DNA from: Planctomycetota bacterium
Lineage (GTDB): Bacteria > Planctomycetota > Planctomycetia > Planctomycetales > Planctomycetaceae
Length of the DNA stretch: 64,000 nt
Direction of reading: 5' to 3'
Assembly (NCBI GenBank): GCA_003388505.1
Contig: QQVO01000007.1
Coordinates: 62,001 to 126,000 of the forward strand
Shown here: piece by piece, positions 1 through 64,000 of the stretch
Layout: the number at the start of each line of letters is the position of its first letter
Numbering within the stretch: the stretch's first letter is position 1
Translations under genes and position numbers: made by a program
The notes under the pieces: generated by a model
What the model was told of the DNA's origin: nothing
The model's input: the letters and a program-made list of their open reading frames with translations, nothing else
Databases searched by the model: none

Positions 1-122
1 ACGGCATCATGGAAACCGAATCCCGCACGGGTTCATCACGCTCCTCTCCGCGACTATGATGCAGGCTCTGTGCATTCTCCGTGCACCCTCTGTGCCTCAG
101 TGTTGAAAGGAAGCCCCCCGGA

Positions 123-746
123 ATGCCCCGCATCTCACCGATCGCCGAGAACGACGCCTCCGAGAAAGTCGCCCAGACGTTCGGCCGCATCCGGGAACTC
201 CTCGGGACCGACGAAGTCCCGCCGATGTTCCTCGCCATGGGCCGCGTCGAAGCCTTTCTGCGCGACGCTTTTATGAACTTCAAGAAGTTCGTCGGGACCG
301 ACGGCGCCATCGACTCGCAAACGAAGGCCGCGCTCGCGCTGGCCGTGAGTTGCCATGCCAAGAGCGAGCCGTGGATCGAGTTCTACGCCGAGCGCTGCCG
401 GGCCACCGGCTTCTCCGACCAGCAGGTAGCCGAGATCATCGCCGTCGCCTCGACCAACTACATGTACAACACGTTCTTCAAGTTCCGCGATCTCTCCGGC
501 AGCGATCTCTTTGAAGGGATGGGCGTCGGCCTCCGCGCGCACACGTTCGCGAACACCTCGCTCGATGAGAAGACGGTCGAACTCATCAACACCGCCGTCA
601 GCGACCTCAACGCCTGCCAGCCCTGCACCAGCGGCCACGTCGAGAGCGCCCGCAAGCTCGGCATCAAGGACGATCAACTCCTCGAAGCGATCCAGTGCGC
701 CGCCACGGTCTACGCCCTCGCCCAGTTCACCAACGCCGCCGGCTGA
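123..746 (+). CDS. AhpD-like / carboxymuconolactone decarboxylase-fold protein
   Basis: A 207-residue, mostly helical protein. The C-terminal half has the AhpD-type redox signature CQPC followed by His (Cys165, Cys168, His172). In this family the pair reduces peroxides or acts as an alkylhydroperoxidase partner; the true substrate here is unknown. The start at 123 is chosen because AAAGGA lies about 10 bases upstream; the frame can be extended to 81 but those residues come from repeat-like sequence. It converges with the CobW gene, with a small hairpin (761-773) in the 39-base gap. It is longer than the other AhpD-like gene in this window (43784-44299). Confidence 0.8.
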   Translation: MPRISPIAENDASEKVAQTFGRIRELLGTDEVPPMFLAMGRVEAFLRDAFMNFKKFVGTDGAIDSQTKAALALAVSCHAKSEPWIEFYAERCRATGFSDQQVAEIIAVASTNYMYNTFFKFRDLSGSDLFEGMGVGLRAHTFANTSLDEKTVELINTAVSDLNACQPCTSGHVESARKLGIKDDQLLEAIQCAATVYALAQFTNAAG

Positions 747-785
747 GACACGCTCCAGAACCTGCCGATCGCAGGAGCGGGTCGC

Positions 786-1889
786 TCACACATCCGCGAA
801 CCGGTGCGTCGGGACCGGCCGCCCGGGGCGAAAGCTCTGCGTTTGCCGGAATTCCGCTTCACCGCCGATCCGGCCGCACTCCGCTTCAACCGCCTCCATC
901 ACCAACCGCTCCAGTTCGGCGGGGTCGCACGCGACGCGGGCATTCACAATCACCTCCACCTCGCGCACATTGCAGCCCGACGGCAGCGACAACTCCGGCG
1001 GCACGTCGCTGCTGATGAGATTCGCCACGCCGAAGAAACCCTCCCAGAGCCCGATCGTCTTCAGGTGGGCCGCCTCCGCTCCCGTCGCCTCCAGCAGATC
1101 CCGTAACCGGGTCACAATTCCCAACAACAGATCATCTAGCGGAAACTCGTCCGCGGCCCGCACCGTCAGGCTGCTGTTGAGCCATCCGAGTTCCGCCTCC
1201 CCCTCGGCGTAGGTGTCGTAATCGATGTCGAGCACCTTCCGCCCGAAGTCCCCCTCCTGATCGAGATACTCGACCAGACCGTCAATCCCTTCCCCCGTCC
1301 GCGCAGAGATTCTGAGAATCGGCGTCGCCGGGTGATGCTCGCGCACCAGCGTTTCGAGGCTCTCCAGTTCGCCGGCGGACAATTCGTCGATCCGGTTGAT
1401 CAGAATCGCGTCGGCTTCTTCGAGTTGCTTCTTCAAGATGTAAGCCGCCTTGGGCGAAAACCCGGCCCGCTTCGCACCGCTCAGAATTCGCTGCCCGTGG
1501 CTTGGCTTGAGGATGACGGCGTACGGCGCAATGTGGAACTCCGCGTCGAACAGCCGCTTGATCGGCTGGATGACCGTCGCCACCAGGTCGGTGCAGCTTC
1601 CGACCGGCTCGGCCAGGATCACGTCTGGCCGATCCTCTTTCGACAGCCGGCTGATCGTGTCCATCAGTTCGTTGAAGTGGCAGCAGAAACACGCCCCCGC
1701 CACCTCGCCCACGTCAAACCCCTGTGCCCGCAGCGTATTCGTATCGACCAGGTCGCTGGCCTGATCGTTCGTCACGATCCCGACCTTGAGTCCCTGCGAC
1801 GTGTACTTTTCGGCAAGCCGGGCGATGGTCGTCGTCTTCCCGGCCCCCAGGAAGCCGCCGAGCATGACGTAGCGAACCGTATTCGGCAT
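786..1889 (-). CDS. CobW/COG0523 family GTPase (putative metal chaperone)
   Basis: G3E-family P-loop GTPase of 367 residues. The Walker A sequence [11 protein letters not shown] starts about residue 10. The CxCC metal-binding motif of COG0523 proteins is present as ACFCCHFN at about residue 68, and NRIDE near the middle resembles the G4 motif. The C-terminal third fits the CobW_C region. Known relatives insert or traffic Zn, Co or Fe into target proteins; which metal is used here cannot be read from the sequence. The start is the ATG at 1889; a TTG two codons upstream is possible. No Zur-like operator was recognised in the upstream gap. Confidence 0.85.
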
Positions 1890-1963
1890 TGTCAAATTCC
1901 GAGATTCAAGGTTGATAGAATTGTGCGATCAACCTTTGTGAGTAACAGGTTTGCTGGTGTCGT

Positions 1964-3172
1964 TCAACCGCCACTCCATCGGGCCATCTCCCCGCTCCGC
2001 AGCGACCCGTTCGCCAGGTGCGCCGCCGACGCCGCACTCACGCCGGCTTCCGCAGGAGCGGCCGGCGTCTCGCGCGAACGGCAGCACTCGATCCAGTTCG
2101 CAAGATGCAGCACTTCGCCGTTGGGATTCTCAAAGAAATCCGCGCCGCGCGGCTCCGTCCCCAGCACCAATTCGCTGTATTCCAGATCCTGATGCGGATC
2201 GGGATGCACCTCGTACCGGCCGCGGTCGATGTAAATCGTCCCCTTGCTTCCCATGAACTCGATCATCGCCCGGTTCCGCGCGTTGCAGAACGTCCCCTCA
2301 AAATAGGCCTGCACTTCCCTGTCCGGATAGCGCAGCAGCGTCTGCACGGTATCGGGAGTTTCCCACAGTCCCTCCGACTGGAAGTGATCCCCGATGCTCG
2401 CCGCAACGGCCGGATGGTCGACGTCCAGAATCCAGTGCGCTACGTCGATCCAGTGCACCATCAGGTCGGTAAAGATGCCCCCGCCGAAATCCCAGAACCA
2501 CCGCCAGTTCCGAAACCGGTACTCGTCGAACGGCTGGTCCGGCGCGTTTCCCAGGAACCGTTTCCAGTCGACGCTCGCCGGATCGATTCCGTACTCCTTC
2601 CGCTGCCAGCGGGGCGTGTTCCGGTTCCACGTCAGATGCACTTTATGGACGTCGCCGATATGACCCGCCTCGATCAGTTCCTTCGCCTCCTGAATGTGCG
2701 GCATGCTTCGCTGCTGCATCCCGACCTGCACAATCCGGCCGTTCTGGTTCTGTGCGGTGACGACCGCCTCACCCTCCGAGAGGTCGTGCGTCAGAGGTTT
2801 CTCGACATACACGTCCTTCCCCGCAGAGCACGCATCGATCGTCATCGGAACATGCCAGTGATCGGGCGAACCGATCAGTACGGCGTCCACGTCCGATTGA
2901 TCGAGTAACTCCCGGTAGTCGACGAACTCGCCAGTGGAGGAATCCGCCAGTTCCTTCCCTTTCGCGCGATGTTCGTCCCACACGTCGCAAACGGCGACCA
3001 GTTTGACTCCCTCGAACTTCGCGAGTTCCCCCATCAACCGCCGGCAACGGCCTCCCGTTCCAACGCAGCCGACGTGCAGTGTCTCGTTCGCCGCGTAACC
3101 GCGCGACCTCGCCGTGTATCCTGCTGCCAACAGCCCCGCTCCGGTCGCCGTCAGAAATTCCCGGCGTTTCAT
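1964..3172 (-). CDS. TAT-exported Gfo/Idh/MocA family oxidoreductase
   Basis: A 402-residue NAD(P)-dependent sugar or inositol-type dehydrogenase. It begins with a twin-arginine signal (MKRREFLTATGAGLLAAGY), typical of planctomycete members exported to the periplasm. A Rossmann motif follows (VGCVGTGGRC), and then the family EKP motif (YVEKPLTHDL) at about residue 120. The C-terminal alpha/beta domain contains HWIDVAHW. The start at 3172 is supported by GGGAGA just upstream; a longer frame to 3331 is not. The last 30 or so residues are Ala-rich and look unrelated to the fold. The substrate is unknown. The gene lies 52 bases downstream of the esterase stop and could share its transcript. Confidence 0.9.
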   Translation of the reverse strand: MKRREFLTATGAGLLAAGYTARSRGYAANETLHVGCVGTGGRCRRLMGELAKFEGVKLVAVCDVWDEHRAKGKELADSSTGEFVDYRELLDQSDVDAVLIGSPDHWHVPMTIDACSAGKDVYVEKPLTHDLSEGEAVVTAQNQNGRIVQVGMQQRSMPHIQEAKELIEAGHIGDVHKVHLTWNRNTPRWQRKEYGIDPASVDWKRFLGNAPDQPFDEYRFRNWRWFWDFGGGIFTDLMVHWIDVAHWILDVDHPAVAASIGDHFQSEGLWETPDTVQTLLRYPDREVQAYFEGTFCNARNRAMIEFMGSKGTIYIDRGRYEVHPDPHQDLEYSELVLGTEPRGADFFENPNGEVLHLANWIECCRSRETPAAPAEAGVSAASAAHLANGSLRSGEMARWSGG

Positions 3173-3224
3173 CTCGTCTCTCCCGATGCTCTGCCTGCCA
3201 CGAACGGATGCCGTTCGCGTCGGT

Positions 3225-4217
3225 TCAGTCCCCAGTGCCGATGCGATCAACAATGAACGCCACCGCTGCCTCGTAAGCGGCGTCGATGTCGTCCGGTTCC
3301 GCCCCGGCCAGCCCATGCTCGCCCCCTTCAACCGCGATCAGCCGATGCTCCACCCCATGCTTCTCAAACGCGTCCGCCATGAGCACGGACTGCTCATACG
3401 GCACATCGGTGTCTTCGGTGCCGTGGATCATCAGTGTCGGCGGATAATCCTCCGAGACGTTCAGCAGCGGCATATAAGGGATGAACTCTTCCGGTTCCTC
3501 GTCCGGATCCCAGCCTGTGACGGCCTTGGGCCAGATCCCCTCGCGGCGGCAGAACCGATAGAACGCTCCGCCGTTGCCGTCTCGCTCGCGCGAATCGGAA
3601 ACCGGCGGACCGCTCACCTGCTTCCAGGCGGCCTCCTGGCTGATATCGGTCGCATGCCGCGCATGCGGACTCGGCTCCGACAGCCACGGACCGACGATGT
3701 CCCCATAGCCCCAGAACGCCACCAGCGCCTGCGGTCGCGGCTTGATGAGGTATCCGGTCACCAGCGTGAGGTGACCGCCGGCGGACCCGCCGTGCACCGC
3801 GAGTCGATCCGGGTCGATGCCCAGTTCCGCCGGTCCCTCCTCTCGAATCCACGCAAAGGCGTCCTTGACGTCCTCATGAATGCCGGAGACTTTCGTCTCC
3901 GGCGCAAGCCGGTAGTCGATCGAGATCAGCACGATCCCGCGCTGCAACAGTGCGTCCCTCATCCGCCCGCTCACGCCTTCGCGGTGCCCGTTGATCAGCG
4001 CCCCGCCGTGAATCCAGACCGCCACCGGCCGCGCTGCGTCGGACTTTCCGTCTGGCACGTAAGCATCAAGCTTGATCTCCAGATCGTCGACCGTCTTGTA
4101 GACGTACGTCGACTTCTCGAATTCCCGCTCGGCTGCATTCAGGCAGACCGGCGCGGCGGCGGCAGCGATCAGGGGAACAACGATGAATGGAAACCGCATT
4201 GATGTGTGATGGCTCAT
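3225..4217 (-). CDS. Secreted alpha/beta-hydrolase esterase
   Basis: About 330 residues of BD-FAE/carboxylesterase type. An N-terminal hydrophobic signal (IVVPLIAAAAAP) follows a short basic stretch. The oxyanion motif IHGGA, nucleophile elbow GGSAGG (Ser145), an Asp in HGTEDTDVP and a His in GEHGL (His301) make a complete catalytic triad. Enzymes of this type release acetyl, feruloyl or simple ester groups from polysaccharides or small molecules. No strong ribosome-binding site marks the start; ATGs at 4253, 4217 and 4199 are all possible and 4217 is a compromise. It is upstream of, and in the same direction as, the Gfo/Idh gene. Confidence 0.85.
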   Translation of the reverse strand: MSHHTSMRFPFIVVPLIAAAAAPVCLNAAEREFEKSTYVYKTVDDLEIKLDAYVPDGKSDAARPVAVWIHGGALINGHREGVSGRMRDALLQRGIVLISIDYRLAPETKVSGIHEDVKDAFAWIREEGPAELGIDPDRLAVHGGSAGGHLTLVTGYLIKPRPQALVAFWGYGDIVGPWLSEPSPHARHATDISQEAAWKQVSGPPVSDSRERDGNGGAFYRFCRREGIWPKAVTGWDPDEEPEEFIPYMPLLNVSEDYPPTLMIHGTEDTDVPYEQSVLMADAFEKHGVEHRLIAVEGGEHGLAGAEPDDIDAAYEAAVAFIVDRIGTGD

Positions 4218-4636
4218 GAGGATGCACTTTCGGAACGGGCATGAAAAGTCCATGAATCGGCGGTGATCGCCGGGACACGCCCGAATGTTCCGATCTTAAG
4301 CGATTCCTCCTCCGCCTCGCGAATGATCGCCCCAGAACCCATTCCCATACACCCACACTAGCCGCGACCGTCAGGGAGCGGTCGATCGCTTGTGTAACTA
4401 CTTTATTCGAGTCCATCGAAGAACCTTGTGCCCGAACTTCCGTTTGGGCACACATGAGGGGCCGTTCCCAAACAGAAGTTTGGGAACGAGGACAATGAGG
4501 ACACGAGGACAAGGAATCGCCGTCATCCGCCCATGGCGGCAGGCTCGCGTTGCTGCGCATCAGTCGACAAGATGTGCCAGACACCGCTCGAAGTTCAGAC
4601 GGCTTGATGGGCCGTCCCGATTGAAAGGATGCCTCC
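4218..4636. repeat. Intergenic region with paired hairpins (family F1)
   Basis: No gene recognised. Divergent promoter region for the esterase and the TAT protein. It carries two adjacent palindromes, 4428-4451 (GTGCCC, AAC-type stem, GGGCAC) and 4463-4487 (TTCCCAAAC, AGAA, GTTTGGGAA). The same hairpin pair recurs at 7140-7202 and twice at 40304-40476. Confidence 0.8.
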
Positions 4637-5905
4637 ATGTTCACCAGACGACACTTCCTCCAATCCACCGGCGCCGCCCTCCTCGCCCCCGCGCTTCTTC
4701 GCGGCGCGTCTGCAACTTCCGACCGGCTCCGGATGGCGGTCGTGACGACACTCTGGACGTACCGCACGCACGCCTGGCACATGGCTGAACGGTTTCTCGG
4801 CGGATATCCCCTCCGGGGGAAATGGCATCAGCCGCCTATCGACGTCGTCAGCGCTTATGTCGATCAGCAGCCCGAACGCGATCTCAGCGTTCAGCGGGCC
4901 GAGGAATCCGGCTTCACGATCTATCCCAACGTCGCCGAGGCGTTGCGTTGCGGCGGGAAGGAACTCGACGTCGACGCGGTGCTGCTGATCGGTGAGCACG
5001 GCAGCTATCCCGTGAACGAATTCGGGCAGAAGCAGTACCCCCGCTATGAACTCTTCAAGCAGATCGTGAACGTCTTCGAAGAGGACGATCGCGCCGTCCC
5101 CGTTTTCAACGACAAACACCTCTCGTGGAAATTCGAATGGGCGCAGGAAATGGTCGAGGACTCACGCCGCCTCGATTTCCCGTTCCTCGCCGGTTCCTCA
5201 CTGCCGGTCACTTGGCGCATGCCGTCCATTGATCTCCCGTACAACGCGCAACTGGAAGAAGCGCTGGTCATCGCCCACGGTCCGGTCGACATCTACGACT
5301 TCCACGCGCTGGAGACCCTCCAGTGCATGGTCGAACGCCGCCGGGGAGGCGAAACAGGCGTGTCGCAGGTGCAGGCGCTGCGAGGCGACTCCGTCTGGGA
5401 AGCGCTGCAGGCCGGTTCGTGGGACAACGGGGGCTGGAACCCGCAACTGTTCGAAGCGTGCCTCGCGCGGAGTCAAACGCTCGCGCAGGCTGAAACCTAC
5501 AGCCACCGGTATCCGACCGACGAGCAGATCATGGAATGGGTGACCGATCCGATCGCCTACCGCATCGAATATGCCGACGGCGCCAAGGCCACGATGCTGT
5601 TGATGAACGGACTCGTCGAAGACTTTACATTCGCGGCGACGATCTCCGGCCGCGACAGGCCCCTCTCAACACTTTTCTATCTGCCGCCGAATCCCAACGT
5701 CGTTTATTCGGCGGCGTTGATGTCCAAGGCCGAAGAAATGTACACCACCGGCAAGGCGCCCTATCCGGTGGAGCGGACGTTGCTCACCAGCGGCCTCGTC
5801 GAAGCCTGTCTCCACTCGCTGACCGCCGGGGGCGAGCCGCAAGCGACGCCTCACCTGCAAGTCACCTACACCGCGCCGGAGGAGTCGCAGTTCTTCAGAG
5901 CGTGA
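4637..5905 (+). CDS. TAT-exported conserved protein, possibly a divergent Gfo/Idh relative
   Basis: A 422-residue protein with a clear twin-arginine leader (TRRHFLQSTGAALLAPALL). The start is supported by GAAAGGAT a few bases upstream. The body has Rossmann-like alternation (RMAVVTTLW, then DVDAVLLIGEHG at about residue 115) and a C-terminal stretch PYPVERTLLTSGLVEACL that resembles the end of Gfo/Idh proteins, but the EKP motif is missing. Reading it as a cofactor-less or degenerate Gfo/Idh fold is inference. It converges on the GT4 gene with a 12-base gap. Confidence 0.75.
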   Translation: MFTRRHFLQSTGAALLAPALLRGASATSDRLRMAVVTTLWTYRTHAWHMAERFLGGYPLRGKWHQPPIDVVSAYVDQQPERDLSVQRAEESGFTIYPNVAEALRCGGKELDVDAVLLIGEHGSYPVNEFGQKQYPRYELFKQIVNVFEEDDRAVPVFNDKHLSWKFEWAQEMVEDSRRLDFPFLAGSSLPVTWRMPSIDLPYNAQLEEALVIAHGPVDIYDFHALETLQCMVERRRGGETGVSQVQALRGDSVWEALQAGSWDNGGWNPQLFEACLARSQTLAQAETYSHRYPTDEQIMEWVTDPIAYRIEYADGAKATMLLMNGLVEDFTFAATISGRDRPLSTLFYLPPNPNVVYSAALMSKAEEMYTTGKAPYPVERTLLTSGLVEACLHSLTAGGEPQATPHLQVTYTAPEESQFFRA

Positions 5906-5917
5906 TCCACCGGCGAC

Positions 5918-7081
5918 TCACGCCACCTTCCGCTGATCGTCCGGCGCGGCGGTCGGCAGGCTGCGTCCGGTCAACTCGGCATACACCGCCATCGTGCCGT
6001 CGAGCATGCGACGTCTTGTGAACAGGTCATTCGGCGGGACCACGGCAGGACGATTGAGCAAACCCTGCACGCGCTTTGCGGCGAGGTCCAGGCGGCCGGT
6101 CGGGACCGCTCCCTGCGGGTACAACGCCGAAAGGATCTCGCCGACTCCCGCGTGTGCGTATCCGACGACCGGGATGCCCAGCGTGAGCGCCTCGAGCACC
6201 GTGCGGCCGAAAGCCTCGGGCGGGTTTGCGGAGAGGGAGACGACCACGTCGGACACGCTGTAGATTTCGCGGATGTCCGCCCGGTGGCCGGTCAGCGTGA
6301 CATGGGAATCGAGATTCATCTCGCGGATGAGTTTCTTCAGGCCGGCAGCGTACCGCTCACGCTGCGGTTCGGCGCCCCCGACGATCAGTCCGTGAATGTT
6401 CGAGTCCCGCTTGCGGAGTGCGTCGATCAATCTCAGAAACTGCGGGTGACCTTTCAATCGCGTCAATCGCCCGGGCAGCGTGACGATCCGGCGGCCTGCA
6501 AGGTGCGGATACTGTGAGTGCCATGCCGCCAGCCAGGTCGGCGAGGGCTCATAGCCGCGGGGAAACTCACCCGGATCGACTCCGCGATAAACGACACGGA
6601 TGCGGTCTTCATCGAGTTGTGGATAGTTCTTGAGGAGGTAGTCCCGCACGGTCTGCGAGATGGCGATCACCCGCTCCCCGCGCGTCATGACGGCGCTGAA
6701 GCGGTTCACCGAGTACAGGCCGTGCGCTGTCGTCAGGAAGTGCGGCCTCTCGTCGGCCGGCAGAGTCTTCCATGCCAACCAGGCGACCCACGCCGGGACG
6801 CGCGAGCGGACGTGCACGATGTCGACGTTTTCCCGCCGCATCAGTTGCCGCAGCGGCACGATCCAACGGGCCGTAAGCGGCGACTTCACGCCGATGGAAC
6901 AGTAGATGTGCTCGCTCCCTTCGGCCACGAGGCGCTTCACGAGGCGACCGCCGCCGGAAACGACCAGCGACCGATGGCCCCGAGCCACCAGTTCCGCGCC
7001 GACCTCCAGCGTGCCACGTTCGACGCCCCCGCTCTCCAGCGACGGCAGGACTTGAAGCACTGTGAGTGGAATGTCGTTCAT
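5918..7081 (-). CDS. Glycosyltransferase family 4
   Basis: A 387-residue GT-B enzyme that transfers sugar from an activated donor to a glycan or lipid acceptor on the cytoplasmic side. The N-terminal half begins VLQVLPSLESGGVERGTLE, typical of GT4; the C-terminal half has the donor-site E-x7-E motif (EAFGRTVLEALTLG) at about residue 305. VLVVPGRLTRLKG-like sequence (TLPGRLTRLKGH) marks the linker to the second domain. It is the last gene of a minus-strand group with two 2OG-Fe(II) oxygenases and an ELM1-like protein, which suggests a surface-polysaccharide job. Donor and acceptor are unknown. Confidence 0.9.
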   Translation of the reverse strand: MNDIPLTVLQVLPSLESGGVERGTLEVGAELVARGHRSLVVSGGGRLVKRLVAEGSEHIYCSIGVKSPLTARWIVPLRQLMRRENVDIVHVRSRVPAWVAWLAWKTLPADERPHFLTTAHGLYSVNRFSAVMTRGERVIAISQTVRDYLLKNYPQLDEDRIRVVYRGVDPGEFPRGYEPSPTWLAAWHSQYPHLAGRRIVTLPGRLTRLKGHPQFLRLIDALRKRDSNIHGLIVGGAEPQRERYAAGLKKLIREMNLDSHVTLTGHRADIREIYSVSDVVVSLSANPPEAFGRTVLEALTLGIPVVGYAHAGVGEILSALYPQGAVPTGRLDLAAKRVQGLLNRPAVVPPNDLFTRRRMLDGTMAVYAELTGRSLPTAAPDDQRKVA

Positions 7082-7139
7082 GAGTCAATCAAACAGAAAG
7101 TCAGAAGTCCCGTGAGTCCCTCGTCCCCAAACGTCCCTC

Positions 7140-7202
7140 GTCCCCAAACTTCTGTTTGGGAACGACCCGGTTCCATCTGTGCCCAAACAGAAGTTTGGAC
7201 AC
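7140..7202. repeat. Paired hairpins, family F1 (copy 2)
   Basis: Two palindromes, 7140-7163 and 7178-7202, both with AAACTTCTGTTT-type or AAACAGAAGTTT-type cores closed by GGGAAC or GGACAC. They lie in the gap between the GT4 gene and the upstream 2OG oxygenase, where they could act as an attenuating or mRNA-end structure. Confidence 0.8.
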
Positions 7203-7252
7203 GAGGTGTTCTACGGACTTGAGTCTTGACTGCTCACGTGGAAGCGGCCCGG

Positions 7253-7876
7253 TCAGCCGGCCAGACGCATCCGCTTGAGGACGCCGGACAACCGGTGTCG
7301 CCTGTCGCTCCGGCGTGCGGCGGCGGCGCTGACGACCCAGTTCAGTTGGATCGAGCGTCGGACCCCGTCGAACGGCTTGTGGCCGTGCCACGCGTTTTCG
7401 CGGCAGCGAAACGCGACCAGCATGCCGCTCTCCGGAGGAATCTCCGTAATCATGTCGTCCATGCTGTTCCGGGATCGCAACAGCCGCAGCCTTCCGCCTT
7501 CGGCCTGCCAGTTGCGGTTGAAGTAGATCAGCACCGTCACGAGCTTGGTGGAACTGTCGATATGAATCCGGCCGTCCTTCGCACGGGCCCGTCCCCGGAC
7601 GGTGATCGTCGTCGGGGACTCCGTCAGATCGATTCCCAACTGCCGGCCGAACGCCTCCCGCACCTCGTCGCCGTAGAGTTCGTCCACGAGCGACCGGAAC
7701 GCCGGCCCGTAGTCCAGCATCGCGAGCGGAAAACTTCCGCCCTGATCGATAAACGGGAAGTCCCGCTCAACCTCCGACGCCACATCGTCCGGGATGAACC
7801 CCGGGACGACGCAGTGTTCGAACGGGTCGACCGCCACCGCAGCGCTCCTCAGCCGCCCAAGGTCGATCATCGACAT
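7253..7876 (-). CDS. 2OG-Fe(II) oxygenase (prolyl-hydroxylase-like), copy A
   Basis: A 207-residue double-stranded beta-helix dioxygenase. The iron-binding facial triad is visible as HxD (His105, Asp107 in GRIHIDSST) and the distal His164 in NAWHGH, followed by the 2-oxoglutarate-binding Arg in RRSIQLNWV. GAGGAG about 8 bases before the ATG at 7876 fixes the start. The C-terminal motif WHG...RRSI..N.V is shared with the neighbouring oxygenase (8167-8808), so the two are paralogues. Enzymes of this family hydroxylate proteins, sugars or lipids; the surrounding glycosyltransferase-type genes favour a glycan or glycoprotein substrate, which is inference. Confidence 0.85.
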   Translation of the reverse strand: MSMIDLGRLRSAAVAVDPFEHCVVPGFIPDDVASEVERDFPFIDQGGSFPLAMLDYGPAFRSLVDELYGDEVREAFGRQLGIDLTESPTTITVRGRARAKDGRIHIDSSTKLVTVLIYFNRNWQAEGGRLRLLRSRNSMDDMITEIPPESGMLVAFRCRENAWHGHKPFDGVRRSIQLNWVVSAAAARRSDRRHRLSGVLKRMRLAG

Positions 7877-8166
7877 CGTCAATTCACTCCTCGCAGACAA
7901 GAAGAATCCAGCCCGCAGTCGACCATCTCAACGTGTATCGGTTTCGCACTTCCGCCTGAACAGGTATGGGTGCTCTCCGATCGATCGCCGGTTGCCAAGT
8001 AGGACAGGTTTTCAACCTGTCCAGAAAGGACGAAATCCTGTCCTGCGACGACCTGCCTGCAGGAAGTCGAACTCATGGATCACCTGCCAACTCTCACGTG
8101 CACAAACTTCCAATCACGAGCGATTCCGCCCGCTTCGCAGCGGTTCCGCTGGCATGTCGCAACGCG
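7877..8166. repeat. Gap with AGGACAGGTT hairpin
   Basis: No gene seen between the two oxygenases. A perfect 21-base hairpin lies at 8002-8022 (GGACAGGTT, TTC, AACCTGTCC); a related hairpin occurs at 60565-60587. This gap may separate two transcripts. Confidence 0.6.
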
Positions 8167-8808
8167 TCAGGCGGCCCGTCGTGAGGGCAGCTTCCAATCT
8201 GTCGGAAACGTGACGTAATTGATCAGAATCGAACGCCGCTCTGTCTGAATTTCCTTCTTCTCGAAGCCGTGCCATGTGTTCTCGCCCGGCGCAAAGAAGT
8301 ACCCGACGTTGTTCCGGTAAGGGATCGTCTTCACCCGGTTGAGCTTCCCGTCGTAAATGTCCGTTCCCAGCGTCTCCGACTCGCCGCAGACATTGACGTA
8401 GATCAACAGCGTCATCAGCTTTTCTTTGATGTCCTTGTGAGGCTTCAGCCAGAAGCCTTCCCGGTCCGCGATCACCTCCACGCGGAGATAGGCGTCTGTC
8501 AGGTCGCGGCCGATCATCCCGCCGATCTTTCCGGACGTTTCCGGCGACATCAGTTCCTCGATCAGACCCCCGAGGGCGGGAAACTCGCCAACGTTGCTGC
8601 GTTCGATGTAGCAGCGGAGCTTGCCGTCCTTGCCGCCGCCGCCGTTGTCGGCCGCCCGTGTGCCGTCATAGGCGCGCAGACCGTCCGGAATCGGCGTCGC
8701 CGCAATCTCGGCGATCATCTCCTCGGAAAGGGCTCCTTCGACCAGCCAGTGCTGGTACGGTTCGTCAAACCCCTGCGTGGAGTTCTCGAGTGCATTCAAG
8801 ACTGGCAT
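8167..8808 (-). CDS. 2OG-Fe(II) oxygenase, copy B
   Basis: A 213-residue paralogue of the downstream oxygenase. The iron ligands are His124 and Asp126 (LKPHKDIKEK) and His180 (NTWHGFEKK), with the 2OG-binding Arg in RRSILINYV. A longer frame to 9102 overlaps the ELM1-like gene and is rejected: AAAGGA sits upstream of the ATG at 8808. Its start overlaps the end of the upstream ELM1-like gene by 13 bases, so the two are almost certainly cotranscribed and may be translationally coupled. The substrate is unknown. Confidence 0.85.
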   Translation of the reverse strand: MPVLNALENSTQGFDEPYQHWLVEGALSEEMIAEIAATPIPDGLRAYDGTRAADNGGGGKDGKLRCYIERSNVGEFPALGGLIEELMSPETSGKIGGMIGRDLTDAYLRVEVIADREGFWLKPHKDIKEKLMTLLIYVNVCGESETLGTDIYDGKLNRVKTIPYRNNVGYFFAPGENTWHGFEKKEIQTERRSILINYVTFPTDWKLPSRRAA

Positions 8809-9875
8809 GGCGAGCCGATCCTTTCTCTGATTCTCGCCGCCACCGCGGCGGTGTCGTCGGGAGGTACGTATTTCCAGGTGGGTAGCCGGCCGTCGAAGGC
8901 GCGCGTCAGTCCGGCCCGCTCGAACGATTCGTGGAATCTGCGAAAACGCCGGGCCGGAATCCGCTCCTTGAGGTGCGCCACGTGCACCGGCCGGCCGGTC
9001 GCCGTCGCTTCGGTCGTCATCGACACCGAGTCGCCCGTCACCACCACGTGGTCGCAAACCGCCAGCGCGGCGAGATAGGGATTCGCCCCTTCCCCTTCCC
9101 ACACGAGGTGCGGAGCACCGAACGCCGTGCTGAACATCGAGCAGATCTGCCGGGGCGTCCGCCGCGAGGGAATCACGAGCAGCCGCGCGCCGTCTCGCTG
9201 TACGGCGTTCCGGAGGGAATCGATCAGGCGAAACGCGTCTCGTGCTGTGAACCCGTAGTAGCGATTCGGCCCGCCCAGCAGGACGGCCACAAGAGGCCGC
9301 GTTCCCCCCGCGAGCTTCGCGGCCAGTTCAGTCTCGCGGGCCGACTCCAGAACCTCCCTGTTGATGTGATGCAACGCCCCCCGCGTTGAGATCACGTTCG
9401 ATCCGGTGAGGCCGTCGTGCTCCGGCGCAAGCACGAGATCGAAGTTCGACAACTCAACCCGCGGGTGCTGGATGAAAACGGTGAAGACCCGCTCTCCCCA
9501 CAGGCGTTTGAAGCAGATCAGCGGGATCACCCCATGACGCCCGCAAGCGATCACCAGCCGGGGGGGATTCACCGCGTCCAGCAACTCACCGCCGCGAAAC
9601 GCCCACCGCGCCCGCGGCACGATCGACATCGGCAGCCAACTGGACATCCGCCGCAGCCGCGTTCTCTTCTCTTCAAAACGCAGGCCGACCGCGTCCGAGA
9701 GGCCCCGCATCTGGCTCAGCATGCCGGCGGCGCCGATCGAGAGTCCCCAGCACACCCTCTCGGTTTCAGGGTCTGCCGCCGCACCGTGCTCGTCGTACAC
9801 CGACAGTTGCGGGCGCGCCCTGCGTCCACGGGACGTCAGTGTGCTCTGTGAAATGGGACTGCAACCGTTCGCCAC
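8796..9875 (-). CDS. ELM1-like (mitochondrial fission ELM1 family) protein
   Basis: About 359 residues with a GT-B-like look: AAGMLSQMRGLSDAVGL near the N terminus, VIACGRHGVIPL at about residue 110, VLLGGPNRYYGF at about 195, and a C-terminal VVTGDSVSMTTEA segment, all matching the bacterial ELM1/PF06258 pattern. Bacterial members occur in lipid A and polysaccharide gene clusters and are suspected glycosyltransferases. The start is called as GTG at 9875 because AAGGAGG lies six bases before it. It overlaps the oxygenase copy B by 13 bases. Assignment to the family is confident; enzymatic activity is inference. Confidence 0.8.
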   Translation of the reverse strand: MANGCSPISQSTLTSRGRRARPQLSVYDEHGAAADPETERVCWGLSIGAAGMLSQMRGLSDAVGLRFEEKRTRLRRMSSWLPMSIVPRARWAFRGGELLDAVNPPRLVIACGRHGVIPLICFKRLWGERVFTVFIQHPRVELSNFDLVLAPEHDGLTGSNVISTRGALHHINREVLESARETELAAKLAGGTRPLVAVLLGGPNRYYGFTARDAFRLIDSLRNAVQRDGARLLVIPSRRTPRQICSMFSTAFGAPHLVWEGEGANPYLAALAVCDHVVVTGDSVSMTTEATATGRPVHVAHLKERIPARRFRRFHESFERAGLTRAFDGRLPTWKYVPPDDTAAVAARIRERIGSPCQS

Positions 9876-9996
9876 CGATGCCTCCTTGCGCGGCGTCAAG
9901 ACCTGAGACTCCGCTCAGGCGGGGCGGGACTTTATTCCAACCCGTAAAGCCCGGTCAATATCGCTTAACGAGGCAAACTGAGGCCTTATGCGCAAG

Positions 9997-12264
9997 CTAC
10001 GCAGGTCGGTTGGATTCGCTCCGCCGAATCACATCCACCACGCCGGAAAGCGATGCCTGCAGACGGCGGTTGAGCATGCTGGCGAAGACCAGTCCCGCGA
10101 TGCCACCCAGGCAGACCAGCAGCATCGGGATCGGTTCAATCGCCTCCCCTCCGAAGGACGGCAGCGTCAGCCCCACAACCGCCAGCAGCGGCACGATGCC
10201 GACGCCGATCAGATACCGCTGCAGCCGCCGCAGGAGTTCACTCAACTCGTTCGCATCCTCCGCTCCGCTCAGGCCGTGCTTCAAAAAGACCGGATAGAGC
10301 GTCCCCAGGCAGAACAGAGTCGCCAGAAAAAACGGGTACGCCGTCGCAATCAGTCCGCAGATCGTCAGCGAGCCGAGGAACGTCAGATAGAGATGTAGCG
10401 GCAACTCCCCCACGCCGATGTGCAGCGAAATAGGATAAGCCACCCCGGCCGCCACCCACAGGCACAGGCAAATCAGCGCCGCCTGTTCCCCCAGCCGCAG
10501 GCAGTAAAACCGCTCCTTGGTGTCGTCCAGGACCGCCGATCGCCCCAGGTCGTGCACCATGTTCACCACCCGCATCGCACGACGCACCAGCCACACCCCC
10601 GCCGCCACGCCCAACGGGAAGGCAATCAGATTGATCACCATCTGCACCCGCTCAAAGACCGCGAGCAATTCCGCAGCGTTCGGCTCCTGCTCCAGCGCCG
10701 CCCTGTTGTAGCTGTAATTGTAAACGCCGGCGAGCGCGTTCGGGATCAGCACCATCAGCACCAGGATCGGGACGGCGAACCGCCGGCAGAACGAACTGAA
10801 TTCCGACTTCGGCGGATCGATCAGCTCGCGGGCCGCCGGTTCCAGACAGAACTCCAGTTGCTGAGCCAGCGCCGCCGCCGTCTGCCAGCGATCGTCCGGC
10901 TCCGGCGCAAGGCAGCGCTTCAACACGCGATAGAGCGTCGCCGAACATCCCTCGGGACGCGGTTTCTGCAGACCCTTCCGCCGCGTCGCAATCATCCGCT
11001 CCAGAATCTCGTCCCAGTCGGCGTCGGGCTGCTCCTCATCGAACGGCCGCTTCCCGGTCAACAGCTCCCACAACATCACGCCGAGAGAATAAACATCGCT
11101 CCGCGCATCAAGTTCCTCCGGCTGACGATCCAGCCCCGGATGAAACGCCTCCAGTTGCTCCGGCGACATGAACGCCAGACTCCCCCCGAAGTACGCCGCC
11201 GGCGTCGCCCCCGAGACCGACTCGCTGAAGCTGATGTTGAAGTCCGCCAGCTTCGGCTCCGCTTCGCCCGTCAGCAGCACGTTGGCCGGCTTAACGTCCC
11301 GGTGCAAAACGCCCCGCTGATGCGCGTAATCGAGCGCCTGCGCCAGCCGGGCCCCCAGCCATGCCACGGCGTCCGGCCATTCGTAACCCGCCAGTTTTCG
11401 TCGGACCGACGAATCGCTCGGCCGCAGCTCTCCCCGCGCTTCGAGCGCCTCGTCAACCACGTCCAGCAGCAGCCGGCCGGTTTGCCCGGCCGCGCCTTGA
11501 TCGCGCAGCCGGTAGACCACCTCCTGCAGCGTTCCGCCGGGGACGTACTGCATGTAGAGCAGCCGCAGCTTCTGATCCGGCAGCACGCGCTGGTCGTAGA
11601 CTCGAACGATGTGGTCGTGATCGAGCTGCGCCAGCGTCTGCGGTTCGGTCCCTTCGTCCGACGAGACCTTCACCGCCACGAGTCGCTGCATCGAGATCTG
11701 CCGCGAGAGGAACACCTTCGCAAACGCACCGCGTCCCAGTTCCACCAGCAACTCAAAGTCGTCGAGCCGTTCCCCCGGCTGCACCCCGTCAAGCGCCGCC
11801 TGTTCATTCGGATCGACGACAACCGTCGCGCGGAACTCGTCAGACAGCCCCAGCAGCCGCCGCACCGCCTCCGCCTGCTGCGGATACTCCTGTAGAAACT
11901 CCTCCGCCTCGACCGCCAGCCCGCTGGCCCGCCGCGCCTGGAATTCCTCGTAAATCAACTCCGCCGGCAGGCTCTCCCCCAGCGTGCTGGGAAACTCACT
12001 CTGGTATTCCGACAGCCGTTTCGGGAAAACGAACCGCGTGAACCGGTATTCCAGATCGGCCTTGATCAGTTCCACCAGCACCGTTCGCCGCAGCGTCGTA
12101 TCGCCCGGCAGATAATGCCCCAGTTCAGGCGGCTTCTCGGTCGATTCCCAGGCCTCGACGAATCGGCACACGTGATCGGCCAGCACCGAAAATGTGTCCG
12201 ATTCCCGGGGACGACGCATCGCGCTCCCGGTCGCCTGATCGGTCCGTGGTGACTCGGCATCCAT
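9997..12264 (-). CDS. Transmembrane Ser/Thr protein kinase with DFN instead of DFG
   Basis: A 755-residue eukaryotic-type kinase. The glycine loop is LGRGAFAKVFL, the ATP-binding Lys is Lys199 (VAVKV), and the catalytic loop is HRDVKPAN (Asp323). The metal-binding loop reads ADFNISF (Asp341-Phe-Asn343) where DFG is usual. An activation-segment SPEQ motif and the DVYSLGVMLWELLTG helix are intact. An N-terminal region of about 165 residues precedes the kinase fold. The last 250 residues hold about six hydrophobic segments, so it is anchored in the membrane with no obvious external sensor domain. The ATG at 12264 is preferred to upstream ATGs that lie in repeat sequence. Confidence 0.9.
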   Translation of the reverse strand: MDAESPRTDQATGSAMRRPRESDTFSVLADHVCRFVEAWESTEKPPELGHYLPGDTTLRRTVLVELIKADLEYRFTRFVFPKRLSEYQSEFPSTLGESLPAELIYEEFQARRASGLAVEAEEFLQEYPQQAEAVRRLLGLSDEFRATVVVDPNEQAALDGVQPGERLDDFELLVELGRGAFAKVFLSRQISMQRLVAVKVSSDEGTEPQTLAQLDHDHIVRVYDQRVLPDQKLRLLYMQYVPGGTLQEVVYRLRDQGAAGQTGRLLLDVVDEALEARGELRPSDSSVRRKLAGYEWPDAVAWLGARLAQALDYAHQRGVLHRDVKPANVLLTGEAEPKLADFNISFSESVSGATPAAYFGGSLAFMSPEQLEAFHPGLDRQPEELDARSDVYSLGVMLWELLTGKRPFDEEQPDADWDEILERMIATRRKGLQKPRPEGCSATLYRVLKRCLAPEPDDRWQTAAALAQQLEFCLEPAARELIDPPKSEFSSFCRRFAVPILVLMVLIPNALAGVYNYSYNRAALEQEPNAAELLAVFERVQMVINLIAFPLGVAAGVWLVRRAMRVVNMVHDLGRSAVLDDTKERFYCLRLGEQAALICLCLWVAAGVAYPISLHIGVGELPLHLYLTFLGSLTICGLIATAYPFFLATLFCLGTLYPVFLKHGLSGAEDANELSELLRRLQRYLIGVGIVPLLAVVGLTLPSFGGEAIEPIPMLLVCLGGIAGLVFASMLNRRLQASLSGVVDVIRRSESNRPA

Positions 12265-13096
12265 CGCGCCCGATTGTAACGCCGCCGCCCCGAACCCGAA
12301 GCCCCAGCACCGTAGCGCACGCAGCCTTGCGTGCGTCCCGCTGATCGCAAACACCGCTCACACTCGCTGGCAGCGTGCGCTACGAACAAGGGCAGCACTC
12401 CACGCAGGACGACAAGACTCTGCACGTGGGCAGCACGGACCGCGACCCGCCGGCCACGCTCGCACACTGCCCGCCAATAAAAAAGCCGCAGGAGCGAAGA
12501 ACTCGCGCCTGCAGCATGTCAGCCGGACAATTCGTGCCTTGCGACGGATGGAGTCGCTGCGAGACGAGCGGCGGTCTGGCCCTGCTTCTGCAGGCGCCGT
12601 ACGTAGACCGCGGCCCACGCTGATGTTGGTCCTCCGACGGAAATGTGCGACGAAAAGTCCTTTCCCGCCCGTTTCCGGACGAGAGCTGAGTTCAGTATTT
12701 ATCGTGAATTGATGGACGCAGTCATGTCAGGGAGCACGAATCCCGCAGGGTTGAGTGCGGTGAACGCCGCTGAAGCGATCGCTCGACAAGGCCCTGGCAG
12801 GGCATGATTCTTCTTGGCTCGAAAGTTATCGGCAATCCGACTCGTGGTTCGTCAATTCAAACTCTTTGGGCGGGGCGGTTCGTATGGGAGCACGAATCCC
12901 GAAAGGTTTCGTGCGGATTTGCAATGCAGCCAACCCGACAACAAAGCCCTGACAGGGCAAGTGTGACGGAATTCTGTCTGAGCGTCTACGGGATTTTTCA
13001 GTCAATCCGCCCGTCCCCCGCCATCGGCGGAGTTGGTTCGGTTGTCGAACTTTCAACAACGAATCGATCGAAAATCGACGCCGCCGAGCCGTCAGT
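12265..13096. repeat. Long repeat-filled intergenic region (families F2 and F3)
   Basis: No gene is supported. Two F3 hairpins face each other (about 12309-12340 and 12365-12387, core GCAGCGTGCGCTACGAA). Two direct copies of F2 follow, 12730-12804 and 12886-12960, each beginning GGGAGCACGAATCCCG and ending GCCCTGnCAGGGCA. A third F2 copy is at 37671-37744 in reverse orientation. Confidence 0.75.
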
Positions 13097-13126
13097 TTGA
13101 CCCTCAAATTCTAGGACCGGTATAAT
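13097..13126 (+). promoter_or_regulatory. Sigma-70-like promoter for the NfeD-type gene
   Basis: TTGACC at 13097-13102, an 18-base spacer and TATAAT at 13121-13126, giving a leader of about 38 bases before the ATG at 13171. It is the closest match to the housekeeping consensus that I noticed in the window. The assignment is by motif only. Confidence 0.55.
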
Positions 13127-13170
13127 TCGCTGACCTTTCACCCTCTTTGCACCAGATCACGTGAGACACG

Positions 13171-15414
13171 ATGTCGAGTCGACGCGAAACTCGCACCATC
13201 AAGCTGGCTCGCCGGGCGGTACTGGCCTCTGCGGCGGCGCTGCTCCTCTTGCCGCGTCTCCACGTGAGCCGTGCGCAGGATGCCGCCGATTCCGCCGAAG
13301 CCGCCCGCCCCGTCGGACGCTACATCACCCTCGAGAGTCCAATCACCGACGATACGATCGCCTGGGTGAAACAGACGGCGCTGGAACTGCAGCAAATCGC
13401 CTTCCAGGAAGGCCGGCCGGCGTTTCTCATGCTGGAAGTGCGCCCCGGCACCAGCCAGTTCCATCATGTCTACGCCCTCGCCGAATTTCTCACCTCCTCC
13501 GCGATCCCGAATGTCCGCACGGTCGCCTGGATTCCGGAAACCGTCGTCGGACACAACGCCATCGTTGCACTGGCCTGCTCCGAAATCGTGATGCACCCCG
13601 ATGCCCAGCTCGGCGACATCGGTCTGGGCAAAGCGCTCTCCGCCGACCAGCAGCAGTTCATCCGCAACATGGTCGCCAAGCGGCGAAACACCAAGGTCAA
13701 CGAGTTCCTCGCCGTCGCCCTCATGGACCCGCAGGCGACACTGGTCCAACTCACCGTTTCGCCGCAACCGGGCGTCAGCGAGAAGCGGCTCGTCACCGAG
13801 GAAGAAGCGGAGAAGGTTCTCCGCAGCGGCGTCGAGATCAACGATCGCAAGACGATCAAGGAAGCCGGCACGCCGGGCCTCTTCTCCGGGGCCGCTGCCC
13901 GCAACTTCGACATCCTCGTCGTGCGCACGGCGAACGAACGGTTCGAACTGGCCGATCACTATGGACTTCCGGGCGAAGCGCTCCGCGAGCAGCGAGCGCC
14001 CGCCACCGCCGCCTCGGTGACGCTCATCGAAGTCAACGGCATGATTGAACCGGTGCTCGAGACGTTTCTCATGCGGCAAATCGACCGCGCCGAGGCGGCC
14101 GGCACCCGAACGATCATTTTCAACATCACCTCCGACGGCGGACTGCTGTACCCCAGTCGCGACCTCGCGTTTCACGTCGCCGATCTTGAGCAGAAGGATA
14201 TTCGCACCATCGCCTATATTCCCGATCGGGCTCTCAGCGGCGCGGCGTTCATTGCGTTCGGTTGCGACGAAATCTACATGAAACAGGGCGCAACGATTGG
14301 AGACATCCTGCCGATCGAGGCCCGCCCGGGCGGACCCATCGAACGCGCGCCTGAGAAAGTCCTCAGCCCGCTCCTGGAATGGTTGAGCGACATCGCGGAG
14401 AGAAAAGGACGCCCCCGCGCCGCACTGATGGCCATGGCCGATCCCGACCTCGAAGTCTTCCAGGCGACCGACTCGCAGACCGGTTCGGTCACCTACCTGA
14501 GTGAGCAGGAGATCGCCTCCGACCCCGACCGCTGGGTCAAGGGCGCCCGCGTGGAAGAGTCAAAAGCCGGCATCCCGATGACCGTCGGCGCTCCCCGCGC
14601 GCACGAGTTGAGAATCGCCGAAGAACCGGTGAAGGATTTTGAGGAACTCAAGGAACGCGTCGGCATTCCCCCCGGAGTCAATCCGGTCACCATCGGACGC
14701 ACCTGGATCGACGACTTCGTCTTCTTCCTCAACCATCCCTGGGTCATGGGCTTCCTGTTCTTCGTCGGCATCGTCTGCATCTACCTCGAACTCCACTTCA
14801 TGACCGGACTGCTCGGCATCGTCTCGGCCCTCTGTTTCGGCCTCTTCTTCTGGAGCAAGGTTCTGGGCGGCACGGCCGGGTGGCTCGAAGTGGTGTTGTT
14901 TCTGCTCGGCATCGGGTGCCTCGCAATGGAGATCTTCGTCATCCCCGGATTCGGCGTCTTCGGCGTCTCCGGCGGCCTGCTGATTCTGGCCGCGCTCATT
15001 ATGGCCAGCCAGACCTTCGGCAATCTGGAGTCGGGCCGCGACATGAACTCGGCGTCGACCACGCTCATGACGCTCAGCGGCGCGGTGGTCGCCGTCGTCG
15101 TGATGGCCATTGTGTTCAGCCGGTTCCTGCCCAGCATCCCGCTGCTCAATCAGATGATCCTGACTCCGCCCGGAGCCGGCGATCTTCCCGACCTGGACGA
15201 ACCCCTGCTGCGGCCCGAACTGACCGACAGTTCGCCCGGCGGCGAATTCGTGGGCGCGGTCGGCACCGCCCGCAGCGTCCTCCGGCCGGCCGGCAAAGCC
15301 GAGATCGAGGGCAGGCTTCTCGACGTTGTCAGCGATGGACCGTTCCTGGCCGCAGGAACAAACATCAAAGTCGTGCGGGTCTCCGGCAACCGCATCGTCG
15401 TCCGCCAGGCGTGA
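13171..15414 (+). CDS. NfeD-type membrane serine protease homologue with two ClpP-like domains
   Basis: A 747-residue protein: signal or anchor segment, two tandem ClpP/crotonase-like domains (about residues 50-260 and 285-470), three to four membrane segments (about 520-640), and a C-terminal NfeD OB-fold (about 690-747). The second domain keeps a candidate nucleophile, Ser356 in DRALSGAAF, and a candidate catalytic Lys396 before a GRP motif. At the matching site the first domain has Gly127 (ETVVGHNA), so it is probably inactive. Known NfeD1b proteases cut stomatin-type membrane proteins. No stomatin gene lies next to it. The domain arrangement is read from sequence; activity is inference. 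Confidence 0.85.
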   Translation: MSSRRETRTIKLARRAVLASAAALLLLPRLHVSRAQDAADSAEAARPVGRYITLESPITDDTIAWVKQTALELQQIAFQEGRPAFLMLEVRPGTSQFHHVYALAEFLTSSAIPNVRTVAWIPETVVGHNAIVALACSEIVMHPDAQLGDIGLGKALSADQQQFIRNMVAKRRNTKVNEFLAVALMDPQATLVQLTVSPQPGVSEKRLVTEEEAEKVLRSGVEINDRKTIKEAGTPGLFSGAAARNFDILVVRTANERFELADHYGLPGEALREQRAPATAASVTLIEVNGMIEPVLETFLMRQIDRAEAAGTRTIIFNITSDGGLLYPSRDLAFHVADLEQKDIRTIAYIPDRALSGAAFIAFGCDEIYMKQGATIGDILPIEARPGGPIERAPEKVLSPLLEWLSDIAERKGRPRAALMAMADPDLEVFQATDSQTGSVTYLSEQEIASDPDRWVKGARVEESKAGIPMTVGAPRAHELRIAEEPVKDFEELKERVGIPPGVNPVTIGRTWIDDFVFFLNHPWVMGFLFFVGIVCIYLELHFMTGLLGIVSALCFGLFFWSKVLGGTAGWLEVVLFLLGIGCLAMEIFVIPGFGVFGVSGGLLILAALIMASQTFGNLESGRDMNSASTTLMTLSGAVVAVVVMAIVFSRFLPSIPLLNQMILTPPGAGDLPDLDEPLLRPELTDSSPGGEFVGAVGTARSVLRPAGKAEIEGRLLDVVSDGPFLAAGTNIKVVRVSGNRIVVRQA

Positions 15415-15536
15415 GGTCGCGTCCCGTCGAGCCGCAACCCGCAGGGGAGCGATCCTTTCAATCCGCAACGAAACGACATCAGCGTAACCCCTCCGCAAAC
15501 TCCGTAACCGATCATCCAGCGCCGACGCCGCCCATC

Positions 15537-17114
15537 ATGCAGGAGACCGAGACTGACACCGAGCAGCGAGCCCCGGCAACGCGGTTGCCGCGACTCCGCC
15601 GCTTGCCCGCGCAACTGCTCCGCCGCAATCCCTTCGGCGGCGACTGTCTTCCGGTCCGCGTCCCGATCCTGTTTTCGTCCGCACGCCGCCCCTCGCTTCC
15701 CATCCCCCATCCCTGGAACTATCGGCAGCCGATCCGCATTCTCGAATCCTACTTCACCGGAGCAGACGACGACGCCGGCCCCGGACGACACAACCGCTAC
15801 CTCGACGCGCCCGGCTTCCCTCCCGTCCTCGTCACCCGCGACCCGGGAATCATCCGCGCCATCCTGACCGCAACGGGAGATCGCGAGGGGCAGTTCGACC
15901 GCGACACTTTGCCGTCGACGGGCATCGCCCGCGCCACCGGCAAAGACACGCTGCTCTTTGCCAACGGTTCGTTCTGGAGACGACAGCGGAAAGTCGCCGC
16001 GTCCCCCTTCGGAAAAACCGGCCTCTATCAACCGGAACTCTTTCACGAGTTCGAAGAGACGTTCCGAAACACGGTGCGAGGTCGTCTGGATGTGCTCAGA
16101 AGCTACCTCGTCCAGCACGATCAGACGAGCATCCAGATCGAAGCCGAGCCGGAAATCAAAGCGCTCATGCTGGAGATGCTGCTCAACTGCTTCTTCCGCG
16201 CCCGGATCGAATACAACGACATTCGCGAGATCTACGTCCCCGCCCTGGAACGTGTGATCGACCACATCGTCCGCGACACCGTCGTCAACCGCCTGGGCTT
16301 GCCCGTTTCGCACTTGGCCCGCTTCAGCTCACGCTTCCGCAAGACTCAGACAGACTTCAACAGAATCGAAGAACTCACTGACCGCGTTCTGGCGAAGAGG
16401 AACTCCGGCGAAGGACTCTGGAGCCGCTTCAAGTCGGAAGCCCCCGATGAAGCACTGCGAAGCAACATCAAGGTCTTCGTGGCCGGCGCACTCGAAGCAA
16501 CCACCTCCTATGCCGCCTGGGCGGTCTCTCATCTGGCCCGTCATCCGGCTGCACAGGAGCGCGTCTACGAGGAAGTGCGCGAGCTGGAAGACTATTCCCC
16601 CGAGAATCTCGAAGGGGCGACGTATCTGGCGCACGTCCTCGACGAGACGTTGCGCCTGACCCCATCGCTCTATTTCCTGCCGCGCTCCGCCACGGCCGAT
16701 ACCTGGCTGGAAACGGCCGACGGGCGAAAAATGTTCATCCCGGGAGGGACGCACATTCTGCTCGACGTCTGGCATGCCAATCGACACGAGGACCACTGGG
16801 GAACCGCCGTCACCGGTTATCCCGCCGATCAATTCGCACCCGAGCGCTGGGAGCAAACGTCCGCTGATGGTCGCGGGTCAAAAGAGATGCTTCACTTCGG
16901 CTTCGGACACGGGGCACGCATCTGTCCCGGAAAACATCTGGGCCAATTGGAAACGGCGCTTGTCGTCGGAGCGTTCGTCAAACTCTTTCGCTTCCGCGCC
17001 GTCAATCAGCACAACGACGCCAAAGCCGGAGTCTCCACCAAACCTCTCGACGGAGCCCTTATGGAACTCGAACTGCGCCATCCCGAACCGGCAACCCCGA
17101 ACGTTAACAATTGA
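15537..17114 (+). CDS. Cytochrome P450
   Basis: A 525-residue heme monooxygenase. The heme loop FGFGHGARICPGK places the thiolate ligand at Cys463. The K-helix ExxR motif is DETLR, and the I-helix has AGALEATTS in place of the usual AGxxTT. FAPERW marks the meander. There is no N-terminal membrane anchor, so it is probably soluble and depends on separate redox partners, none of which are nearby. The ATG at 15537 lacks a clear ribosome-binding site; the frame is open far upstream but that part overlaps the NfeD-type gene. The substrate is unknown. Confidence 0.9.
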   Translation: MQETETDTEQRAPATRLPRLRRLPAQLLRRNPFGGDCLPVRVPILFSSARRPSLPIPHPWNYRQPIRILESYFTGADDDAGPGRHNRYLDAPGFPPVLVTRDPGIIRAILTATGDREGQFDRDTLPSTGIARATGKDTLLFANGSFWRRQRKVAASPFGKTGLYQPELFHEFEETFRNTVRGRLDVLRSYLVQHDQTSIQIEAEPEIKALMLEMLLNCFFRARIEYNDIREIYVPALERVIDHIVRDTVVNRLGLPVSHLARFSSRFRKTQTDFNRIEELTDRVLAKRNSGEGLWSRFKSEAPDEALRSNIKVFVAGALEATTSYAAWAVSHLARHPAAQERVYEEVRELEDYSPENLEGATYLAHVLDETLRLTPSLYFLPRSATADTWLETADGRKMFIPGGTHILLDVWHANRHEDHWGTAVTGYPADQFAPERWEQTSADGRGSKEMLHFGFGHGARICPGKHLGQLETALVVGAFVKLFRFRAVNQHNDAKAGVSTKPLDGALMELELRHPEPATPNVNN

Positions 17115-17461
17115 TTGCCGAATCTCGCCTGACAATCTTCCGGCCCGAACGTCGTCCACACAGACTGTTCGGCCGCGACCCGCAGGGCAGCGCTCAGCGG
17201 CCGAATCGACGGCGTCGCCACATCGGCGTGACACACCCGTTCTGAGTGAGATACACTCACACCGGTCAAAGTTCATGGGCCGCAACCCATGAGCCTCCGC
17301 CAAAGCTGTCGCACTCCCTCTTTTCTGACTCCCTGCGGCCGGATTGAGGGAACTTTCACCGGATGCTGCCCGTCCAAGGAGGGTATCGCGAATGCGCCCT
17401 TTCTGCTCGCGGCCCCGTCTATGACCGGGCGTTCATTGACTCTGCGAAGGACTCCGTTCCC

Positions 17462-20400
17462 ATGCTGCGTCGACTGATTCCAGTAGCTGTTGGCATCACA
17501 GGATTGACTATGTGGCTCACGGCGGCGGACGCCCCGCTCCCCGAACAAAGGGCTGCCGCCAAAAAGCAGTTCGATGAGGGAAATTATCGCGACGCCTGGG
17601 AAATCTACCGCACACTCGCCCGTGACGATGCGAACAGCGGCAGCGTCCTCGCCGATGACTTCCAGATGGCCGTCCAATGTCTGCGGCAACTGCAGCGGCA
17701 TCACGAGATCGATGGCTTCCGCGAAAACATCGTCGAAATCCACCACGACGACTGGCGGCTGTTACAGCAGGCCGCCCAGTCGCTCGTGAACGGCGTCCAC
17801 TACGGCTTTATCGTCGCCAGTGAGTTTCACCGCGGCAATCAGCGCGGAGGCGGAGAATGGGCCGAATCGACCGAACGCGACCGCACCCGCGCCCTGCAAC
17901 TCATGGAGCAGGCGCGTTCCCTCGCGGCGGCGGACGACGACAAGAACGAAGTGGCCCGGTTCTATGAGAACTACGCCAACACACTCATGTTCGCCCGCAG
18001 CGGCAACGAAGCCTGGCAACTCCAGGATCTGACCGACCTTGATGAACTGCCCGACTACGAACGCGGCTATCACTGGCAGAGAGGATGGGGGGGAGGCTCC
18101 GCCAAGGGCGCTCCCGTCGATGCCGACGGCAACCCGATCTTCTACTCGGTGCCCGAGAGTTACGAAGTCGCCGCCAACGACGGCGAGCGCTGGCGGTGGT
18201 GCAACGCGATGGTTGTCGAGAACAACCCAGGCGCCGCCGACCGCGTCAAGAGCCAGTTCGCGCAGTTCCTCCGCAGCCAGTTCGGCGTCCAGACCATGCA
18301 GCAGTGGGGCATCGTCCTTCCACGTTATGGCGACGGAACCGATGACGACGAAGACGAAAGCGGCCCCTACGCCCTCCATACGCTCGAAGAAAACGAGACC
18401 ATCGCCAAGCTGGCGACCGGCGTAAAACGCATCACGCTGCCCGACCAGTTCAACTTCATCCGCATTTACCAGGACCTTGCCGGGAGCGACGACAACAGCT
18501 ACGCCGAGGCTGCGCTCGGGCAACTCGCACAGATCTTTGAGGACCGCCAACAGTACCCCAAAGCCGCCGATTACTGGCGCGAAAACATCGAACGGTTCGG
18601 ACCGGGGCAGAACAACTACAAGGCCCAGCGGCTCGAGCAGATCGTCGGCAACTGGGGCCAATTCGAAAGCGTCCAGTCACAGCAGGCGCAGACCGGCGCC
18701 ACCGTCGAATACCGCTTTCGCAACGGCGAAAAGGTCCGCTTCACCGCGCACCGATTGCACGTCGACAAGCTTCTCACCGACGTCAAGAACTACCTGAAGT
18801 CGGCGCCGCAGCAACTCGACTGGCAGAACGTCCAGGTCGACAACATCGGCTACCGCATCGTCCAGCAGAACCAGGACAAGTACCTCGGCGAACAGGTCGC
18901 GGAGTGGGATCTCGAACTCGACCCCCGCCCGAATCACTTCGATCGCAGGGTCACCGTCACCACCCCGCTGCAGCAGGCCGGCGCTTACCTCGTCGTCGGC
19001 AAGATGGGCGACGGCAACGTCAGCCGCATCGTCCTCTGGGTCGACGACACCGTTATTGCCAAAAAGCAGCTCAACGGCAAGGCGTGGTACTTCGTCGCCG
19101 ACGCCCTCACCGGTGAACCGGTCGAGGAGGCGAACGTCGAATTCTTCGGCTGGCGGCAAGAGCGAGTCCCCGACACCAAGCGGCAGTATCGGGTCATCAC
19201 CGACAACTTCGCCGAGTTCACCGACGAACAGGGCCAGATCATTCCCGATCCCAAGCTGCTCGATTCCAACATGCAGTGGATCGCAATCGCCCGCACCGAC
19301 GGCGGACGCTTCGCACACCTCGGCTTCAGCGGCGTCTGGTACGGCAACTACCACGACCAGCAGTACAACCAGACCAAGACCTACCTCATCACCGACCGTC
19401 CCGTCTATCGCCCTTCACAAAAGGTCCAGTTCAAATTCTGGCTCCGCCGCACACAGTACGACCGGCCGGACACCTCCGACTTCGCCAACCAGCAGCACAC
19501 AGTCGTCATCAACGACCCGCAGGGCACCGAAGTCTTCCGTCAGGAATACACCACCGACGCCTACGGCGGCATCGCCGGCGAATACGACCTCCCCGAAGAA
19601 CCCGCCCTCGGTCAGTACTCCATCCATCTCCTCAACCAGGGCGGCGGCAACTTCAGAGTCGAAGAATACAAGAAGCCAGAATACGAAGTGACGGTGGATG
19701 CGCCGGATATGCCGGTGATGTTGGGGGAGAAGGTGACGGCGACGATCAAGGCGAATTACTACTTCGGGGCGCCGGTGACGGAGGCGACGGTCAAGTTCAA
19801 GGTGCATCGCACGCCGCATGAATCGCGGTGGTATCCGTACCGGCGGTGGGACTGGCTGTACGGGAACGGGTATTGGTGGTTTGCGGCGGATTACGAATGG
19901 TATCCCGGGTGGGGGAGATGGGGGTGTCGGGCGCCGAGGCCGGTCTGGTGGAACTGGAGTCCCGATCCGCCGGAACTCGTACTCGATCAGGAGGTTCCGA
20001 TCGGTCCGGACGGCACTGTGGAAGTCGAGATTGATACGGCGCTGGCGAAGGAACTGCACGGGGATCAGGACCACAAGTACGCGATCACCGCCGAGGTCGT
20101 CGATCAGTCGCGGCGGACGATTGTGGGGAGCGGCAACGTGCTGGTTGCGCGGGAACCGTTCCGCGTCTTTGCCTGGACCGATCGCGGCTACTACCGCGTC
20201 GATCAGACGATCGAGGCGAGCTTCCAGGCTCGCACGATCGACGGCAAGGGGGTCGAGGGCCAGGGCACGCTGCAACTGCTGAAGATCAGCTACGACGACG
20301 ACGGCGAACCGGTTGAAAACGTCGCCCAGGAATGGGAACTCAACACCGATTCCGAAGGGCAGGCCTCGCAGAAGATTGAGGCTTCCGAATCGGGCCAGTA

Positions 20401-23400
20401 CCGGTTGTCGTACACGGTGACGGACGCCGAAGGGCACAGCATCGAAGGGGGATATTTGTTCGTCATTCGCGGAGACGACTTCGACGGTTCCGAATTCCGG
20501 TTCAATGATCTGGAACTCGTCACCGACAAGCCGGAGTACGCGCCGGGCGAGACGGTCAAGCTGATGATCAACACCGACCGCGTCGGTTCGTCTGTGCTGT
20601 TGTTTGTCCGCCCGTCGAACGGGGTCTATCTCCCGCCGGAGTTGCTCACGCTTGAGGGGAAGAGCACGGTCCACGAAATCGAAGTCGGGACGAAGGACAT
20701 GCCCAACTTCTTCGTCGAGGCGGTGACGATTTCCGACGGCGAACTGCACAGCGTGGTGCAGGAAATCATTGTGCCGCCTGCGGAGCGGGTGCTCGACGTG
20801 GCGGTCGAACCCTCGGCGGAGAAATACAAACCGGGCCAGGAAGCGACCGTGCGGGTCAAGCTGACCGAAGCGAACGGCGAGCCGTACTCCGGGTCGGTCG
20901 TGCTGAGCATGTACGACCGGTCGGTGGAGTACATCTCGGGCGGCAGCAACGTGCCGGAGATCCGGGAGTTCTTCTGGAAGTGGCGGCGGAGCCATTATCC
21001 GCAGACCGAGCACAGCCTGAGCCGCTGGTTCTCCAACATGCTCAAGCAGGGCGAAACCGGGATGGCCAACCTGGGCGTCTTCGGCCATCTGGTCGCGGAC
21101 CTCGCCGACAAGCTTGTTGAGAAGCAGCAGTCGAATGATCGGCGAGACAACCGGGCGCGGGCCGCGACCCGGTCTGCCAAAGGAGCGGCGCCCGGCGCCC
21201 CGATGGAGGCGGAATTGGCGATGGACTCGGCTGACGCCGGATTCGGCGGCGGAGGCGGCGAGGGGGGCGAGGGTCTGGTCGAACCGACCGTCCGCAAACA
21301 GTTCGCCGACACGGCCTACTGGAACGGCGCCATCGACACGAACGACAACGGCGTGGCCGACGTGACGCTCACCATGCCCGAAAACCTCACCGGGTGGAAG
21401 GTGCGCGCCTGGGCGATGGGCCACGGCAGCCGCTGCGGCGAAGGGACGGTCGAAGTCGTCACGTTCAAGAACCTGCTCGTCCGCCTGCAGGCCCCGCGGT
21501 TCTTCGTCGAGAAGGACGAAGTGGTCGTCTCGGCGATCGTGCATAACTACCTGGAGACCGCCAAGCAGACCACCGTCCGGCTCAACGCCGCGGGCGGCAC
21601 GCTGCTGCCGCTGGATGAGTCCGTCGAGGCGCCCGCCGACGGCGAAGAGTGGGGCACCGAAACGGTCGTCGAAATCCCGGCCGGCGGCGAAACCCGCGTC
21701 GACTGGCGGCTGAAGGCGACCGCCGAAGGGACCGCGTCGATCACGATGTCAGCCCTCACCGACGAAGAATCGGACGCCATGCAGATGCAGTTCCCGGTCT
21801 ACGTGCACGGCATGCTCAAGACCGAGTCGTTCAGCGGCGTCATCCGGCCGGAAGAGAACAACGGCGTCATCGACGTCGTCGTGCCGACCGAGCGGCGGCC
21901 GGAGCAAACGCGGCTGGAAGTCCGCTACTCGCCGACACTCGCCGGCGCAATGGTCGACGCCCTCCCGTATCTCGTCAATTACCCTTACGGCTGCACCGAA
22001 CAGACACTCAATCGCTTCCTGCCGACCGTCATCACGCAGAACATCCTCAAGCGGATGAATCTCGACCTCGCGGCCATCAAGGAGAAACGGACCAACCTCA
22101 ACGCCCAGGAGATCGGCGACGACGCCGAGCGGGCCGCGCAGTGGAAGCGGTACGACCGCAACCCGGTCTTCGACGAAACCGAAGTCGAGCGGATGGTCAA
22201 ACAGGGGGTGAAGGACCTCACCGCGATGCAGCTTTCCGACGGCGGCTGGGGCTGGTTCTCCGGCTGGGGCGAGCGGAGCTATCCGCATACGACGGCGGTC
22301 GTGGTGCACGGCCTGCAGATCGCGCAGGAAAATAACGTCGCCCTGGTGCCGGGCGTGATGGAAAACGGCGTCGCCTGGCTCAGCCGCTATCAGGCCGAGC
22401 AGGTCCGGCAACTCAAGGAAGGCGAGAAGGAGAAGCCGAAGTCCCCTTACAAGAAGCAGGCGAGCAACATCGACGCTTTCGTCTACATGGTGCTCGTCGA
22501 CGCGGGCGAGACCGACACCGAAATGCAGCGGTTCCTCTACCGCGACCGGACCAAGCTGAGCCTTTACGCCCAGGCGATGTTCGGCCTCGCGCTGCACGAG
22601 ATCGGAGCCGAAGAGCAGCGGGACATGGTGATCGAGAACATCGACCAGTTCGTCACGGTCGACGACGAGAACCAGACCGCCTACATCGACCTGCCGAACC
22701 GCGGCTACTGGTGGTTCTGGTTCGGCGACACGATTGAAGCCAACGCCTACTACCTCAAGCTGCTCACCAAAACCAATCCGCAGGATCCGAAGGCGTCGGG
22801 CCTGGTGAAGTACCTGCTCAATAACCGCAAGCATTCCACCTACTGGAACAGCACGCGCGATACGGCCGTCTGCATCGAAGCGCTGGCCGAGTACCTCGTC
22901 GCCAGCGGCGAGGCCGAGCCGAACATGCTGGTCGAAGTCTGGGTCGACGGCGAGCGCCGGCAGCAGGTCGAGATCACGCCCGAGGTGCTGTTCACTTTCG
23001 ATAACTCGTTTGTCATTGAAGGGGACGCGCTGGAGAGCGGGCCGCACAAGATTGAATTGCGGCGGAAGCCGCTTGTCGAGGGTCGAGAGTCGAGAGTCGA
23101 GGGGCAAGAAAAAGACTCCGACCCCGACGCCCTAGACTCTAGACCCTCGACCCTCGGCCCTTTGTATTACAACGCGTACTTATCGAACTTCACACTCGAG
23201 GACTTCATCACGAAGGCGGGGCTGGAGATCAAGGTGCAGCGGCAGTTCTACAAGCTGGTCCAGCGGGAAGACGCGACCGACACCGTGCAGGGCGCGCGGG
23301 GACAGGTCATCGACCAGAAGGCGCTGAAGTACGACCGCGTCGAGTTGCCGAACCTGGCCGAAGTCGAAAGCGGCGACCTGATCGAGATCGAACTCGCGAT

Positions 23401-23746
23401 CGATTCAAAGAATGATTACGAGTACATCGTGTTCGAGGACATGAAGGCGGCCGGCTGCGAACCGGTCGACGTGCGGAGCGGCTACACGGCCGGTGGGCTC
23501 GGAGCGTACGTCGAGTTCCGCGACGAGAAAGTCGCCTTCTTCATGCGGACCCTGGCGCGCGGCAAGCACAGCGTGAGCTACCGCCTGCGAGCCGAAACGC
23601 CGGGCAAGTTCAGCGCCCTGCCGACGAAGGCGTATGCGATGTACGCACCGGAACTGAAGGCGAATTCGGACGAGATGAAACTGCGGATTGAGGACGGCCC
23701 GGAGGAAGTCGCGCTGCGGCTGTCGCGTCCGGTCGACGTCGATTAA
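17462..23746 (+). CDS. Bacterial alpha-2-macroglobulin with thioester
   Basis: A 2094-residue secreted protein that starts with a signal sequence (MLRRLIPVAVGITGLTMWL). Repeated MG-type beta domains, LTDRPVYRPSQKVQFK-type segments and a C-terminal thioester domain fit bacterial A2M, a periplasmic protease trap. The thioester motif YGCTEQ is intact (Cys1511, Gln1514). No pbpC, the usual partner of enterobacterial A2M, is adjacent. Oddities: a Trp/Tyr-rich stretch at residues 787-833, a Gly/Glu run near 1260, an abrupt change in third-position bases at about 19690, and an in-frame intergenic-type inverted repeat at residues 1872-1900. The start at 17462 is chosen for the signal peptide. Confidence 0.9.
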   Translation: MLRRLIPVAVGITGLTMWLTAADAPLPEQRAAAKKQFDEGNYRDAWEIYRTLARDDANSGSVLADDFQMAVQCLRQLQRHHEIDGFRENIVEIHHDDWRLLQQAAQSLVNGVHYGFIVASEFHRGNQRGGGEWAESTERDRTRALQLMEQARSLAAADDDKNEVARFYENYANTLMFARSGNEAWQLQDLTDLDELPDYERGYHWQRGWGGGSAKGAPVDADGNPIFYSVPESYEVAANDGERWRWCNAMVVENNPGAADRVKSQFAQFLRSQFGVQTMQQWGIVLPRYGDGTDDDEDESGPYALHTLEENETIAKLATGVKRITLPDQFNFIRIYQDLAGSDDNSYAEAALGQLAQIFEDRQQYPKAADYWRENIERFGPGQNNYKAQRLEQIVGNWGQFESVQSQQAQTGATVEYRFRNGEKVRFTAHRLHVDKLLTDVKNYLKSAPQQLDWQNVQVDNIGYRIVQQNQDKYLGEQVAEWDLELDPRPNHFDRRVTVTTPLQQAGAYLVVGKMGDGNVSRIVLWVDDTVIAKKQLNGKAWYFVADALTGEPVEEANVEFFGWRQERVPDTKRQYRVITDNFAEFTDEQGQIIPDPKLLDSNMQWIAIARTDGGRFAHLGFSGVWYGNYHDQQYNQTKTYLITDRPVYRPSQKVQFKFWLRRTQYDRPDTSDFANQQHTVVINDPQGTEVFRQEYTTDAYGGIAGEYDLPEEPALGQYSIHLLNQGGGNFRVEEYKKPEYEVTVDAPDMPVMLGEKVTATIKANYYFGAPVTEATVKFKVHRTPHESRWYPYRRWDWLYGNGYWWFAADYEWYPGWGRWGCRAPRPVWWNWSPDPPELVLDQEVPIGPDGTVEVEIDTALAKELHGDQDHKYAITAEVVDQSRRTIVGSGNVLVAREPFRVFAWTDRGYYRVDQTIEASFQARTIDGKGVEGQGTLQLLKISYDDDGEPVENVAQEWELNTDSEGQASQKIEASESGQYRLSYTVTDAEGHSIEGGYLFVIRGDDFDGSEFRFNDLELVTDKPEYAPGETVKLMINTDRVGSSVLLFVRPSNGVYLPPELLTLEGKSTVHEIEVGTKDMPNFFVEAVTISDGELHSVVQEIIVPPAERVLDVAVEPSAEKYKPGQEATVRVKLTEANGEPYSGSVVLSMYDRSVEYISGGSNVPEIREFFWKWRRSHYPQTEHSLSRWFSNMLKQGETGMANLGVFGHLVADLADKLVEKQQSNDRRDNRARAATRSAKGAAPGAPMEAELAMDSADAGFGGGGGEGGEGLVEPTVRKQFADTAYWNGAIDTNDNGVADVTLTMPENLTGWKVRAWAMGHGSRCGEGTVEVVTFKNLLVRLQAPRFFVEKDEVVVSAIVHNYLETAKQTTVRLNAAGGTLLPLDESVEAPADGEEWGTETVVEIPAGGETRVDWRLKATAEGTASITMSALTDEESDAMQMQFPVYVHGMLKTESFSGVIRPEENNGVIDVVVPTERRPEQTRLEVRYSPTLAGAMVDALPYLVNYPYGCTEQTLNRFLPTVITQNILKRMNLDLAAIKEKRTNLNAQEIGDDAERAAQWKRYDRNPVFDETEVERMVKQGVKDLTAMQLSDGGWGWFSGWGERSYPHTTAVVVHGLQIAQENNVALVPGVMENGVAWLSRYQAEQVRQLKEGEKEKPKSPYKKQASNIDAFVYMVLVDAGETDTEMQRFLYRDRTKLSLYAQAMFGLALHEIGAEEQRDMVIENIDQFVTVDDENQTAYIDLPNRGYWWFWFGDTIEANAYYLKLLTKTNPQDPKASGLVKYLLNNRKHSTYWNSTRDTAVCIEALAEYLVASGEAEPNMLVEVWVDGERRQQVEITPEVLFTFDNSFVIEGDALESGPHKIELRRKPLVEGRESRVEGQEKDSDPDALDSRPSTLGPLYYNAYLSNFTLEDFITKAGLEIKVQRQFYKLVQREDATDTVQGARGQVIDQKALKYDRVELPNLAEVESGDLIEIELAIDSKNDYEYIVFEDMKAAGCEPVDVRSGYTAGGLGAYVEFRDEKVAFFMRTLARGKHSVSYRLRAETPGKFSALPTKAYAMYAPELKANSDEMKLRIEDGPEEVALRLSRPVDVD
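23075..23151. repeat. Inverted repeat inserted in frame in the alpha-2-macroglobulin gene
   Basis: Arms 23075-23091 (GTCGAGGGTCGAGAGTC) and 23135-23151 pair at 16 of 17 positions around a 43-base loop. GTCGAGGG and CTAGACCCTCG units of this kind also occur at 36685-36730, 38603-38715 and 51620-51640 outside genes. The frame stays open through it. Confidence 0.8.
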
Positions 23747-24177
23747 CACCGGAGGCTGATCTCAGAGGTGTATTCGGTGGGGGAGGAGTGAACACGGAAC
23801 GTTGACGGTGTAAGGAGTCGCTATTGTTTCAGGGGGAGTGCGAATCGGCGAGCCTGGGGGGCCACGGGTTGCGGCTTGTGGGCGTTGAGGCCGGGGGCGA
23901 TTCTTGGACAGAAGGGAACGAAGAGAACGAAGTCGAGTGGCTTATCGGGGTGTGGCTGAGCGGAAAGGGGGACGGATGGGGCGGTTGAACGACGAAGAAG
24001 CACGCGAAGTGCGGGTGCTCACGAGCAAGTTCGCCGAGGAACAGGGGCGGGAGGTGTATCCGGTGGAGGAGTGAGGCTGGGGGTGGATTTGAGACACAGA
24101 AGGGAAGAAAGGGAACGAAGAAAAGGTGCGGGGTGGATCGTCGCCGTCACTACTTGGGACGTCCCTGTGTGTCAGTC
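23747..24177. repeat. Repeat-rich gap with decayed short reading frame
   Basis: Contains a TTGAACACGGAA-type fragment near 23790 and the first copy of an 83-base unit (23906-23988). That unit supplies an SD-like GGGGGA and an ATG at 23976 that open a 32-codon frame ending at 24074 (C terminus GREVYPVEE). A decayed copy of the same 3' end is at about 25203-25259. I regard it as a gene remnant or chance mini-ORF. Confidence 0.5.
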
Positions 24178-24441
24178 ATGTCGCTGGCTTTGGAAGTTCT
24201 GTTCGTAGCAGTGGGATACGTCCTGTCCCTGGGGCCCGCGCTTTGGATCGGCGAGAGGTATGCATGTCCCGATTGGGCGTGGAATGTTTACTGGCCGCTA
24301 TTCAAATACTGGGGAGATTCGTCAGAGTGGCTGGCCACGTTTTACTACGACGGCTACCTTTGCTGGTGGACGGAGTGGCTGCCTTACGACTATCTCATTC
24401 CCCGGATGGACCAGACATTCACGTTTGAGTCGGTCGACTGA
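24178..24441 (+). CDS. Small membrane protein, hypothetical
   Basis: An 87-residue protein starting MSLALEVLFVAVGYVLSL. One N-terminal membrane segment is followed by an unusually aromatic tail with WNVYWPLFKYWG and CWWTEWLPYDYLIP, which could be a second membrane-associated helix. I do not recognise a family. The composition (balanced, non-repetitive, many aromatics) argues for a real gene, although the gap is full of repeats. The frame is open to 24133; the ATG at 24178 is preferred because the signal-like segment begins there. Confidence 0.5.
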   Translation: MSLALEVLFVAVGYVLSLGPALWIGERYACPDWAWNVYWPLFKYWGDSSEWLATFYYDGYLCWWTEWLPYDYLIPRMDQTFTFESVD

Positions 24442-24543
24442 CGATTGATTGCAGCGCTGAGAGGCACAGCGGGGGACAGAAGGTAACGAAGAGAAGGAAG
24501 TCGAGTGGTTTATCGGGGTGTGGCTGAGCGGAAAGGGGGACGG

Positions 24544-25068
24544 ATGGGGCGGTTGATTTCGCCGGACGGGTCGCCCGGGTTTGCCGGCGCGGTGCTGGTG
24601 ATTGGATGCCTCTGCGTCGTGCTCGGGTTGTCAGGTGTCGAGTTCACTTCACCAATCGAATTCCTGAGCGGCTTGCGGGAATCCGACAGCAAGTCGTCGT
24701 CTCCCGAATCGCGGCCTGCCGAACCAACGCACTTTGAGTCGTTCGCCGAAGCTCGCGGCGGCGTGGTTGCAATGGTGGCTCACGTAGAAGGATATTACTT
24801 TCAGGGTCGGTATCTGTCGGACGAAGACGTTTCGATTCCGGAATCCGACTTCAATGCGATTGTGCGGGCCGTAACAGCCGCGGAGCCGGCGACGGAGTTT
24901 CCTGCCTATGCGCCCGTTGGATCGCTTGAAGTGCGGTTTGCCGACGGCACAAGTGTGTATCTGAGTCTGTTTGATCCCATTGGACCATTCCGGTGGCGCG
25001 GGCGGATGTACGACGGACACTTGGGCGTCCTGCACGAGAGGCTCTTAACCGCCGCGCGGCCGTGGTAG
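24544..25068 (+). CDS. Single-pass membrane or secreted hypothetical protein
   Basis: A 174-residue protein of unknown function. A hydrophobic segment at about residues 12-35 (AVLVIGCLCVVLGLSGV) is followed by a Ser-rich linker and a compact domain with RFADGTSVYLSLFDP near the C terminus. The ribosome-binding site, ATG and first four codons are supplied by the second copy of an 83-base repeat (24474-24556), so the present start may be a replacement for an older one. I could not place it in a family. Confidence 0.5.
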   Translation: MGRLISPDGSPGFAGAVLVIGCLCVVLGLSGVEFTSPIEFLSGLRESDSKSSSPESRPAEPTHFESFAEARGGVVAMVAHVEGYYFQGRYLSDEDVSIPESDFNAIVRAVTAAEPATEFPAYAPVGSLEVRFADGTSVYLSLFDPIGPFRWRGRMYDGHLGVLHERLLTAARPW

Positions 25069-25406
25069 ATGGATCGCGGTAGTCCCCAAAGCAGTGTGGC
25101 GGAGCCGCGAGAGGTGCCGGCGGGAGCGGTCTTCATTTCACCCAGCGAATCGGCAGGCGACCGGGTCGCTGGAGTTCGTAGCAATGGGCGGAACTGCGGG
25201 TGCGGACTCGCAAGTTTGCGAAGGAGCAGGGGCGGGAGGTGTATCCGGTGGGGGAGTGAGGCCCGTGGCGGCGGGAATGTCGAATGATGAACACGGAATG
25301 ATGAGGGGCGAAGTGAGGTGGTGATGTGCCTCTTGTGGCTGCGCCACACCGGTTTAGAGAACCGGTGCACCCTGCCAAGGTGCGAAGAGAATTGACGCTG
25401 CTGAAT
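25069..25406. repeat. Repeat-only gap (families F7 and F8)
   Basis: No gene. An F7 copy begins at 25092 (GTGTGGCGGAGCC) and runs about 100 bases; a decayed VYPVGE-type ORF end follows at 25203-25259; an AATGATGAACACGGAATGATG unit is at 25280-25303; and an inverted F7 arm is at 25329-25348. Confidence 0.7.
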
Positions 25407-27854
25407 TCACCTCACGTAGAGTTTTGCAAACTTGCTCGCATCGTGGAATGTATTCGCACCAGTTGGAGAGTAGGCCGAGACTTCTGTACCTGTTTCGCGA
25501 ATGCGCTTTCGGCAGACGTTGAAGTGCCAGGGCAAATCCTGCATGGGTTTTCGCCCCACGACCAAATGGAGGGGGTCGTCTGTGCTCTGTGTGACAGGAA
25601 TGCGGACTTCGACAGACCAGAAATCGTCTCCAATGTGAGCGCCGACTTCCGCTTCCGGCGACCATGAGAACCACTCTTGCTGGGGCGCACCGCGGTCCAG
25701 CCCGGTGACGGCCCCCGCCGGGTTCACAACGATCTGGTAGTACGCATGCTCGTCCGTCTCGAGAAGAATCTCTAGATGGTCACCATTCCAGATGGCCGGT
25801 TTTCCGCTTTCGGTCGTCGACACATTAGCTGGGGCTCCCTCCACGTCCTCGCAGCGAATTCCGAAGTAGATGGCGTCCCCGTCCCAGACGACCTGAAATG
25901 TGGACCCGAAAGCGGGGTTGCGTCCGTTAATCAATTCCTTCATGCCGGCTTGGAGCACCCAAAACGACTCATCGAGCTTGCCGTCGAGTTTGAAGCCTGC
26001 TTTCGCTTCCTTCCACTTATCTCTGGTCAGATCATAGGCGCTGAACACCGGAACATCGTCGCGAGGCCGGTTCAACTGGTCCTTGCGCTTCCGCAGTTCT
26101 TCCAGATAGTCGTCTACCAGCGCGAGTCGCTGCGCATAGACCGTCTCTGATTCAACCGCCGCCTTCGCCGTTTCAAACAGAGACAGGGCTCGGTTTACGG
26201 TTTCCGGCTGCTTCGTCAACTTGTCGAAATTCGCCTCGCAGTACTCGATGAACATCTGCATGTGTTCTCCGGCAGGCCCGTAGAAGAGCCGGCAATACTC
26301 CGAGAGCAATTCGTCGACGTCCTGCTCCACATCCCACATGAAACGCGCATGGATCCAGGCATTGAGATGGTTGACTCCAGGACGATGGAGCACTCCTCGT
26401 TCGATGGGGCCCCAGATGTCCTGACGCCAGACCTGCCCTTGCGTGTCACGCAGACCACGGGCAATAACGTGTGGGAAGTAGCAGGGCCGGAATTCGCCCC
26501 GTTGGGTGAACGGATAGTTCATGGTCAGGGAAAGCGGATTCGCCGTCCTCTGTTGCCACTCATCCCGAAGCCGCTCGAGTTGATTGTGGGTCTCCTCATC
26601 CATCTCCCAGCGGGGACGACCGTTCGTGATCTGCACTAGAACGTTGGGCTCCAGCTTGTCGATTTTCTCGGGAGGGAACCGGTACGTGCTGTAGGCCCCG
26701 CACAGGAGTTTGCGATCGGGATGCGTCTTGGCCACTTCGCGGGCAACGCGGTTGACATACTCCCAGACGTAATCGGAATACCAACCTGAGTACCCGCGCT
26801 CGAGCGTTGCCTTGCCATCGCAAAGAGCGCATTCACAGATCTGGTTGAACCCGTCGTGCGGCATGACGGAAACGACAGGAGCGTTATAGAGATCGAAAAT
26901 CGTACGTACGAACCGTACGTTCTCCTGAAGTAATTCCGGTGAGGACAGACAGGCGTTGGCGGTTGGGCTCGTCGTGTCTCTTTGGCCGTTTATCAGAGTG
27001 AAGTAATCCGGGTGCTCCGTCCGCTGCTCCTCCCGTTCAGTTACGTAGCGAATGCCGTGGTGCAGGATCGACGGAATGTCATTAACTCCCAGGCGGAGCG
27101 ACCAGAGGATGTCCGGACGTGAACGACTGTGGTACTGGGCCAGGTGCATGGTGCGGACCTCGAAATCGGGCCGCACGGTTCGATTCATTTGCCGCAAACG
27201 AACGCTCGACTGCTTGGGAACGATCTCGCCCAGGTCTCCCGGCATATACCAGCGGACTCCAAGCTCGCGGAGCCAGGCATAGACCGCATTCAATGAACCG
27301 CGTTGATCGAACTCCCAGATGTGGATCTCTCCGTCGGCTTCTTGTGCTTCCGTTTCAAAGTGCCAGGCATTGCCGGAGTAGTGGCGATACATTCCGGCGG
27401 CAAGCGGATTGGACCACTTGGCGCCGGTCAGTTCGTCCCATTCGCTTTGTTTGTTTTCGAGCCAGTCGGTGTTGCTGCGCGCCCAGGGCTCGGGAGGGCG
27501 CCAGTCGGTGTCATCCCCCAGCAGCACCAGCCAGTCCTCCCCGGAGACCATGCGGTAGGCACCGAATTCGAGACCCTCCGACGTGATTCCGAGCTCTCTG
27601 GTGGCGGGGCTTTGGCCGATGTAGATCTTGACGGGAAATTCATCGCTTGGCGCTGAGCCGATTCGGAGTTTCGCTTCGGCAATCTTTTCTACGTATGTTT
27701 GAAACTCACGCGCCGCCAGCCGTGTCATGCGGGGGGCGTCCTCGGCGATGATGATTTCAGCCAAGGGGGCGCCATCCTCAACGATGAAACTGTCACCCAA
27801 GGCGACAGAGGTCATGGCAAGCGCACCGACTGCGATAATCAGTATTCGGCTCAT
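25407..27854 (-). CDS. DUF4838 glycosidase-like secreted protein with CBM9-like C terminus
   Basis: An 815-residue exported protein with a signal peptide (MSRILIIAVGALAMTSVALG). Residues 25-110 fit the N-terminal domain often found before alpha-glucuronidase-like TIM barrels. The middle (about 180-560) matches the DUF4838 pattern, with CxC/C clusters in QICECALCDG and conserved NYPF and MWDVEQDVDELLSEY segments. The C-terminal 200 residues look like a DOMON/CBM9-type carbohydrate-binding domain (FQVVWDGDAIYFGIRCED). It probably acts on plant or algal polysaccharide. The frame extends to 28163, but those residues come from repeats. It is flanked by perfect 20-base inverted repeats. Confidence 0.8.
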   Translation of the reverse strand: MSRILIIAVGALAMTSVALGDSFIVEDGAPLAEIIIAEDAPRMTRLAAREFQTYVEKIAEAKLRIGSAPSDEFPVKIYIGQSPATRELGITSEGLEFGAYRMVSGEDWLVLLGDDTDWRPPEPWARSNTDWLENKQSEWDELTGAKWSNPLAAGMYRHYSGNAWHFETEAQEADGEIHIWEFDQRGSLNAVYAWLRELGVRWYMPGDLGEIVPKQSSVRLRQMNRTVRPDFEVRTMHLAQYHSRSRPDILWSLRLGVNDIPSILHHGIRYVTEREEQRTEHPDYFTLINGQRDTTSPTANACLSSPELLQENVRFVRTIFDLYNAPVVSVMPHDGFNQICECALCDGKATLERGYSGWYSDYVWEYVNRVAREVAKTHPDRKLLCGAYSTYRFPPEKIDKLEPNVLVQITNGRPRWEMDEETHNQLERLRDEWQQRTANPLSLTMNYPFTQRGEFRPCYFPHVIARGLRDTQGQVWRQDIWGPIERGVLHRPGVNHLNAWIHARFMWDVEQDVDELLSEYCRLFYGPAGEHMQMFIEYCEANFDKLTKQPETVNRALSLFETAKAAVESETVYAQRLALVDDYLEELRKRKDQLNRPRDDVPVFSAYDLTRDKWKEAKAGFKLDGKLDESFWVLQAGMKELINGRNPAFGSTFQVVWDGDAIYFGIRCEDVEGAPANVSTTESGKPAIWNGDHLEILLETDEHAYYQIVVNPAGAVTGLDRGAPQQEWFSWSPEAEVGAHIGDDFWSVEVRIPVTQSTDDPLHLVVGRKPMQDLPWHFNVCRKRIRETGTEVSAYSPTGANTFHDASKFAKLYVR

Positions 27855-28525
27855 TTCCGTTCTCGGGATGGCAACGAAATGGGATCGGGCCGCAAGTGTA
27901 TCGGTGTTTATCCCCGAGGTCGATGGGAGAAATCGTCCGGGACGGACCACGGACGTTCGACGAATGCAGCGCCCCGGGTGCACCGCAATAGAGCAACCCA
28001 GATGGCACAATTTCTTTGAACCCGTGTGGCGCAGCCACAAGAGGTGCTGGCCCCGGCGGCCTTCACTCCACCCAACCAATCGGCACGCCAACGGGTCGCT
28101 GGAGTTCGTACCAGCGGGCGGAACTCCATTTTCAGTCGGTCGTCCGTTCGGCGAGTCTTGCACGGAGTGGATTCAGAAACGCAGCGCTCCCCTGCGGGTC
28201 GCGGCTAAACGGGGCGCGTAGAGCGATGCGATTGGTAACGACCGGTGAGAGTGCGAAACGCTTGACTGAAGGTTGAGCGGAGAACGGGCTGGTGTGACGA
28301 ACGTGGGGCTTTGGTGCGAGGGCGGGCGGGGGTGGTGTTGGTGCTCGGTGGAGGGGTGCGAAGCGGCAAGCCTGGGGGGGGCACGGGTTGCGGCTCGTGG
28401 GCGTTGAGGGAGCGTTGGGGATGGAACGTGAGTTTTTGTTGTGGAGCGGGGTGGGGCGCAACGGGGTGGGATTGGGAGAGGGGCGGTGTGGGGTTGTGTT
28501 GTGGGTGCGATGTGGGGAGTGGGTG
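27855..28525. repeat. Repeat-rich gap with F7 copy
   Basis: No gene seen. An F7 copy starts at 28025 (TGTGGCGCAGCCACAAGAGG) and continues to about 28131. The remainder (28260-28525) is very G-rich on the plus strand with long GGGG runs. Confidence 0.65.
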
Positions 28526-29185
28526 ATGCCGCGGCGGGGGTTTGAGAAGATCGGGCGGGAGGAGATTCTGGCGGCGCTGAAGCAGTACGTGGAGGGGCGG
28601 GGCGAAGAGGTGACGATGCGGGAGTTTTGTCGGCATGTGCGGGTGTCGCCGACGACCGTGCTCAAGCGTTGGGGACGTTGGCGGGACTTGCGGAAGGCGG
28701 CCGGCTTGATGCGGCCGCAGGCGTGCGCCTCGGTGTTGTTCTCGGACCGGTTTCTGATTGATGAATACCGACGGATCTGCAAGGAACTGGGACGTCCTCC
28801 GTGCGAAGGCGAGTTTAACCGATTGGCATCATGCAGTTGGGTCACGCTGTACAAGCGGTTCGGGAACATGGAGGCGATTCGGCGTCGGGCGCGGTTGGAG
28901 GATGAGTTTGAGGAGTGGAACGGGGGGCCGCGGGCGCCTACGGGAAAGCCGGAGTTGGCGTGGGATGAGGCGTGGCTGGAGAGGTTGTGGCGGGAACGGT
29001 TGCGGGTGGGGTTTGCGCTGTTCAGCAGTGATCTGCGGGGGCGGGTGCCGGAGGAGTTTGATGTGGTGTTCTGCGCGGAGCATGACTGGCCGGGGTGTCC
29101 GGTGGCGGTGCTGCGGGCGGTGGAGTTGCTGGGTGGGCGGGCGCGGGAGACGCCGGTGGGGGATGGTGAGGAACGGGAGGGTTGA
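28526..29185 (+). CDS. Homing-endonuclease-associated repeat (HNH_repeat) protein
   Basis: A 219-residue, Arg-rich, probably DNA-binding protein. Two helix-turn-helix-like repeats of the PF18780 type are visible: residues about 5-60 (ending TTVLKRWGRWRDLRKAAGL) and about 70-120 (CKELGRPPCEGEFN, then TLYKRFGNMEAIRRRARL). In known proteins such repeats flank HNH nucleases, but no HNH motif is present. The last 90 residues are unassigned. GGGGAG lies 9 bases before the ATG at 28526. Codon use is extremely G-rich compared with the left part of the window. It could be a regulator or the DNA-binding remnant of a mobile endonuclease. Confidence 0.7.
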   Translation: MPRRGFEKIGREEILAALKQYVEGRGEEVTMREFCRHVRVSPTTVLKRWGRWRDLRKAAGLMRPQACASVLFSDRFLIDEYRRICKELGRPPCEGEFNRLASCSWVTLYKRFGNMEAIRRRARLEDEFEEWNGGPRAPTGKPELAWDEAWLERLWRERLRVGFALFSSDLRGRVPEEFDVVFCAEHDWPGCPVAVLRAVELLGGRARETPVGDGEEREG

Positions 29186-29553
29186 GGGAGGTGCTCGGTT
29201 GGGCTCACGCCAAGTCGCGAAGACGCAAAGGGTGAGTGAATATTGGATGTTGAACACGGAATGTTGAATGTTGAAGTAGCGGCGGACCGGCTCTCCAGCG
29301 GTTCGGTCACATACGTTTGGGCAGTGTCGAGGAGGGGGGCGAAGCAGCAAGTCGGGGGAAGTCGAAGGGGACGGTGCGGGTGCGGCATCGTCTGTAATGT
29401 CAAGTTGGCAACAATGTTAAAGCCGGATTGCGGGGTTCTCGGGGTGGTTTTGCAGGTCTACAATGGCGGTGCGTGGCTCATGGATTGCGATCCGTTCGAG
29501 CCGTTCTCTCGATTGCACGCTCGAGTCTCCTCACGCGCCGAAGGTCTGTCTTT
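29186..29553. repeat. Gap with AACACGGAATGTTGAA repeat (family F8)
   Basis: No gene recognised. A tandem of TGTTGAACACGGAATGTTGA-type units lies at 29242-29278, preceded by CGCGAAGACGCAAAGGG. Similar units occur at 23785-23806 and 25280-25303. The promoter of the GspF-like gene should be in the last 100 bases. Confidence 0.6.
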
Positions 29554-31023
29554 ATGTCGCAGCAGAGCACGAACGTCCCTCTGGAAATTCCCGCGAAGTC
29601 GTCGCGCAGCTCGTTTTCGTCGCGGCAGTTGGAGAAGATCTGTTACCGGCTCGGCACTTCGGTGAAATCGGGGATTCCGATCGCCGAGGCGTGGGAGAAT
29701 GAGACGCAGTTGTTGCGGCGGAGCAAGCGGAAGGCGTTTGAGCGGGTGCAGGCGCAATTGAAAGCGGGGGGTTCGCTGGCGGACGCGATGGCGGCGGAGC
29801 GGGACTTCCCGTCGCTGTTGAGCGAGATGGTCCGCGTCGGGGAGGAGTCGGGGCGGCTGGATCAGGCGCTGTTGCGGGTGGCGGATCACTACCGGGCGCT
29901 GGTGCGGATGAAGCGTACGTTCTTGCAGGGTGTGACCTGGCCGATGCTGCAACTGTCGGCGGCTGCGGTGGTGGTCAGCTTTTTCTTCATCGTGCTGCAC
30001 GTGCTGGAGACGCGGATCGCCGGTCTGGTGGCGCCGGACGTGTTCCTGATGGGGTTTTCTCCGCTGGAGAACCTGGTGGTGTTCTGGGCGGTGCTGGTGG
30101 GCGGGGGATTGGCGCTGTTTCTGTTGGTTAAGGGGGTGAAGTCGGGATGGTTCGGGTCGCTGCCGATGCGGGCGGCGATGATGGTGCCGCTGCTGGGCAG
30201 CACGATCAAGGAGTTGGCGCTGTCGCGGTTCGCGTGGGCATTTGGCGCGGCGGTCGACACCGGGATGAACGCTGCGAAGGCGATGCAACTTGGTTTGCGA
30301 AGCACCCAGAACCGATACTACCAGTCTCACGAGCGTGAGATCGCGACGTCGCTGGCAGCGGGTGAGGACTTCTTCTCGGCGCTGCACCGGACGGACGCGT
30401 TTCCAGCCGACTTGCTGCAGGCGGTGCGGACGGGGGAGTTGACGGGCGAATTGACCGAGGGACTGCAGCGGCTCTCGGACGACTACCAGGAGCAGTCGTC
30501 GATGAACCTGCGGCGGATCGGCCAGATCAGCGGGTTCGGCATTTTCATGACGGTCGGCAGCGTGCTGGCGTTCTCGGTGCTGTTCATGTACGCGGGGTAT
30601 TTGAGCATGGTCTCCGACGCGTTGTCGGGGCATTCGCTCACGCTGGAACAGATTCGGGCCGACCAGGTGGAGTTGACGCGGAGCGCGCTGACAGCCCCGG
30701 CGCCATCGTTGAGCGAGTTAGACACGAGCGAAAACGGGGAGCGGGCGAACGAGGCGAGCGGGGAGGAGCCGGCGAAGCCCAAGAATCCGATCATCGCGAC
30801 GCGCGACGCGATGGTGAAGGACTTCGTGGAGAATAACGAGGACTTCAAGCAGTTCGAGTCGATCTACAAGACATTGGGGCGCTACAACGAGATGACGCCG
30901 GACGAGTTCCTGGACGCGATCGCGCCTGCTCCGGCCCCGCAGCCACGACCGGTTCCCAGCCCGGCTCCGCAGGGAGAGTCGGCAGGTGAAGAGGGGGAGC
31001 GGGAGGGTTCGAGTTCGGACTGA
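29554..31023 (+). CDS. Type II secretion system F family protein
   Basis: A 489-residue inner-membrane platform-type protein. Two T2SSF domains are visible (about residues 22-145 and 235-360). The first contains KSGIPIAEAWE and GGSLADAM, the second VDTGMNAAKAMQLGL and AAGEDFFSALHRTDAFP; each is followed by membrane segments near 125-150, 180-205 and 330-355. GspF/PilC proteins organise pilin or pseudopilin assembly with a GspE-type ATPase, but no ATPase or pilin gene is adjacent. The last 120 residues are a Pro/Glu-rich tail not typical of the family. The start at 29554 is chosen by alignment of the family N terminus. Confidence 0.85.
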   Translation: MSQQSTNVPLEIPAKSSRSSFSSRQLEKICYRLGTSVKSGIPIAEAWENETQLLRRSKRKAFERVQAQLKAGGSLADAMAAERDFPSLLSEMVRVGEESGRLDQALLRVADHYRALVRMKRTFLQGVTWPMLQLSAAAVVVSFFFIVLHVLETRIAGLVAPDVFLMGFSPLENLVVFWAVLVGGGLALFLLVKGVKSGWFGSLPMRAAMMVPLLGSTIKELALSRFAWAFGAAVDTGMNAAKAMQLGLRSTQNRYYQSHEREIATSLAAGEDFFSALHRTDAFPADLLQAVRTGELTGELTEGLQRLSDDYQEQSSMNLRRIGQISGFGIFMTVGSVLAFSVLFMYAGYLSMVSDALSGHSLTLEQIRADQVELTRSALTAPAPSLSELDTSENGERANEASGEEPAKPKNPIIATRDAMVKDFVENNEDFKQFESIYKTLGRYNEMTPDEFLDAIAPAPAPQPRPVPSPAPQGESAGEEGEREGSSSD

Positions 31024-31115
31024 CGGGAGGTTGTGGGGGGGATTGAAGTGGCTTTTGCAGGCTTGAGGGTTGGGGGGGGCGAAGCGGCAAGCCTGGGGGG
31101 AGTACGGTGCGGGGG

Positions 31116-32444
31116 TTACTGGCTTTTGGCTTCGGTGAGGGCTTTTCGCATGTCGGCGACTTCGGTGATCAGGTCGCGGAGGCGGGAGCGGCGGGCGCTG
31201 CGGGAGGCGGTCGCGAGCAGTTTGTCGGCGTTGTCGAAGCGCTGCCGTTCGATCGCCGTGGTGGTTCCGAGCATGGCGACGTAGGCGACGGTTCGGGAGT
31301 CGCCCATTGTCCGGCACTGGGTGGCGCATTCATCGAGGGAGTCGGCCAGTTCCTGCAGCGGGTCGGTCTGGTATTGGCGGCCGCACGCTTCGATGACGTT
31401 GAACAGAAGGGCGGCGTTTCCCGACTTGACCGCCAAGTCGCGGGCCTCTGAGAAAAGGGCGAAGCGGCGGGCGGGGTCTTCCTGCTCGTCGGCCTGGGCG
31501 AGAATCACACGGGCGACTTCCTTGCCCACGACGGGGTTCCAAGGTCTGAGGCGCGCGTATTCGCCCGCCAGGTCTTCCTGCACGGTCGCGGTCAGCGTGG
31601 CGAGTTCCTTTTCGTCCGGAACGGGGTGGCGGGGGTCGGACGTTTGATCCCAGGGGATTCCCGCGAAGCCGGTTGCGACCAGTCGGCTTGGCGCGCCGCG
31701 GAGATGCCACGTGAGCATGACGCGATACAGCCACAGATCGTTGGCGTAACCGGGCTCGACCATCGTGATCGAGACGCGGCCGCTGCCGTAGGGGACGGTG
31801 GAGACGGCGTCGTCGTCACCGGTTCGTTTGAGGAGCACGACGTGGGGCCGCGAGATATCGGTTCTTCCCAGAAAGGTGAGCGAATTGTCCTCCGGGACGA
31901 ACGACTCGGCGCCTGCAAAGAGGGCCTCGGTGGTTCCTGGAATGGGGACGAAGCCTTCGCCGCCGGCCATCGACGCGACGATGTCGAAGCGCTGCAGATG
32001 TTCCATGTTTCGTCCGTGGTAGGTGGCGAACATGATCAGGTGGCCGCCGGCGGCGACGTAATCGACGATCGGCTGGAAGGCGGCGTCGACCTGATATTCC
32101 GGCTGGGCGAAGTAATCCATCATGTTGGAGCCGACGATGATCGCGTGGAACCGTCGATAGTCGCGCCGCCGGGCGTCGAAACCGTCGGCGAACTCCACGG
32201 GGACGTCGAGTTCCTGGCAGGCCTTGCGCAGATAGAGGCGCTCGCCGCCGGCCACGAGCGCGAGCAGCTTCTGCCCCTGGTTTGGCGCGACCAGCGGCAC
32301 GACGGGGGACGCCTGACCTGCGGCTGCCGACTCCTGAGCGAACAGGGGGGACGCTCCTCCGCCGGCGTCCAGGAACGAAAGAACGGCGAGGGAGCATGCG
32401 AGAGCGGCGGTGCGAAGCGGGAGACTCATGGGGCTCGTTTGCAT
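31116..32444 (-). CDS. Secreted hypothetical protein with glutamine-amidotransferase-like fold
   Basis: About 442 residues with an N-terminal signal peptide (LRTAALACSLAVLSFL). The middle third (LLALVAGGERLYLRKACQE, then HAIIVGSNMMDYF, then AAGGHLIMFATYHGRN) has the alternating pattern of a class-I glutamine-amidotransferase or ThuA-like Rossmann domain, without a recognisable catalytic Cys. The C-terminal third is helical and TPR-like. Function unknown. ATGs at 32489, 32444 and 32429 are possible and none has a good ribosome-binding site. It converges with the GspF-like gene. Confidence 0.7.
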   Translation of the reverse strand: MQTSPMSLPLRTAALACSLAVLSFLDAGGGASPLFAQESAAAGQASPVVPLVAPNQGQKLLALVAGGERLYLRKACQELDVPVEFADGFDARRRDYRRFHAIIVGSNMMDYFAQPEYQVDAAFQPIVDYVAAGGHLIMFATYHGRNMEHLQRFDIVASMAGGEGFVPIPGTTEALFAGAESFVPEDNSLTFLGRTDISRPHVVLLKRTGDDDAVSTVPYGSGRVSITMVEPGYANDLWLYRVMLTWHLRGAPSRLVATGFAGIPWDQTSDPRHPVPDEKELATLTATVQEDLAGEYARLRPWNPVVGKEVARVILAQADEQEDPARRFALFSEARDLAVKSGNAALLFNVIEACGRQYQTDPLQELADSLDECATQCRTMGDSRTVAYVAMLGTTTAIERQRFDNADKLLATASRSARRSRLRDLITEVADMRKALTEAKSQ

Positions 32445-32561
32445 GTTCACATTCCAGACGGGAAGACACTGTTGCCACAACGGGGTCAATCGCGTTGCCG
32501 TGACAGCTGTCAGTGACTCTACGATACTGTGTCCTTCAAATGAAGGGGGGCGACTCGGGGG

Positions 32562-32789
32562 TCAGTCGGTCCGGGCGTAGCGATGGCAGGCGAAGGCGGC
32601 CAGCCCGCTCATGACAACCACTCCGCTGATGACACAGGGGGTGAAGAGAACGCGGTGCACTGCACGGTCAGCGGAGGAGTGTTCAAGATCCCAATACCCA
32701 GTCCACACGGGGAGGTTGATGAGCAGGCTGCCCAACAAGGCCCCAAAGAACACGCCGCACGCTATCCATTGAGGATAGGATTTTGTCAT
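32562..32789 (-). CDS. Small two-helix membrane protein
   Basis: A 75-residue protein starting MTKSYPQWIACGVFFGALLG. Two hydrophobic segments (about residues 7-28 and 48-68) are separated by a short acidic and basic loop. It lies 50 bases downstream of the large TPR metallopeptidase gene in the same direction and could be cotranscribed. No family is recognised. The length and clean topology support a real gene. Confidence 0.6.
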   Translation of the reverse strand: MTKSYPQWIACGVFFGALLGSLLINLPVWTGYWDLEHSSADRAVHRVLFTPCVISGVVVMSGLAAFACHRYARTD

Positions 32790-32839
32790 CGGTGGGCTGC
32801 TTCCCAGTGAAACTTGAGTGTTGAACCGTGCCAGTCGGG

Positions 32840-35635
32840 TTATTGGTCTTCGAGAGTCTTCAGCATGGTGGAGGCTTGTTCGTTCCGGGGGTCGAGCGTT
32901 AGGACGGCTTCGAGTTCTCGTCTGGCTTTCTCCGGCTGATCTGCGTGCAGGTAGGCTTCGGCGAGAGTCTGGTGCACATCGACGTCCTCGATGTCGATGT
33001 AGAGGGCCTGCATGCCCCAGGCGATGGCGTCTTCGTAGCGGGCCTCGGCGAGGGCGATTTCGGCGAGTTTTTTGCGGAAGGCGGGGTTGTCGAAGTCGCG
33101 TTCGGCGAGGGTTTCGAGCACGGGGCGCAGACGGTCGGTTTCGTCCATGCGCCACAGGGCGAGGGCGAGGCCGTGCCAGTAGCGGTCTTCGAGGGGGAAG
33201 CGGTTTACGCCGATCTGGTAGAGCCGGGCGGCTTCTTCGTCTGCGCGGGCATCGAGCCTCAGCCGGGCGAGTTGGGCGAGGACGTCGCCGTGAGGGTCTT
33301 TTTCGTCGAGGGCGGTTTGGAGCAGTTCGATGGCTCGTTCGTCGTTCTGTTTAGCGATCGCGAATCTGGCGAGTACGTAGGCGGCTTCGGGCTGGGTGGG
33401 GTCGGCTTCGTTGGCGGCTTTGGCGATCGGCGCGGCCGCGCGGACCTGCCGGTCTGCCAGCAGTGCGAGAGCGTGCCGCCCGGCCGCGGCGGGATCGTCG
33501 TTGTCTGCGTCGTAAGCGGGTTGCGTCTCCTCGAGAGACGGATAGGGCGCGGAGCGGAGGGGGCGGAGTTCGTCCACGATCCGGTTCAGATATGTGGTGT
33601 AGCCGGCTTCGAAGTCTTCCAGCGAAACGGAGAAGACCTCCGGGATTGCCTGGGATGTCGAAAGGTTTTTGCGGTAGGCGTCGAGCAGGTTCGTGAGCGC
33701 ATCGTCGCCGAAGCGTTCGGTCATGTACCGGGCGTACAGGTGGCTCTGGCAGTAGGCCATCTGCCAGTCGGTGGGGCCTTCGGGCCGCTGGAAACCGGAG
33801 TTCACGGTCTGGAGGTTGAAGACGTCGCCGGCGGGAACGCGGTGCAGCAGCAGGTTCTGCCATTGCTCGGGCATGTCGAGGCCTTCCTCGTGGACTGCGA
33901 GCGCCTCGGTGTACCAGTGCGGGATGTTGAACCGGGTCTCCTGGAGGGTGAGGATGTGGACGAACTCGTGCCGGAGGACGCGGGCCCAGTTGAACGGCTC
34001 GGTGTCGGTGGGGGAGGCGAGGGCGACGATCATTCCGGTTGAGGCGCCGATGGTCTGGATCCAGGGGAGCCCGATCATTCGCGCGCTGAACCATTGATGG
34101 GCGCCTTGGCCTTTGGCGGCGGAATAGATTTCGAATTGCGTGCGCAGCGGCGGTTCGTAGTCGTACCGCTGGGTCAATTCGGGATAGATGCTCTCCAGGT
34201 AATCGGCCATGTAGCCGGCGAGCAGTCGGTTCGACTGGTCGACGCGCAGCACGAAGTGATCGGTCGAGACGACGTCGTAGGTGTTCAGGACGCCGATCAC
34301 CTTGCGCATGTTGCTGACGCGGACGTGGAACGGGTCAGCGTCGAACGCTTCATCCAGGATGCGTTCCGCCTCTTCGACGCGACCGGTTCGCATGTAGAGC
34401 ATGCCGAGGTTGGTTCGCGGCTCGGCGAGTTGCGGCATGACGTGGATGGCCTGGCGGTAGAACTTTTCCGCGGCTGCGTACCGGCGGTGCTGATCGAGCA
34501 GTCCGCCGACGATTGTGAGAAAGTAGCCGGGGCGGGGATTACGGCGGGCGAGGCCGATCAGAACCTGCGAGAAGCGTGAGGGCTGGTCGATATCGAATTG
34601 ATCGATCGCATCGAGGTGGAGGAAGAGATTGAGCAGTTCGTCGTCGGGGGGGACTCCGTCTTCGAGGAGGTAACAGGCCGCTTGGCGGGCGAGCGTCCGC
34701 TGGTCGTGCGGGTTGACCTCCAGAGCGGTTTCGAGGTGGGCGAGGGCCTCGGTTGTTGCAGAAGCGGTGAGCAGGACGTCGGCCTTGAGATGCAGTGCGG
34801 CGGGCAGGCGTGGATTGGCTGCCAGAGCGCGGTCGGCGTAGTCATCGGCCTGTTCGAGTTCGAGTTCCTGCAGCGCGGCGACACCGAGTTCGACGAGCAC
34901 CGGGGCGGCATGAGGGTTGATCGCGAGTGCGGCGTTCAGTTCCGGCAGGGCCTGGGCCTGGTTGTATTTTTCGAGCAACAGCGCGCCGCCGAGCCAGTTG
35001 GCCTGCCAGCAGTGCTCGTCCGCGGTGAGGGCATCGGGGCAGAGGGTGTTCACGACGAAGCGGAAGATCGACGAGACACTCCGCCAGCGGGCGTATTCGA
35101 CCGATCCCTGCGCCAGCACGATCAGCGTTTCGGCATCGTCGGGTTGCGCGCGGTTATAGAATCGCACGCACCAGCGGTACTCTTCCAAGGCGGCGTCGAG
35201 TTCTCCGGTCTCGCGGTGGAGGTGGGCCTGGACAAGATGGGCCAGCGGCAGATCGGGATCACTCTTCAGCGCGGCGTCGACGCTGTCCTGTGCTGACGCG
35301 TAGTCGCCGCGGAGGTACTGAATCTCGGCGAGACGCGCGAGAAGCGGGGGTGAGTCGGGGGTCTGTTCGACGGCGTCTTCGACCACTGAGAGCGCCTGCT
35401 CCGATTCACCGGTCTGTTCCAGAGCCTGGCTGCGAGCGACGGCGATTGCGGCGCGTTGGTCGGGCGTTGTGTCGTCGGCCGAGTCGAGTTCCTGGTAGGC
35501 TTCGATCGCCTCGGCGTAGCGGCCGGACTGGAGGTGCTGGCGGGCCTCGGCGATGCGGTCGGCGAGGTTGGCGTCGCCGGCGGTCGATTCGGCGGCGAGG
35601 AGCGATGCGAAGAGGAGGAAGGTGCAACTGCTCAT
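32840..35635 (-). CDS. TPR protein with gluzincin (peptidase MA-like) domain
   Basis: A 931-residue exported protein with an N-terminal signal. TPR motifs fill about residues 25-430 (for example GRYAEAIEAYQEL, RRYAAAEKFYRQAI) and 720-931. Between them is a metallopeptidase domain with HEFVH (His556, Glu557, His560) and a downstream glutamate in HWYTEALA (Glu577), the gluzincin zinc site. This arrangement resembles peptidase MA/DUF1570-type planctomycete proteins. It probably sits in the periplasm and degrades or processes proteins bound by the TPR arms; the target is unknown. The start at 35635 fits the signal peptide but has no strong ribosome-binding site. Confidence 0.85.
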   Translation of the reverse strand: MSSCTFLLFASLLAAESTAGDANLADRIAEARQHLQSGRYAEAIEAYQELDSADDTTPDQRAAIAVARSQALEQTGESEQALSVVEDAVEQTPDSPPLLARLAEIQYLRGDYASAQDSVDAALKSDPDLPLAHLVQAHLHRETGELDAALEEYRWCVRFYNRAQPDDAETLIVLAQGSVEYARWRSVSSIFRFVVNTLCPDALTADEHCWQANWLGGALLLEKYNQAQALPELNAALAINPHAAPVLVELGVAALQELELEQADDYADRALAANPRLPAALHLKADVLLTASATTEALAHLETALEVNPHDQRTLARQAACYLLEDGVPPDDELLNLFLHLDAIDQFDIDQPSRFSQVLIGLARRNPRPGYFLTIVGGLLDQHRRYAAAEKFYRQAIHVMPQLAEPRTNLGMLYMRTGRVEEAERILDEAFDADPFHVRVSNMRKVIGVLNTYDVVSTDHFVLRVDQSNRLLAGYMADYLESIYPELTQRYDYEPPLRTQFEIYSAAKGQGAHQWFSARMIGLPWIQTIGASTGMIVALASPTDTEPFNWARVLRHEFVHILTLQETRFNIPHWYTEALAVHEEGLDMPEQWQNLLLHRVPAGDVFNLQTVNSGFQRPEGPTDWQMAYCQSHLYARYMTERFGDDALTNLLDAYRKNLSTSQAIPEVFSVSLEDFEAGYTTYLNRIVDELRPLRSAPYPSLEETQPAYDADNDDPAAAGRHALALLADRQVRAAAPIAKAANEADPTQPEAAYVLARFAIAKQNDERAIELLQTALDEKDPHGDVLAQLARLRLDARADEEAARLYQIGVNRFPLEDRYWHGLALALWRMDETDRLRPVLETLAERDFDNPAFRKKLAEIALAEARYEDAIAWGMQALYIDIEDVDVHQTLAEAYLHADQPEKARRELEAVLTLDPRNEQASTMLKTLEDQ

Positions 35636-35791
35636 GTTGTGTGGCGAACGGGGCTGGAGTTGTTTGCGCGGGGTTGGAGCGCTCTCATTCTACAGGGCGG
35701 TCGGGATCGGGGCGAATCTGGTTGGGGTTCTTCCCTCGATGCGGGCGGTTCGGTAGAAACGAGGGGGTGACCGGCTGAACTGATTGATTTG

Positions 35792-36685
35792 ATGAGCAGC
35801 GCTTCTGAGAGAGCCGAGATTTCGAAAGCGGATGCGGCCGGGGAGCCGTGTCCGACGCCGCTGGCGTGGCAGCAGGTGATTACGGCCGTCCATGAGGAGC
35901 GGGAGGAGTTTACGTTTGCATGTGGCGGAGGCCGGTTGCGGGGAGCGACGTTCGGCAGGGGGCGGCCGCTCTATTTTCTGGGCCCGATCGCGGGGGACTG
36001 GGATCTGTTCGGGCTGACAGCGTGGCTGTTGAGGGAAGACTACCGGTGCACATTTGTCGAACTGCCGTCGTTGGGATACACGACAGATGCCGCGACCTAT
36101 CTGGCCGAGTGTGCGGACGCCGTGATTGCCGCGGCCGACCAGCTCGAGGACGGTAGGATCGCGCTGCTGGGGGCGTCGTTCGGCGCGACCGTGGCGCTGG
36201 CGGTCATGGGGGCTCATACTGACCGGGTGGAGACGGCGGTTCTCTTCAGTGCGACTGCGGGTCGCCGGCTCACGCTGATCGAACGTGCGATGCTGGTCTG
36301 GGGCGGTCTGCTGCCGGGGCGGTTGCGTCAACTGCCGGGGTGGAAGGGGATTCAGGAGCAGAATCACCGCAGGTGGTTTCCGCCATTCGATCATTCGCGG
36401 TTCGAGTTTCTGCTGCAGAATCTGGGGGAGACTTCGATCGCCGGTGCGGCGCGGCGGCAGGCGGTTCTGGGAGGCGTTGATCTGCGCTCGCGATTGGCTC
36501 AGATCGATCAGCGGGTGCTGGTTGTGCGGACGGAGGGGGAAGGCCGGATTCTGGCGGAGCATCAGCGGGAACTGCAGGGGGCGCTGCCTGCGGCTGTGGT
36601 CGAAGAGATGCACAACACGGGTCAGTTGCCGTATTTGACGCATCCGCATCGAGTCGCGAAACTTGTGAGGGGGTTTCTGGACTAG
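35792..36685 (+). CDS. Alpha/beta hydrolase
   Basis: A 297-residue cytoplasmic hydrolase. The nucleophile elbow is GASFGA at about residue 130 and a His candidate lies in the C-terminal THPHRVAKLV. At the expected acid position the sequence is VVRTEGEGRIL, so the usual Asp is missing and a Glu may substitute. Substrate unknown. It is divergent from the TPR peptidase gene with a 156-base gap. A TTG one codon upstream is an alternative start. Confidence 0.8.
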   Translation: MSSASERAEISKADAAGEPCPTPLAWQQVITAVHEEREEFTFACGGGRLRGATFGRGRPLYFLGPIAGDWDLFGLTAWLLREDYRCTFVELPSLGYTTDAATYLAECADAVIAAADQLEDGRIALLGASFGATVALAVMGAHTDRVETAVLFSATAGRRLTLIERAMLVWGGLLPGRLRQLPGWKGIQEQNHRRWFPPFDHSRFEFLLQNLGETSIAGAARRQAVLGGVDLRSRLAQIDQRVLVVRTEGEGRILAEHQRELQGALPAAVVEEMHNTGQLPYLTHPHRVAKLVRGFLD

Positions 36686-36831
36686 GGACTAGGGTCTAGG
36701 GGCGAGGGGCGAGGGGCGAGGGGCGAGAGAGCAGAGGGCGGTTTTGGAAATTGTTGTGGGTGTTGGGAATGGGGTGGGGTTCGGGTGGGAATTGGAACTG
36801 ACGACTGACAACCGAATACTGAAAACTTTGA
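36686..36831. repeat. CTAGGG/GCGAGGG tandem repeats and ACTGAAAACT unit
   Basis: Starts as ACTAGGGACTAGGGTCTAGG and continues as about four GGGGCGA units to 36727; then GACGACTGACAACCGAATAC and ACTGAAAACT at 36797-36827 just before the PIG-L start. Confidence 0.7.
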
Positions 36832-37569
36832 ATGTCTGAGACTTTGCCTGAGCCGCTGGATGTGATCGCTGTGGGGGCGCATCCGGATGACGTGGAGATT
36901 GCGGTCGGCGGGATGCTGGCGTCGCTGGTGAATCAGGGGTACCGGGTGGGGATCGTGGATCTCACGGACGGCGAGCCGACGCCCAACAGCCCTGGTCCTG
37001 AGGTGCGGCTGGCCGAAGCGGCGAAGGCGGCCGAGATTCTGGGCGTGCAGGTGAGGGAAACGCTGGAACTTCCCAACCGGCGGCTGTTCGACAACTACGA
37101 ATCGCGGGTGGCGCTGGCGAAGGTTTTCCGCAGGTACCGGCCGCAGATTGTGATGGGGATCGCCGGCAAGACGCCCGGCGCATCGCCGGATCACTGGCAG
37201 GCGATGCAGATTACCGACGCGGCGGTGTTCTATTCACGGCTGACGAAGTGGGACGCGGAGTTCGACAACCTGGTCGTCCATCCGATTCGGCGGCAGTTGT
37301 ATTACCCGCTCGGTTTCGGATCGCTGCGGACGCCGCTGAACGACGGCGGGTTCGTCGTCGACATCACTGCGACGCTCGAGCAGAAGATTGAAGCGATCCG
37401 GGCCTACAAGACGCAGTTTCCTCCGGAGAAGGAGCGGGTGTTTCGCCTGGTCGAAGGTCAGGCGAAGCTGTACGGCACGGCCGCCGGTTTCGAGGCGGGG
37501 GAGGTGCTGATCCACGCCAACACGCTGGGCGTCCGCGATCTGGTGAAGGCGCTGAATGAATCGATGTAG
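36832..37569 (+). CDS. PIG-L/LmbE family deacetylase
   Basis: A 245-residue zinc-dependent N-deacetylase. The AHPDD motif (residues 16-20) provides two zinc ligands and the catalytic Asp; a second ligand region is SPDHWQA at about residue 120. The size and the [10 protein letters not shown] segment resemble BshB-type enzymes that deacetylate GlcNAc-malate in bacillithiol synthesis, but no other bsh gene is nearby, so the substrate stays open. The last residues of the gene are followed at once by the F5 repeat, whose palindrome overlaps the stop codon. Confidence 0.85.
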
Positions 37570-37672
37570 AGCAAATTGCTCTACGATGTGTCCGCGTCGA
37601 GCGGTGTTTGGACTGTCGAGGACGAGAATCCGCGAGACAGATCGCCAACACTGATTTGCAAAGCGCTATAAT
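37569..37672. repeat. 104-bp repeat F5, copy 1
   Basis: Begins with the palindrome GTAGAGCAAATTGCTCTAC (37566-37584) and ends AAGCGCTATAAT. It matches 59559-59662 with only two differences; 37586-37672 is identical. An F2 repeat (37671-37744) abuts it. Confidence 0.9.
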
Positions 37673-37744
37673 GCCCTGTCAGGGCTCTTTTCGGAGGTTG
37701 GTTGGACTGCAACCTCGCACGAAGCTCTGGGGGATTCGTGTTCC
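37671..37744 (-). repeat. Repeat F2, copy 3
   Basis: Reverse-complement relative of 12730-12804 and 12886-12960. It starts with the hairpin GCCCTGTCAGGGC and ends with GGGATTCGTGTTCC-type sequence. Confidence 0.75.
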
Positions 37745-37809
37745 GGCGAGAACGACTCAATGCACGGATCTGAATTGACGGACGAGCAGGATTGAAGGAC
37801 GCAGGGGAG

Positions 37810-38601
37810 ATGACACCGCCTCGACTGGCCATAGCAACCGCGCCGTTTCGCCAGACACTGCGGGAATCGATCGTGACCGCCCAGACGTGTGGAGCGGCCG
37901 GGGTGCAATTTGACGCGCGCTACGAACTCAAACCGGCCGAATTCGGGGTGACGGCCCGCCGGCAGCTTCTGCACGAGCTGCGCGAACGTGATCTTTCGGT
38001 GGCGTCGCTCGACTTTCCGCTCCGCAGCACGATCTATGATGCTGACCGGATCGACGACCGGATGGCGGCCCTGCGGCGGACGATGGAGTTCGCCTCGCAA
38101 CTCAAGTCGAGCGTGGTCACTGTCCGCTCGGGCCCGCTGCCGGAAGACGAGAACTCCGCCGAGGCGGTTCGCCTGGCGGATGTGCTGGAAGACCTCGCCC
38201 GTTACGGCAACCACATCGGCGCGACGCTCTGCCTGACGTCCGCGGGGGCCGATGCGGAGCGACTGGCGGCGGTGGTGAGGGAGGCCGTCCGGCAGGGTCC
38301 GCTGGCGGTCGATTTCGATCCGGCGGCGGCGCTATTGGCGCGGCGGCAACCGGGCGCTGATCTGAGGACGCTTTACGACTGTCTCGGGCAGTTCCAGCTT
38401 CGCGACGCCGTGCGGGATACGCAGACATCGGGACGGGAGACGGCGCTAGGACGGGGCGAGATCGACTGGGACGAGATGTTCGCGCTGATCGGCGAGATGC
38501 ACTTTCGCGGCTGGCTCGTCGTCCGGCGTAATGAGGGGGACGACCGGGTCGGTGACGCCGCGCGGGCGGTGAAGTATGCGAAGGCGGTGATGCTGGAGTG
38601 A
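37810..38601 (+). CDS. Sugar phosphate isomerase/epimerase-like TIM barrel
   Basis: A 263-residue xylose-isomerase-like barrel protein. It begins PRLAIATAPFRQTLRESI, with the FDARYEL strand-2 segment at about residue 35 and RGEIDWDEMFALIGEMHFRG near the end, matching the family. The metal ligands are not obvious: the expected strand-6 acidic residue appears as AVDFDPAA. GAAGGA 10 bases upstream supports the ATG at 37810 over the TTG at 37792. It could be a catalytically altered member; the substrate is unknown. Confidence 0.8.
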   Translation: MTPPRLAIATAPFRQTLRESIVTAQTCGAAGVQFDARYELKPAEFGVTARRQLLHELRERDLSVASLDFPLRSTIYDADRIDDRMAALRRTMEFASQLKSSVVTVRSGPLPEDENSAEAVRLADVLEDLARYGNHIGATLCLTSAGADAERLAAVVREAVRQGPLAVDFDPAAALLARRQPGADLRTLYDCLGQFQLRDAVRDTQTSGRETALGRGEIDWDEMFALIGEMHFRGWLVVRRNEGDDRVGDAARAVKYAKAVMLE

Positions 38602-39002
38602 CGCGAGGGTTGAGGGTTGAGGGTTGAGGGGCGAGGGTTGAGGGGCGAGGGTTGAGGGGCGAGGGTTGAGGGGCGAGGGGCGAGGGTCGAGGGGCGAGGG
38701 TCGAGGGTCAGTGGTCAGTGGTCAGTGGTCAGTGGGGAATGGTTCCGAATCTTTGATACATCGTTGGTTCGAGCTCTGGGTTCTCAGTTCAGTCGCGAAG
38801 ATGCATTCGAAATTCAAGAACGAATCGTTCTTTGAGGCCACAGAGGATCAGATCAGGGAATGCTCCATATTGTTTCTCGTGACCCACGGGACGCGGCCCG
38901 TGGGCTTTGACGGGGCGAATCGTTCGATGTGATGCTGTGTCAACGGCACCTGGTGAAAACTGATCGTATTTTTGATTACGCAGTACTGAGCAAGCCCCTC
39001 CG
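38602..39002. repeat. Minisatellite plus F9 hairpin
   Basis: No gene. 38606-38712 is an imperfect tandem array of 7- and 14-base units (GAGGGTT, GAGGGGC), followed by four GTCAGTG units (38708-38735). 38847-38938 is an F9 copy with the hairpin CCCACGGG, ACGCGG, CCCGTGGG; the other copy is 45360-45458. The xseA promoter should lie in the last 60 bases. Confidence 0.8.
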
Positions 39003-40214
39003 ATGTTCCCCGGACCTGAAATTCTTTCGGTCTCCGAAGTGACGCGGCAGATCAAGGATTGCCTTGAAGGCAACTTTCCGGCGGTGGCGGTGCGCGGGGA
39101 GATTTCCGGCTGCTCGTTCGCCGGGTCGGGGCACGTGTACCTCACGCTCAAGGACGATGATGCGCAGTTGCGGGGAGTGATCTGGCGGAGCAGGGCGTCG
39201 CGGCTGAAGTTCGATCTGCATGACGGGCTGGAAGTGGTCGCGCTGGGGGGCATCGACGTGTATCCCGCCCGGGGTTCCTATCAGCTTGTGATCGAGGAGG
39301 TGATTCCGCACGGGGTCGGTCCGCTCGAACTGGCATTCCGCCAGCTTCACGACCGGCTGGCGGCGGAAGGGCTGTTCGCGGCGGAGCGAAAGCGGGCGCT
39401 GCCGCGGTTTCCCCGGCGCATCGCGCTCGTGACGAGCCCGCAGAGCGCGGCCGTGCGGGACATGGTGCAGGTCATTACGCGCCGCTGGCCGGGGGCGAAT
39501 CTGGTGATTGTGCCGGTTCCGGTTCAGGGCGATGGAGCGGCTGAACGGATCGCGGCGGGGATCGGGCTGCTGGGAGAGATTCCCGATGTCGACGTGGCGA
39601 TTGTCGGGCGGGGAGGCGGCAGCCTGGAGGACCTGTGGTCGTTCAACGAGGAAGTCGTGGCGCGGGCGATCGTTGCCAGCAGCGTGCCGATCATCAGCGC
39701 GGTGGGGCATGAGATCGACGTGACGATCGCCGATCTCGTTGCCGATCGCCGGGCGCTGACTCCCAGCGAAGCGGGGGAGATCGTGGTGCTCGACCACCGT
39801 GAACTGCTCGACGGTCTCGACCACCTGCGGCGGAGGTTGGTCGTATTGCTGCGGGAGCGCGCGGCGGCTGCGCGGTCCCGGCTGGATTCGCTGAGTACCC
39901 GCCGGGTTTTCGCGCGGCCGGTGGAGCGAATCCACCAGTTGGGAGAGCGGTTGGACGACGTTGAATCGCGTCTGCAGACGGCGATCCGCCGCCGCTGTGA
40001 GTCGTCGCGGGCGCGGTGGGAGACGCTTTCGACGGCGCTCGACGCGCTGAGCCCGTTGAATGTTCTGCGGCGGGGCTACTCGCTGACGACGCGCAGCGAC
40101 ACGGGGGAAATCGTGCGCGAGGCGGGCGATGTTGAGGCCGGGGAGACGGTCATCACGCGGGTCTCGCGGGGACGATTTACGAGCCGGGTGGCATCGACGG
40201 AGGAGGAGACTTGA
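39003..40214 (+). CDS. xseA: Exodeoxyribonuclease VII large subunit
   Basis: A 403-residue catalytic subunit of exonuclease VII, which degrades single-stranded DNA from both ends. The N-terminal OB domain contains VRGEISGCSFAGSGHVYLTLKD split over two motifs; the catalytic domain has ALVTSPQSAAVRDM and VGRGGGSLEDLWSFNEE, followed by SAVGHEIDVTIADLVADRRA, all diagnostic. The C-terminal third is helical and binds XseB subunits. It ends with YSLTTRSDTGEIV, the usual terminal strand. xseB follows after 357 bases, an unusually long gap that is filled with hairpins. Confidence 0.95.
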   Translation: MFPGPEILSVSEVTRQIKDCLEGNFPAVAVRGEISGCSFAGSGHVYLTLKDDDAQLRGVIWRSRASRLKFDLHDGLEVVALGGIDVYPARGSYQLVIEEVIPHGVGPLELAFRQLHDRLAAEGLFAAERKRALPRFPRRIALVTSPQSAAVRDMVQVITRRWPGANLVIVPVPVQGDGAAERIAAGIGLLGEIPDVDVAIVGRGGGSLEDLWSFNEEVVARAIVASSVPIISAVGHEIDVTIADLVADRRALTPSEAGEIVVLDHRELLDGLDHLRRRLVVLLRERAAAARSRLDSLSTRRVFARPVERIHQLGERLDDVESRLQTAIRRRCESSRARWETLSTALDALSPLNVLRRGYSLTTRSDTGEIVREAGDVEAGETVITRVSRGRFTSRVASTEEET

Positions 40215-40571
40215 ATGGGGTGGTGGATTTCCGCATTCTGGGTTCACAGAAGGGGAGGTGGCACAGAAGGGAACGAAGTGAAGGAAGGGTTTGATCGCAA
40301 CTCGTGCTCCAACTTCTGTTTGGGCACAGTGGGGGGCGTTCCCAAATGGAAATTTGGGAACGAGGGGACAGAAGGGAACGAAGTGAAGGAAGGATTACGG
40401 AGTTATCTGACCTTGTCCCCAAACTTCTGTTTCGGCACAGTGCGCTCGGAGCATTCCCAAGTGAAAATTTGGGAACTATGGAGAGGGAATGTGGCAGTCG
40501 GTTGTGACATGTGAGTTGCAGACGGCTCTCTCAATCCTTTGTTGCCTTCGTTTCCTTCTGTGTCCAACTCC
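40215..40571. repeat. xseA-xseB gap: two F1 hairpin pairs inside ACAGAAGGGAACGAAG repeats
   Basis: No gene. Four palindromes lie at 40304-40327, 40338-40361, 40415-40438 and 40453-40476. CAGAAGGGAACGAAGTGAAG occurs at about 40264 and 40370, with an inverted relative (CCTTCGTTTCCTTCTGTG) at 40546-40563. Confidence 0.85.
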
Positions 40572-40937
40572 ATGACTGATTCAATGCAGAACAGCGAAAA
40601 GTCGTCGCCTTCGTTTGAGGAGGCGCTGGCAGAGATCCAGGCGATTGTGGACGACCTCGAAGAGGGGGCGATCGGGCTGGAAGAGTCGATGCAGCGGTTT
40701 GAGCGGGGGACTTCGCTGCTGAAGAGTTGCTACGGACTGCTCAAGGAGGCGGAGCAGAGAATCGAGATTCTGACGGCGCGCAATGAAGTGGGGGAACTTG
40801 TGACCGAGCCGTTCGATGCGTCGGCGACGCATGAACAGGAGTCGCCGAAGGCGGGACGGCGGAAGAAGGTGACCACGAAGAAGAAGCCGAAGCCGCCGGC
40901 TGATGATGATGCGGGCGAAGACGAAACTCTGTTCTGA
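40572..40937 (+). CDS. xseB: Exodeoxyribonuclease VII small subunit
   Basis: A 121-residue protein. The core (about residues 14-75: SFEEALAEIQAIVDDLEEG, then LEESMQRFERGTSLLKSC) is the two-helix hairpin of XseB that coats the large subunit. The C-terminal 45 residues are a Lys-rich tail (RRKKVTTKKKPKP) and an acidic end not present in typical 70-80-residue XseB; such tails are common in this phylum. ATGs at 40572 and 40584 are both possible starts. Confidence 0.93.
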   Translation: MTDSMQNSEKSSPSFEEALAEIQAIVDDLEEGAIGLEESMQRFERGTSLLKSCYGLLKEAEQRIEILTARNEVGELVTEPFDASATHEQESPKAGRRKKVTTKKKPKPPADDDAGEDETLF

Positions 40938-40966
40938 TCGAATGATTCAAGAATTCTGAACGTTCC

Positions 40967-41851
40967 ATGACGACCGATCTTTCCACCCGACACGAACCAG
41001 TGGGCGACCTGCTTGACTCGACCGGGGGCGATCCGGAGGCGTATCGCCTCTCGGATAAGCAGGTGCGTTCGTTCCATGAATGGGGTTATGTTGCGGGGGT
41101 TCCGATTCTCGATGGGCGGCAGATCGACCTGTTGCGGGAGGAGTTGGCCGAGCTGGCGAAGACCGATCATCCGGGTTACCCGCTGTGGTACGAGTTTCAT
41201 TCGAACGAGTCGGCCGATCCGAGCAAGGTGTTGTTTCATGCGCTGGGCGCCTGGCGAATCGGGAAGGGCTGTCACGATATTCTGTGGCATCCGGCGATGA
41301 CTGTGCCGGCGAGCCAGTTGCTGGGGGGGTCGGTGCGTTTCTGGCATGACCAGTTGTTCTGCAAACCTGCGCGGCATGGCGGGGTGGTGGCCTGGCATCA
41401 GGACTATTCCTACTGGACGCGGACGCGGCCGATGGCGCATCTGACGTGCTGGATCGGTCTCGACGACACCGACGAAGAGAACGGCTGCATGTGGTATGTG
41501 CCCGGCAGCCACAAGTGGGATCTGCTGCCGATTACGGGCCTGGCGGGCGACATGAATGCGATCCGGGAGGCGCTCAGCGACGAGCAGTGGGAGGCGCTGC
41601 AGAACCCGGCGCCGGTGGTGCTGAAAGCGGGGGAGGCGTCGTTTCATCACCCGCTGATGATTCACGGTTCGCGCGAGAATCTGACCGACCGTCAGCGTCG
41701 GGCGGTTGTCATCAATCTGTGCCGGGCCGACGTGTGCAGCGACAGCGACGAGCCGCTGCTGGACGGGGTTCCCGTTGTGCCGAAGGGGGAGAGGCTGGGG
41801 GGGCAGTTCTTTCCGCTGCTGCGGGAGTGCGACGGGGGGCGGTCTGCATAG
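40967..41851 (+). CDS. Phytanoyl-CoA dioxygenase (PhyH) family protein
   Basis: A 294-residue 2OG-Fe(II) dioxygenase. The iron ligands are seen as HxD in WHQDYSYW (about residue 146) and the distal His in MIHGSREN (about 234), followed by an Arg in RRAVVINL for 2-oxoglutarate. Relatives hydroxylate lipids, secondary metabolites or small polar substrates; nothing nearby indicates which. It begins 29 bases after xseB and may be cotranscribed with it. Confidence 0.9.
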
Positions 41852-42394
41852 CGGGTTGGCGCTGCTGTCTCCTGGTGGTCCACTCGAAACGGAGCGCTCC
41901 CTTTTCTCTGTGCTACTCACGGTGAGAATCTTCGCGTGGTGCGCGAATTCTGCCAGCCCGTTTGGCATTCGAGTGCTCAATTGGGCGACCACGAAGGCAC
42001 AAAGTACACCAAGAAGTTGCTGTCGCCGCGTTCGCGGCTCGCTTCATTTGTGAGCGGCATGTTTTCCATGAGCTTGCGCTCACGGCTACATGCTTGCGCG
42101 GCTTCGCCGCTCGCTGTCGATTCGTCTCCGGTTGGGTTCGGATTATTCCCGTCGAGGGTGCGGTTCACGATCAGTAGTTGCCAAGCAGCAGGTTATCGAT
42201 AAGTTGCCGAAAGCGCCGCGATTTTCGAACGGATCGGACGCCGATGTCACTTCAACGGTGACGCACGCTGGCAGCGTGCTCTACGAATACTCCGGTCTGG
42301 GGGTTTCCGCCATGCGGGAGTCAGTGATCGCCCCAGTTCGCTCGGGCGAAACGCCTTGAAGCGGGGTGTTGCGGGCTGCCGCTATGTTTTCGGC
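41852..42394. repeat. Gene-free gap with F3 hairpin
   Basis: No gene supported. CGCACGCTGGCAGCGTGCTCTACGAA (an F3 copy) occupies 42263-42288; a GCTTGCGCTCACGGCTACAT segment near 42073 is another planctomycete-type short repeat. The remainder shows nothing I recognise. Confidence 0.6.
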
Positions 42395-43756
42395 ATGAAA
42401 CCAGTCTTGAAATGTGATCTGCTTGTGATTGGGACAGGGCCGGCGGCGTCGCGGGTGGCGAATCGGTGTGCGGCGGAGGGCTGGGAGGTCGCGATCGCCG
42501 AGAAACGGGAGTTCGGCGGGACGTGCGCTTTGCGGGGCTGCAATCCGAAGAAGGTGTACGTTCGCGCGGCGGAACTTTGCGACTGGATCCGTCGTGGTGA
42601 GGGGACGCTGATTCGCACGTCGTCGGCTCACATCGACTGGCCGCAACTGGTGGCGTTCAAGCGAAGTTTCACGGATGGGATTCCTGAACAAAGCGAAGCG
42701 GGTTACCGGAAGAAGGGGATGACGACGCTGCACGGCGCGGCCCGTTTTGTTTCGCCGCGTGAAGTGCAGGTGGGGGAGCAGAGAGTCGCTGCGGAGAAGG
42801 TGTTGATCGCGAGCGGGGCGCGGCCGGCAACGCTTGATTTTCCGGGCAGCGAGCATCTGGTGACGAGCGATGAGTTCATGGAACTGGACGAGTTGCCGCC
42901 GCGGGTGTTGTTCGTGGGGGGCGGGTATGTGTCGTTTGAATTCGCGCATGTTGCGTTGCGGGCGGGAGCGCAGGTCGCGGTTGTCGAGCAGGAATCGAGA
43001 GTGCTGAGGCCGTTTGCGGCTTCGCTCGTGGAGCGGTTGGCGGCGCACTCCCGCGAACTGGGAATGACGATCCATACGGGAACGCCGATTGAGTCGATCG
43101 AGAAGACGGAGTCCGGCGCGTTGCGGGTTCAGGCGGAGGGAGCGGGCGGTCGTGAAACATTCGACGTCGACCTTGTGGTGCACGGGGCGGGGCGGGCGCC
43201 GAATCTGGACGGGATGGACCTGGCTGCGGGGGAGGTGGAGAGCACGGAAGCGGGCGTGTCGGTCGATGAGTTCATGCAGTCGACGTCGAATCCGGCCGTG
43301 TTCGCGGCCGGGGATTGCGCTGCTTCGGGCGCGGCGCCGCTGACGCCGACTGCGAACGCGGAGGGGCACGCGATTGCGCGGACGCTGCTGGAGGGAATCC
43401 GCTGTCGACCCGATTACGGACCGGTGCCGGCGGCTGTGTTCACCGTGCCGGCGCTGGCGTCTGTGGGATTGAGCCGGGAAGCGGCAGAGGAGCAGAAACT
43501 GGACTTCACGGTTGAAGCGGGGGACATGTCGGACTGGTCGTCGATGAAGAAGGTGAGCGAGACGTGCGCGGCGTATGAGGTTCTCGTCGACAAGCCGTCC
43601 GGACGGATCCTGGGGGCTCACCTGCTGGGACCGGAGGCGGCGGAGACAATCAATCTGTTTGCGCTGGCCATGAAGTTCGGCTTGACGGCGAAAGACGTGA
43701 AGTCGGTGCTGATGGCATTTCCAACGTTCGCGTCGGACGTTCGGTCGATGGTTTGA
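42395..43756 (+). CDS. Disulfide-reductase-like flavoprotein (NAD(P)/FAD)
   Basis: A 453-residue protein of the glutathione reductase family. The FAD motif is VIGTGPAASRVA, the redox disulfide is GGTCALRGCNPKK, the NAD(P) motif is VGGGYVSFEFA at about residue 170, and the second FAD motif is VFAAGDCA. The C-terminal interface contains FPTFASDV where classic members have HPTxSE, so the His-Glu pair used in disulfide exchange is absent. It is probably an NAD(P)H oxidoreductase acting on small disulfides, quinones or metals; the substrate is inferred only. The ATG at 42395 fits the family start. Confidence 0.85.
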   Translation: MKPVLKCDLLVIGTGPAASRVANRCAAEGWEVAIAEKREFGGTCALRGCNPKKVYVRAAELCDWIRRGEGTLIRTSSAHIDWPQLVAFKRSFTDGIPEQSEAGYRKKGMTTLHGAARFVSPREVQVGEQRVAAEKVLIASGARPATLDFPGSEHLVTSDEFMELDELPPRVLFVGGGYVSFEFAHVALRAGAQVAVVEQESRVLRPFAASLVERLAAHSRELGMTIHTGTPIESIEKTESGALRVQAEGAGGRETFDVDLVVHGAGRAPNLDGMDLAAGEVESTEAGVSVDEFMQSTSNPAVFAAGDCAASGAAPLTPTANAEGHAIARTLLEGIRCRPDYGPVPAAVFTVPALASVGLSREAAEEQKLDFTVEAGDMSDWSSMKKVSETCAAYEVLVDKPSGRILGAHLLGPEAAETINLFALAMKFGLTAKDVKSVLMAFPTFASDVRSMV

Positions 43757-43783
43757 ACGTAACCCCTCAATTGAGGCCCAAGT

Positions 43784-44299
43784 ATGCCATACGTCGCCCC
43801 CCTTGAGAGAGAGAACGCACCGCAGGATGCGCAGCCGGTGCTGGACGCGATCGAAGAGAAGTTCGGCCGGTCGCTGAATCTGTTCAATACGCTGGCGCGT
43901 CAACCGGATGTGCTGAAAGGAGTGACGGAAGTCAACGACGGAATTCAGCGCGACCTTCCAGACAAACTGCGGGAACTGGCCTATCTGAAGTCCTCCTTGC
44001 TCAACAACTGCGAGTATTGCTCCCACTATCACAGCGCTGCGGCGAAGAAGGCGGGAGTGACTGATGCACAGATCGACGCATTAGATCGATTTGCCGAGAG
44101 CGATGAGTTTGACGAGCAGGAACGGGCGGTTCTGGCCTACGCGGCGGAGTTGACCAAGACCGCCGACGTGCAGCCGGAAACCGTCGATGCCGTGAAGCAG
44201 TTTTTGGACGACACACAACTCGTGACGCTGGCGGCGACGGTGGCACTGGCGAACTTCACCAACCGTGTCAACCACGGGCTGGGAATCGAATTGCCGTGA
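43784..44299 (+). CDS. AhpD-like peroxidase-related protein
   Basis: A 171-residue helical protein with the active site CEYCSHYHSAA (CxxC at about residues 68-71 plus His), as in alkylhydroperoxidase AhpD and related peroxidase-associated proteins. It is 27 bases downstream of the flavoprotein in the same direction; the flavoprotein could be its reductant, which is inference. GAGG in the short palindrome CCTCAATTGAGG precedes the ATG. Confidence 0.85.
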   Translation: MPYVAPLERENAPQDAQPVLDAIEEKFGRSLNLFNTLARQPDVLKGVTEVNDGIQRDLPDKLRELAYLKSSLLNNCEYCSHYHSAAAKKAGVTDAQIDALDRFAESDEFDEQERAVLAYAAELTKTADVQPETVDAVKQFLDDTQLVTLAATVALANFTNRVNHGLGIELP

Positions 44300-44628
44300 C
44301 GGCGGGTGGGGCGATCCGGAGTCAACGGGCGGCGCATCTGCAAGAGCGCTGAAGCGGCTGTGGAACTCTTTCAGAGTTCATGCGACGACGTCGAACACGG
44401 CAACCCAGGGTGGCGCGGCTGCGCCGCTGACCCTGGGCTCTGAATGTCGTACGCCTTCAGCGTACGAACGGCGGCAATGCCGATTCGTGAGCGTTTCTTG
44501 AAAGGCGGTGGGGCTGGTTGAATTGAACGGTGACGCCCTGGATGTTCTGATGGGGGATGTCGATCAGCGGCCTGTGCGCGGACTGACGACGCGTGACTCC
44601 ATCCAGTGTCCATTCGAGGGGAGCCGTA
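44300..44628. repeat. Gap with three consecutive hairpins
   Basis: No gene. Palindromes at 44363-44379 (GAACTC, TTTCA, GAGTTC), 44404-44437 (CCCAGGG, inner GCGGC/GCCGC, CCCTGGG) and 44447-44467 (TCGTACGC, CTTCA, GCGTACGA) form one composite element. No ribosome-binding site for it is evident. Confidence 0.75.
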
Positions 44629-45045
44629 ATGAGTCCGCAATTCATTGCGAGCCAGTGGGCCACGTTGTGCCACTCCGCGCAGGCGAGCACAGCGAAGCTG
44701 ACGCAGGACGCGTCGCGGAAAGCGGCGGAGTTGATGGCTGGCGAAGCGGAGAAGTTCGCCCGGATCGGTCCGCCGCAGGACAAGGAGACGCTCGAAGCGG
44801 CCTACACGCAGCGGATGGGGCTGTCGGCCCGGCTGACGGCGATCGCCCGGGCCGACGCCATGGCGCGTCTGCATCCGGACTGCGCTGCGGAGATCCTTTC
44901 CCAGGTGGGGGAGTTCTGCGCGGACGATCTTCCGCCGAGCAGCGATCAGTTCCTTGCAATGCAGGGGCGGAACATCGAGTTGACCGCGACGATCGCGGAA
45001 CTTTGCCGGCGGGACTTCGCCGCGCGGGGGGCGAGTCAGGCGTAG
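44629..45045 (+). CDS. Small helical hypothetical protein
   Basis: A 138-residue protein with no family that I recognise. It is rich in Ala, Glu and Gln and predicted by eye to be all-helical (FIASQWATLCHSAQASTAKL at the start, RMGLSARLTAIARADAMARL in the middle). GAGGGGAG lies about 5 bases before the ATG at 44629, a good ribosome-binding site that supports a real gene. There are no membrane segments. It may be secreted or cytoplasmic; the role is unknown. Confidence 0.6.
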   Translation: MSPQFIASQWATLCHSAQASTAKLTQDASRKAAELMAGEAEKFARIGPPQDKETLEAAYTQRMGLSARLTAIARADAMARLHPDCAAEILSQVGEFCADDLPPSSDQFLAMQGRNIELTATIAELCRRDFAARGASQA

Positions 45046-45493
45046 CCCCGCCACCGCAAGCAGACTCCCGCCGTTCGGGTAAACCGTCTGCGTTGGATGT
45101 CACCACTGAGACACAGAGGCACAGAGACAGCACTGAGAAGTCGGTTTCCTGCTCGCAAGTCCAATGTGATCAAGAATGAACATTTCTGTGTGGCGTCTTG
45201 CTTTTTAGCATGGAGTTTGCCAAAAAAAGCCCGGCAAGTGACCAACAGTCCACAAGAGGCATTTTGGGTGCCAAGAGATGGCGGAGAAGGAACTTACGAT
45301 TCAAAGAAATCAGAGAAAGTGGAAGAGGCTGTTTCTCAAAAGGGTTTACCCCAGAGAGAGAGGGTCAGATTGAGGAATGCGCCGCAATGTTTCTCGTGGC
45401 CCACGGGACGCAGCCCGTGGGCTTTGAGAGGGCGAGTCATTCACTTTGTTGCTGTGCAGCCGGGCATCGGCGTCGTAATTGACAAGCGGTGTG
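45046..45493. repeat. Gap with F9 repeat and ACTGAGACACAGAGG unit
   Basis: No gene. ACTGAGACACAGAGGCACAG at 45103-45122 is a member of the family also seen at 46542-46559. The F9 copy is at 45360-45458, with the hairpin CCCACGGG, ACGCAG, CCCGTGGG. Confidence 0.75.
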
Positions 45494-46465
45494 CTACGCG
45501 CCGAGATTCTCGAGGTCGTGTTCGACCATCATTCTGACGAGTTGCTCGAATTTGCAGGTGGGCTGCCAGCCGAGTGCGGCTTTCGCTTTGGATGCGTCCC
45601 CCAGCAGCAGATGGACTTCGGAGGGTCGATAGAGTTCGTCGCGGATGACGACGTGGTCTTCGTAGTTGAGATCTGCGATGCGGAAGGCAAGTTCGCAGAA
45701 TTCGCGGACGGAGTGGGTCTCGCCGGTGGCAATCACGTAGTCGTCGGGCCGGTCCTGTTGCAGCATGAGATGCATGGCGCGGACGTAGTCGGCGGCGTAG
45801 CCCCAGTCGCGACGGGCATCGAGGTTGCCGAGGGGAAGTTCTCGGGCAAGGCCGTGCTTGATGCGGGCGACGTGGGAGGTGATTTTGCGGGTGACGAATT
45901 CGTAACCGCGGCGGGGCGACTCGTGGTTAAAGAGGATGCCGGAGCAGACGAACATGTCGTAGGCTTCCCGGTAGTTGCGGGAGAGATCGTAGCCGGTGAC
46001 TTTGGAGATGCCGTAGGGGGAGCGGGGGTGGAAGGGGGTCTTCTCGTTCTGCGGAACCTCCTGCGCGTGACCGAACATCTCGCTGGACGCGGCGAAGTAG
46101 ACGCGGCATTCAGGCGCGGCCTGCTTCACCGATTCGAGGACGAAGTGCGTGCCGTCGATGTTGGTGTGGAACGTCGAGAAGGCGTCGTCGAATGAATAGG
46201 AGACGAAGCTCTGCGCGGCGAGGTGGTAGAGTTCGTCGGGCGCAATCTGATTGATGACGTTGAACAGGCTGGGGAAGTTCTCGAGGCTGGCCGGGTGGAG
46301 CTTGACGCGGTCGAGGACGTGGGCGATCCGCGAGAGCCGGTGCGCGGGATCCTCGAGGGCCACGCGTCGAACCAGACCGTGGACTTCGTAGCCTTGCTGC
46401 AGGAGAAGCTCGGCGAGGTAGGAACCGTCCTGGCCGGTGATGCCGGTGATGAGTGCGCGCTTCAT
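45494..46465 (-). CDS. gmd: GDP-mannose 4,6-dehydratase
   Basis: A 323-residue extended SDR enzyme that converts GDP-mannose to GDP-4-keto-6-deoxymannose, the precursor of GDP-fucose, GDP-rhamnose and related sugars. Motifs: ITGITGQDGSYLAELLL (NADP binding), SSEMFG, the catalytic YGISK, and the GDP-mannose contact NHESPRRG. It is slightly shorter than typical GMD. No GDP-fucose synthase or rhamnose reductase gene is next to it, so the final sugar cannot be told. Confidence 0.93.
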   Translation of the reverse strand: MKRALITGITGQDGSYLAELLLQQGYEVHGLVRRVALEDPAHRLSRIAHVLDRVKLHPASLENFPSLFNVINQIAPDELYHLAAQSFVSYSFDDAFSTFHTNIDGTHFVLESVKQAAPECRVYFAASSEMFGHAQEVPQNEKTPFHPRSPYGISKVTGYDLSRNYREAYDMFVCSGILFNHESPRRGYEFVTRKITSHVARIKHGLARELPLGNLDARRDWGYAADYVRAMHLMLQQDRPDDYVIATGETHSVREFCELAFRIADLNYEDHVVIRDELYRPSEVHLLLGDASKAKAALGWQPTCKFEQLVRMMVEHDLENLGA

Positions 46466-47117
46466 GGATGGTTTCTATAACAGTTCAGAGGGTTGAAGTG
46501 CTATCGGATTCGCGCTGGCGAGACGCCAGCTCGGATTATTTACCACGGAGACACGGAGGTTGATCGCGCTTCTCACAGTCACGGCGTCGTATGACGCACG
46601 CATGTCCAGCGATCATGAATGAATCGTGGCGATTCGTCATCGTGCGGCCGCGTCGAATCGCGAAATCAACTTCTCCAGGGATCCATCGAAGACAGCACAC
46701 AGTTTCGAAGTTGCTGCGTCTGAAATTTCGCCGTAAGTTCTTTTCTCTGTGTCCTCCGTGTCTCTGTGGTGACATCCTAAATCACCGTGCGCGATTTCTG
46801 GACACTGCGGAACTTTCGACAGGAAAACAGGTTACCCAAACTGAGTCAGATGCTGTGTGAGTTGAAGTTTCCGGGTTTGACTTCAGGCCGGATTCAACGG
46901 GGGAAAATCACTCCAGTCGAAGGCACAGCGTGGCAATCATTTGGGGTCAAGCCCCCTCGGCTTCCCCAGTTTTCCCAAAGTGGTGTCCAATTATTGCGCA
47001 CGGTGATTTAGATGAATCATCCGGGCCGGTGGCACGCGGCGTCCCCTCGGATTCGCACTGGCGAGACGCCAGTGGCGCCCGGCGCACGCTGGCAGCGTGC
47101 GCTACGAATAATCCGGG
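46466..47117. repeat. Repeat island: two inverted-repeat-bounded elements and F3/F4 hairpins
   Basis: No conventional gene. Order: F4-like palindrome (about 46509-46531); an element bounded by ACCACGGAGACACGGAGG and its inverse (46542-46770); a 233-base element bounded by 28-base inverted repeats (46778-47010); an F4 hairpin (47056-47080) and an F3 hairpin (47081-47109). The last two sit directly at the amidohydrolase stop codon. Confidence 0.8.
46778..47010. mobile_element. MITE-like element with 28-base terminal inverted repeats
   Basis: Left arm 46778-46805 and right arm 46983-47010 match at 24 of 28 positions (outer half TAAATCACCGTGCGC is perfect; inner end TGGACAC). There is no transposase; one frame starting with GTG at 46787 runs 74 codons through the element to a TAG at its edge but looks like no known protein. 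No target-site duplication was obvious. Confidence 0.55.
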
Positions 47118-48617
47118 CTAGCGCGAGTGCTTGCCGATCAACTCCATGATTGCGGAGACGGTGGCGAGGAATCCGGTGCGGAGGGTTTGCTCCGCGGCCG
47201 GGTAGTATTCGGCGGAGTGCAGAGAAGGCGGGGTGGTGCCGCGGCGGGCGAATTCGTCGAGACGTTCGGGTTCGACGGAGCCGAGACGGAACATGAAGAT
47301 CGGGACGCCTGCGATTCCGTAGCGGCTGAAGTCTTCGCCGCCCATCGACTTGTCGGCCAGCACGAGCTTCTCCTCGCCGAGTTCCGCGGCGATGGCGGGG
47401 ACGACGCGGTCGACGAGGGCCTCGTCGTTGAACATGGCGGGCGTCCCCTCGGAGTAGACGATCTCCGGCTCGGGAGCGTCGTACGCCTCGGCGATCGCGT
47501 TCGCCCGGCGGATGATTCCCTCTTTCAATTTTGCGCGGACTTCGGCGGAGTAGCTGCGGATGGTCAGTTGCAGGTGGCAGGAGTCGGGGATGATGTTGTG
47601 TTTCGTCCCGCCGTGGATCGATCCGACGGTGACGACGGCCGGTTCGAGCGGCGAGACTTCTCGGCTGACGATGGTCTGGATGGCCATGACGAGTTCGGCG
47701 GCCTGCACGATGGGATCGATGCAGCCCTGCGGGAACGAACCATGCCCGCCGCGACCTTTGACGGTGATGTCGCAACTGTCGACGTTGGCCAGCGCGTAGC
47801 CGCTGCGATAACCGACCATTCCGGCGGGGAGCGTGGCGTCGACATGGAGCGCGAGTGCGAAGTCGGGACGCCGGATCCTGGTGAAGATGCCGTCTTCGAG
47901 CATGGCCCGCGCCCCGGCTCCCCGTTCTTCGGCGGGCTGGCCGACGAACATCAGCGTGCCCTGCCACTGGTCGCGGTGACTGGAAAAGAAGCGGGCGGTT
48001 GCAATCAGGTTGGTGATGTGGACATCGTGCCCGCAGGCGTGCATCACGCCGACTTCGACGCCTTCGTCGTTCTCGGTGCGGACGGTGGAGGCATACTCCA
48101 GGCCGGTGGCTTCGACGACCGGCAGCGCATCGAGATCGGACCGCCACATGACGGTGGGCCCTTCGCCGTTTTCAAGCAGGCCGACGACGCCGTGGCCGCC
48201 GACGCCGGTGACGACGTCGCAGCCCGCTTTCTGCAGTTCCTCGGCCACGCGAGCGGCGGTCTGCTCCTCGTGGAACGAGAGTTCGGGGTTCCGGTGAAAG
48301 TGCTGGTAGAGTTCGACCGTCGGCTGCAGGTTTTTGTCGATCCATTGCTCGGCAGCCTCCTGAGCCGGGAGGGCGGAGCCCGACGTCATGCAGGCCAGGA
48401 ATGAGAATAGGACGGTGAGGTGGTGAGACCAGTGGCGGGGGGACGGCACTGGCGAGACGTAATTGGCAGTTGGGCGTTGTGGGGAAGGCACTGGCGGCAC
48501 GCCAGTGGCACCCGGTTTTTGGGGGGTAGGCACTGGCGAGACGCCAGTGGCACCCGGGGCTGTGGCGGCCGGTTGAGGGTGGGATCTGTGTGGGCGGACG
48601 GAGTTGATAGGCATCAT
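47118..48617 (-). CDS. M20 family amidohydrolase (hippurate-hydrolase-like) with repeat-encoded N terminus
   Basis: A 499-residue zinc amidohydrolase. Residues about 95-499 carry the family: HRNPELSFHE, HACGHDVH, GQPAEERGAGA, LHVDATLP and SMGGEDFSRY, enough for a complete dinuclear site. Relatives remove acyl groups from amino acids or cleave indole-amino-acid conjugates. A secretion signal (LTVLFSFLACMTSGSALPAQ) lies at about residues 67-86. Before it are three copies of an F4 repeat read in frame as (A)TGVSPVP or related peptides. The ATG at 48617 overlaps the symporter stop as ATGA, which supports this start; the ATG at 48389 would lose the signal. Confidence 0.85.
   Translation of the reverse strand: MMPINSVRPHRSHPQPAATAPGATGVSPVPTPQKPGATGVPPVPSPQRPTANYVSPVPSPRHWSHHLTVLFSFLACMTSGSALPAQEAAEQWIDKNLQPTVELYQHFHRNPELSFHEEQTAARVAEELQKAGCDVVTGVGGHGVVGLLENGEGPTVMWRSDLDALPVVEATGLEYASTVRTENDEGVEVGVMHACGHDVHITNLIATARFFSSHRDQWQGTLMFVGQPAEERGAGARAMLEDGIFTRIRRPDFALALHVDATLPAGMVGYRSGYALANVDSCDITVKGRGGHGSFPQGCIDPIVQAAELVMAIQTIVSREVSPLEPAVVTVGSIHGGTKHNIIPDSCHLQLTIRSYSAEVRAKLKEGIIRRANAIAEAYDAPEPEIVYSEGTPAMFNDEALVDRVVPAIAAELGEEKLVLADKSMGGEDFSRYGIAGVPIFMFRLGSVEPERLDEFARRGTTPPSLHSAEYYPAAEQTLRTGFLATVSAIMELIGKHSR
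48447..48555. repeat. Three F4 palindromes inside the amidohydrolase 5' coding region
   Basis: Units at 48447-48468 (degenerate), 48489-48513 and 48531-48555 follow CACTGGCGnnACGCCAGTGG then CACCC. The same unit lies outside genes at 47056-47080, 60417-60438 (inverted) and 60469-60493. Confidence 0.85.
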
Positions 48618-50089
48618 GAGTCTGGTGGTGTCTGAGGTTGCTTGTCCGGACGAGAGAACTGCTGGGCCGCGAGATATCCGGCGAGGCTGGCTGCGGTTCC
48701 GGTCAGTTCGGGGGGAATCGTTTCAAACGCGTTGCCTGCCGGCAGGGCGGCTATCGCAACGCGGTGTCCCAACCAGACTACCAAACCGGCGCTGATCGAA
48801 CAGAGACCGGCCGTGTCGCTGCGGGGCCGGCCGTACAGTCCGGCGGCGAACGGGACAAACAGCGCCACCAGCCCGACTTCGATTGCGACGTCCAGCAGAT
48901 CGAGAATCGACTGGCCCCCGAAGGCGAACGGCAGCGTGCACAGCGTGACGGCGGCGGTGCTCAGGCGGTTTGTGAACAGCCGCCGTGAGGCGAAGACCGG
49001 GGATCGCTCGAGCATGTTGTGTGCGATGAGCGCCGACGGCGACAGCAGCGCACTGGTGCAGGTTGAAACGATGATCGCCGTCAGCGCCACGACGAAGACG
49101 CACTGCAGGGGCGTTGACAGAAACGCGTCTGCCATTTTCAACAGGATGCCGGGGGATTCTTCTTCAGGCAGAACGATGCGCGACGCCAGGCCGAGTCCGA
49201 CGGGCAACAGGCCGAACGTCACATAAACGACGCCCGCCAGCACGCACGCCCGTTGAGCGGTGACGGCCGAGCGGGAGGCGAACACCCGCTGCATCAGATC
49301 CTGTCCCGGGAGATTGCCGAAAATCCCGTTGGCCCAGGTTGCCGCCCAGATGAGAACGGCCGCCGTACCGGCCTGCGGGAGCAGCGTGCGATGGCCCGGC
49401 GGGGTGGCGGCCCACACGCGGTCGACCCCGCCGACGTGTGAGAGCATCGTGCCGCCGAGCACGACCAGGCTGATGAGCACGAGCAGGATCTGAGCGGTAT
49501 CGGTGAGCGTGACCGACCACATGCCGCCGATCATCGTGAGAAAGAGAACAAACGCGGCCGCTCCGATGACGCCCCAGGCGAAGGGAACGCCGAAATACTG
49601 CCCGGCGACGGCGGCCAGCGCGAGATACTGCGCGGCGATCCAGGGGAGATAGCCGATCGCCTGGACGGTGCTCGAAAAGAGTTCGGTGCGGCGTCCGTAT
49701 TTTTCCCGGAAGAAGTCGCCCATCGTGAGGAGTTGCATCTCCCATAACGGCCGGGCGAAGAACAGCCCTGCGACAATGAGCGCTGTGCCGGAGGCGAACG
49801 GGTCGAGGATCGTGCCGGGCACGCCTTCGTCGCGGGCGGCTTCGCTGGCGCCCATGACCGTGGCCGCGCCGAACCACGTGGCGAGCAGCGTGCCCCAAGC
49901 CAGCCAGAGCGGCAAGCGGCGACCGGCGACGAGATAGTCGGCCTCGTTTTCCACGCGGCGTCCCGCCCAGACGCCGACGCCGATCATGGCGACGAAATAG
50001 ACCGACAGCGAGACAACGAGTGGTGTGTTCAATGCATGCTCAGCCCGGGAACGGAATTCGGCGCCTGCGCGCCTGGATGGGCGCAGCAT
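48614..50089 (-). CDS. Sodium:solute symporter (SSS family)
   Basis: About 491 residues with 13 predicted membrane segments. VYFVAMIGVGVWAGRRV, the ADYLVAGRRLPLW linker and ATWFGAATVMGASE are typical of the SSS family, which takes up sugars, amino acids, nucleobases or acetate with Na+. Its stop codon overlaps the amidohydrolase start (ATGA), so the pair is an operon and likely imports and cleaves the same amidated compound. Start uncertain: ATG at 50089, or TTG at 50032 just before the first membrane segment. Confidence 0.88.
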   Translation of the reverse strand: MLRPSRRAGAEFRSRAEHALNTPLVVSLSVYFVAMIGVGVWAGRRVENEADYLVAGRRLPLWLAWGTLLATWFGAATVMGASEAARDEGVPGTILDPFASGTALIVAGLFFARPLWEMQLLTMGDFFREKYGRRTELFSSTVQAIGYLPWIAAQYLALAAVAGQYFGVPFAWGVIGAAAFVLFLTMIGGMWSVTLTDTAQILLVLISLVVLGGTMLSHVGGVDRVWAATPPGHRTLLPQAGTAAVLIWAATWANGIFGNLPGQDLMQRVFASRSAVTAQRACVLAGVVYVTFGLLPVGLGLASRIVLPEEESPGILLKMADAFLSTPLQCVFVVALTAIIVSTCTSALLSPSALIAHNMLERSPVFASRRLFTNRLSTAAVTLCTLPFAFGGQSILDLLDVAIEVGLVALFVPFAAGLYGRPRSDTAGLCSISAGLVVWLGHRVAIAALPAGNAFETIPPELTGTAASLAGYLAAQQFSRPDKQPQTPPDS

Positions 50090-50280
50090 ACGCGGGCCGG
50101 TCACCGGCGAGAATCGTTCCGGCGGGATATCTCCTGTCTCCGATTGATGGTGGGACTTCCGAGCGTTCTCGCTTGCTCGTCCGAAGTCGTGGGGCGCCGG
50201 TTGCAGGTCGGGGGAGCGCGCGCTACCATCGAGGGCAGTCGATGCACTCGAAAATCGTGCCCAACAAGGAAAGCCGTCCC

Positions 50281-50871
50281 ATGGTCAAAACCGCCTCCAC
50301 GATGCTCGAACTGGGCAGTGCCGCTCCCGAGTTTTCGCTGCCGAACGTGGACGGTTCGACCGTCACGCGGAGCGAGTTTGACGGCAAGCCGCTGCTGGTG
50401 GCGTTCATCTGCAACCATTGCCCGTTCGTGATCCACATCCGCGACGAGTTCGTGAAATTCGCCAATGAATACTGGGAAAAAGGAATCGCGATCGTCGCCA
50501 TCAGCTCCAACGACGTCAGTACGCATCCTGACGACAGCCCCGAGCGGATGAAAGAAGACGCCGACAAATTCGGCTACACGTTCCCGTATCTCTACGACGA
50601 GTCTCAGGAGGTCGCGCAGGCGTACCGGGCGGCGTGCACGCCCGATTTCTTTTTGTTTGACGCCGAGCACAAGCTGGTCTACCGGGGCCAGTTCGACGAC
50701 AGCCGGCCGGAGAGCGGCATCCCGGTCACGGGGGAGGATCTCCGGGCGGCGTGCGATGCGGTGCTATCCGGTTCCCCGGTGTCCGAGGAACAAAAACCGA
50801 GCATCGGCTGCAACATCAAGTGGAAAGAGGGAAAGGCGCCGAAGTACTTCACGGGGCAACCGGCGGGGTAG
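50281..50871 (+). CDS. Thioredoxin-fold peroxiredoxin-like protein
   Basis: A 196-residue redoxin/AhpC-TSA fold protein of the TlpA or PrxQ type. The first half has APEFSLPNVDGSTVTRSEF and the Cys pair in FICNHCPFV (Cys-x-x-Cys at about residues 44-47). No signal peptide is present, so it is cytoplasmic. The Cys pair could act as a disulfide reductase or thiol peroxidase. The start at 50281 is supported by AAGGA 11 bases upstream; upstream in-frame sequence to 50020 is not used. It is divergent from the symporter gene. Confidence 0.85.
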   Translation: MVKTASTMLELGSAAPEFSLPNVDGSTVTRSEFDGKPLLVAFICNHCPFVIHIRDEFVKFANEYWEKGIAIVAISSNDVSTHPDDSPERMKEDADKFGYTFPYLYDESQEVAQAYRAACTPDFFLFDAEHKLVYRGQFDDSRPESGIPVTGEDLRAACDAVLSGSPVSEEQKPSIGCNIKWKEGKAPKYFTGQPAG

Positions 50872-50944
50872 GGGAGAGTTGTGAGTGAAGCGCAGCGGCG
50901 GGCGTGATGACGCGGAGATCGGAGGGGAGCGGCTTCTTGTAGTC

Positions 50945-51037
50945 GGGCGTGCAGGGTCGGTCTCACTGGCGTAGCCCGTGGCACCCTGCGCCTGGTTCGG
51001 GACCAGGAGACCGTCGGTTCAAATCCGACCACGCTGA
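50945..51037 (+). tRNA. tRNA-Pro(CGG)-like with abnormal 5' half
   Basis: The 3' half is normal: anticodon stem CCTGG/CCAGG (50991-51007) with loop TTCGGGA (anticodon CGG at 50998-51000), T arm GTCGG, TTCAAAT, CCGAC, and acceptor strand CACGCTG with A discriminator at 51037. The 5' half is not standard. The best acceptor partner I find is GGGCGTG at 50945-50951, which forces a D stem GGGT/ACCC around a loop of about 25 bases that itself resembles an F4 palindrome (CACTGGCGTAG...GTGGCACCC). It may be a pseudo-tRNA. 5' end uncertain. Confidence 0.5.
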
Positions 51038-51048
51038 GTCAACAACAT

Positions 51049-51120
51049 TGCGGTGTGGCCCAATGGTAAGGCAGCTCCCTGTTAAGGAGACGCATGCCGG
51101 TTCGAATCCTGCCACCGCAG
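51049..51120 (+). tRNA. tRNA-Asn(GTT)
   Basis: 72 bases. Acceptor TGCGGTG/CACCGCA pairs perfectly, the D arm is intact, the anticodon loop CTGTTAA gives GTT at 51081-51083, and the T arm is GCCGG, TTCGAAT, CCTGC with one mismatch. Confidence 0.88.
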
Positions 51121-51126
51121 CTCGAT

Positions 51127-51213
51127 GGAAGTCATCCGGCCGGATGAGGAGGCTGTCTTGAAAACAGGTCGGCGAGTTCGCCTCGCTTGTGGGTTCGAGT
51201 CCCACGGCTTCCG
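51127..51213 (+). tRNA. tRNA-Ser(TGA)
   Basis: 87 bases, class II. Acceptor GGAAGTC/GGCTTCC, anticodon loop CTTGAAA with TGA at 51159-51161, a long variable arm with a GGCGAG, TTCG, CCTCGC hairpin, and T arm GTGGG, TTCGAGT, CCCAC. G discriminator as in bacterial tRNA-Ser. Confidence 0.88.
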
Positions 51214-51234
51214 CTGAGAGTGAACCAACAATTG

Positions 51235-51342
51235 GGGCTCATGGTCCAACAGGAAGTCACCGGTGTCGCAAGCCGGAGGACCAATCCAGGCTTGCAAGCC
51301 TGATCGGTGCCCGGGTGCAATTCCCGGTGAGTCCACTCCACA
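51235..51342 (+). tRNA. Abnormal long tRNA-like sequence (Ala-type anticodon)
   Basis: Acceptor GGGCTCA (51235-51241) pairs fully with TGAGTCC (51329-51335) with A next; the T arm is CCGGG, TGCAATT, CCCGG. Between them two anticodon-like arms compete: CCGGT, GTCGCAA, GCCGG (would read CGC) and CAGGCTTGCAAGCCTG, a perfect 16-base palindrome (would read TGC or be a long variable arm). It looks like a class II tRNA with an Ala anticodon or a fusion of two tRNAs. Boundaries approximate. Confidence 0.45.
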
Positions 51343-51343
51343 C

Positions 51344-51415
51344 GATCCCGTGGTCCAGCGGCTACGACTTCTGGCCTACACCCAGACAACGATGGTTCGA
51401 GTCCATCCGGGATCA
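51344..51415 (+). tRNA. tRNA-Val(TAC)-like
   Basis: 72 bases. Acceptor GATCCCG/CGGGATC perfect; D stem GTC/GAC; anticodon stem TCTGG/CCAGA perfect with loop CCTACAC, giving anticodon TAC but C instead of U at position 33; T arm GATGG, TTCGAGT, CCATC. The acceptor sequence is unlike usual bacterial tRNA-Val. Confidence 0.65.
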
Positions 51416-51499
51416 CTCCGGCACAGCCGGTTTGTTCGTGTGAGTCGTCGGAAGCAACGGGAGCTCAGGAAGGCATCACAGTCAAGCCGCCCACGGCGG

Positions 51500-51538
51500 G
51501 CCCAGGTACGCCAACCGGCAGAGCGACTCGGCTTAGAG
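51500..51538 (+). pseudogene. tRNA-Leu(TAG) truncated after the anticodon loop
   Basis: GCCCAGG acceptor strand, TA, D arm CGCCAACCGGCAGAGCG, anticodon stem CTCGG and loop CTTAGAG (anticodon TAG) are tRNA-Leu-like. The 3' stem should be CCGAG, but the sequence continues CGCTTTGCAG, the inverted end of the F5 repeat. No variable, T or acceptor 3' strand follows. Confidence 0.55.
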
Positions 51539-51716
51539 CGCTTTGCAGTTCGGTCTGTGGCCCCGGGAACGATCCGTTCTTGATTCGCGGAGGCAAGATC
51601 GCCAATAGCTATTAGCGACCTCTTGACCCTCGGCTCTTGACCCGCCACTTCGCCGGAGATGGCGAACTCCAGCCAACCTGCCCCCTGAGCACAAACACAG
51701 TTCTGCAAAGCGCTAT
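51535..51716. repeat. F5-related element with inverted ends
   Basis: Ends AGCGCTTTGCAGTTC (from 51537) and CTGCAAAGCGCTATC (to about 51717) are inverted copies of the F5 terminus. The interior contains TCTTGACCCTCGGCTCTTGA-type sequence. No reading frame of note. Confidence 0.55.
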
Positions 51717-51760
51717 CAACGGGACGTGTGAAACGAGGCGACATTCTTGAGACGGCGCAC

Positions 51761-53233
51761 CTATGCGAGGATGTCGGTCATGACTTTCCCGTGATCGATG
51801 TCCAGCCGCTTTCGTCCGGGGACTTCCAGGGTGCGGCCGTCGACTCCCAGCAGGTGCAGGACGGTGGCGTGCAGGTCGGTGACGTAGTGTCCTTCGCCGA
51901 GCGCGTGATAACCGAGTTCATCGGTCTCACCGTGGACGTAGCCGCGTTTGAGACCGGCGCCGGCCATCCAGACGGTGAATCCGTTGGGATGATGGTCGCG
52001 GCCGTCCATGCCTCCGGCGCGCTGTTCGAGACCGGGCGTGCGTCCGAACTCGGTGCAGAAGACGACGACGGTGTCCTCGAGGAGGCCGCGCTGTTTGAGG
52101 TCTTTCATGAGTCCGGCGACGGGCAGGTCCATTCCGGCGCACAGGCGGGTGTGGTTTTCCTTGAGTTTCTGATGCGAATCCCACACTCCGTAGGGAGAGG
52201 GGAAGACCTGAACGAAGCGCACTCCGCGTTCGACCATTCTGCGAGCGGCCAGCAGGCGTTCGCCCGCCTGTTTGGTGGCGTCGTTGTCGAGGCCGTAGAG
52301 CGACTGGGTGGCGGGCGTTTCGGTGGAGAAGTCGAGCGCCTCGGGCACGGCCCGCTGCATCCTGAAGGCGAGTTCATAGGAATGAATGCGGGCCCGCAGT
52401 TCGGGATCGTGCGGGTATTCGACAGCCGCGAGTTCATTGAGATTGTCGATCAGTTCGTATTCGCGTCGTTGCGCGGCTTCGGACTGGCCTTCCCGTCGGC
52501 GGCCGAACGGGAGGGGATTGTTCGGATCGAGCGCCAGCGGCACGCCGGCATGCTGCGGCCCTAAATACTTGGAGTCGATTGACTGCCGGGTGTCGGTCCG
52601 CGTGGGCCCGCCGATGACGACGAACTTGGGCAGGTTCTCGTTGAGGGTGCCGAGGCCGTAGTGCACCCAGGCGCCGATGCTGGGCTCCGGATCGTCCAGA
52701 CGGTGCCGGCCGGTGTGAATCTGGTTCTCGGCGGCGTGGTCGTTGTCGGTCGTCCACATGTTGCGGATGAAGCAGATGTCGTCGGCGCATTCGGCGAGGT
52801 TGGGCCACCAGTCGGTCATCTCGACGCCGCACTCGCCGACCTGCTTGAATCCGACCTGCAGGGGATAGATCGTGGGATAGACGTCGCGGACATTGATTTC
52901 CTCGGCCGCAACCGAGCGGAACCGTTTTGCGTGCAGCGGCGAATGGATCGGATTCTCGAAGGGGGTCTTGTCGAAGGTTTTGCCGGCGTACTTGTTGAGC
53001 GCGGGTTTGGGATCGAAGGTCTCCAGATGGCTGTAGCCGCCGGAGAGGAAGATCCACATCACCGACTTGGCGCGCGGCGCAAACTGCGGCCGGCCGCTGG
53101 GATTTCCTGCGGCAATGCCGTCGCTTTGCAACATCGATCCGAGGGCGAGGCCGGTGAACCCCATCCCGATGTCGGCCAGAAACGTCCGCCGCGGGAGGTG
53201 TCCGCAACAGGTGTGATCGGAGTGGTTTGACAT
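51761..53233 (-). CDS. DUF1501 family protein (TAT-exported)
   Basis: A 490-residue planctomycete-type protein of the alkaline-phosphatase/sulfatase superfamily fold. It starts with a twin-arginine signal (PRRTFLADIGMGFTGLALG) after a His/Cys-rich leader, followed by the family signature MWIFLSGGYSHLETFDPKP and, near the end, DTVVVFCTEFGRTP. DUF1501 genes are almost always paired with a DUF1549/DUF1553 gene, as here (74 bases downstream of it on the minus strand). The pair is thought to act in degradation of complex polysaccharides or sulfated substrates outside the cytoplasm; the reaction is not established. Confidence 0.93.
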   Translation of the reverse strand: MSNHSDHTCCGHLPRRTFLADIGMGFTGLALGSMLQSDGIAAGNPSGRPQFAPRAKSVMWIFLSGGYSHLETFDPKPALNKYAGKTFDKTPFENPIHSPLHAKRFRSVAAEEINVRDVYPTIYPLQVGFKQVGECGVEMTDWWPNLAECADDICFIRNMWTTDNDHAAENQIHTGRHRLDDPEPSIGAWVHYGLGTLNENLPKFVVIGGPTRTDTRQSIDSKYLGPQHAGVPLALDPNNPLPFGRRREGQSEAAQRREYELIDNLNELAAVEYPHDPELRARIHSYELAFRMQRAVPEALDFSTETPATQSLYGLDNDATKQAGERLLAARRMVERGVRFVQVFPSPYGVWDSHQKLKENHTRLCAGMDLPVAGLMKDLKQRGLLEDTVVVFCTEFGRTPGLEQRAGGMDGRDHHPNGFTVWMAGAGLKRGYVHGETDELGYHALGEGHYVTDLHATVLHLLGVDGRTLEVPGRKRLDIDHGKVMTDILA

Positions 53234-53307
53234 GGTCTGTCTGGTCCTGATTGTTTGAGCCGCCCGGGCGATCGGGGGCGATTCGGTTCTTGAGTCTGGT
53301 TATCCGG

Positions 53308-56300
53308 TTATCGGATCGCGAGGAAGTCGTTGTGGCTGAAGAGCGATCGCACCAGGCTTGTGCGGGCCGCGGCGGCGGGTTCCGCCGTCCCTTCTCCGGC
53401 GAGGAGTTCCGTTTGCTCCTGGAGAAATCGGCTGCAAAGCTCGGTTTCGGCGTCGCTGGGGGGTCGGGAGAGAATCGTTTCGAACGCGGCCGTGACAAAC
53501 GCCGAGGGATCGGATTGTTCGTCGGCCGAGAGCCCTGCCCAGAATCGTGCGGCAAGCTCGGCGCTCTGTTTGTGGATCAGTTCGCTGTTGGTGAGCGCGA
53601 GCGCCTGCTGCGGGATGACGCTCCGCGTGCGGCGGTAGCACTCGGCTGCGTCGGCTGCGTCGAAGAGCATTCCGAGTTCGCTTTTTCCGCCCGCTTCAGG
53701 ATGAGTGCTGTAGTAGAGGCTGCGGCGCGTGGTCGTGAGCGCTTCGCTGTTTTCGAGTTCCTGGCCGCCGAGCGTGAGGTCCAGATTGCCGGCGCACCAC
53801 AGAATGCTGTCCCGCACGACCTCTGATTCCATGCGGCCGACGTTCATCCGCCAGAGGAAGTGGTTGTCGGGGTCGATTCTCAGATTCTCGGCGATGCTTG
53901 GCTCGCCGCCGGCGTCCGAGATCGCGGCAGCGCTCGATGACTGCCGGTACGCGGCGGAGGTGACGATGAGCCGGTGGAGGTGCTTCATGCTCCAGCCCGA
54001 TTCCATCAGTTCGACGGCGAGCCAGTCGAGCAGTTGCGGGTGCGTCGGGTCGGCTCCGTTGTTGCCGAAGTCGAAGACCGACGCGACCAGCGGCGAGTGG
54101 AAGTGCCGCATCCAGATGTGATTGACGGCGACCCGCGCAGTGAGCGGGTTGGCCGGGCTGGCGATCCATTCGGCGAGCGCCTTGCGGCGGCCGGTGCTGG
54201 TGGATGCATAGACGGGGCTGAGCGGCGTGTAGGTCGCGTCCTCTTCAATCGCGGCCAATGCGTTGCGGGCCGTCTCCTCGGCGGAACTGGCGGTGTTGAC
54301 CTCGGTCTGGGCTGTTTCAATCTTCTTGGCGCGTTCCGCATCGGTTGCGGGGAGCGCTTTGGCCTGGGCCAATGCGTGCTGTTTAGCGAGCAGCGTTGCG
54401 GCCGCTGCGGCGTGGTTCGCCTTTCGCTCCGATTCGACGGCGGTTCGCGCGGCGGCGGCCGCGTCGATACCTTCATCGATCCCGTACCGCGCGCGATCGG
54501 CGGCGATCCTGGCTTCCAGACTGTCGAGCTTCCGTTGCGCCGCTTCGACGTTCGCTTCGGCCGCCTGTACCGACAACTCCTGAGCGGCGACCGCGTTTTG
54601 TGCGATCTGCAGGGCGAGCACGGCGTCTGACGGGACGCTGCCGTCCAGGAGCTTTGAAACTCTGGAGGTTGCCGGGGCGACGGAATACGACGAGGTGGAC
54701 CATTCGTCAACGCCGAGTACGTCGTTGCCGTCCACATAGGCTTCGGACTCGAAGTCGAACGAGACTTCGGGCGCGTCTGCGCCGGCGGGCGTCCAGGTCA
54801 AGACGTCGAACGCGACTTTGCTGCCGGTTCGGGCGTCGAATGTAATGGGCTGCGCCGCGTTCTTGCGGGGATTCCATCCATTGAGGGCGACGGGAACTTT
54901 GTCGACCAACAACGCATCGTCGCTCAACGATTTGACGCTGAGCAGGCAGCGGTCGGTCGAAGGTTCAAAGAGCAGCACGACCTCGAACCGGTCCTGTCCG
55001 CCCTCGAAGTCATAAGTGCCTGCGTTAAACTGATCGTAACCGCCCGGCTGGTACGAGATGATCTTGCCGTTTTCAAAGGCTACGAACCCGGCGGTGAGGG
55101 CCTGGTTGACGTCGCGCACCAGTTGAAAGTTCGCGTGGGCGTCTGCAAGGATTTTCATCTGGAAGCGAAGCGTCGCGCCGTCTTCCACGGCGGTCAGGCC
55201 GGACAAGGGGTTGTGGAGGATGCGACGGCCCTCGGTGGCGTCAAGCTGCAGCGATTGACGTCCCTGGAGCGCGCCTTCCGACCCGCTGGCGGCTGCGGCT
55301 GCGTCGTAGGCGTTCTGCGCGGCTGCGAACTGCTCGCGGAGGGGCGTCAGTGCGTCTTCGGCCGCCTGACGGGCGGCTTCCAGCGCGGCCTCCGCGGTTG
55401 CCAGTGCGGCGGAGTGTTCATTGCGTTCCTGGGCCTGGATCGCCGGTCTCAATCCCGGATAATACGCTTCCGGCGGGAGTTCGATCGGCTCGATCACGAC
55501 ATCCCGGCCGCCGATTGCTTCCGGGACGCGCGGCTCGATCGAACCGCGGTCTTCCACGCGGTTCCGCTCGTCTCCGCCCGTGTAGAACCAGGTCGGCGCG
55601 TCGGGCGATTCGTCGTAGACGCGGACCAGGCCGAGCCGCTGGATTTTCCGCAGGACGCTGTATTCGTACGGCTGGAACAGTCCCGGATCGGGCTCGCCGG
55701 GAACCCGGTCCTGCCGCATGCCGATCGGCTCGAAGAACGCCCGGAGGGCGAAGTACTCGTCCTGCGCGATCGGATCGTACTTGTGGTCGTGGCAGTGGGC
55801 GCAGTTGAACGTGAGTCCGAGAAACGACTTGGCCGTGTATTCAACGTTGTCGCGCATCCATTCGTTCGGATTGAGGGCGAACCAGTTGCGAGCGAGGTAG
55901 GCGGTGGCGACGACCGACTCGTCGTTGCCGGGGTCGACTTCATCGGCGGCCAGCATCTCGACGATCATCCGGTCATAGCCCTTGTCGTTGTTGAGGGAGT
56001 TGACGATCCAATCCCGCCAGCGCCACACCTGCGGTGCGCTGTTCCATACGTCGGGCACCATCCGCCGGCCGTACCAGTCGCTGTAGCGCCAGACGTCCAT
56101 CCAGTGCCGCGCCCAGCGCTGGCCGTACTGTTCGGAATCGAGGAGCCGGTCGACGGCGTTCTCGTAGGCGGTTTGAGAGTCGTCCTGCCGGAATGCGGTC
56201 AACTGTTCGCGGGTCGGCGGCAAGCCGACGAGATCGAGGTGAACGCGGCGGAGAAGGATTTCCGGGGAGGCTTCGGGCGCATGGGTCAAGCCGCGCTGCT

Positions 56301-56808
56301 CGTGCTGTGCGGCGATAAACGCATCGATCGGGTTCCTGATCCATTCGGGATCACTGGTCGCCGGGACCGGGGATCGCACTGGAAGTTGAAACGCCCAGTG
56401 GTCGCGGGGGTCGGCCTCGGGTTGTTCGTCGGCGGGGCCTTTCGCTCCCTGTTCGATCCAGGCTTTGACGATTGCAAGCTGCTCCTCGTCGAGCGGCGAG
56501 CCCTCGATGGGCATGCGGTACGACTCGTCCTCGGTCGAGATGCGCTCCCACAGCAGGCTGGCGTCGGGGTCGCCGGGCACGATCGCTTCACCGCTGTCGC
56601 CACCGGTTACGGCGGAAACGGCCGTATCGACGCGGAGCGAACCCTCTTGCTTGAGTCCGCCGTGGCAGGCGTAGCATTTGGCGCGGAGAATCGGCTTGAC
56701 GTCGCGTTCGTAATCGACGTCCGCTGCGCCGCAAGTGCCTGCGGCCGCGGCAAGCACGATCGTAATCGCCATCGGTGCGAGATATTCGCGTCTGATCATT
56801 GCGTTCAT
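53308..56808 (-). CDS. PSCyt1-DUF1549-DUF1553 protein with coiled-coil insert
   Basis: A 1166-residue exported protein. The signal peptide (APMAITIVLAAAAGTCGA) is followed by a planctomycete cytochrome domain PSCyt1 with heme site CYACH at about residue 46, then DUF1549 (about 150-370; HDHKYDPIAQDEYFALR), a LamG-like beta region (about 500-680), a 130-residue Ala-rich coiled coil (about 690-830), and DUF1553 (about 850-1160; VNHIWMRHFHSPLV). The coiled coil and LamG-like region lie between the two DUF domains, as in the longer class of these proteins. Partner of the adjacent DUF1501 gene. ATG at 56808 or 56799. Confidence 0.93.
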   Translation of the reverse strand: MNAMIRREYLAPMAITIVLAAAAGTCGAADVDYERDVKPILRAKCYACHGGLKQEGSLRVDTAVSAVTGGDSGEAIVPGDPDASLLWERISTEDESYRMPIEGSPLDEEQLAIVKAWIEQGAKGPADEQPEADPRDHWAFQLPVRSPVPATSDPEWIRNPIDAFIAAQHEQRGLTHAPEASPEILLRRVHLDLVGLPPTREQLTAFRQDDSQTAYENAVDRLLDSEQYGQRWARHWMDVWRYSDWYGRRMVPDVWNSAPQVWRWRDWIVNSLNNDKGYDRMIVEMLAADEVDPGNDESVVATAYLARNWFALNPNEWMRDNVEYTAKSFLGLTFNCAHCHDHKYDPIAQDEYFALRAFFEPIGMRQDRVPGEPDPGLFQPYEYSVLRKIQRLGLVRVYDESPDAPTWFYTGGDERNRVEDRGSIEPRVPEAIGGRDVVIEPIELPPEAYYPGLRPAIQAQERNEHSAALATAEAALEAARQAAEDALTPLREQFAAAQNAYDAAAAASGSEGALQGRQSLQLDATEGRRILHNPLSGLTAVEDGATLRFQMKILADAHANFQLVRDVNQALTAGFVAFENGKIISYQPGGYDQFNAGTYDFEGGQDRFEVVLLFEPSTDRCLLSVKSLSDDALLVDKVPVALNGWNPRKNAAQPITFDARTGSKVAFDVLTWTPAGADAPEVSFDFESEAYVDGNDVLGVDEWSTSSYSVAPATSRVSKLLDGSVPSDAVLALQIAQNAVAAQELSVQAAEANVEAAQRKLDSLEARIAADRARYGIDEGIDAAAAARTAVESERKANHAAAAATLLAKQHALAQAKALPATDAERAKKIETAQTEVNTASSAEETARNALAAIEEDATYTPLSPVYASTSTGRRKALAEWIASPANPLTARVAVNHIWMRHFHSPLVASVFDFGNNGADPTHPQLLDWLAVELMESGWSMKHLHRLIVTSAAYRQSSSAAAISDAGGEPSIAENLRIDPDNHFLWRMNVGRMESEVVRDSILWCAGNLDLTLGGQELENSEALTTTRRSLYYSTHPEAGGKSELGMLFDAADAAECYRRTRSVIPQQALALTNSELIHKQSAELAARFWAGLSADEQSDPSAFVTAAFETILSRPPSDAETELCSRFLQEQTELLAGEGTAEPAAAARTSLVRSLFSHNDFLAIR

Positions 56809-57204
56809 TCGCTCAGAAATCGGGGAACGTATCAATGAGAGTTTATCATAACGGGGGGCGGCACGTGAACGGTTTGGTGCAGGTCGGTCTGACCGCGACT
56901 GTCGCAACCGTTATGACCGGAAAACTCGCGGTGGGGCCAGGGGAATCGACGCTCGGAGACGAATTCTCCGATGCTTGCGGTCGGAGCGCGGCCGATCATA
57001 CGGGCATCGGTTCGTGCGGACAGCGCGCGTGTGCCTCCATGTCTTGCGTCGCTCACTTGCCGCAGGGCTTGTGGGCCGTCCGATCGTACAGGAACCCGGT
57101 CGCCTCGCCGGAATCAGGGAATTATTAACGCGACCTCGCTGGGGCTGTGCGGGCCACGACGGCCTGCTCCCCGCGCGGCCGGACCGCGAACAGGAGTCAG
57201 GACG
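56809..57204. other. Divergent gap upstream of csrA
   Basis: No gene supported; reading frames here are upstream extensions. The promoters of csrA and of the DUF1553 gene must lie here, but no consensus element stands out. Confidence 0.5.
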
Positions 57205-57399
57205 ATGCTGGTCTTGTCACGACACCGCGACGAAAGCATTATCATCGGCGATGACATCGTCATCACGGTGGTTGATATCCGCGGGGACAAGGTCCGGCTG
57301 GGAATCGAAGCTCCGTCGCAGATTCCTGTCCACAGGCAGGAGATTTACGAAGCGATCCAGCGCGAGAAAGCGCGGGATGCGGAGGAAGGGCAGGCTTGA
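57205..57399 (+). CDS. csrA: Carbon storage regulator CsrA
   Basis: A 64-residue RNA-binding regulator that binds GGA-containing hairpins in mRNA leaders to control translation and stability. It begins [20 protein letters not shown], contains [10 protein letters not shown] and ends with the IPVHRQEIY segment (R in place for RNA contact), all typical. CAGGAG precedes the ATG at 57205 by about 11 bases. It stands alone rather than next to fliW or flagellar genes. Confidence 0.93.
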
Positions 57400-57429
57400 G
57401 TTGAGCGTGGAGATGCATTGTTGAGCGTC

Positions 57430-57458
57430 GCAGGCCGTTCCTCTTGAGGGCGGCCTGC
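57430..57458 (+). terminator. Hairpin downstream of csrA
   Basis: GCAGGCCG (57430-57437) pairs with CGGCCTGC (57451-57458); an inner CCTC/GAGG extends the stem. There is no U-tract, so it may be a transcript-end or processing structure rather than an intrinsic terminator. Confidence 0.4.
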
Positions 57459-57681
57459 ACTCGTTATGGCGCGGGGCCGGTGGTCCAATGGCGTGCCCAC
57501 TGCCGCCGGTCGTGATTCCGTCTCGATCGCAGTATCCCGTTGTCGAAGGCGTAGAATGCAGCGGGGCGCGATTCCATCGCTTGACGAGGCGCAGCGATCA
57601 GACATAATGAGCCCTCGTCGAAGTCGGCCGTCACAAATTGGCTGGTGACGCACGATTTCCGGGAATCGATCGAACTGATTC

Positions 57682-57754
57682 GCGGGTGTAGCTCAGCTGG
57701 CAGAGCACCACGTTGCCATCGTGGATGTCGAGGGTTCGAGTCCCTTCACCCGCT
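57682..57754 (+). tRNA. tRNA-Gly(GCC)
   Basis: 73 bases. Acceptor GCGGGTG/CACCCGC perfect, D arm GCTCAGCTGGCAGAGC, anticodon loop TTGCCAT on stem CCACG/CGTGG (anticodon GCC), T arm GAGGG, TTCGAGT, CCCTT. CCA is not encoded. It lies 232 bases upstream of tig. Confidence 0.95.
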
Positions 57755-57986
57755 CTCACCGCAGGTCGGACATGCGAACAGCCTGCGTTCACGTCGATGC
57801 TCGATGAAGTTCATCCAATGAACTGACCGATCGCGTGCGACCTCCGGCGGAACCGCCTGGCGCGCGGCTTCGGGCCGGCCCGCTGCCGCCGCACTGAACC
57901 GCCGGCCGTCCTCGACGGACGATTGATCCGGGGGCGGTCGGACGTATTGAACCCTCGTTGACGAATCCGCAAACAAGGACGCACCC

Positions 57987-59474
57987 GTGGCAGACACCGC
58001 TGAAGGCTCCGCAATCGCCGATGAACCCGAATCGACCGGGGCCGCTGTGACCGACGATGCGCCGGAACGGATGGACCTGGATTTCACGGTCGAGAAGGTC
58101 GGTCCCTGCAAATCGCATGTGCGGGTCGTCATCCCGCGCGATGCGATCGACAACGTCACCCGGAGTTCGGTGGAGGAGTTGCTGGAGACCGCCAATGTGC
58201 CGGGATTCCGCGTGGGCCACGTGCCGGAACAGTTGATCCGCAAGCGGTTCAAACAGGAGTTGGCGGATCAGGTCAAGCAGCAGGTTCTGATGGCGAGCCT
58301 GGAACAGGTCTCGGAGGAGGCTGATCTCGAACCGATCAACGTACCGAATCTCGACCCGGAGGCGTTCGAGATCCCCGAGGAGGGGGACTTTGAATATGAG
58401 TTCGACGTCGAGGTCCGTCCGGAATTCGACCTGCCCGACTACAAGGGGCTGGAGATCGACCGCCCGGTGCGGGAAACGACGGATGAGGACGTCGAGGCGT
58501 ACATGCAGCAATTCCTGGAGGAGCACGGGCAACTCGAGCCGGTCGACGAGCCGGTGACGCCCGGCGACTTCGTGACTGTTGACGTGGTGTTCTCGCATGA
58601 CGGTGCGCGGATTCGCGAACTCGAGGAACTCTCGGTGCGCGTGCGGCCCGTTCTGCGGTTTTACGACGCGGAACTAGAGGGGTTTGACAAACTGATGGAG
58701 GGCGCGGTCGCGGACGATGTTCGCGAGTGCGACCTGACGATTTCGATGGAGGCGGAATCGGTTGAGATGCGGAGCGAGACAGTCCATGCGAAATTCACGG
58801 TGCTGGACGTCAAGCGGCTGAGACTGCCGGAATTGAATCAAGAGTTCTTTGATCGGATCAGCGTGGACGACGAAGAGGATCTGAAGAACCGCGTGCGGTC
58901 GATGCTGGAACGCCAGGTGACGTACGAGCAGCGTCAAGCGACCCGCCAGCAGGTTCTGGAGAAGATTACCGAGTCGGCTGATTGGGACTTGCCTGAGGAT
59001 CTGGTCGAAAAGCAGGTGGAGAACGCCCTGCGGCGCGAAGTGCTGGAGATGCAGCAGGCCGGGTTTTCGCGACAGGAGATTCAGGCACGAAAGAACGATC
59101 TGCGTCAGCGCTCTGTGACGATGACGCGGAAGAATCTGAAGGAGCACTTCGTTCTCGACCGCATCGCAGAGGAGGAGAAGATCGAAGTCTCCGCCGAAGA
59201 CATCGATCAGGAAATCCTGATGATGGCGGTGCAGAGCGGCGAGAATCCGCGCCGCGTCCGGGCCCGCCTGCAGAAATCGGGCGTGATCGAGAACCTGGAA
59301 GCTCAGATTCGGGAGAGGAAAGCGGTCGACCTGATTCTCAGGAACGCCAGGTTCAATGACATCGAGTTGCCGCCTCCGACCGAGACCGAAGTGGAAGCGG
59401 TCGATCGCGGCATCTGCAGCCGTATCAGTGACACCGACGTGAAAGCCGACGAGGACGAAGACGAGACCGATTGA
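57987..59474 (+). CDS. tig: Trigger factor
   Basis: A 495-residue ribosome-associated chaperone and peptidyl-prolyl isomerase. The ribosome-binding signature is VPGFRVGHVP (GFRxGKxP in most species; here His replaces Lys). The PPIase-like middle domain starts about residue 190 (VTPGDFVTVDVVF) and the C-terminal chaperone arms are long helices (about 280-460). An acidic tail (DEDEDETD) ends the protein. The GTG start at 57987 is supported by AAGGAC 8 bases before. In many bacteria tig precedes clpP and clpX; here the next gene is a UPF0173 hydrolase. Confidence 0.95.
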   Translation: MADTAEGSAIADEPESTGAAVTDDAPERMDLDFTVEKVGPCKSHVRVVIPRDAIDNVTRSSVEELLETANVPGFRVGHVPEQLIRKRFKQELADQVKQQVLMASLEQVSEEADLEPINVPNLDPEAFEIPEEGDFEYEFDVEVRPEFDLPDYKGLEIDRPVRETTDEDVEAYMQQFLEEHGQLEPVDEPVTPGDFVTVDVVFSHDGARIRELEELSVRVRPVLRFYDAELEGFDKLMEGAVADDVRECDLTISMEAESVEMRSETVHAKFTVLDVKRLRLPELNQEFFDRISVDDEEDLKNRVRSMLERQVTYEQRQATRQQVLEKITESADWDLPEDLVEKQVENALRREVLEMQQAGFSRQEIQARKNDLRQRSVTMTRKNLKEHFVLDRIAEEEKIEVSAEDIDQEILMMAVQSGENPRRVRARLQKSGVIENLEAQIRERKAVDLILRNARFNDIELPPPTETEVEAVDRGICSRISDTDVKADEDEDETD

Positions 59475-59510
59475 CCGTCCTTGTCTCGGTCCGATGAATC
59501 ACGAATCGCG

Positions 59511-59540
59511 CCCCGGGTGTCGTTCGCATCCGGGGTGTTT
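59511..59540 (+). terminator. Putative terminator of tig
   Basis: CCCCGGGTG (59511-59519) pairs with CATCCGGGG (59527-59535) over a 7-base loop, allowing a single-base mismatch, followed by TGTTT. Weak U-tract. Confidence 0.4.
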
Positions 59541-59558
59541 GCATTGGTCCCTTCGCTC

Positions 59559-59662
59559 GAGCAAATTGCTATACCATGTGTCCGCGTCGAGCGGTGTTTG
59601 GACTGTCGAGGACGAGAATCCGCGAGACAGATCGCCAACACTGATTTGCAAAGCGCTATAAT
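59559..59662. repeat. 104-bp repeat F5, copy 2
   Basis: Two differences from 37569-37672 and identical over the last 87 bases. It ends in TATAAT (59657-59662), 28 bases before the UPF0173 start codon, so it may supply a -10 element; no matching -35 was found. Confidence 0.9.
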
Positions 59663-59689
59663 TCCTCCGCCTCCAAAGGAGATACACCG

Positions 59690-60373
59690 ATGGCGACGAA
59701 GATTACCTGGTTGGGTCACGGCACGTTTTCGATCGAGACGGCGGGACGGACCGTCCTCATCGATCCCTTCCTCACCGACAATCCCTCAGCATCGACAACG
59801 GCCGACGCCGTGTCGCCCGATGCGATCATCGTCACGCACGGTCACGCCGATCACGTGGGCGACACCGTCCCGATCGCGAAACGGACCGGGGCGCTGGTCG
59901 TCGCGAATTTTGAAATCGCGGCGTGGCTGGAAGGGCAGGGGGTTGATAACACGCACGCGATGCACATCGGCGGCGCCCACGATTTTGACTTCGGCACCGT
60001 CAAACTGACGATCGCGCATCACGGGTCCGGTCTGCCGGACGGGTCGTACGGGGGCAACCCGTGCGGCGTGATCCTGAAGACGGCCGAGGGCACAATATAT
60101 CACGCAGCCGATACGGGCCTGTTCTATGACATGAAGTTGATCGGCGAAGAGGGGATCGACGTGGCGATTCTGCCGATCGGGGACAACTTCACGATGGGGC
60201 CTGACGATGCGCTGCGGGCGGTCAAGCTGATCGAGCCGAAGCGGGTGATTCCCGATCACTTCGGGACGTGGCCGGTGATTGAACAGGATCCGCAGGCGTG
60301 GGCGGAGCGGGTGCGTGCGGAGACTTCGACTGAGCCGGTGGTTCTGGAACCGGGCGGGGCGTGCGAGCTGTGA
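59690..60373 (+). CDS. UPF0173 metal-dependent hydrolase (metallo-beta-lactamase fold)
   Basis: A 227-residue protein of the YtkL/UPF0173 family. The zinc motif is THGHADHVGD, with AHHGSG at about residue 108 and PDHFGTWP near the end supplying further ligands. The physiological substrate is unknown; family members have been described as general metal-dependent hydrolases. AAAGGAG 8 bases before the ATG gives one of the strongest ribosome-binding sites in the window. Its promoter may be provided by the F5 repeat copy just upstream. Confidence 0.92.
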   Translation: MATKITWLGHGTFSIETAGRTVLIDPFLTDNPSASTTADAVSPDAIIVTHGHADHVGDTVPIAKRTGALVVANFEIAAWLEGQGVDNTHAMHIGGAHDFDFGTVKLTIAHHGSGLPDGSYGGNPCGVILKTAEGTIYHAADTGLFYDMKLIGEEGIDVAILPIGDNFTMGPDDALRAVKLIEPKRVIPDHFGTWPVIEQDPQAWAERVRAETSTEPVVLEPGGACEL

Positions 60374-60585
60374 AAGTTGATTGTGAGCTGAGTGGCTCAT
60401 CGAGGCTGAGTTGACGGGTGCCGTTGGCTCCGCCAGTGCGAACCAGAGAGGACGTCTACTCCGCGATGCACTGGCGGAACGCCAGTGGCACCCAACGCCG
60501 TCACTTCAGGATTGAACAACCACGAGATTCTGTGAGTCGTTCTACGCAGTTCGAAGCCGGCTTTGGACAGGTTCGGAAACCTGTT
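60374..60585. repeat. Convergent gap with inverted pair of F4 units and GGACAGG hairpin
   Basis: GGGTGCC...CCAGTG (60417-60438) faces CACTGG...GGCACCC (60469-60493). A hairpin GGACAGGTT, CGGA, AACCTGTTC lies at 60565-60587 and reaches the phosphatase stop codon; it may terminate both genes. Confidence 0.7.
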
Positions 60586-61920
60586 CTATGGCGTGGTTGG
60601 GAGGCCGAAGTTGCGGTAGATGACGGATGGTACGTCGATGTCGCTGATCTCGTCGGCGGTGAGGGCGCTGGCGTCGGAGGTCAGGAAGATTCCTTTGCGA
60701 GACGGATCGTCCGCCGGGTAGCCGTGTGACGCTTTCACGAGGGTCGGGTCGAGCGGCGTCTGGCGGGTCGGCATGTCGATGAAGAGTTCGACCGGGTCGT
60801 AACCCGGCTTCTGGTGGATGTCGACGGTCCGTGCAAATGAAGGCGCTTTCGTATCGTCAAGCCACCAGTAGTAGGCGAACCATGCGTTCGGCTTGGAGAT
60901 CAGGACGATCTCGCCCGATCGTTCGTGGTTCATCCCGACATCAGCACGTTGATCTCCGATCAGCAATCGCTCGACCTGCGGGTCTTCGCGGAGCACTGCG
61001 GCGACCCGGTCCACGTTGGCTGCATCTCGGACGAACACGTGGGCGAACTGGTGGTCGACCAGCGCCCAGGCTTGAGACCGGGCGACGTTGAGCAGTTCCC
61101 GTCCTTCGCCGTCGTCGCCCAATGTGAGAAAACCGGCGTCGCGCAGCAGGCGGTTGGGATAGCTGACGGAATCAACTTCGGTCAGGACATACTCGCTCGC
61201 GACGAGCCAGAGCACGTCGTCCAGTCCGGCGGCAGAGTAACCGTCGATCAGTTTGCCGATCGCGGCGTCCATGTCGGCGTAAGACGATTGCACTTGCGGG
61301 CTGTCGGGGCCGAATTTCTGTGCGACGTTGTCGATGTGATGGAGATAGATGTAGCTGAACTTCGGATGAAACTTCGCGGCTGCAATGCAGGCGGAATCGA
61401 CGATCCAGTCGGCCGACTTCATGCTGGCGAGCGGACCCCAGAAGTTCATCAGCGGGAAGTGCCCGAGTTTGTCGAGCAATTCCTGATAGAGTTCCTGCGG
61501 CCGCGTGTAGCACCAGAGCGACTCGGTTCCGTCGGGGTTGTGGATCGGCGCGGGAGTGCAGATGAAGTCGGCCCCGGCGTCCTTACAGAGCAGGGGAAAC
61601 CAGACCGCCGACGTCAGGTTTTCGTCGTGCTGATGCAGCACATCCCAGATCTGTGGAGCCTGAATCACGTCGTTCCAGGCCGTCCACATCTCGACTTCCC
61701 CTTTGTCCCGCCAGAAGAAGCCGTTGGCGATGACGCCGTGCTGTTCAGGCGTCACGCCGGTTGTGAGGTTCGCCTGGACGGGACAGGTGACGCAGGGGAA
61801 CGAGGGGGTGAGCGGGACGACATTGCCGCTCCCGGCGTTGAGGGCCGACAGTCGCGGCATCAGAGACAGGTCGCCGGCGCGGAGACCGGGAATCGACAGC
61901 AAGACGACGTGCGCGTGCAT
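60586..61920 (-). CDS. Divergent alkaline-phosphatase-superfamily phosphodiesterase
   Basis: A 444-residue protein of the nucleotide pyrophosphatase/phosphodiesterase type. The Thr nucleophile region is recognisable ([17 protein letters not shown]). Several metal ligands of the family appear changed: the first Asp (usual VVLIDVDG) reads VVLLSIPG, the GH of DxxGHxxGP reads [10 protein letters not shown], and the SDHGM motif reads ASEYVL. It could be a subfamily with altered metal use or an inactive enzyme. No signal peptide, so cytoplasmic. The ATG at 61920 begins the first strand directly. Confidence 0.8.
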
Positions 61921-62075
61921 GGCAGCCCCTCCTCGATGAGCGATGCGGCAGTCCCCGGCGGGGCCTTGAGTTGTTTTTTTCCGGAAGCTGTTGCAGTTGA
62001 GTCAAGTCTCAGCGACCAACGGGAGCGGGCGCCCGCCGGCGAGCGGCGGCTCGTATCGTCCCTGGCGTTGCCTCG

Positions 62076-62870
62076 TCAGATGGTCATCGCCGTGAATCCG
62101 CCGTCGACAACGATGTTGGCGCCGGTGACGAAGCCGCCCGCGGCATTGGACGCCAGCAGCAGGATCGCGCCGGCCAGTTCGTGCGGTTCGCCGAAGCGGT
62201 CCATCGGCGTGTGCCGCATGATGTTTTCGACGCGATCGGGAGTGAGAACCTTGCGGTTCTGCTCGGCGGGAAAGAACCCGGGCGAAATGGCGTTGACGCG
62301 AATCCGGTGCGGCGCCCATTCGCGGGCGAGGTTCTGCGTGAGGTTGAGCACGGCGGCCTTCGTGGCCGAATAGGTGAAGACCCGCGACAGGGCGGTCATT
62401 CCGGAGAGCGACGCGACGTTGATGATCGAGCCGGGTGTTTTGGAGGCGATCATTTCCTTGCCGAGCACCTGGCAGGCGAGGTGCACGCTGCGGAGATTGA
62501 TGTTGAGCATGCGGTCCCACTCGTCGTCATCGATCTCGAGGAAGGGGGTCGCCGAGTTGATGCCGGCGCCGTTGATGAGGATGTCGCAGTTTCGATCGGC
62601 GGACTTGAGATGCGCTGCGAGCGATTCCAGATCGGCTCGCCTGGTTGAGTCCGCGCGGCAGAATTCGGCCGAGCCGCCCCGGGAGTTGATGCGCTTTGCA
62701 ACGCCCTGTCCATGATCCTCGTTGCGTCCGACCACCAGCACGTGCGCGCCCGCGCCGCCCAGGGCATCGCAGAACGCTCCGCCGAGCGTTCCTGTGCCTC
62801 CGATGACAACGGCCGTCTTGCCCTCCAATCCGAAGACCGACTCCAGATACGCTTTCGCTTGCTCACTCAT
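62076..62870 (-). CDS. SDR family oxidoreductase
   Basis: A 264-residue short-chain dehydrogenase. The cofactor motif is VIGGTGTLGGAF (TGxxxGxG variant), NGAG at about residue 98, catalytic Ser in NVASLSG, and YSATK (Tyr and Lys). VDGGFTAM ends the fold. Similar proteins are annotated as fructuronate or gluconate 5-dehydrogenases, but the substrate cannot be fixed. It lies 46 bases upstream of the MqnD-like stop on the same strand and may be cotranscribed with it. Confidence 0.88.
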   Translation of the reverse strand: MSEQAKAYLESVFGLEGKTAVVIGGTGTLGGAFCDALGGAGAHVLVVGRNEDHGQGVAKRINSRGGSAEFCRADSTRRADLESLAAHLKSADRNCDILINGAGINSATPFLEIDDDEWDRMLNINLRSVHLACQVLGKEMIASKTPGSIINVASLSGMTALSRVFTYSATKAAVLNLTQNLAREWAPHRIRVNAISPGFFPAEQNRKVLTPDRVENIMRHTPMDRFGEPHELAGAILLLASNAAGGFVTGANIVVDGGFTAMTI

Positions 62871-62916
62871 CGCTGTCCACTCTTGTGCCGACCCGCTTTG
62901 AAACTCATCTCGCTGC

Positions 62917-63819
62917 TCAGCCGATGAATTCGAGATTCACCGGATTCGGGATAATGCCGGCGCGGTGTCCGCGGTCCAGCAGTTCCGCGACGGCCTTGCG
63001 TCCCCGTTCGCCGAAGTCGATTGTCCAGTCGTTGACGTACATGCCTACGAATTCGTCCGCCTTGCGCTGGTCGAGGTCGCGACCGTATTGCAGGGCGTGT
63101 GAGAGCGCTTCGTCCCGGTGCTCGAGGCCGTACTCGATGCTCTGCTTCAGAAGCGCCGTGACTTCCTGCATGGTTTCGCGTCCGAGATCCTTGCGGATGG
63201 CGTTTGCGCCGAGCGGCAGCGGCAGGCCGGTTTGTTCCATCCACCACTTTCCGAGATCGACCACCAGGTGCAGTCCCTGATTGCCATAGGTCAATTGGCC
63301 TTCATGAATGATCAGACCGGCGTCCGCCTCGCCGGCGGCCACTCGATCCAGAATCTCGTCGAATGGGCGGACGACGTACCGGAAGGTCTGTGCATTGCCG
63401 CTGCTGCCCTGCTCACGGTCGCGAACTTCATCGGGGACTCCCCCGAGGCAGAGGTTCAGCGCGAGAAACGCGGTCGTGAGAGTCCCCGGGACGGCGATTG
63501 TCTTGCCGTGCAGGTCGTCGATCGACATTGGTTCGCGAGTGACGACCATCGGGCCGTAGCCGTCGCCCATGCTCGCTCCGCACGCACAGAGGGCGTAGGT
63601 CTCGGTGAGATAAGCGTAGCCGTGGAGACTGACGGCGGTCAGTTCGAGATCGGCGGCGAATGCGCGGCGGTTGAGCGTCTCGATGTCCTGGAGTTCGTGC
63701 GAAAACTCGTATCGGCCGGTATCGATCTTGTCGTTGGCCAACGCGTGAAACATGAAGGCGTCGTCCGGATCCGGGCTGTGCCCGACGCGGATCGCCAGCT
63801 TTTCGGTCGTCGTGGTCAT
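62917..63819 (-). CDS. MqnA/MqnD family protein, probable 1,4-dihydroxy-6-naphthoate synthase
   Basis: A 300-residue periplasmic-binding-fold enzyme without a signal peptide. The start RVGHSPDPDDAFMFHAL is the MqnD-like signature, and VPGTLTTAFLALNL and LIIHEGQLTY follow. In the futalosine route of menaquinone synthesis MqnD converts cyclic dehypoxanthinyl futalosine to the naphthoate. Planctomycetes commonly use this route. MqnD rather than MqnA is favoured by the SPDPDDAF motif; no other mqn gene is in the window. Confidence 0.8.
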   Translation of the reverse strand: MTTTTEKLAIRVGHSPDPDDAFMFHALANDKIDTGRYEFSHELQDIETLNRRAFAADLELTAVSLHGYAYLTETYALCACGASMGDGYGPMVVTREPMSIDDLHGKTIAVPGTLTTAFLALNLCLGGVPDEVRDREQGSSGNAQTFRYVVRPFDEILDRVAAGEADAGLIIHEGQLTYGNQGLHLVVDLGKWWMEQTGLPLPLGANAIRKDLGRETMQEVTALLKQSIEYGLEHRDEALSHALQYGRDLDQRKADEFVGMYVNDWTIDFGERGRKAVAELLDRGHRAGIIPNPVNLEFIG

Positions 63820-64000
63820 GATGCTCGCTGTGTTTTCGGGTCTTGAGAGCCAGCCTATCGGTCAGTCTGGAACCCCGCAAGGAACAAACCGATTGATCCG
63901 TGCAGGACGAATTCCCTACGATCCCGTTCCGCCGGGTTGCGCGGTTCCGGTCTCAAATGGTCTGATTGCGCTCGCGTGCTGGCAGAACCGCACTCAGGCG
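63820..64000. other. Window end, no gene recognised
   Basis: Upstream region of the MqnD-like gene. Nothing supported. Confidence 0.4.

Follow-up and report, generated by a model that had tools for sequence, protein, structure and literature searches.

A planctomycete tRNA gene run as a probable decaying fragment of a reserve tRNA array, and an attenuator-like leader before its intact relatives

Degenerate tRNA gene clusters, with many partly degraded tRNAs and an Ile(UAU) gene among their members, were reported in 2016 from many planctomycete genomes, according to the accessible sections of that account (PMC4807772). The arrays described here resemble those clusters in their many partly degraded tRNAs and in the gene for Ile(tat), which is present in several of them; conserved gene order, a leader or attenuator, a C33 pattern and a short tRNA-Leu do not figure in those sections. 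The trn operon of Anabaena PCC 7120 is a long array of spare tRNAs beside the housekeeping tRNAs, normally silent and induced by translation-targeting antibiotics, but the accessible part of its description places control with a repressor, TrcR, acting at the promoter (PMC10272220). Dense tRNA array units, often with HNH endonuclease genes, are known from Mycobacterium, phages and plasmids; these have other hosts, and the part of the paper at hand describes no leader switch for them (PMC5966550). One Nostoc plasmid array (L175) has an adjacent HNH gene, as some planctomycete array loci do, but a different gene order; our leader model (R1, see below) has no match in it, and as R1 was built from planctomycetes the Nostoc array may have a different leader. 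What is already known is thus the existence of the planctomycete clusters (2016), and what is apparently new is the attenuator-like leader of the intact arrays, in so far as a literature search limited to open-licence papers turned up no description of a leader or attenuator in front of such arrays.

The window, a stretch of 64,000 nucleotides (62001-126000 of contig C9) from a planctomycete genome of 6.8 Mb in 78 contigs, contains five and a half tRNA-like units on the plus strand at 50972-51535, recognised by ARAGORN, the Rfam tRNA model and homology, in agreement with the five to six units counted in a first-pass annotation. The run lies between a redoxin-type ORF upstream and a DUF1501 ORF downstream (the DUF1501, PSD1 and PSCyt genes point to a planctomycete), and no integrase or phage gene was found among the four adjacent ORFs searched, as had also been noted from the sequence.

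Two of the units, Asn(GTT) (51049-51121, plus strand, Rfam 53.3 bits) and the class II Ser(TGA) (51127-51214, plus strand), are called by ARAGORN and look intact, in line with their earlier description as clean; the former is 98.6% identical to the Asn of two arrays in other genomes (L043 of G015 and L105 of G070), and the latter 92% identical to an array Ser(TGA) in L042. The Val(TAC) unit (51344-51416, plus strand; ARAGORN; Rfam 55.3 bits) does have the C at position 33 that had been pointed out, and this C33 is inherited, because it is common to the Val genes of the two arrays that match it at 98.6-98.7% (L039 of G030 and L045 of G032). The remaining units are damaged. The Pro(CGG) remnant (50972-51037, plus strand, Rfam 36.1 bits) had been credited with a normal 3' half and a 5' half foldable only with an oversized D loop: its 3' part is indeed an array Pro, the blast match covering only the 3' 48 nt (50989-51036, 89.6% to L099 and to the own-genome array L038), and the 5' third is without homology to array Pro(CGG) genes and counts as lost. 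The scores for the Rfam tRNA model (gathering score 29) are uneven, Asn and Val being well above Pro and Ala (35.4 bits for the latter), and the scored units of the window range from 35.4 to 55.3 bits against 55.1-71.5 bits for their housekeeping counterparts.

The unit that starts at 51235 had been described as having two competing anticodon-type arms. It is an array Ala(CGC) gene (51235-51335, plus strand, Rfam 35.4 bits and alignment with array Ala genes), and the supposed second arm is a 30-nt hairpin inserted in the variable loop (51279-51308, plus strand). This insertion falls in a gap in eight of the nine other array Ala genes aligned (alignment A5); the ninth, an Ala(TGC) on contig C19 of the same genome, has a shorter insertion of its own. 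Allo-tRNAs are characterised by unusual acceptor and T-stem lengths together with a long variable arm. The total length of about 100 nt and the long hairpin in the variable region are what one would expect of such a class II tRNA with a recoding function, but the body of the unit aligns with array Ala(CGC) with a single 30-nt gap (outside the insertion it is 93% and 100% identical to the Ala of the own-genome array on contig C30), and its acceptor stem of 7 bp and T stem of 5 bp are of ordinary length. We therefore reject the comparison with allo-tRNAs, which we regard as hardly credible. A spaced pattern of the insertion matches the genome at the window site only, which speaks against an exact repeat. 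Insertions with the same ends (GACCA...GGTGCCC) and differing stems occur, once in the window (in the Ala unit, variable loop, 51279-51315), in four of 951 array tRNAs and in none of 43 housekeeping tRNAs. Those outside the window (L037 6922-7014, L038 11935-12027, L109 2857-2951 and L143 1138-1233) also sit in variable loops, of several kinds of array tRNA, and these hairpins may represent a small recurring insert. Apart from Leu, Ser and Tyr, 12 of 755 array tRNAs reach at least 84 nt.

The last unit is the 5' half of an array Leu(TAA) gene (51500-51535, plus strand), 88-94% identical to the 5' halves of array Leu units from the C30 array and from other genera, the matches running up to ...CGGCTTA at 51535. 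It had been read as a Leu(TAG) gene that stops after its anticodon loop. The truncation is real and falls within the anticodon loop, but TAG is an artefact, because the sequence 3' of 51535 belongs to a dispersed repeat; from the aligned arrays, that on C30 included, the ancestral anticodon is read as TAA. The repeat that ends the array (about 51536-51714, plus strand) is MITE-like, with 23-nt terminal inverted repeats (51537-51559 and 51692-51714, 78% complementary) and at least 27 further copies in the genome.

A DNA search with window positions 50940-51760 as query gave matches in 22 of 59 genomes, the source genome included, some of them weak, as well as in further places of the source genome. 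Of 20 stretches taken from these matches, seven (L037-L043) contain 12 to 39 ARAGORN tRNA genes behind a leader, and the other 13 contain 1 to 17. The longest arrays share largely one order, which starts Phe-Glu-Pro-Pro-Ile-Lys-Ile-Lys-Thr-Gly-Pro(CGG)-Asn-Ser(CGA)-Gly-Asn-Gln-Gln-Ser(TGA)-Ala-Val(TAC)-Leu(TAA) and goes on with Leu(TAG)-Asp-Leu-Tyr-Glu-Leu-Met-Leu-Val-Thr-Ala-Ala-Ser-Arg..., later with His, Trp, Thr, Arg and Cys. The order in the window, Pro(CGG)-Asn(GTT)-Ser(TGA)-Ala(CGC)-Val(TAC)-Leu(TAA), follows this shared order except that the genes between Asn and Ser(TGA) are missing, and the run is thus more than a chance assembly, since its units follow one another as they do in arrays of other genomes. 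A tRNA array unit is understood to have at least 20 tRNA genes at high density; the two arrays of genome G030 (L039 and L040), with 39 tRNA genes each, are of this kind and the window fragment is not, whereas L037-L043 and, by its matching order, the window fragment all belong with the degenerate planctomycete clusters.

The source genome has further arrays, one on contig C30 (L037, 21 genes) and one at the contig end of C19 (L038, 26 genes); a piece on contig C67 (L057) carries Trp, Thr, Arg and Cys, and we infer that the C19 and C67 pieces join. The C19 array (L038 10960-11090) is without Ser(TGA), Ala(CGC), Val(TAC) and Leu(TAA), units that the window keeps (Leu in part). In another array (L098 2031-2102), ARAGORN calls a tRNA with anticodon TTA, which reads the stop codon UAA; it lies between Pro(CGG) and Ser(CGA), the place of Asn(GTT) in other arrays. 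HNH genes were considered as a constant part of the arrays and were found in only 14 of 61 array loci (the query's own included; many loci are incomplete at their ends). A 230-aa protein encoded inside the L039 array (6220-6912) has relatives or pieces in 8 of the 61 loci, itself included, and no match in Pfam, NCBIfam or PADLOC.

Compared with the longer arrays, the window run is without internal genes, without the leader (the best R1 score in the window is 10.2 bits, which is no match) and without one end, and its last gene is interrupted by the MITE-like element. At the level of sequence it is therefore demonstrably a fragment, homologous to and syntenic with longer arrays, and it is most simply read as a decaying remnant. 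A different reading would make it a working mini-set, in which transcription running on from the redoxin gene yields Asn, Ser, Val and perhaps Ala, with its enlarged variable arm, as additions to the tRNA pool. The good state of Asn, Ser and Val, all called by ARAGORN (with 53-55 bits in Rfam for Asn and Val), would suit such a role, as would the absence of Ser(TGA), Ala(CGC), Val(TAC) and Leu(TAA), among other units, from the genome's own C19 array. We nevertheless find it unlikely, because there is no R1-type leader, because Pro, Ala and Leu are damaged, and because higher-scoring housekeeping genes cover every identity: comparison with the full tRNA set of the genome, which had been proposed as a check, finds Asn(GTT), Ser(TGA), Pro(CGG), Ala(CGC), Val(TAC) and Leu(TAA) all present. 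Our preferred reading, which we consider quite probable, is that the window run is a piece of a planctomycete reserve tRNA array, in decay and probably no longer functional; the parent arrays would be a silent spare set under transcription attenuation.

This last proposal comes from the region 5' of the first tRNA of the intact arrays. There we find a promoter-like motif, G(C/T)GAAC-N16-GCGTCTA, then a short ORF, then a hairpin resembling an intrinsic terminator. The motif, which we take to resemble ECF sigma promoters, was seen in most of 15 arrays inspected. A covariance model (R1) was built from 12 aligned leaders, starting two codons before the stop codon of the ORF and with the terminator alone set as paired. 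Of 397 genomes of the class, 151 have an R1 match, and these represent 76 of 185 genera; in a phylum-wide draw R1 matches 36 of 392 genomes, 28 from the same class and eight from outside it, the latter weakly (best score per genome 30.5-33.9 bits). An exact leader pattern was found in seven genome-collection records, all labelled as planctomycete MAGs, including Fuerstiella, Isosphaeraceae and one labelled Candidatus Kuenenia, which we take to be a planctomycete. No Rfam family matches the leader region of the C30 array (L037 5400-5825) up to an E value of 1.

The distribution of R1 relative to tRNA genes was examined in 79 loci (the 24 best-scoring with duplicates dropped, 40 chosen for spread and 15 from earlier), of which 77 have a match at E up to 1e-6, 65 of these not having been used to build the model. 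Downstream of these 65 matches a tRNA gene lies on the same strand in 61 cases (within 200 nt in 52), and two or more tRNAs in 60; upstream, within the stretches examined, there is none (0/65). The four without a downstream tRNA are L126, whose stretch ends 147 nt after the match, and L141, L145 and L146, where neither ARAGORN (in 4 kb) nor Rfam finds one. In L145 (801-2991) the array-type leader precedes, by about 940 nt, a gene for EF-Tu instead of tRNAs; in L146 it leads to other ORFs; and in L141 it is followed by a lone array-type ORF (3369-3896) with 44% identity to an ORF in the C30 array (L037 7976-8350), neither protein having an NCBIfam match. Two loci that carry arrays, L052 and L054, give no full R1 match. 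The promoter-like motif, which was read off the first loci and then counted, is present upstream of 67 of the 77 matches (55 of the 65 non-training ones) and in 45 of 945 control stretches.

The ORF in the leader is a putative translated frame. A stop codon is at the same place in 77/77 matches (73 TGA and 4 TAA); as R1 favours TGA, the open frame is the more independent evidence. The frame is open for at least 30 codons in 76 of the 77, against 33 and 29 for the other two frames, and in 64 of the 65 non-training matches, against 28 and 25. With the start codon chosen by rule, 76/77 have an ATG-started ORF of 16-83 codons, preceded by a purine-rich motif in 32 of the 76. Constraint on the peptide is weak: over 12 pairs, pN/pS is 0.73 for the ORF frame, compared with 0.79 and 0.94 when read out of frame. 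Classical leader-peptide attenuators carry runs of one codon. Such runs (of the trp or his type) are not seen in these leader ORFs, and adjacent identical residues number 190, against 226.6 +/- 14 in shuffles. We also considered a peptide designed to cover all 20 amino acids, as those of L139 and L111 do (20/20), and rejected it as not clearly above chance overall: the number of distinct residues per leader is 15.63, against 15.33 for the leaders' own pooled composition (P 0.04), 15.37 for real protein windows (P 0.08) and 15.81 for proteome composition (P 0.87).

Three segments of the leader can pair in two ways. Segment 1 (GUGACACCGG), which contains the stop codon of the ORF, can pair with segment 2 (CCCGGUGUCAC), or segment 2 can pair with segment 3 (GACACCGGGC) in the terminator, so that the array leader, and not the window, has two mutually exclusive helices of antiterminator and terminator type. 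The 2-3 helix is paired in 98.6% of cells over the 77 sequences, with 23 double-change cells against 3.5 in shuffles. For the 1-2 helix 93.8% of cells are paired, against 17-54% in slid controls, and 13 are double-change cells, against 4.7 in shuffles (0/500 as high); the shuffles do not remove the relatedness among leaders, two of five measures lie within them (double-change pairs were reached by 67/500 and pair types by 169/500), and there is no covariation excess on the 12 training sequences alone. Segment 1 pairs more tightly with its cognate segment 2 than with a swapped one: the mean is -17.36 kcal/mol for cognate and -16.03 kcal/mol for swapped pairs (permutation P 0.0002), and the cognate pair is the tighter in 57 of the 77. 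Among the four leaders that end in TAA (L053, L137, L139 and L149), three have a C to U change in segment 2 that restores the 1-2 pair; in the fourth the partner is an A, unpaired. Both helices are supported by compensatory changes.

It might be argued that the hairpin simply terminates the upstream gene, as a terminator close to a promoter may do, and that segment 1 is complementary only because of repeats. This we regard as improbable: the hairpin sits 3' of both the promoter-like motif and the ORF, at a median of 32 nt after the stop codon, and in the three leaders with TGA to TAA and C to U the paired changes keep the 1-2 pair, while the terminator pair merely becomes U-G.

To us the leader looks like an attenuator that would switch on the array if ribosomes do not complete the leader. 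The distance from the end of the stop codon to the terminator (median 32 nt, range 24-39) is such that a terminating ribosome may cover segment 1 and not segment 2. A ribosome that finishes the ORF would thereby leave segments 2 and 3 to form the terminator, and the array would be off; a ribosome that stalls or fails anywhere in the leader would allow segments 1 and 2 to pair, no terminator would form and the array would be transcribed. Because there is no run of one amino acid, the leader would sense translation in general, and the lack of runs, the chance-level diversity and the weak constraint are most simply read as meaning that any leader failure may turn the array on. A close parallel is toiL, the leader ORF for topAI, which senses several classes of ribosome antibiotics; according to the available part of its description it too is a short ORF whose translation state selects the RNA structure, and a stall anywhere in it would act, but it governs translation and Rho termination of a toxin-antitoxin operon, whereas here an intrinsic terminator would stand before tRNA genes (PMC12121999).

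The tRNAs of the arrays are themselves unusual. We compared 951 clustered tRNAs of the 77 loci with 43 housekeeping tRNAs; the array identities are predicted, as ARAGORN assigns them by anticodon only and misses strongly decayed genes. U33 is absent from 92 of the 951 and from none of the 43, and the departures gather in particular isoacceptors, Leu(GAG) (14/19), Glu(CTC) (10/16) and Thr(CGT) (14/28), with none in Lys(TTT) (0/43) or Asn(GTT) (0/47). The tRNA-Leu of the arrays is at most 79 nt long in 88 of 105 cases (TAA 21/21, TAG 24/24, GAG 17/19, CAA 19/21, CAG 7/20), against 82-88 nt for five housekeeping tRNA-Leu; array tRNA-Ser exceeds 79 nt in 71 of 73. These oddities, C33 in particular isoacceptors and Leu mostly without a long variable arm, are recurring, non-random and inherited in part. 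The Nostoc plasmid array contains a 75-nt tRNA-Leu(TAA) (L175 8076-8150), so the short tRNA-Leu is not confined to planctomycetes. The choice originally offered for the window, between a decaying array and a set of specialised tRNAs, need not be made in that form: both apply, at different levels, as the window copy decays and belongs to an array family with recurring oddities.

One could still hold that the parent arrays are dispensable cargo, horizontally spread or phage-derived, without a regulated role, and that the leader is an ordinary promoter followed by a terminator. Many array tRNAs are degraded and the content differs between copies, the clusters are called often acquired by transfer and perhaps dispensable in the accessible text of PMC4807772, and for the window Asn, Ser and Val units the best matches (up to 98.6-98.7%) lie in arrays of other genera and outside the source genome, although for Ala, Pro and Leu an array of the source genome gives the best match or ties for it. 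The best phage and plasmid DNA matches to the L039 array cover 6% and 4% of the query, and among the matches listed there are short ones alone, one or two tRNAs long. Against this stand the two mutually exclusive helices, each with compensatory changes, the frame that stays open up to its stop codon in segment 1, and tRNA oddities that recur and are not scattered; we think this explanation rather unlikely, if the least so of the alternatives.

We return, then, to regulated arrays. The parent arrays would be a normally silent spare tRNA set which, once on, might replace cleaved tRNAs or feed stalled ribosomes, as the parallel with the trn operon of Anabaena suggests. For phage tRNAs whose anticodon loops are altered, resistance to tRNA-cleaving enzymes has been proposed in the accessible part of PMC10264068, and because of this analogy we suggest that the C33 tRNAs may be spares of the same kind. 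Taken further, and offered as a tentative proposal in which our confidence is limited, many members of the class may have a stress-inducible second translation kit, consisting of arrays of altered tRNAs (C33, Leu without the long arm) that would resist tRNA-cleaving enzymes, sometimes with HNH genes, unnamed ORFs or, in one case, an EF-Tu gene, and held off by a general translation sensor with the leader stop codon in the antiterminator.

The window copy matters little by itself, except as a plain example of such an array in decay. Arrays of tRNA genes are long known and what they are for is largely unsettled, a question that a widespread candidate switch with covariation support makes testable. 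If our reading is true, the array leader would be a general translation-stress sensor, and many members of a bacterial class would keep a spare set of tRNAs under one such sensor of stalled ribosomes.
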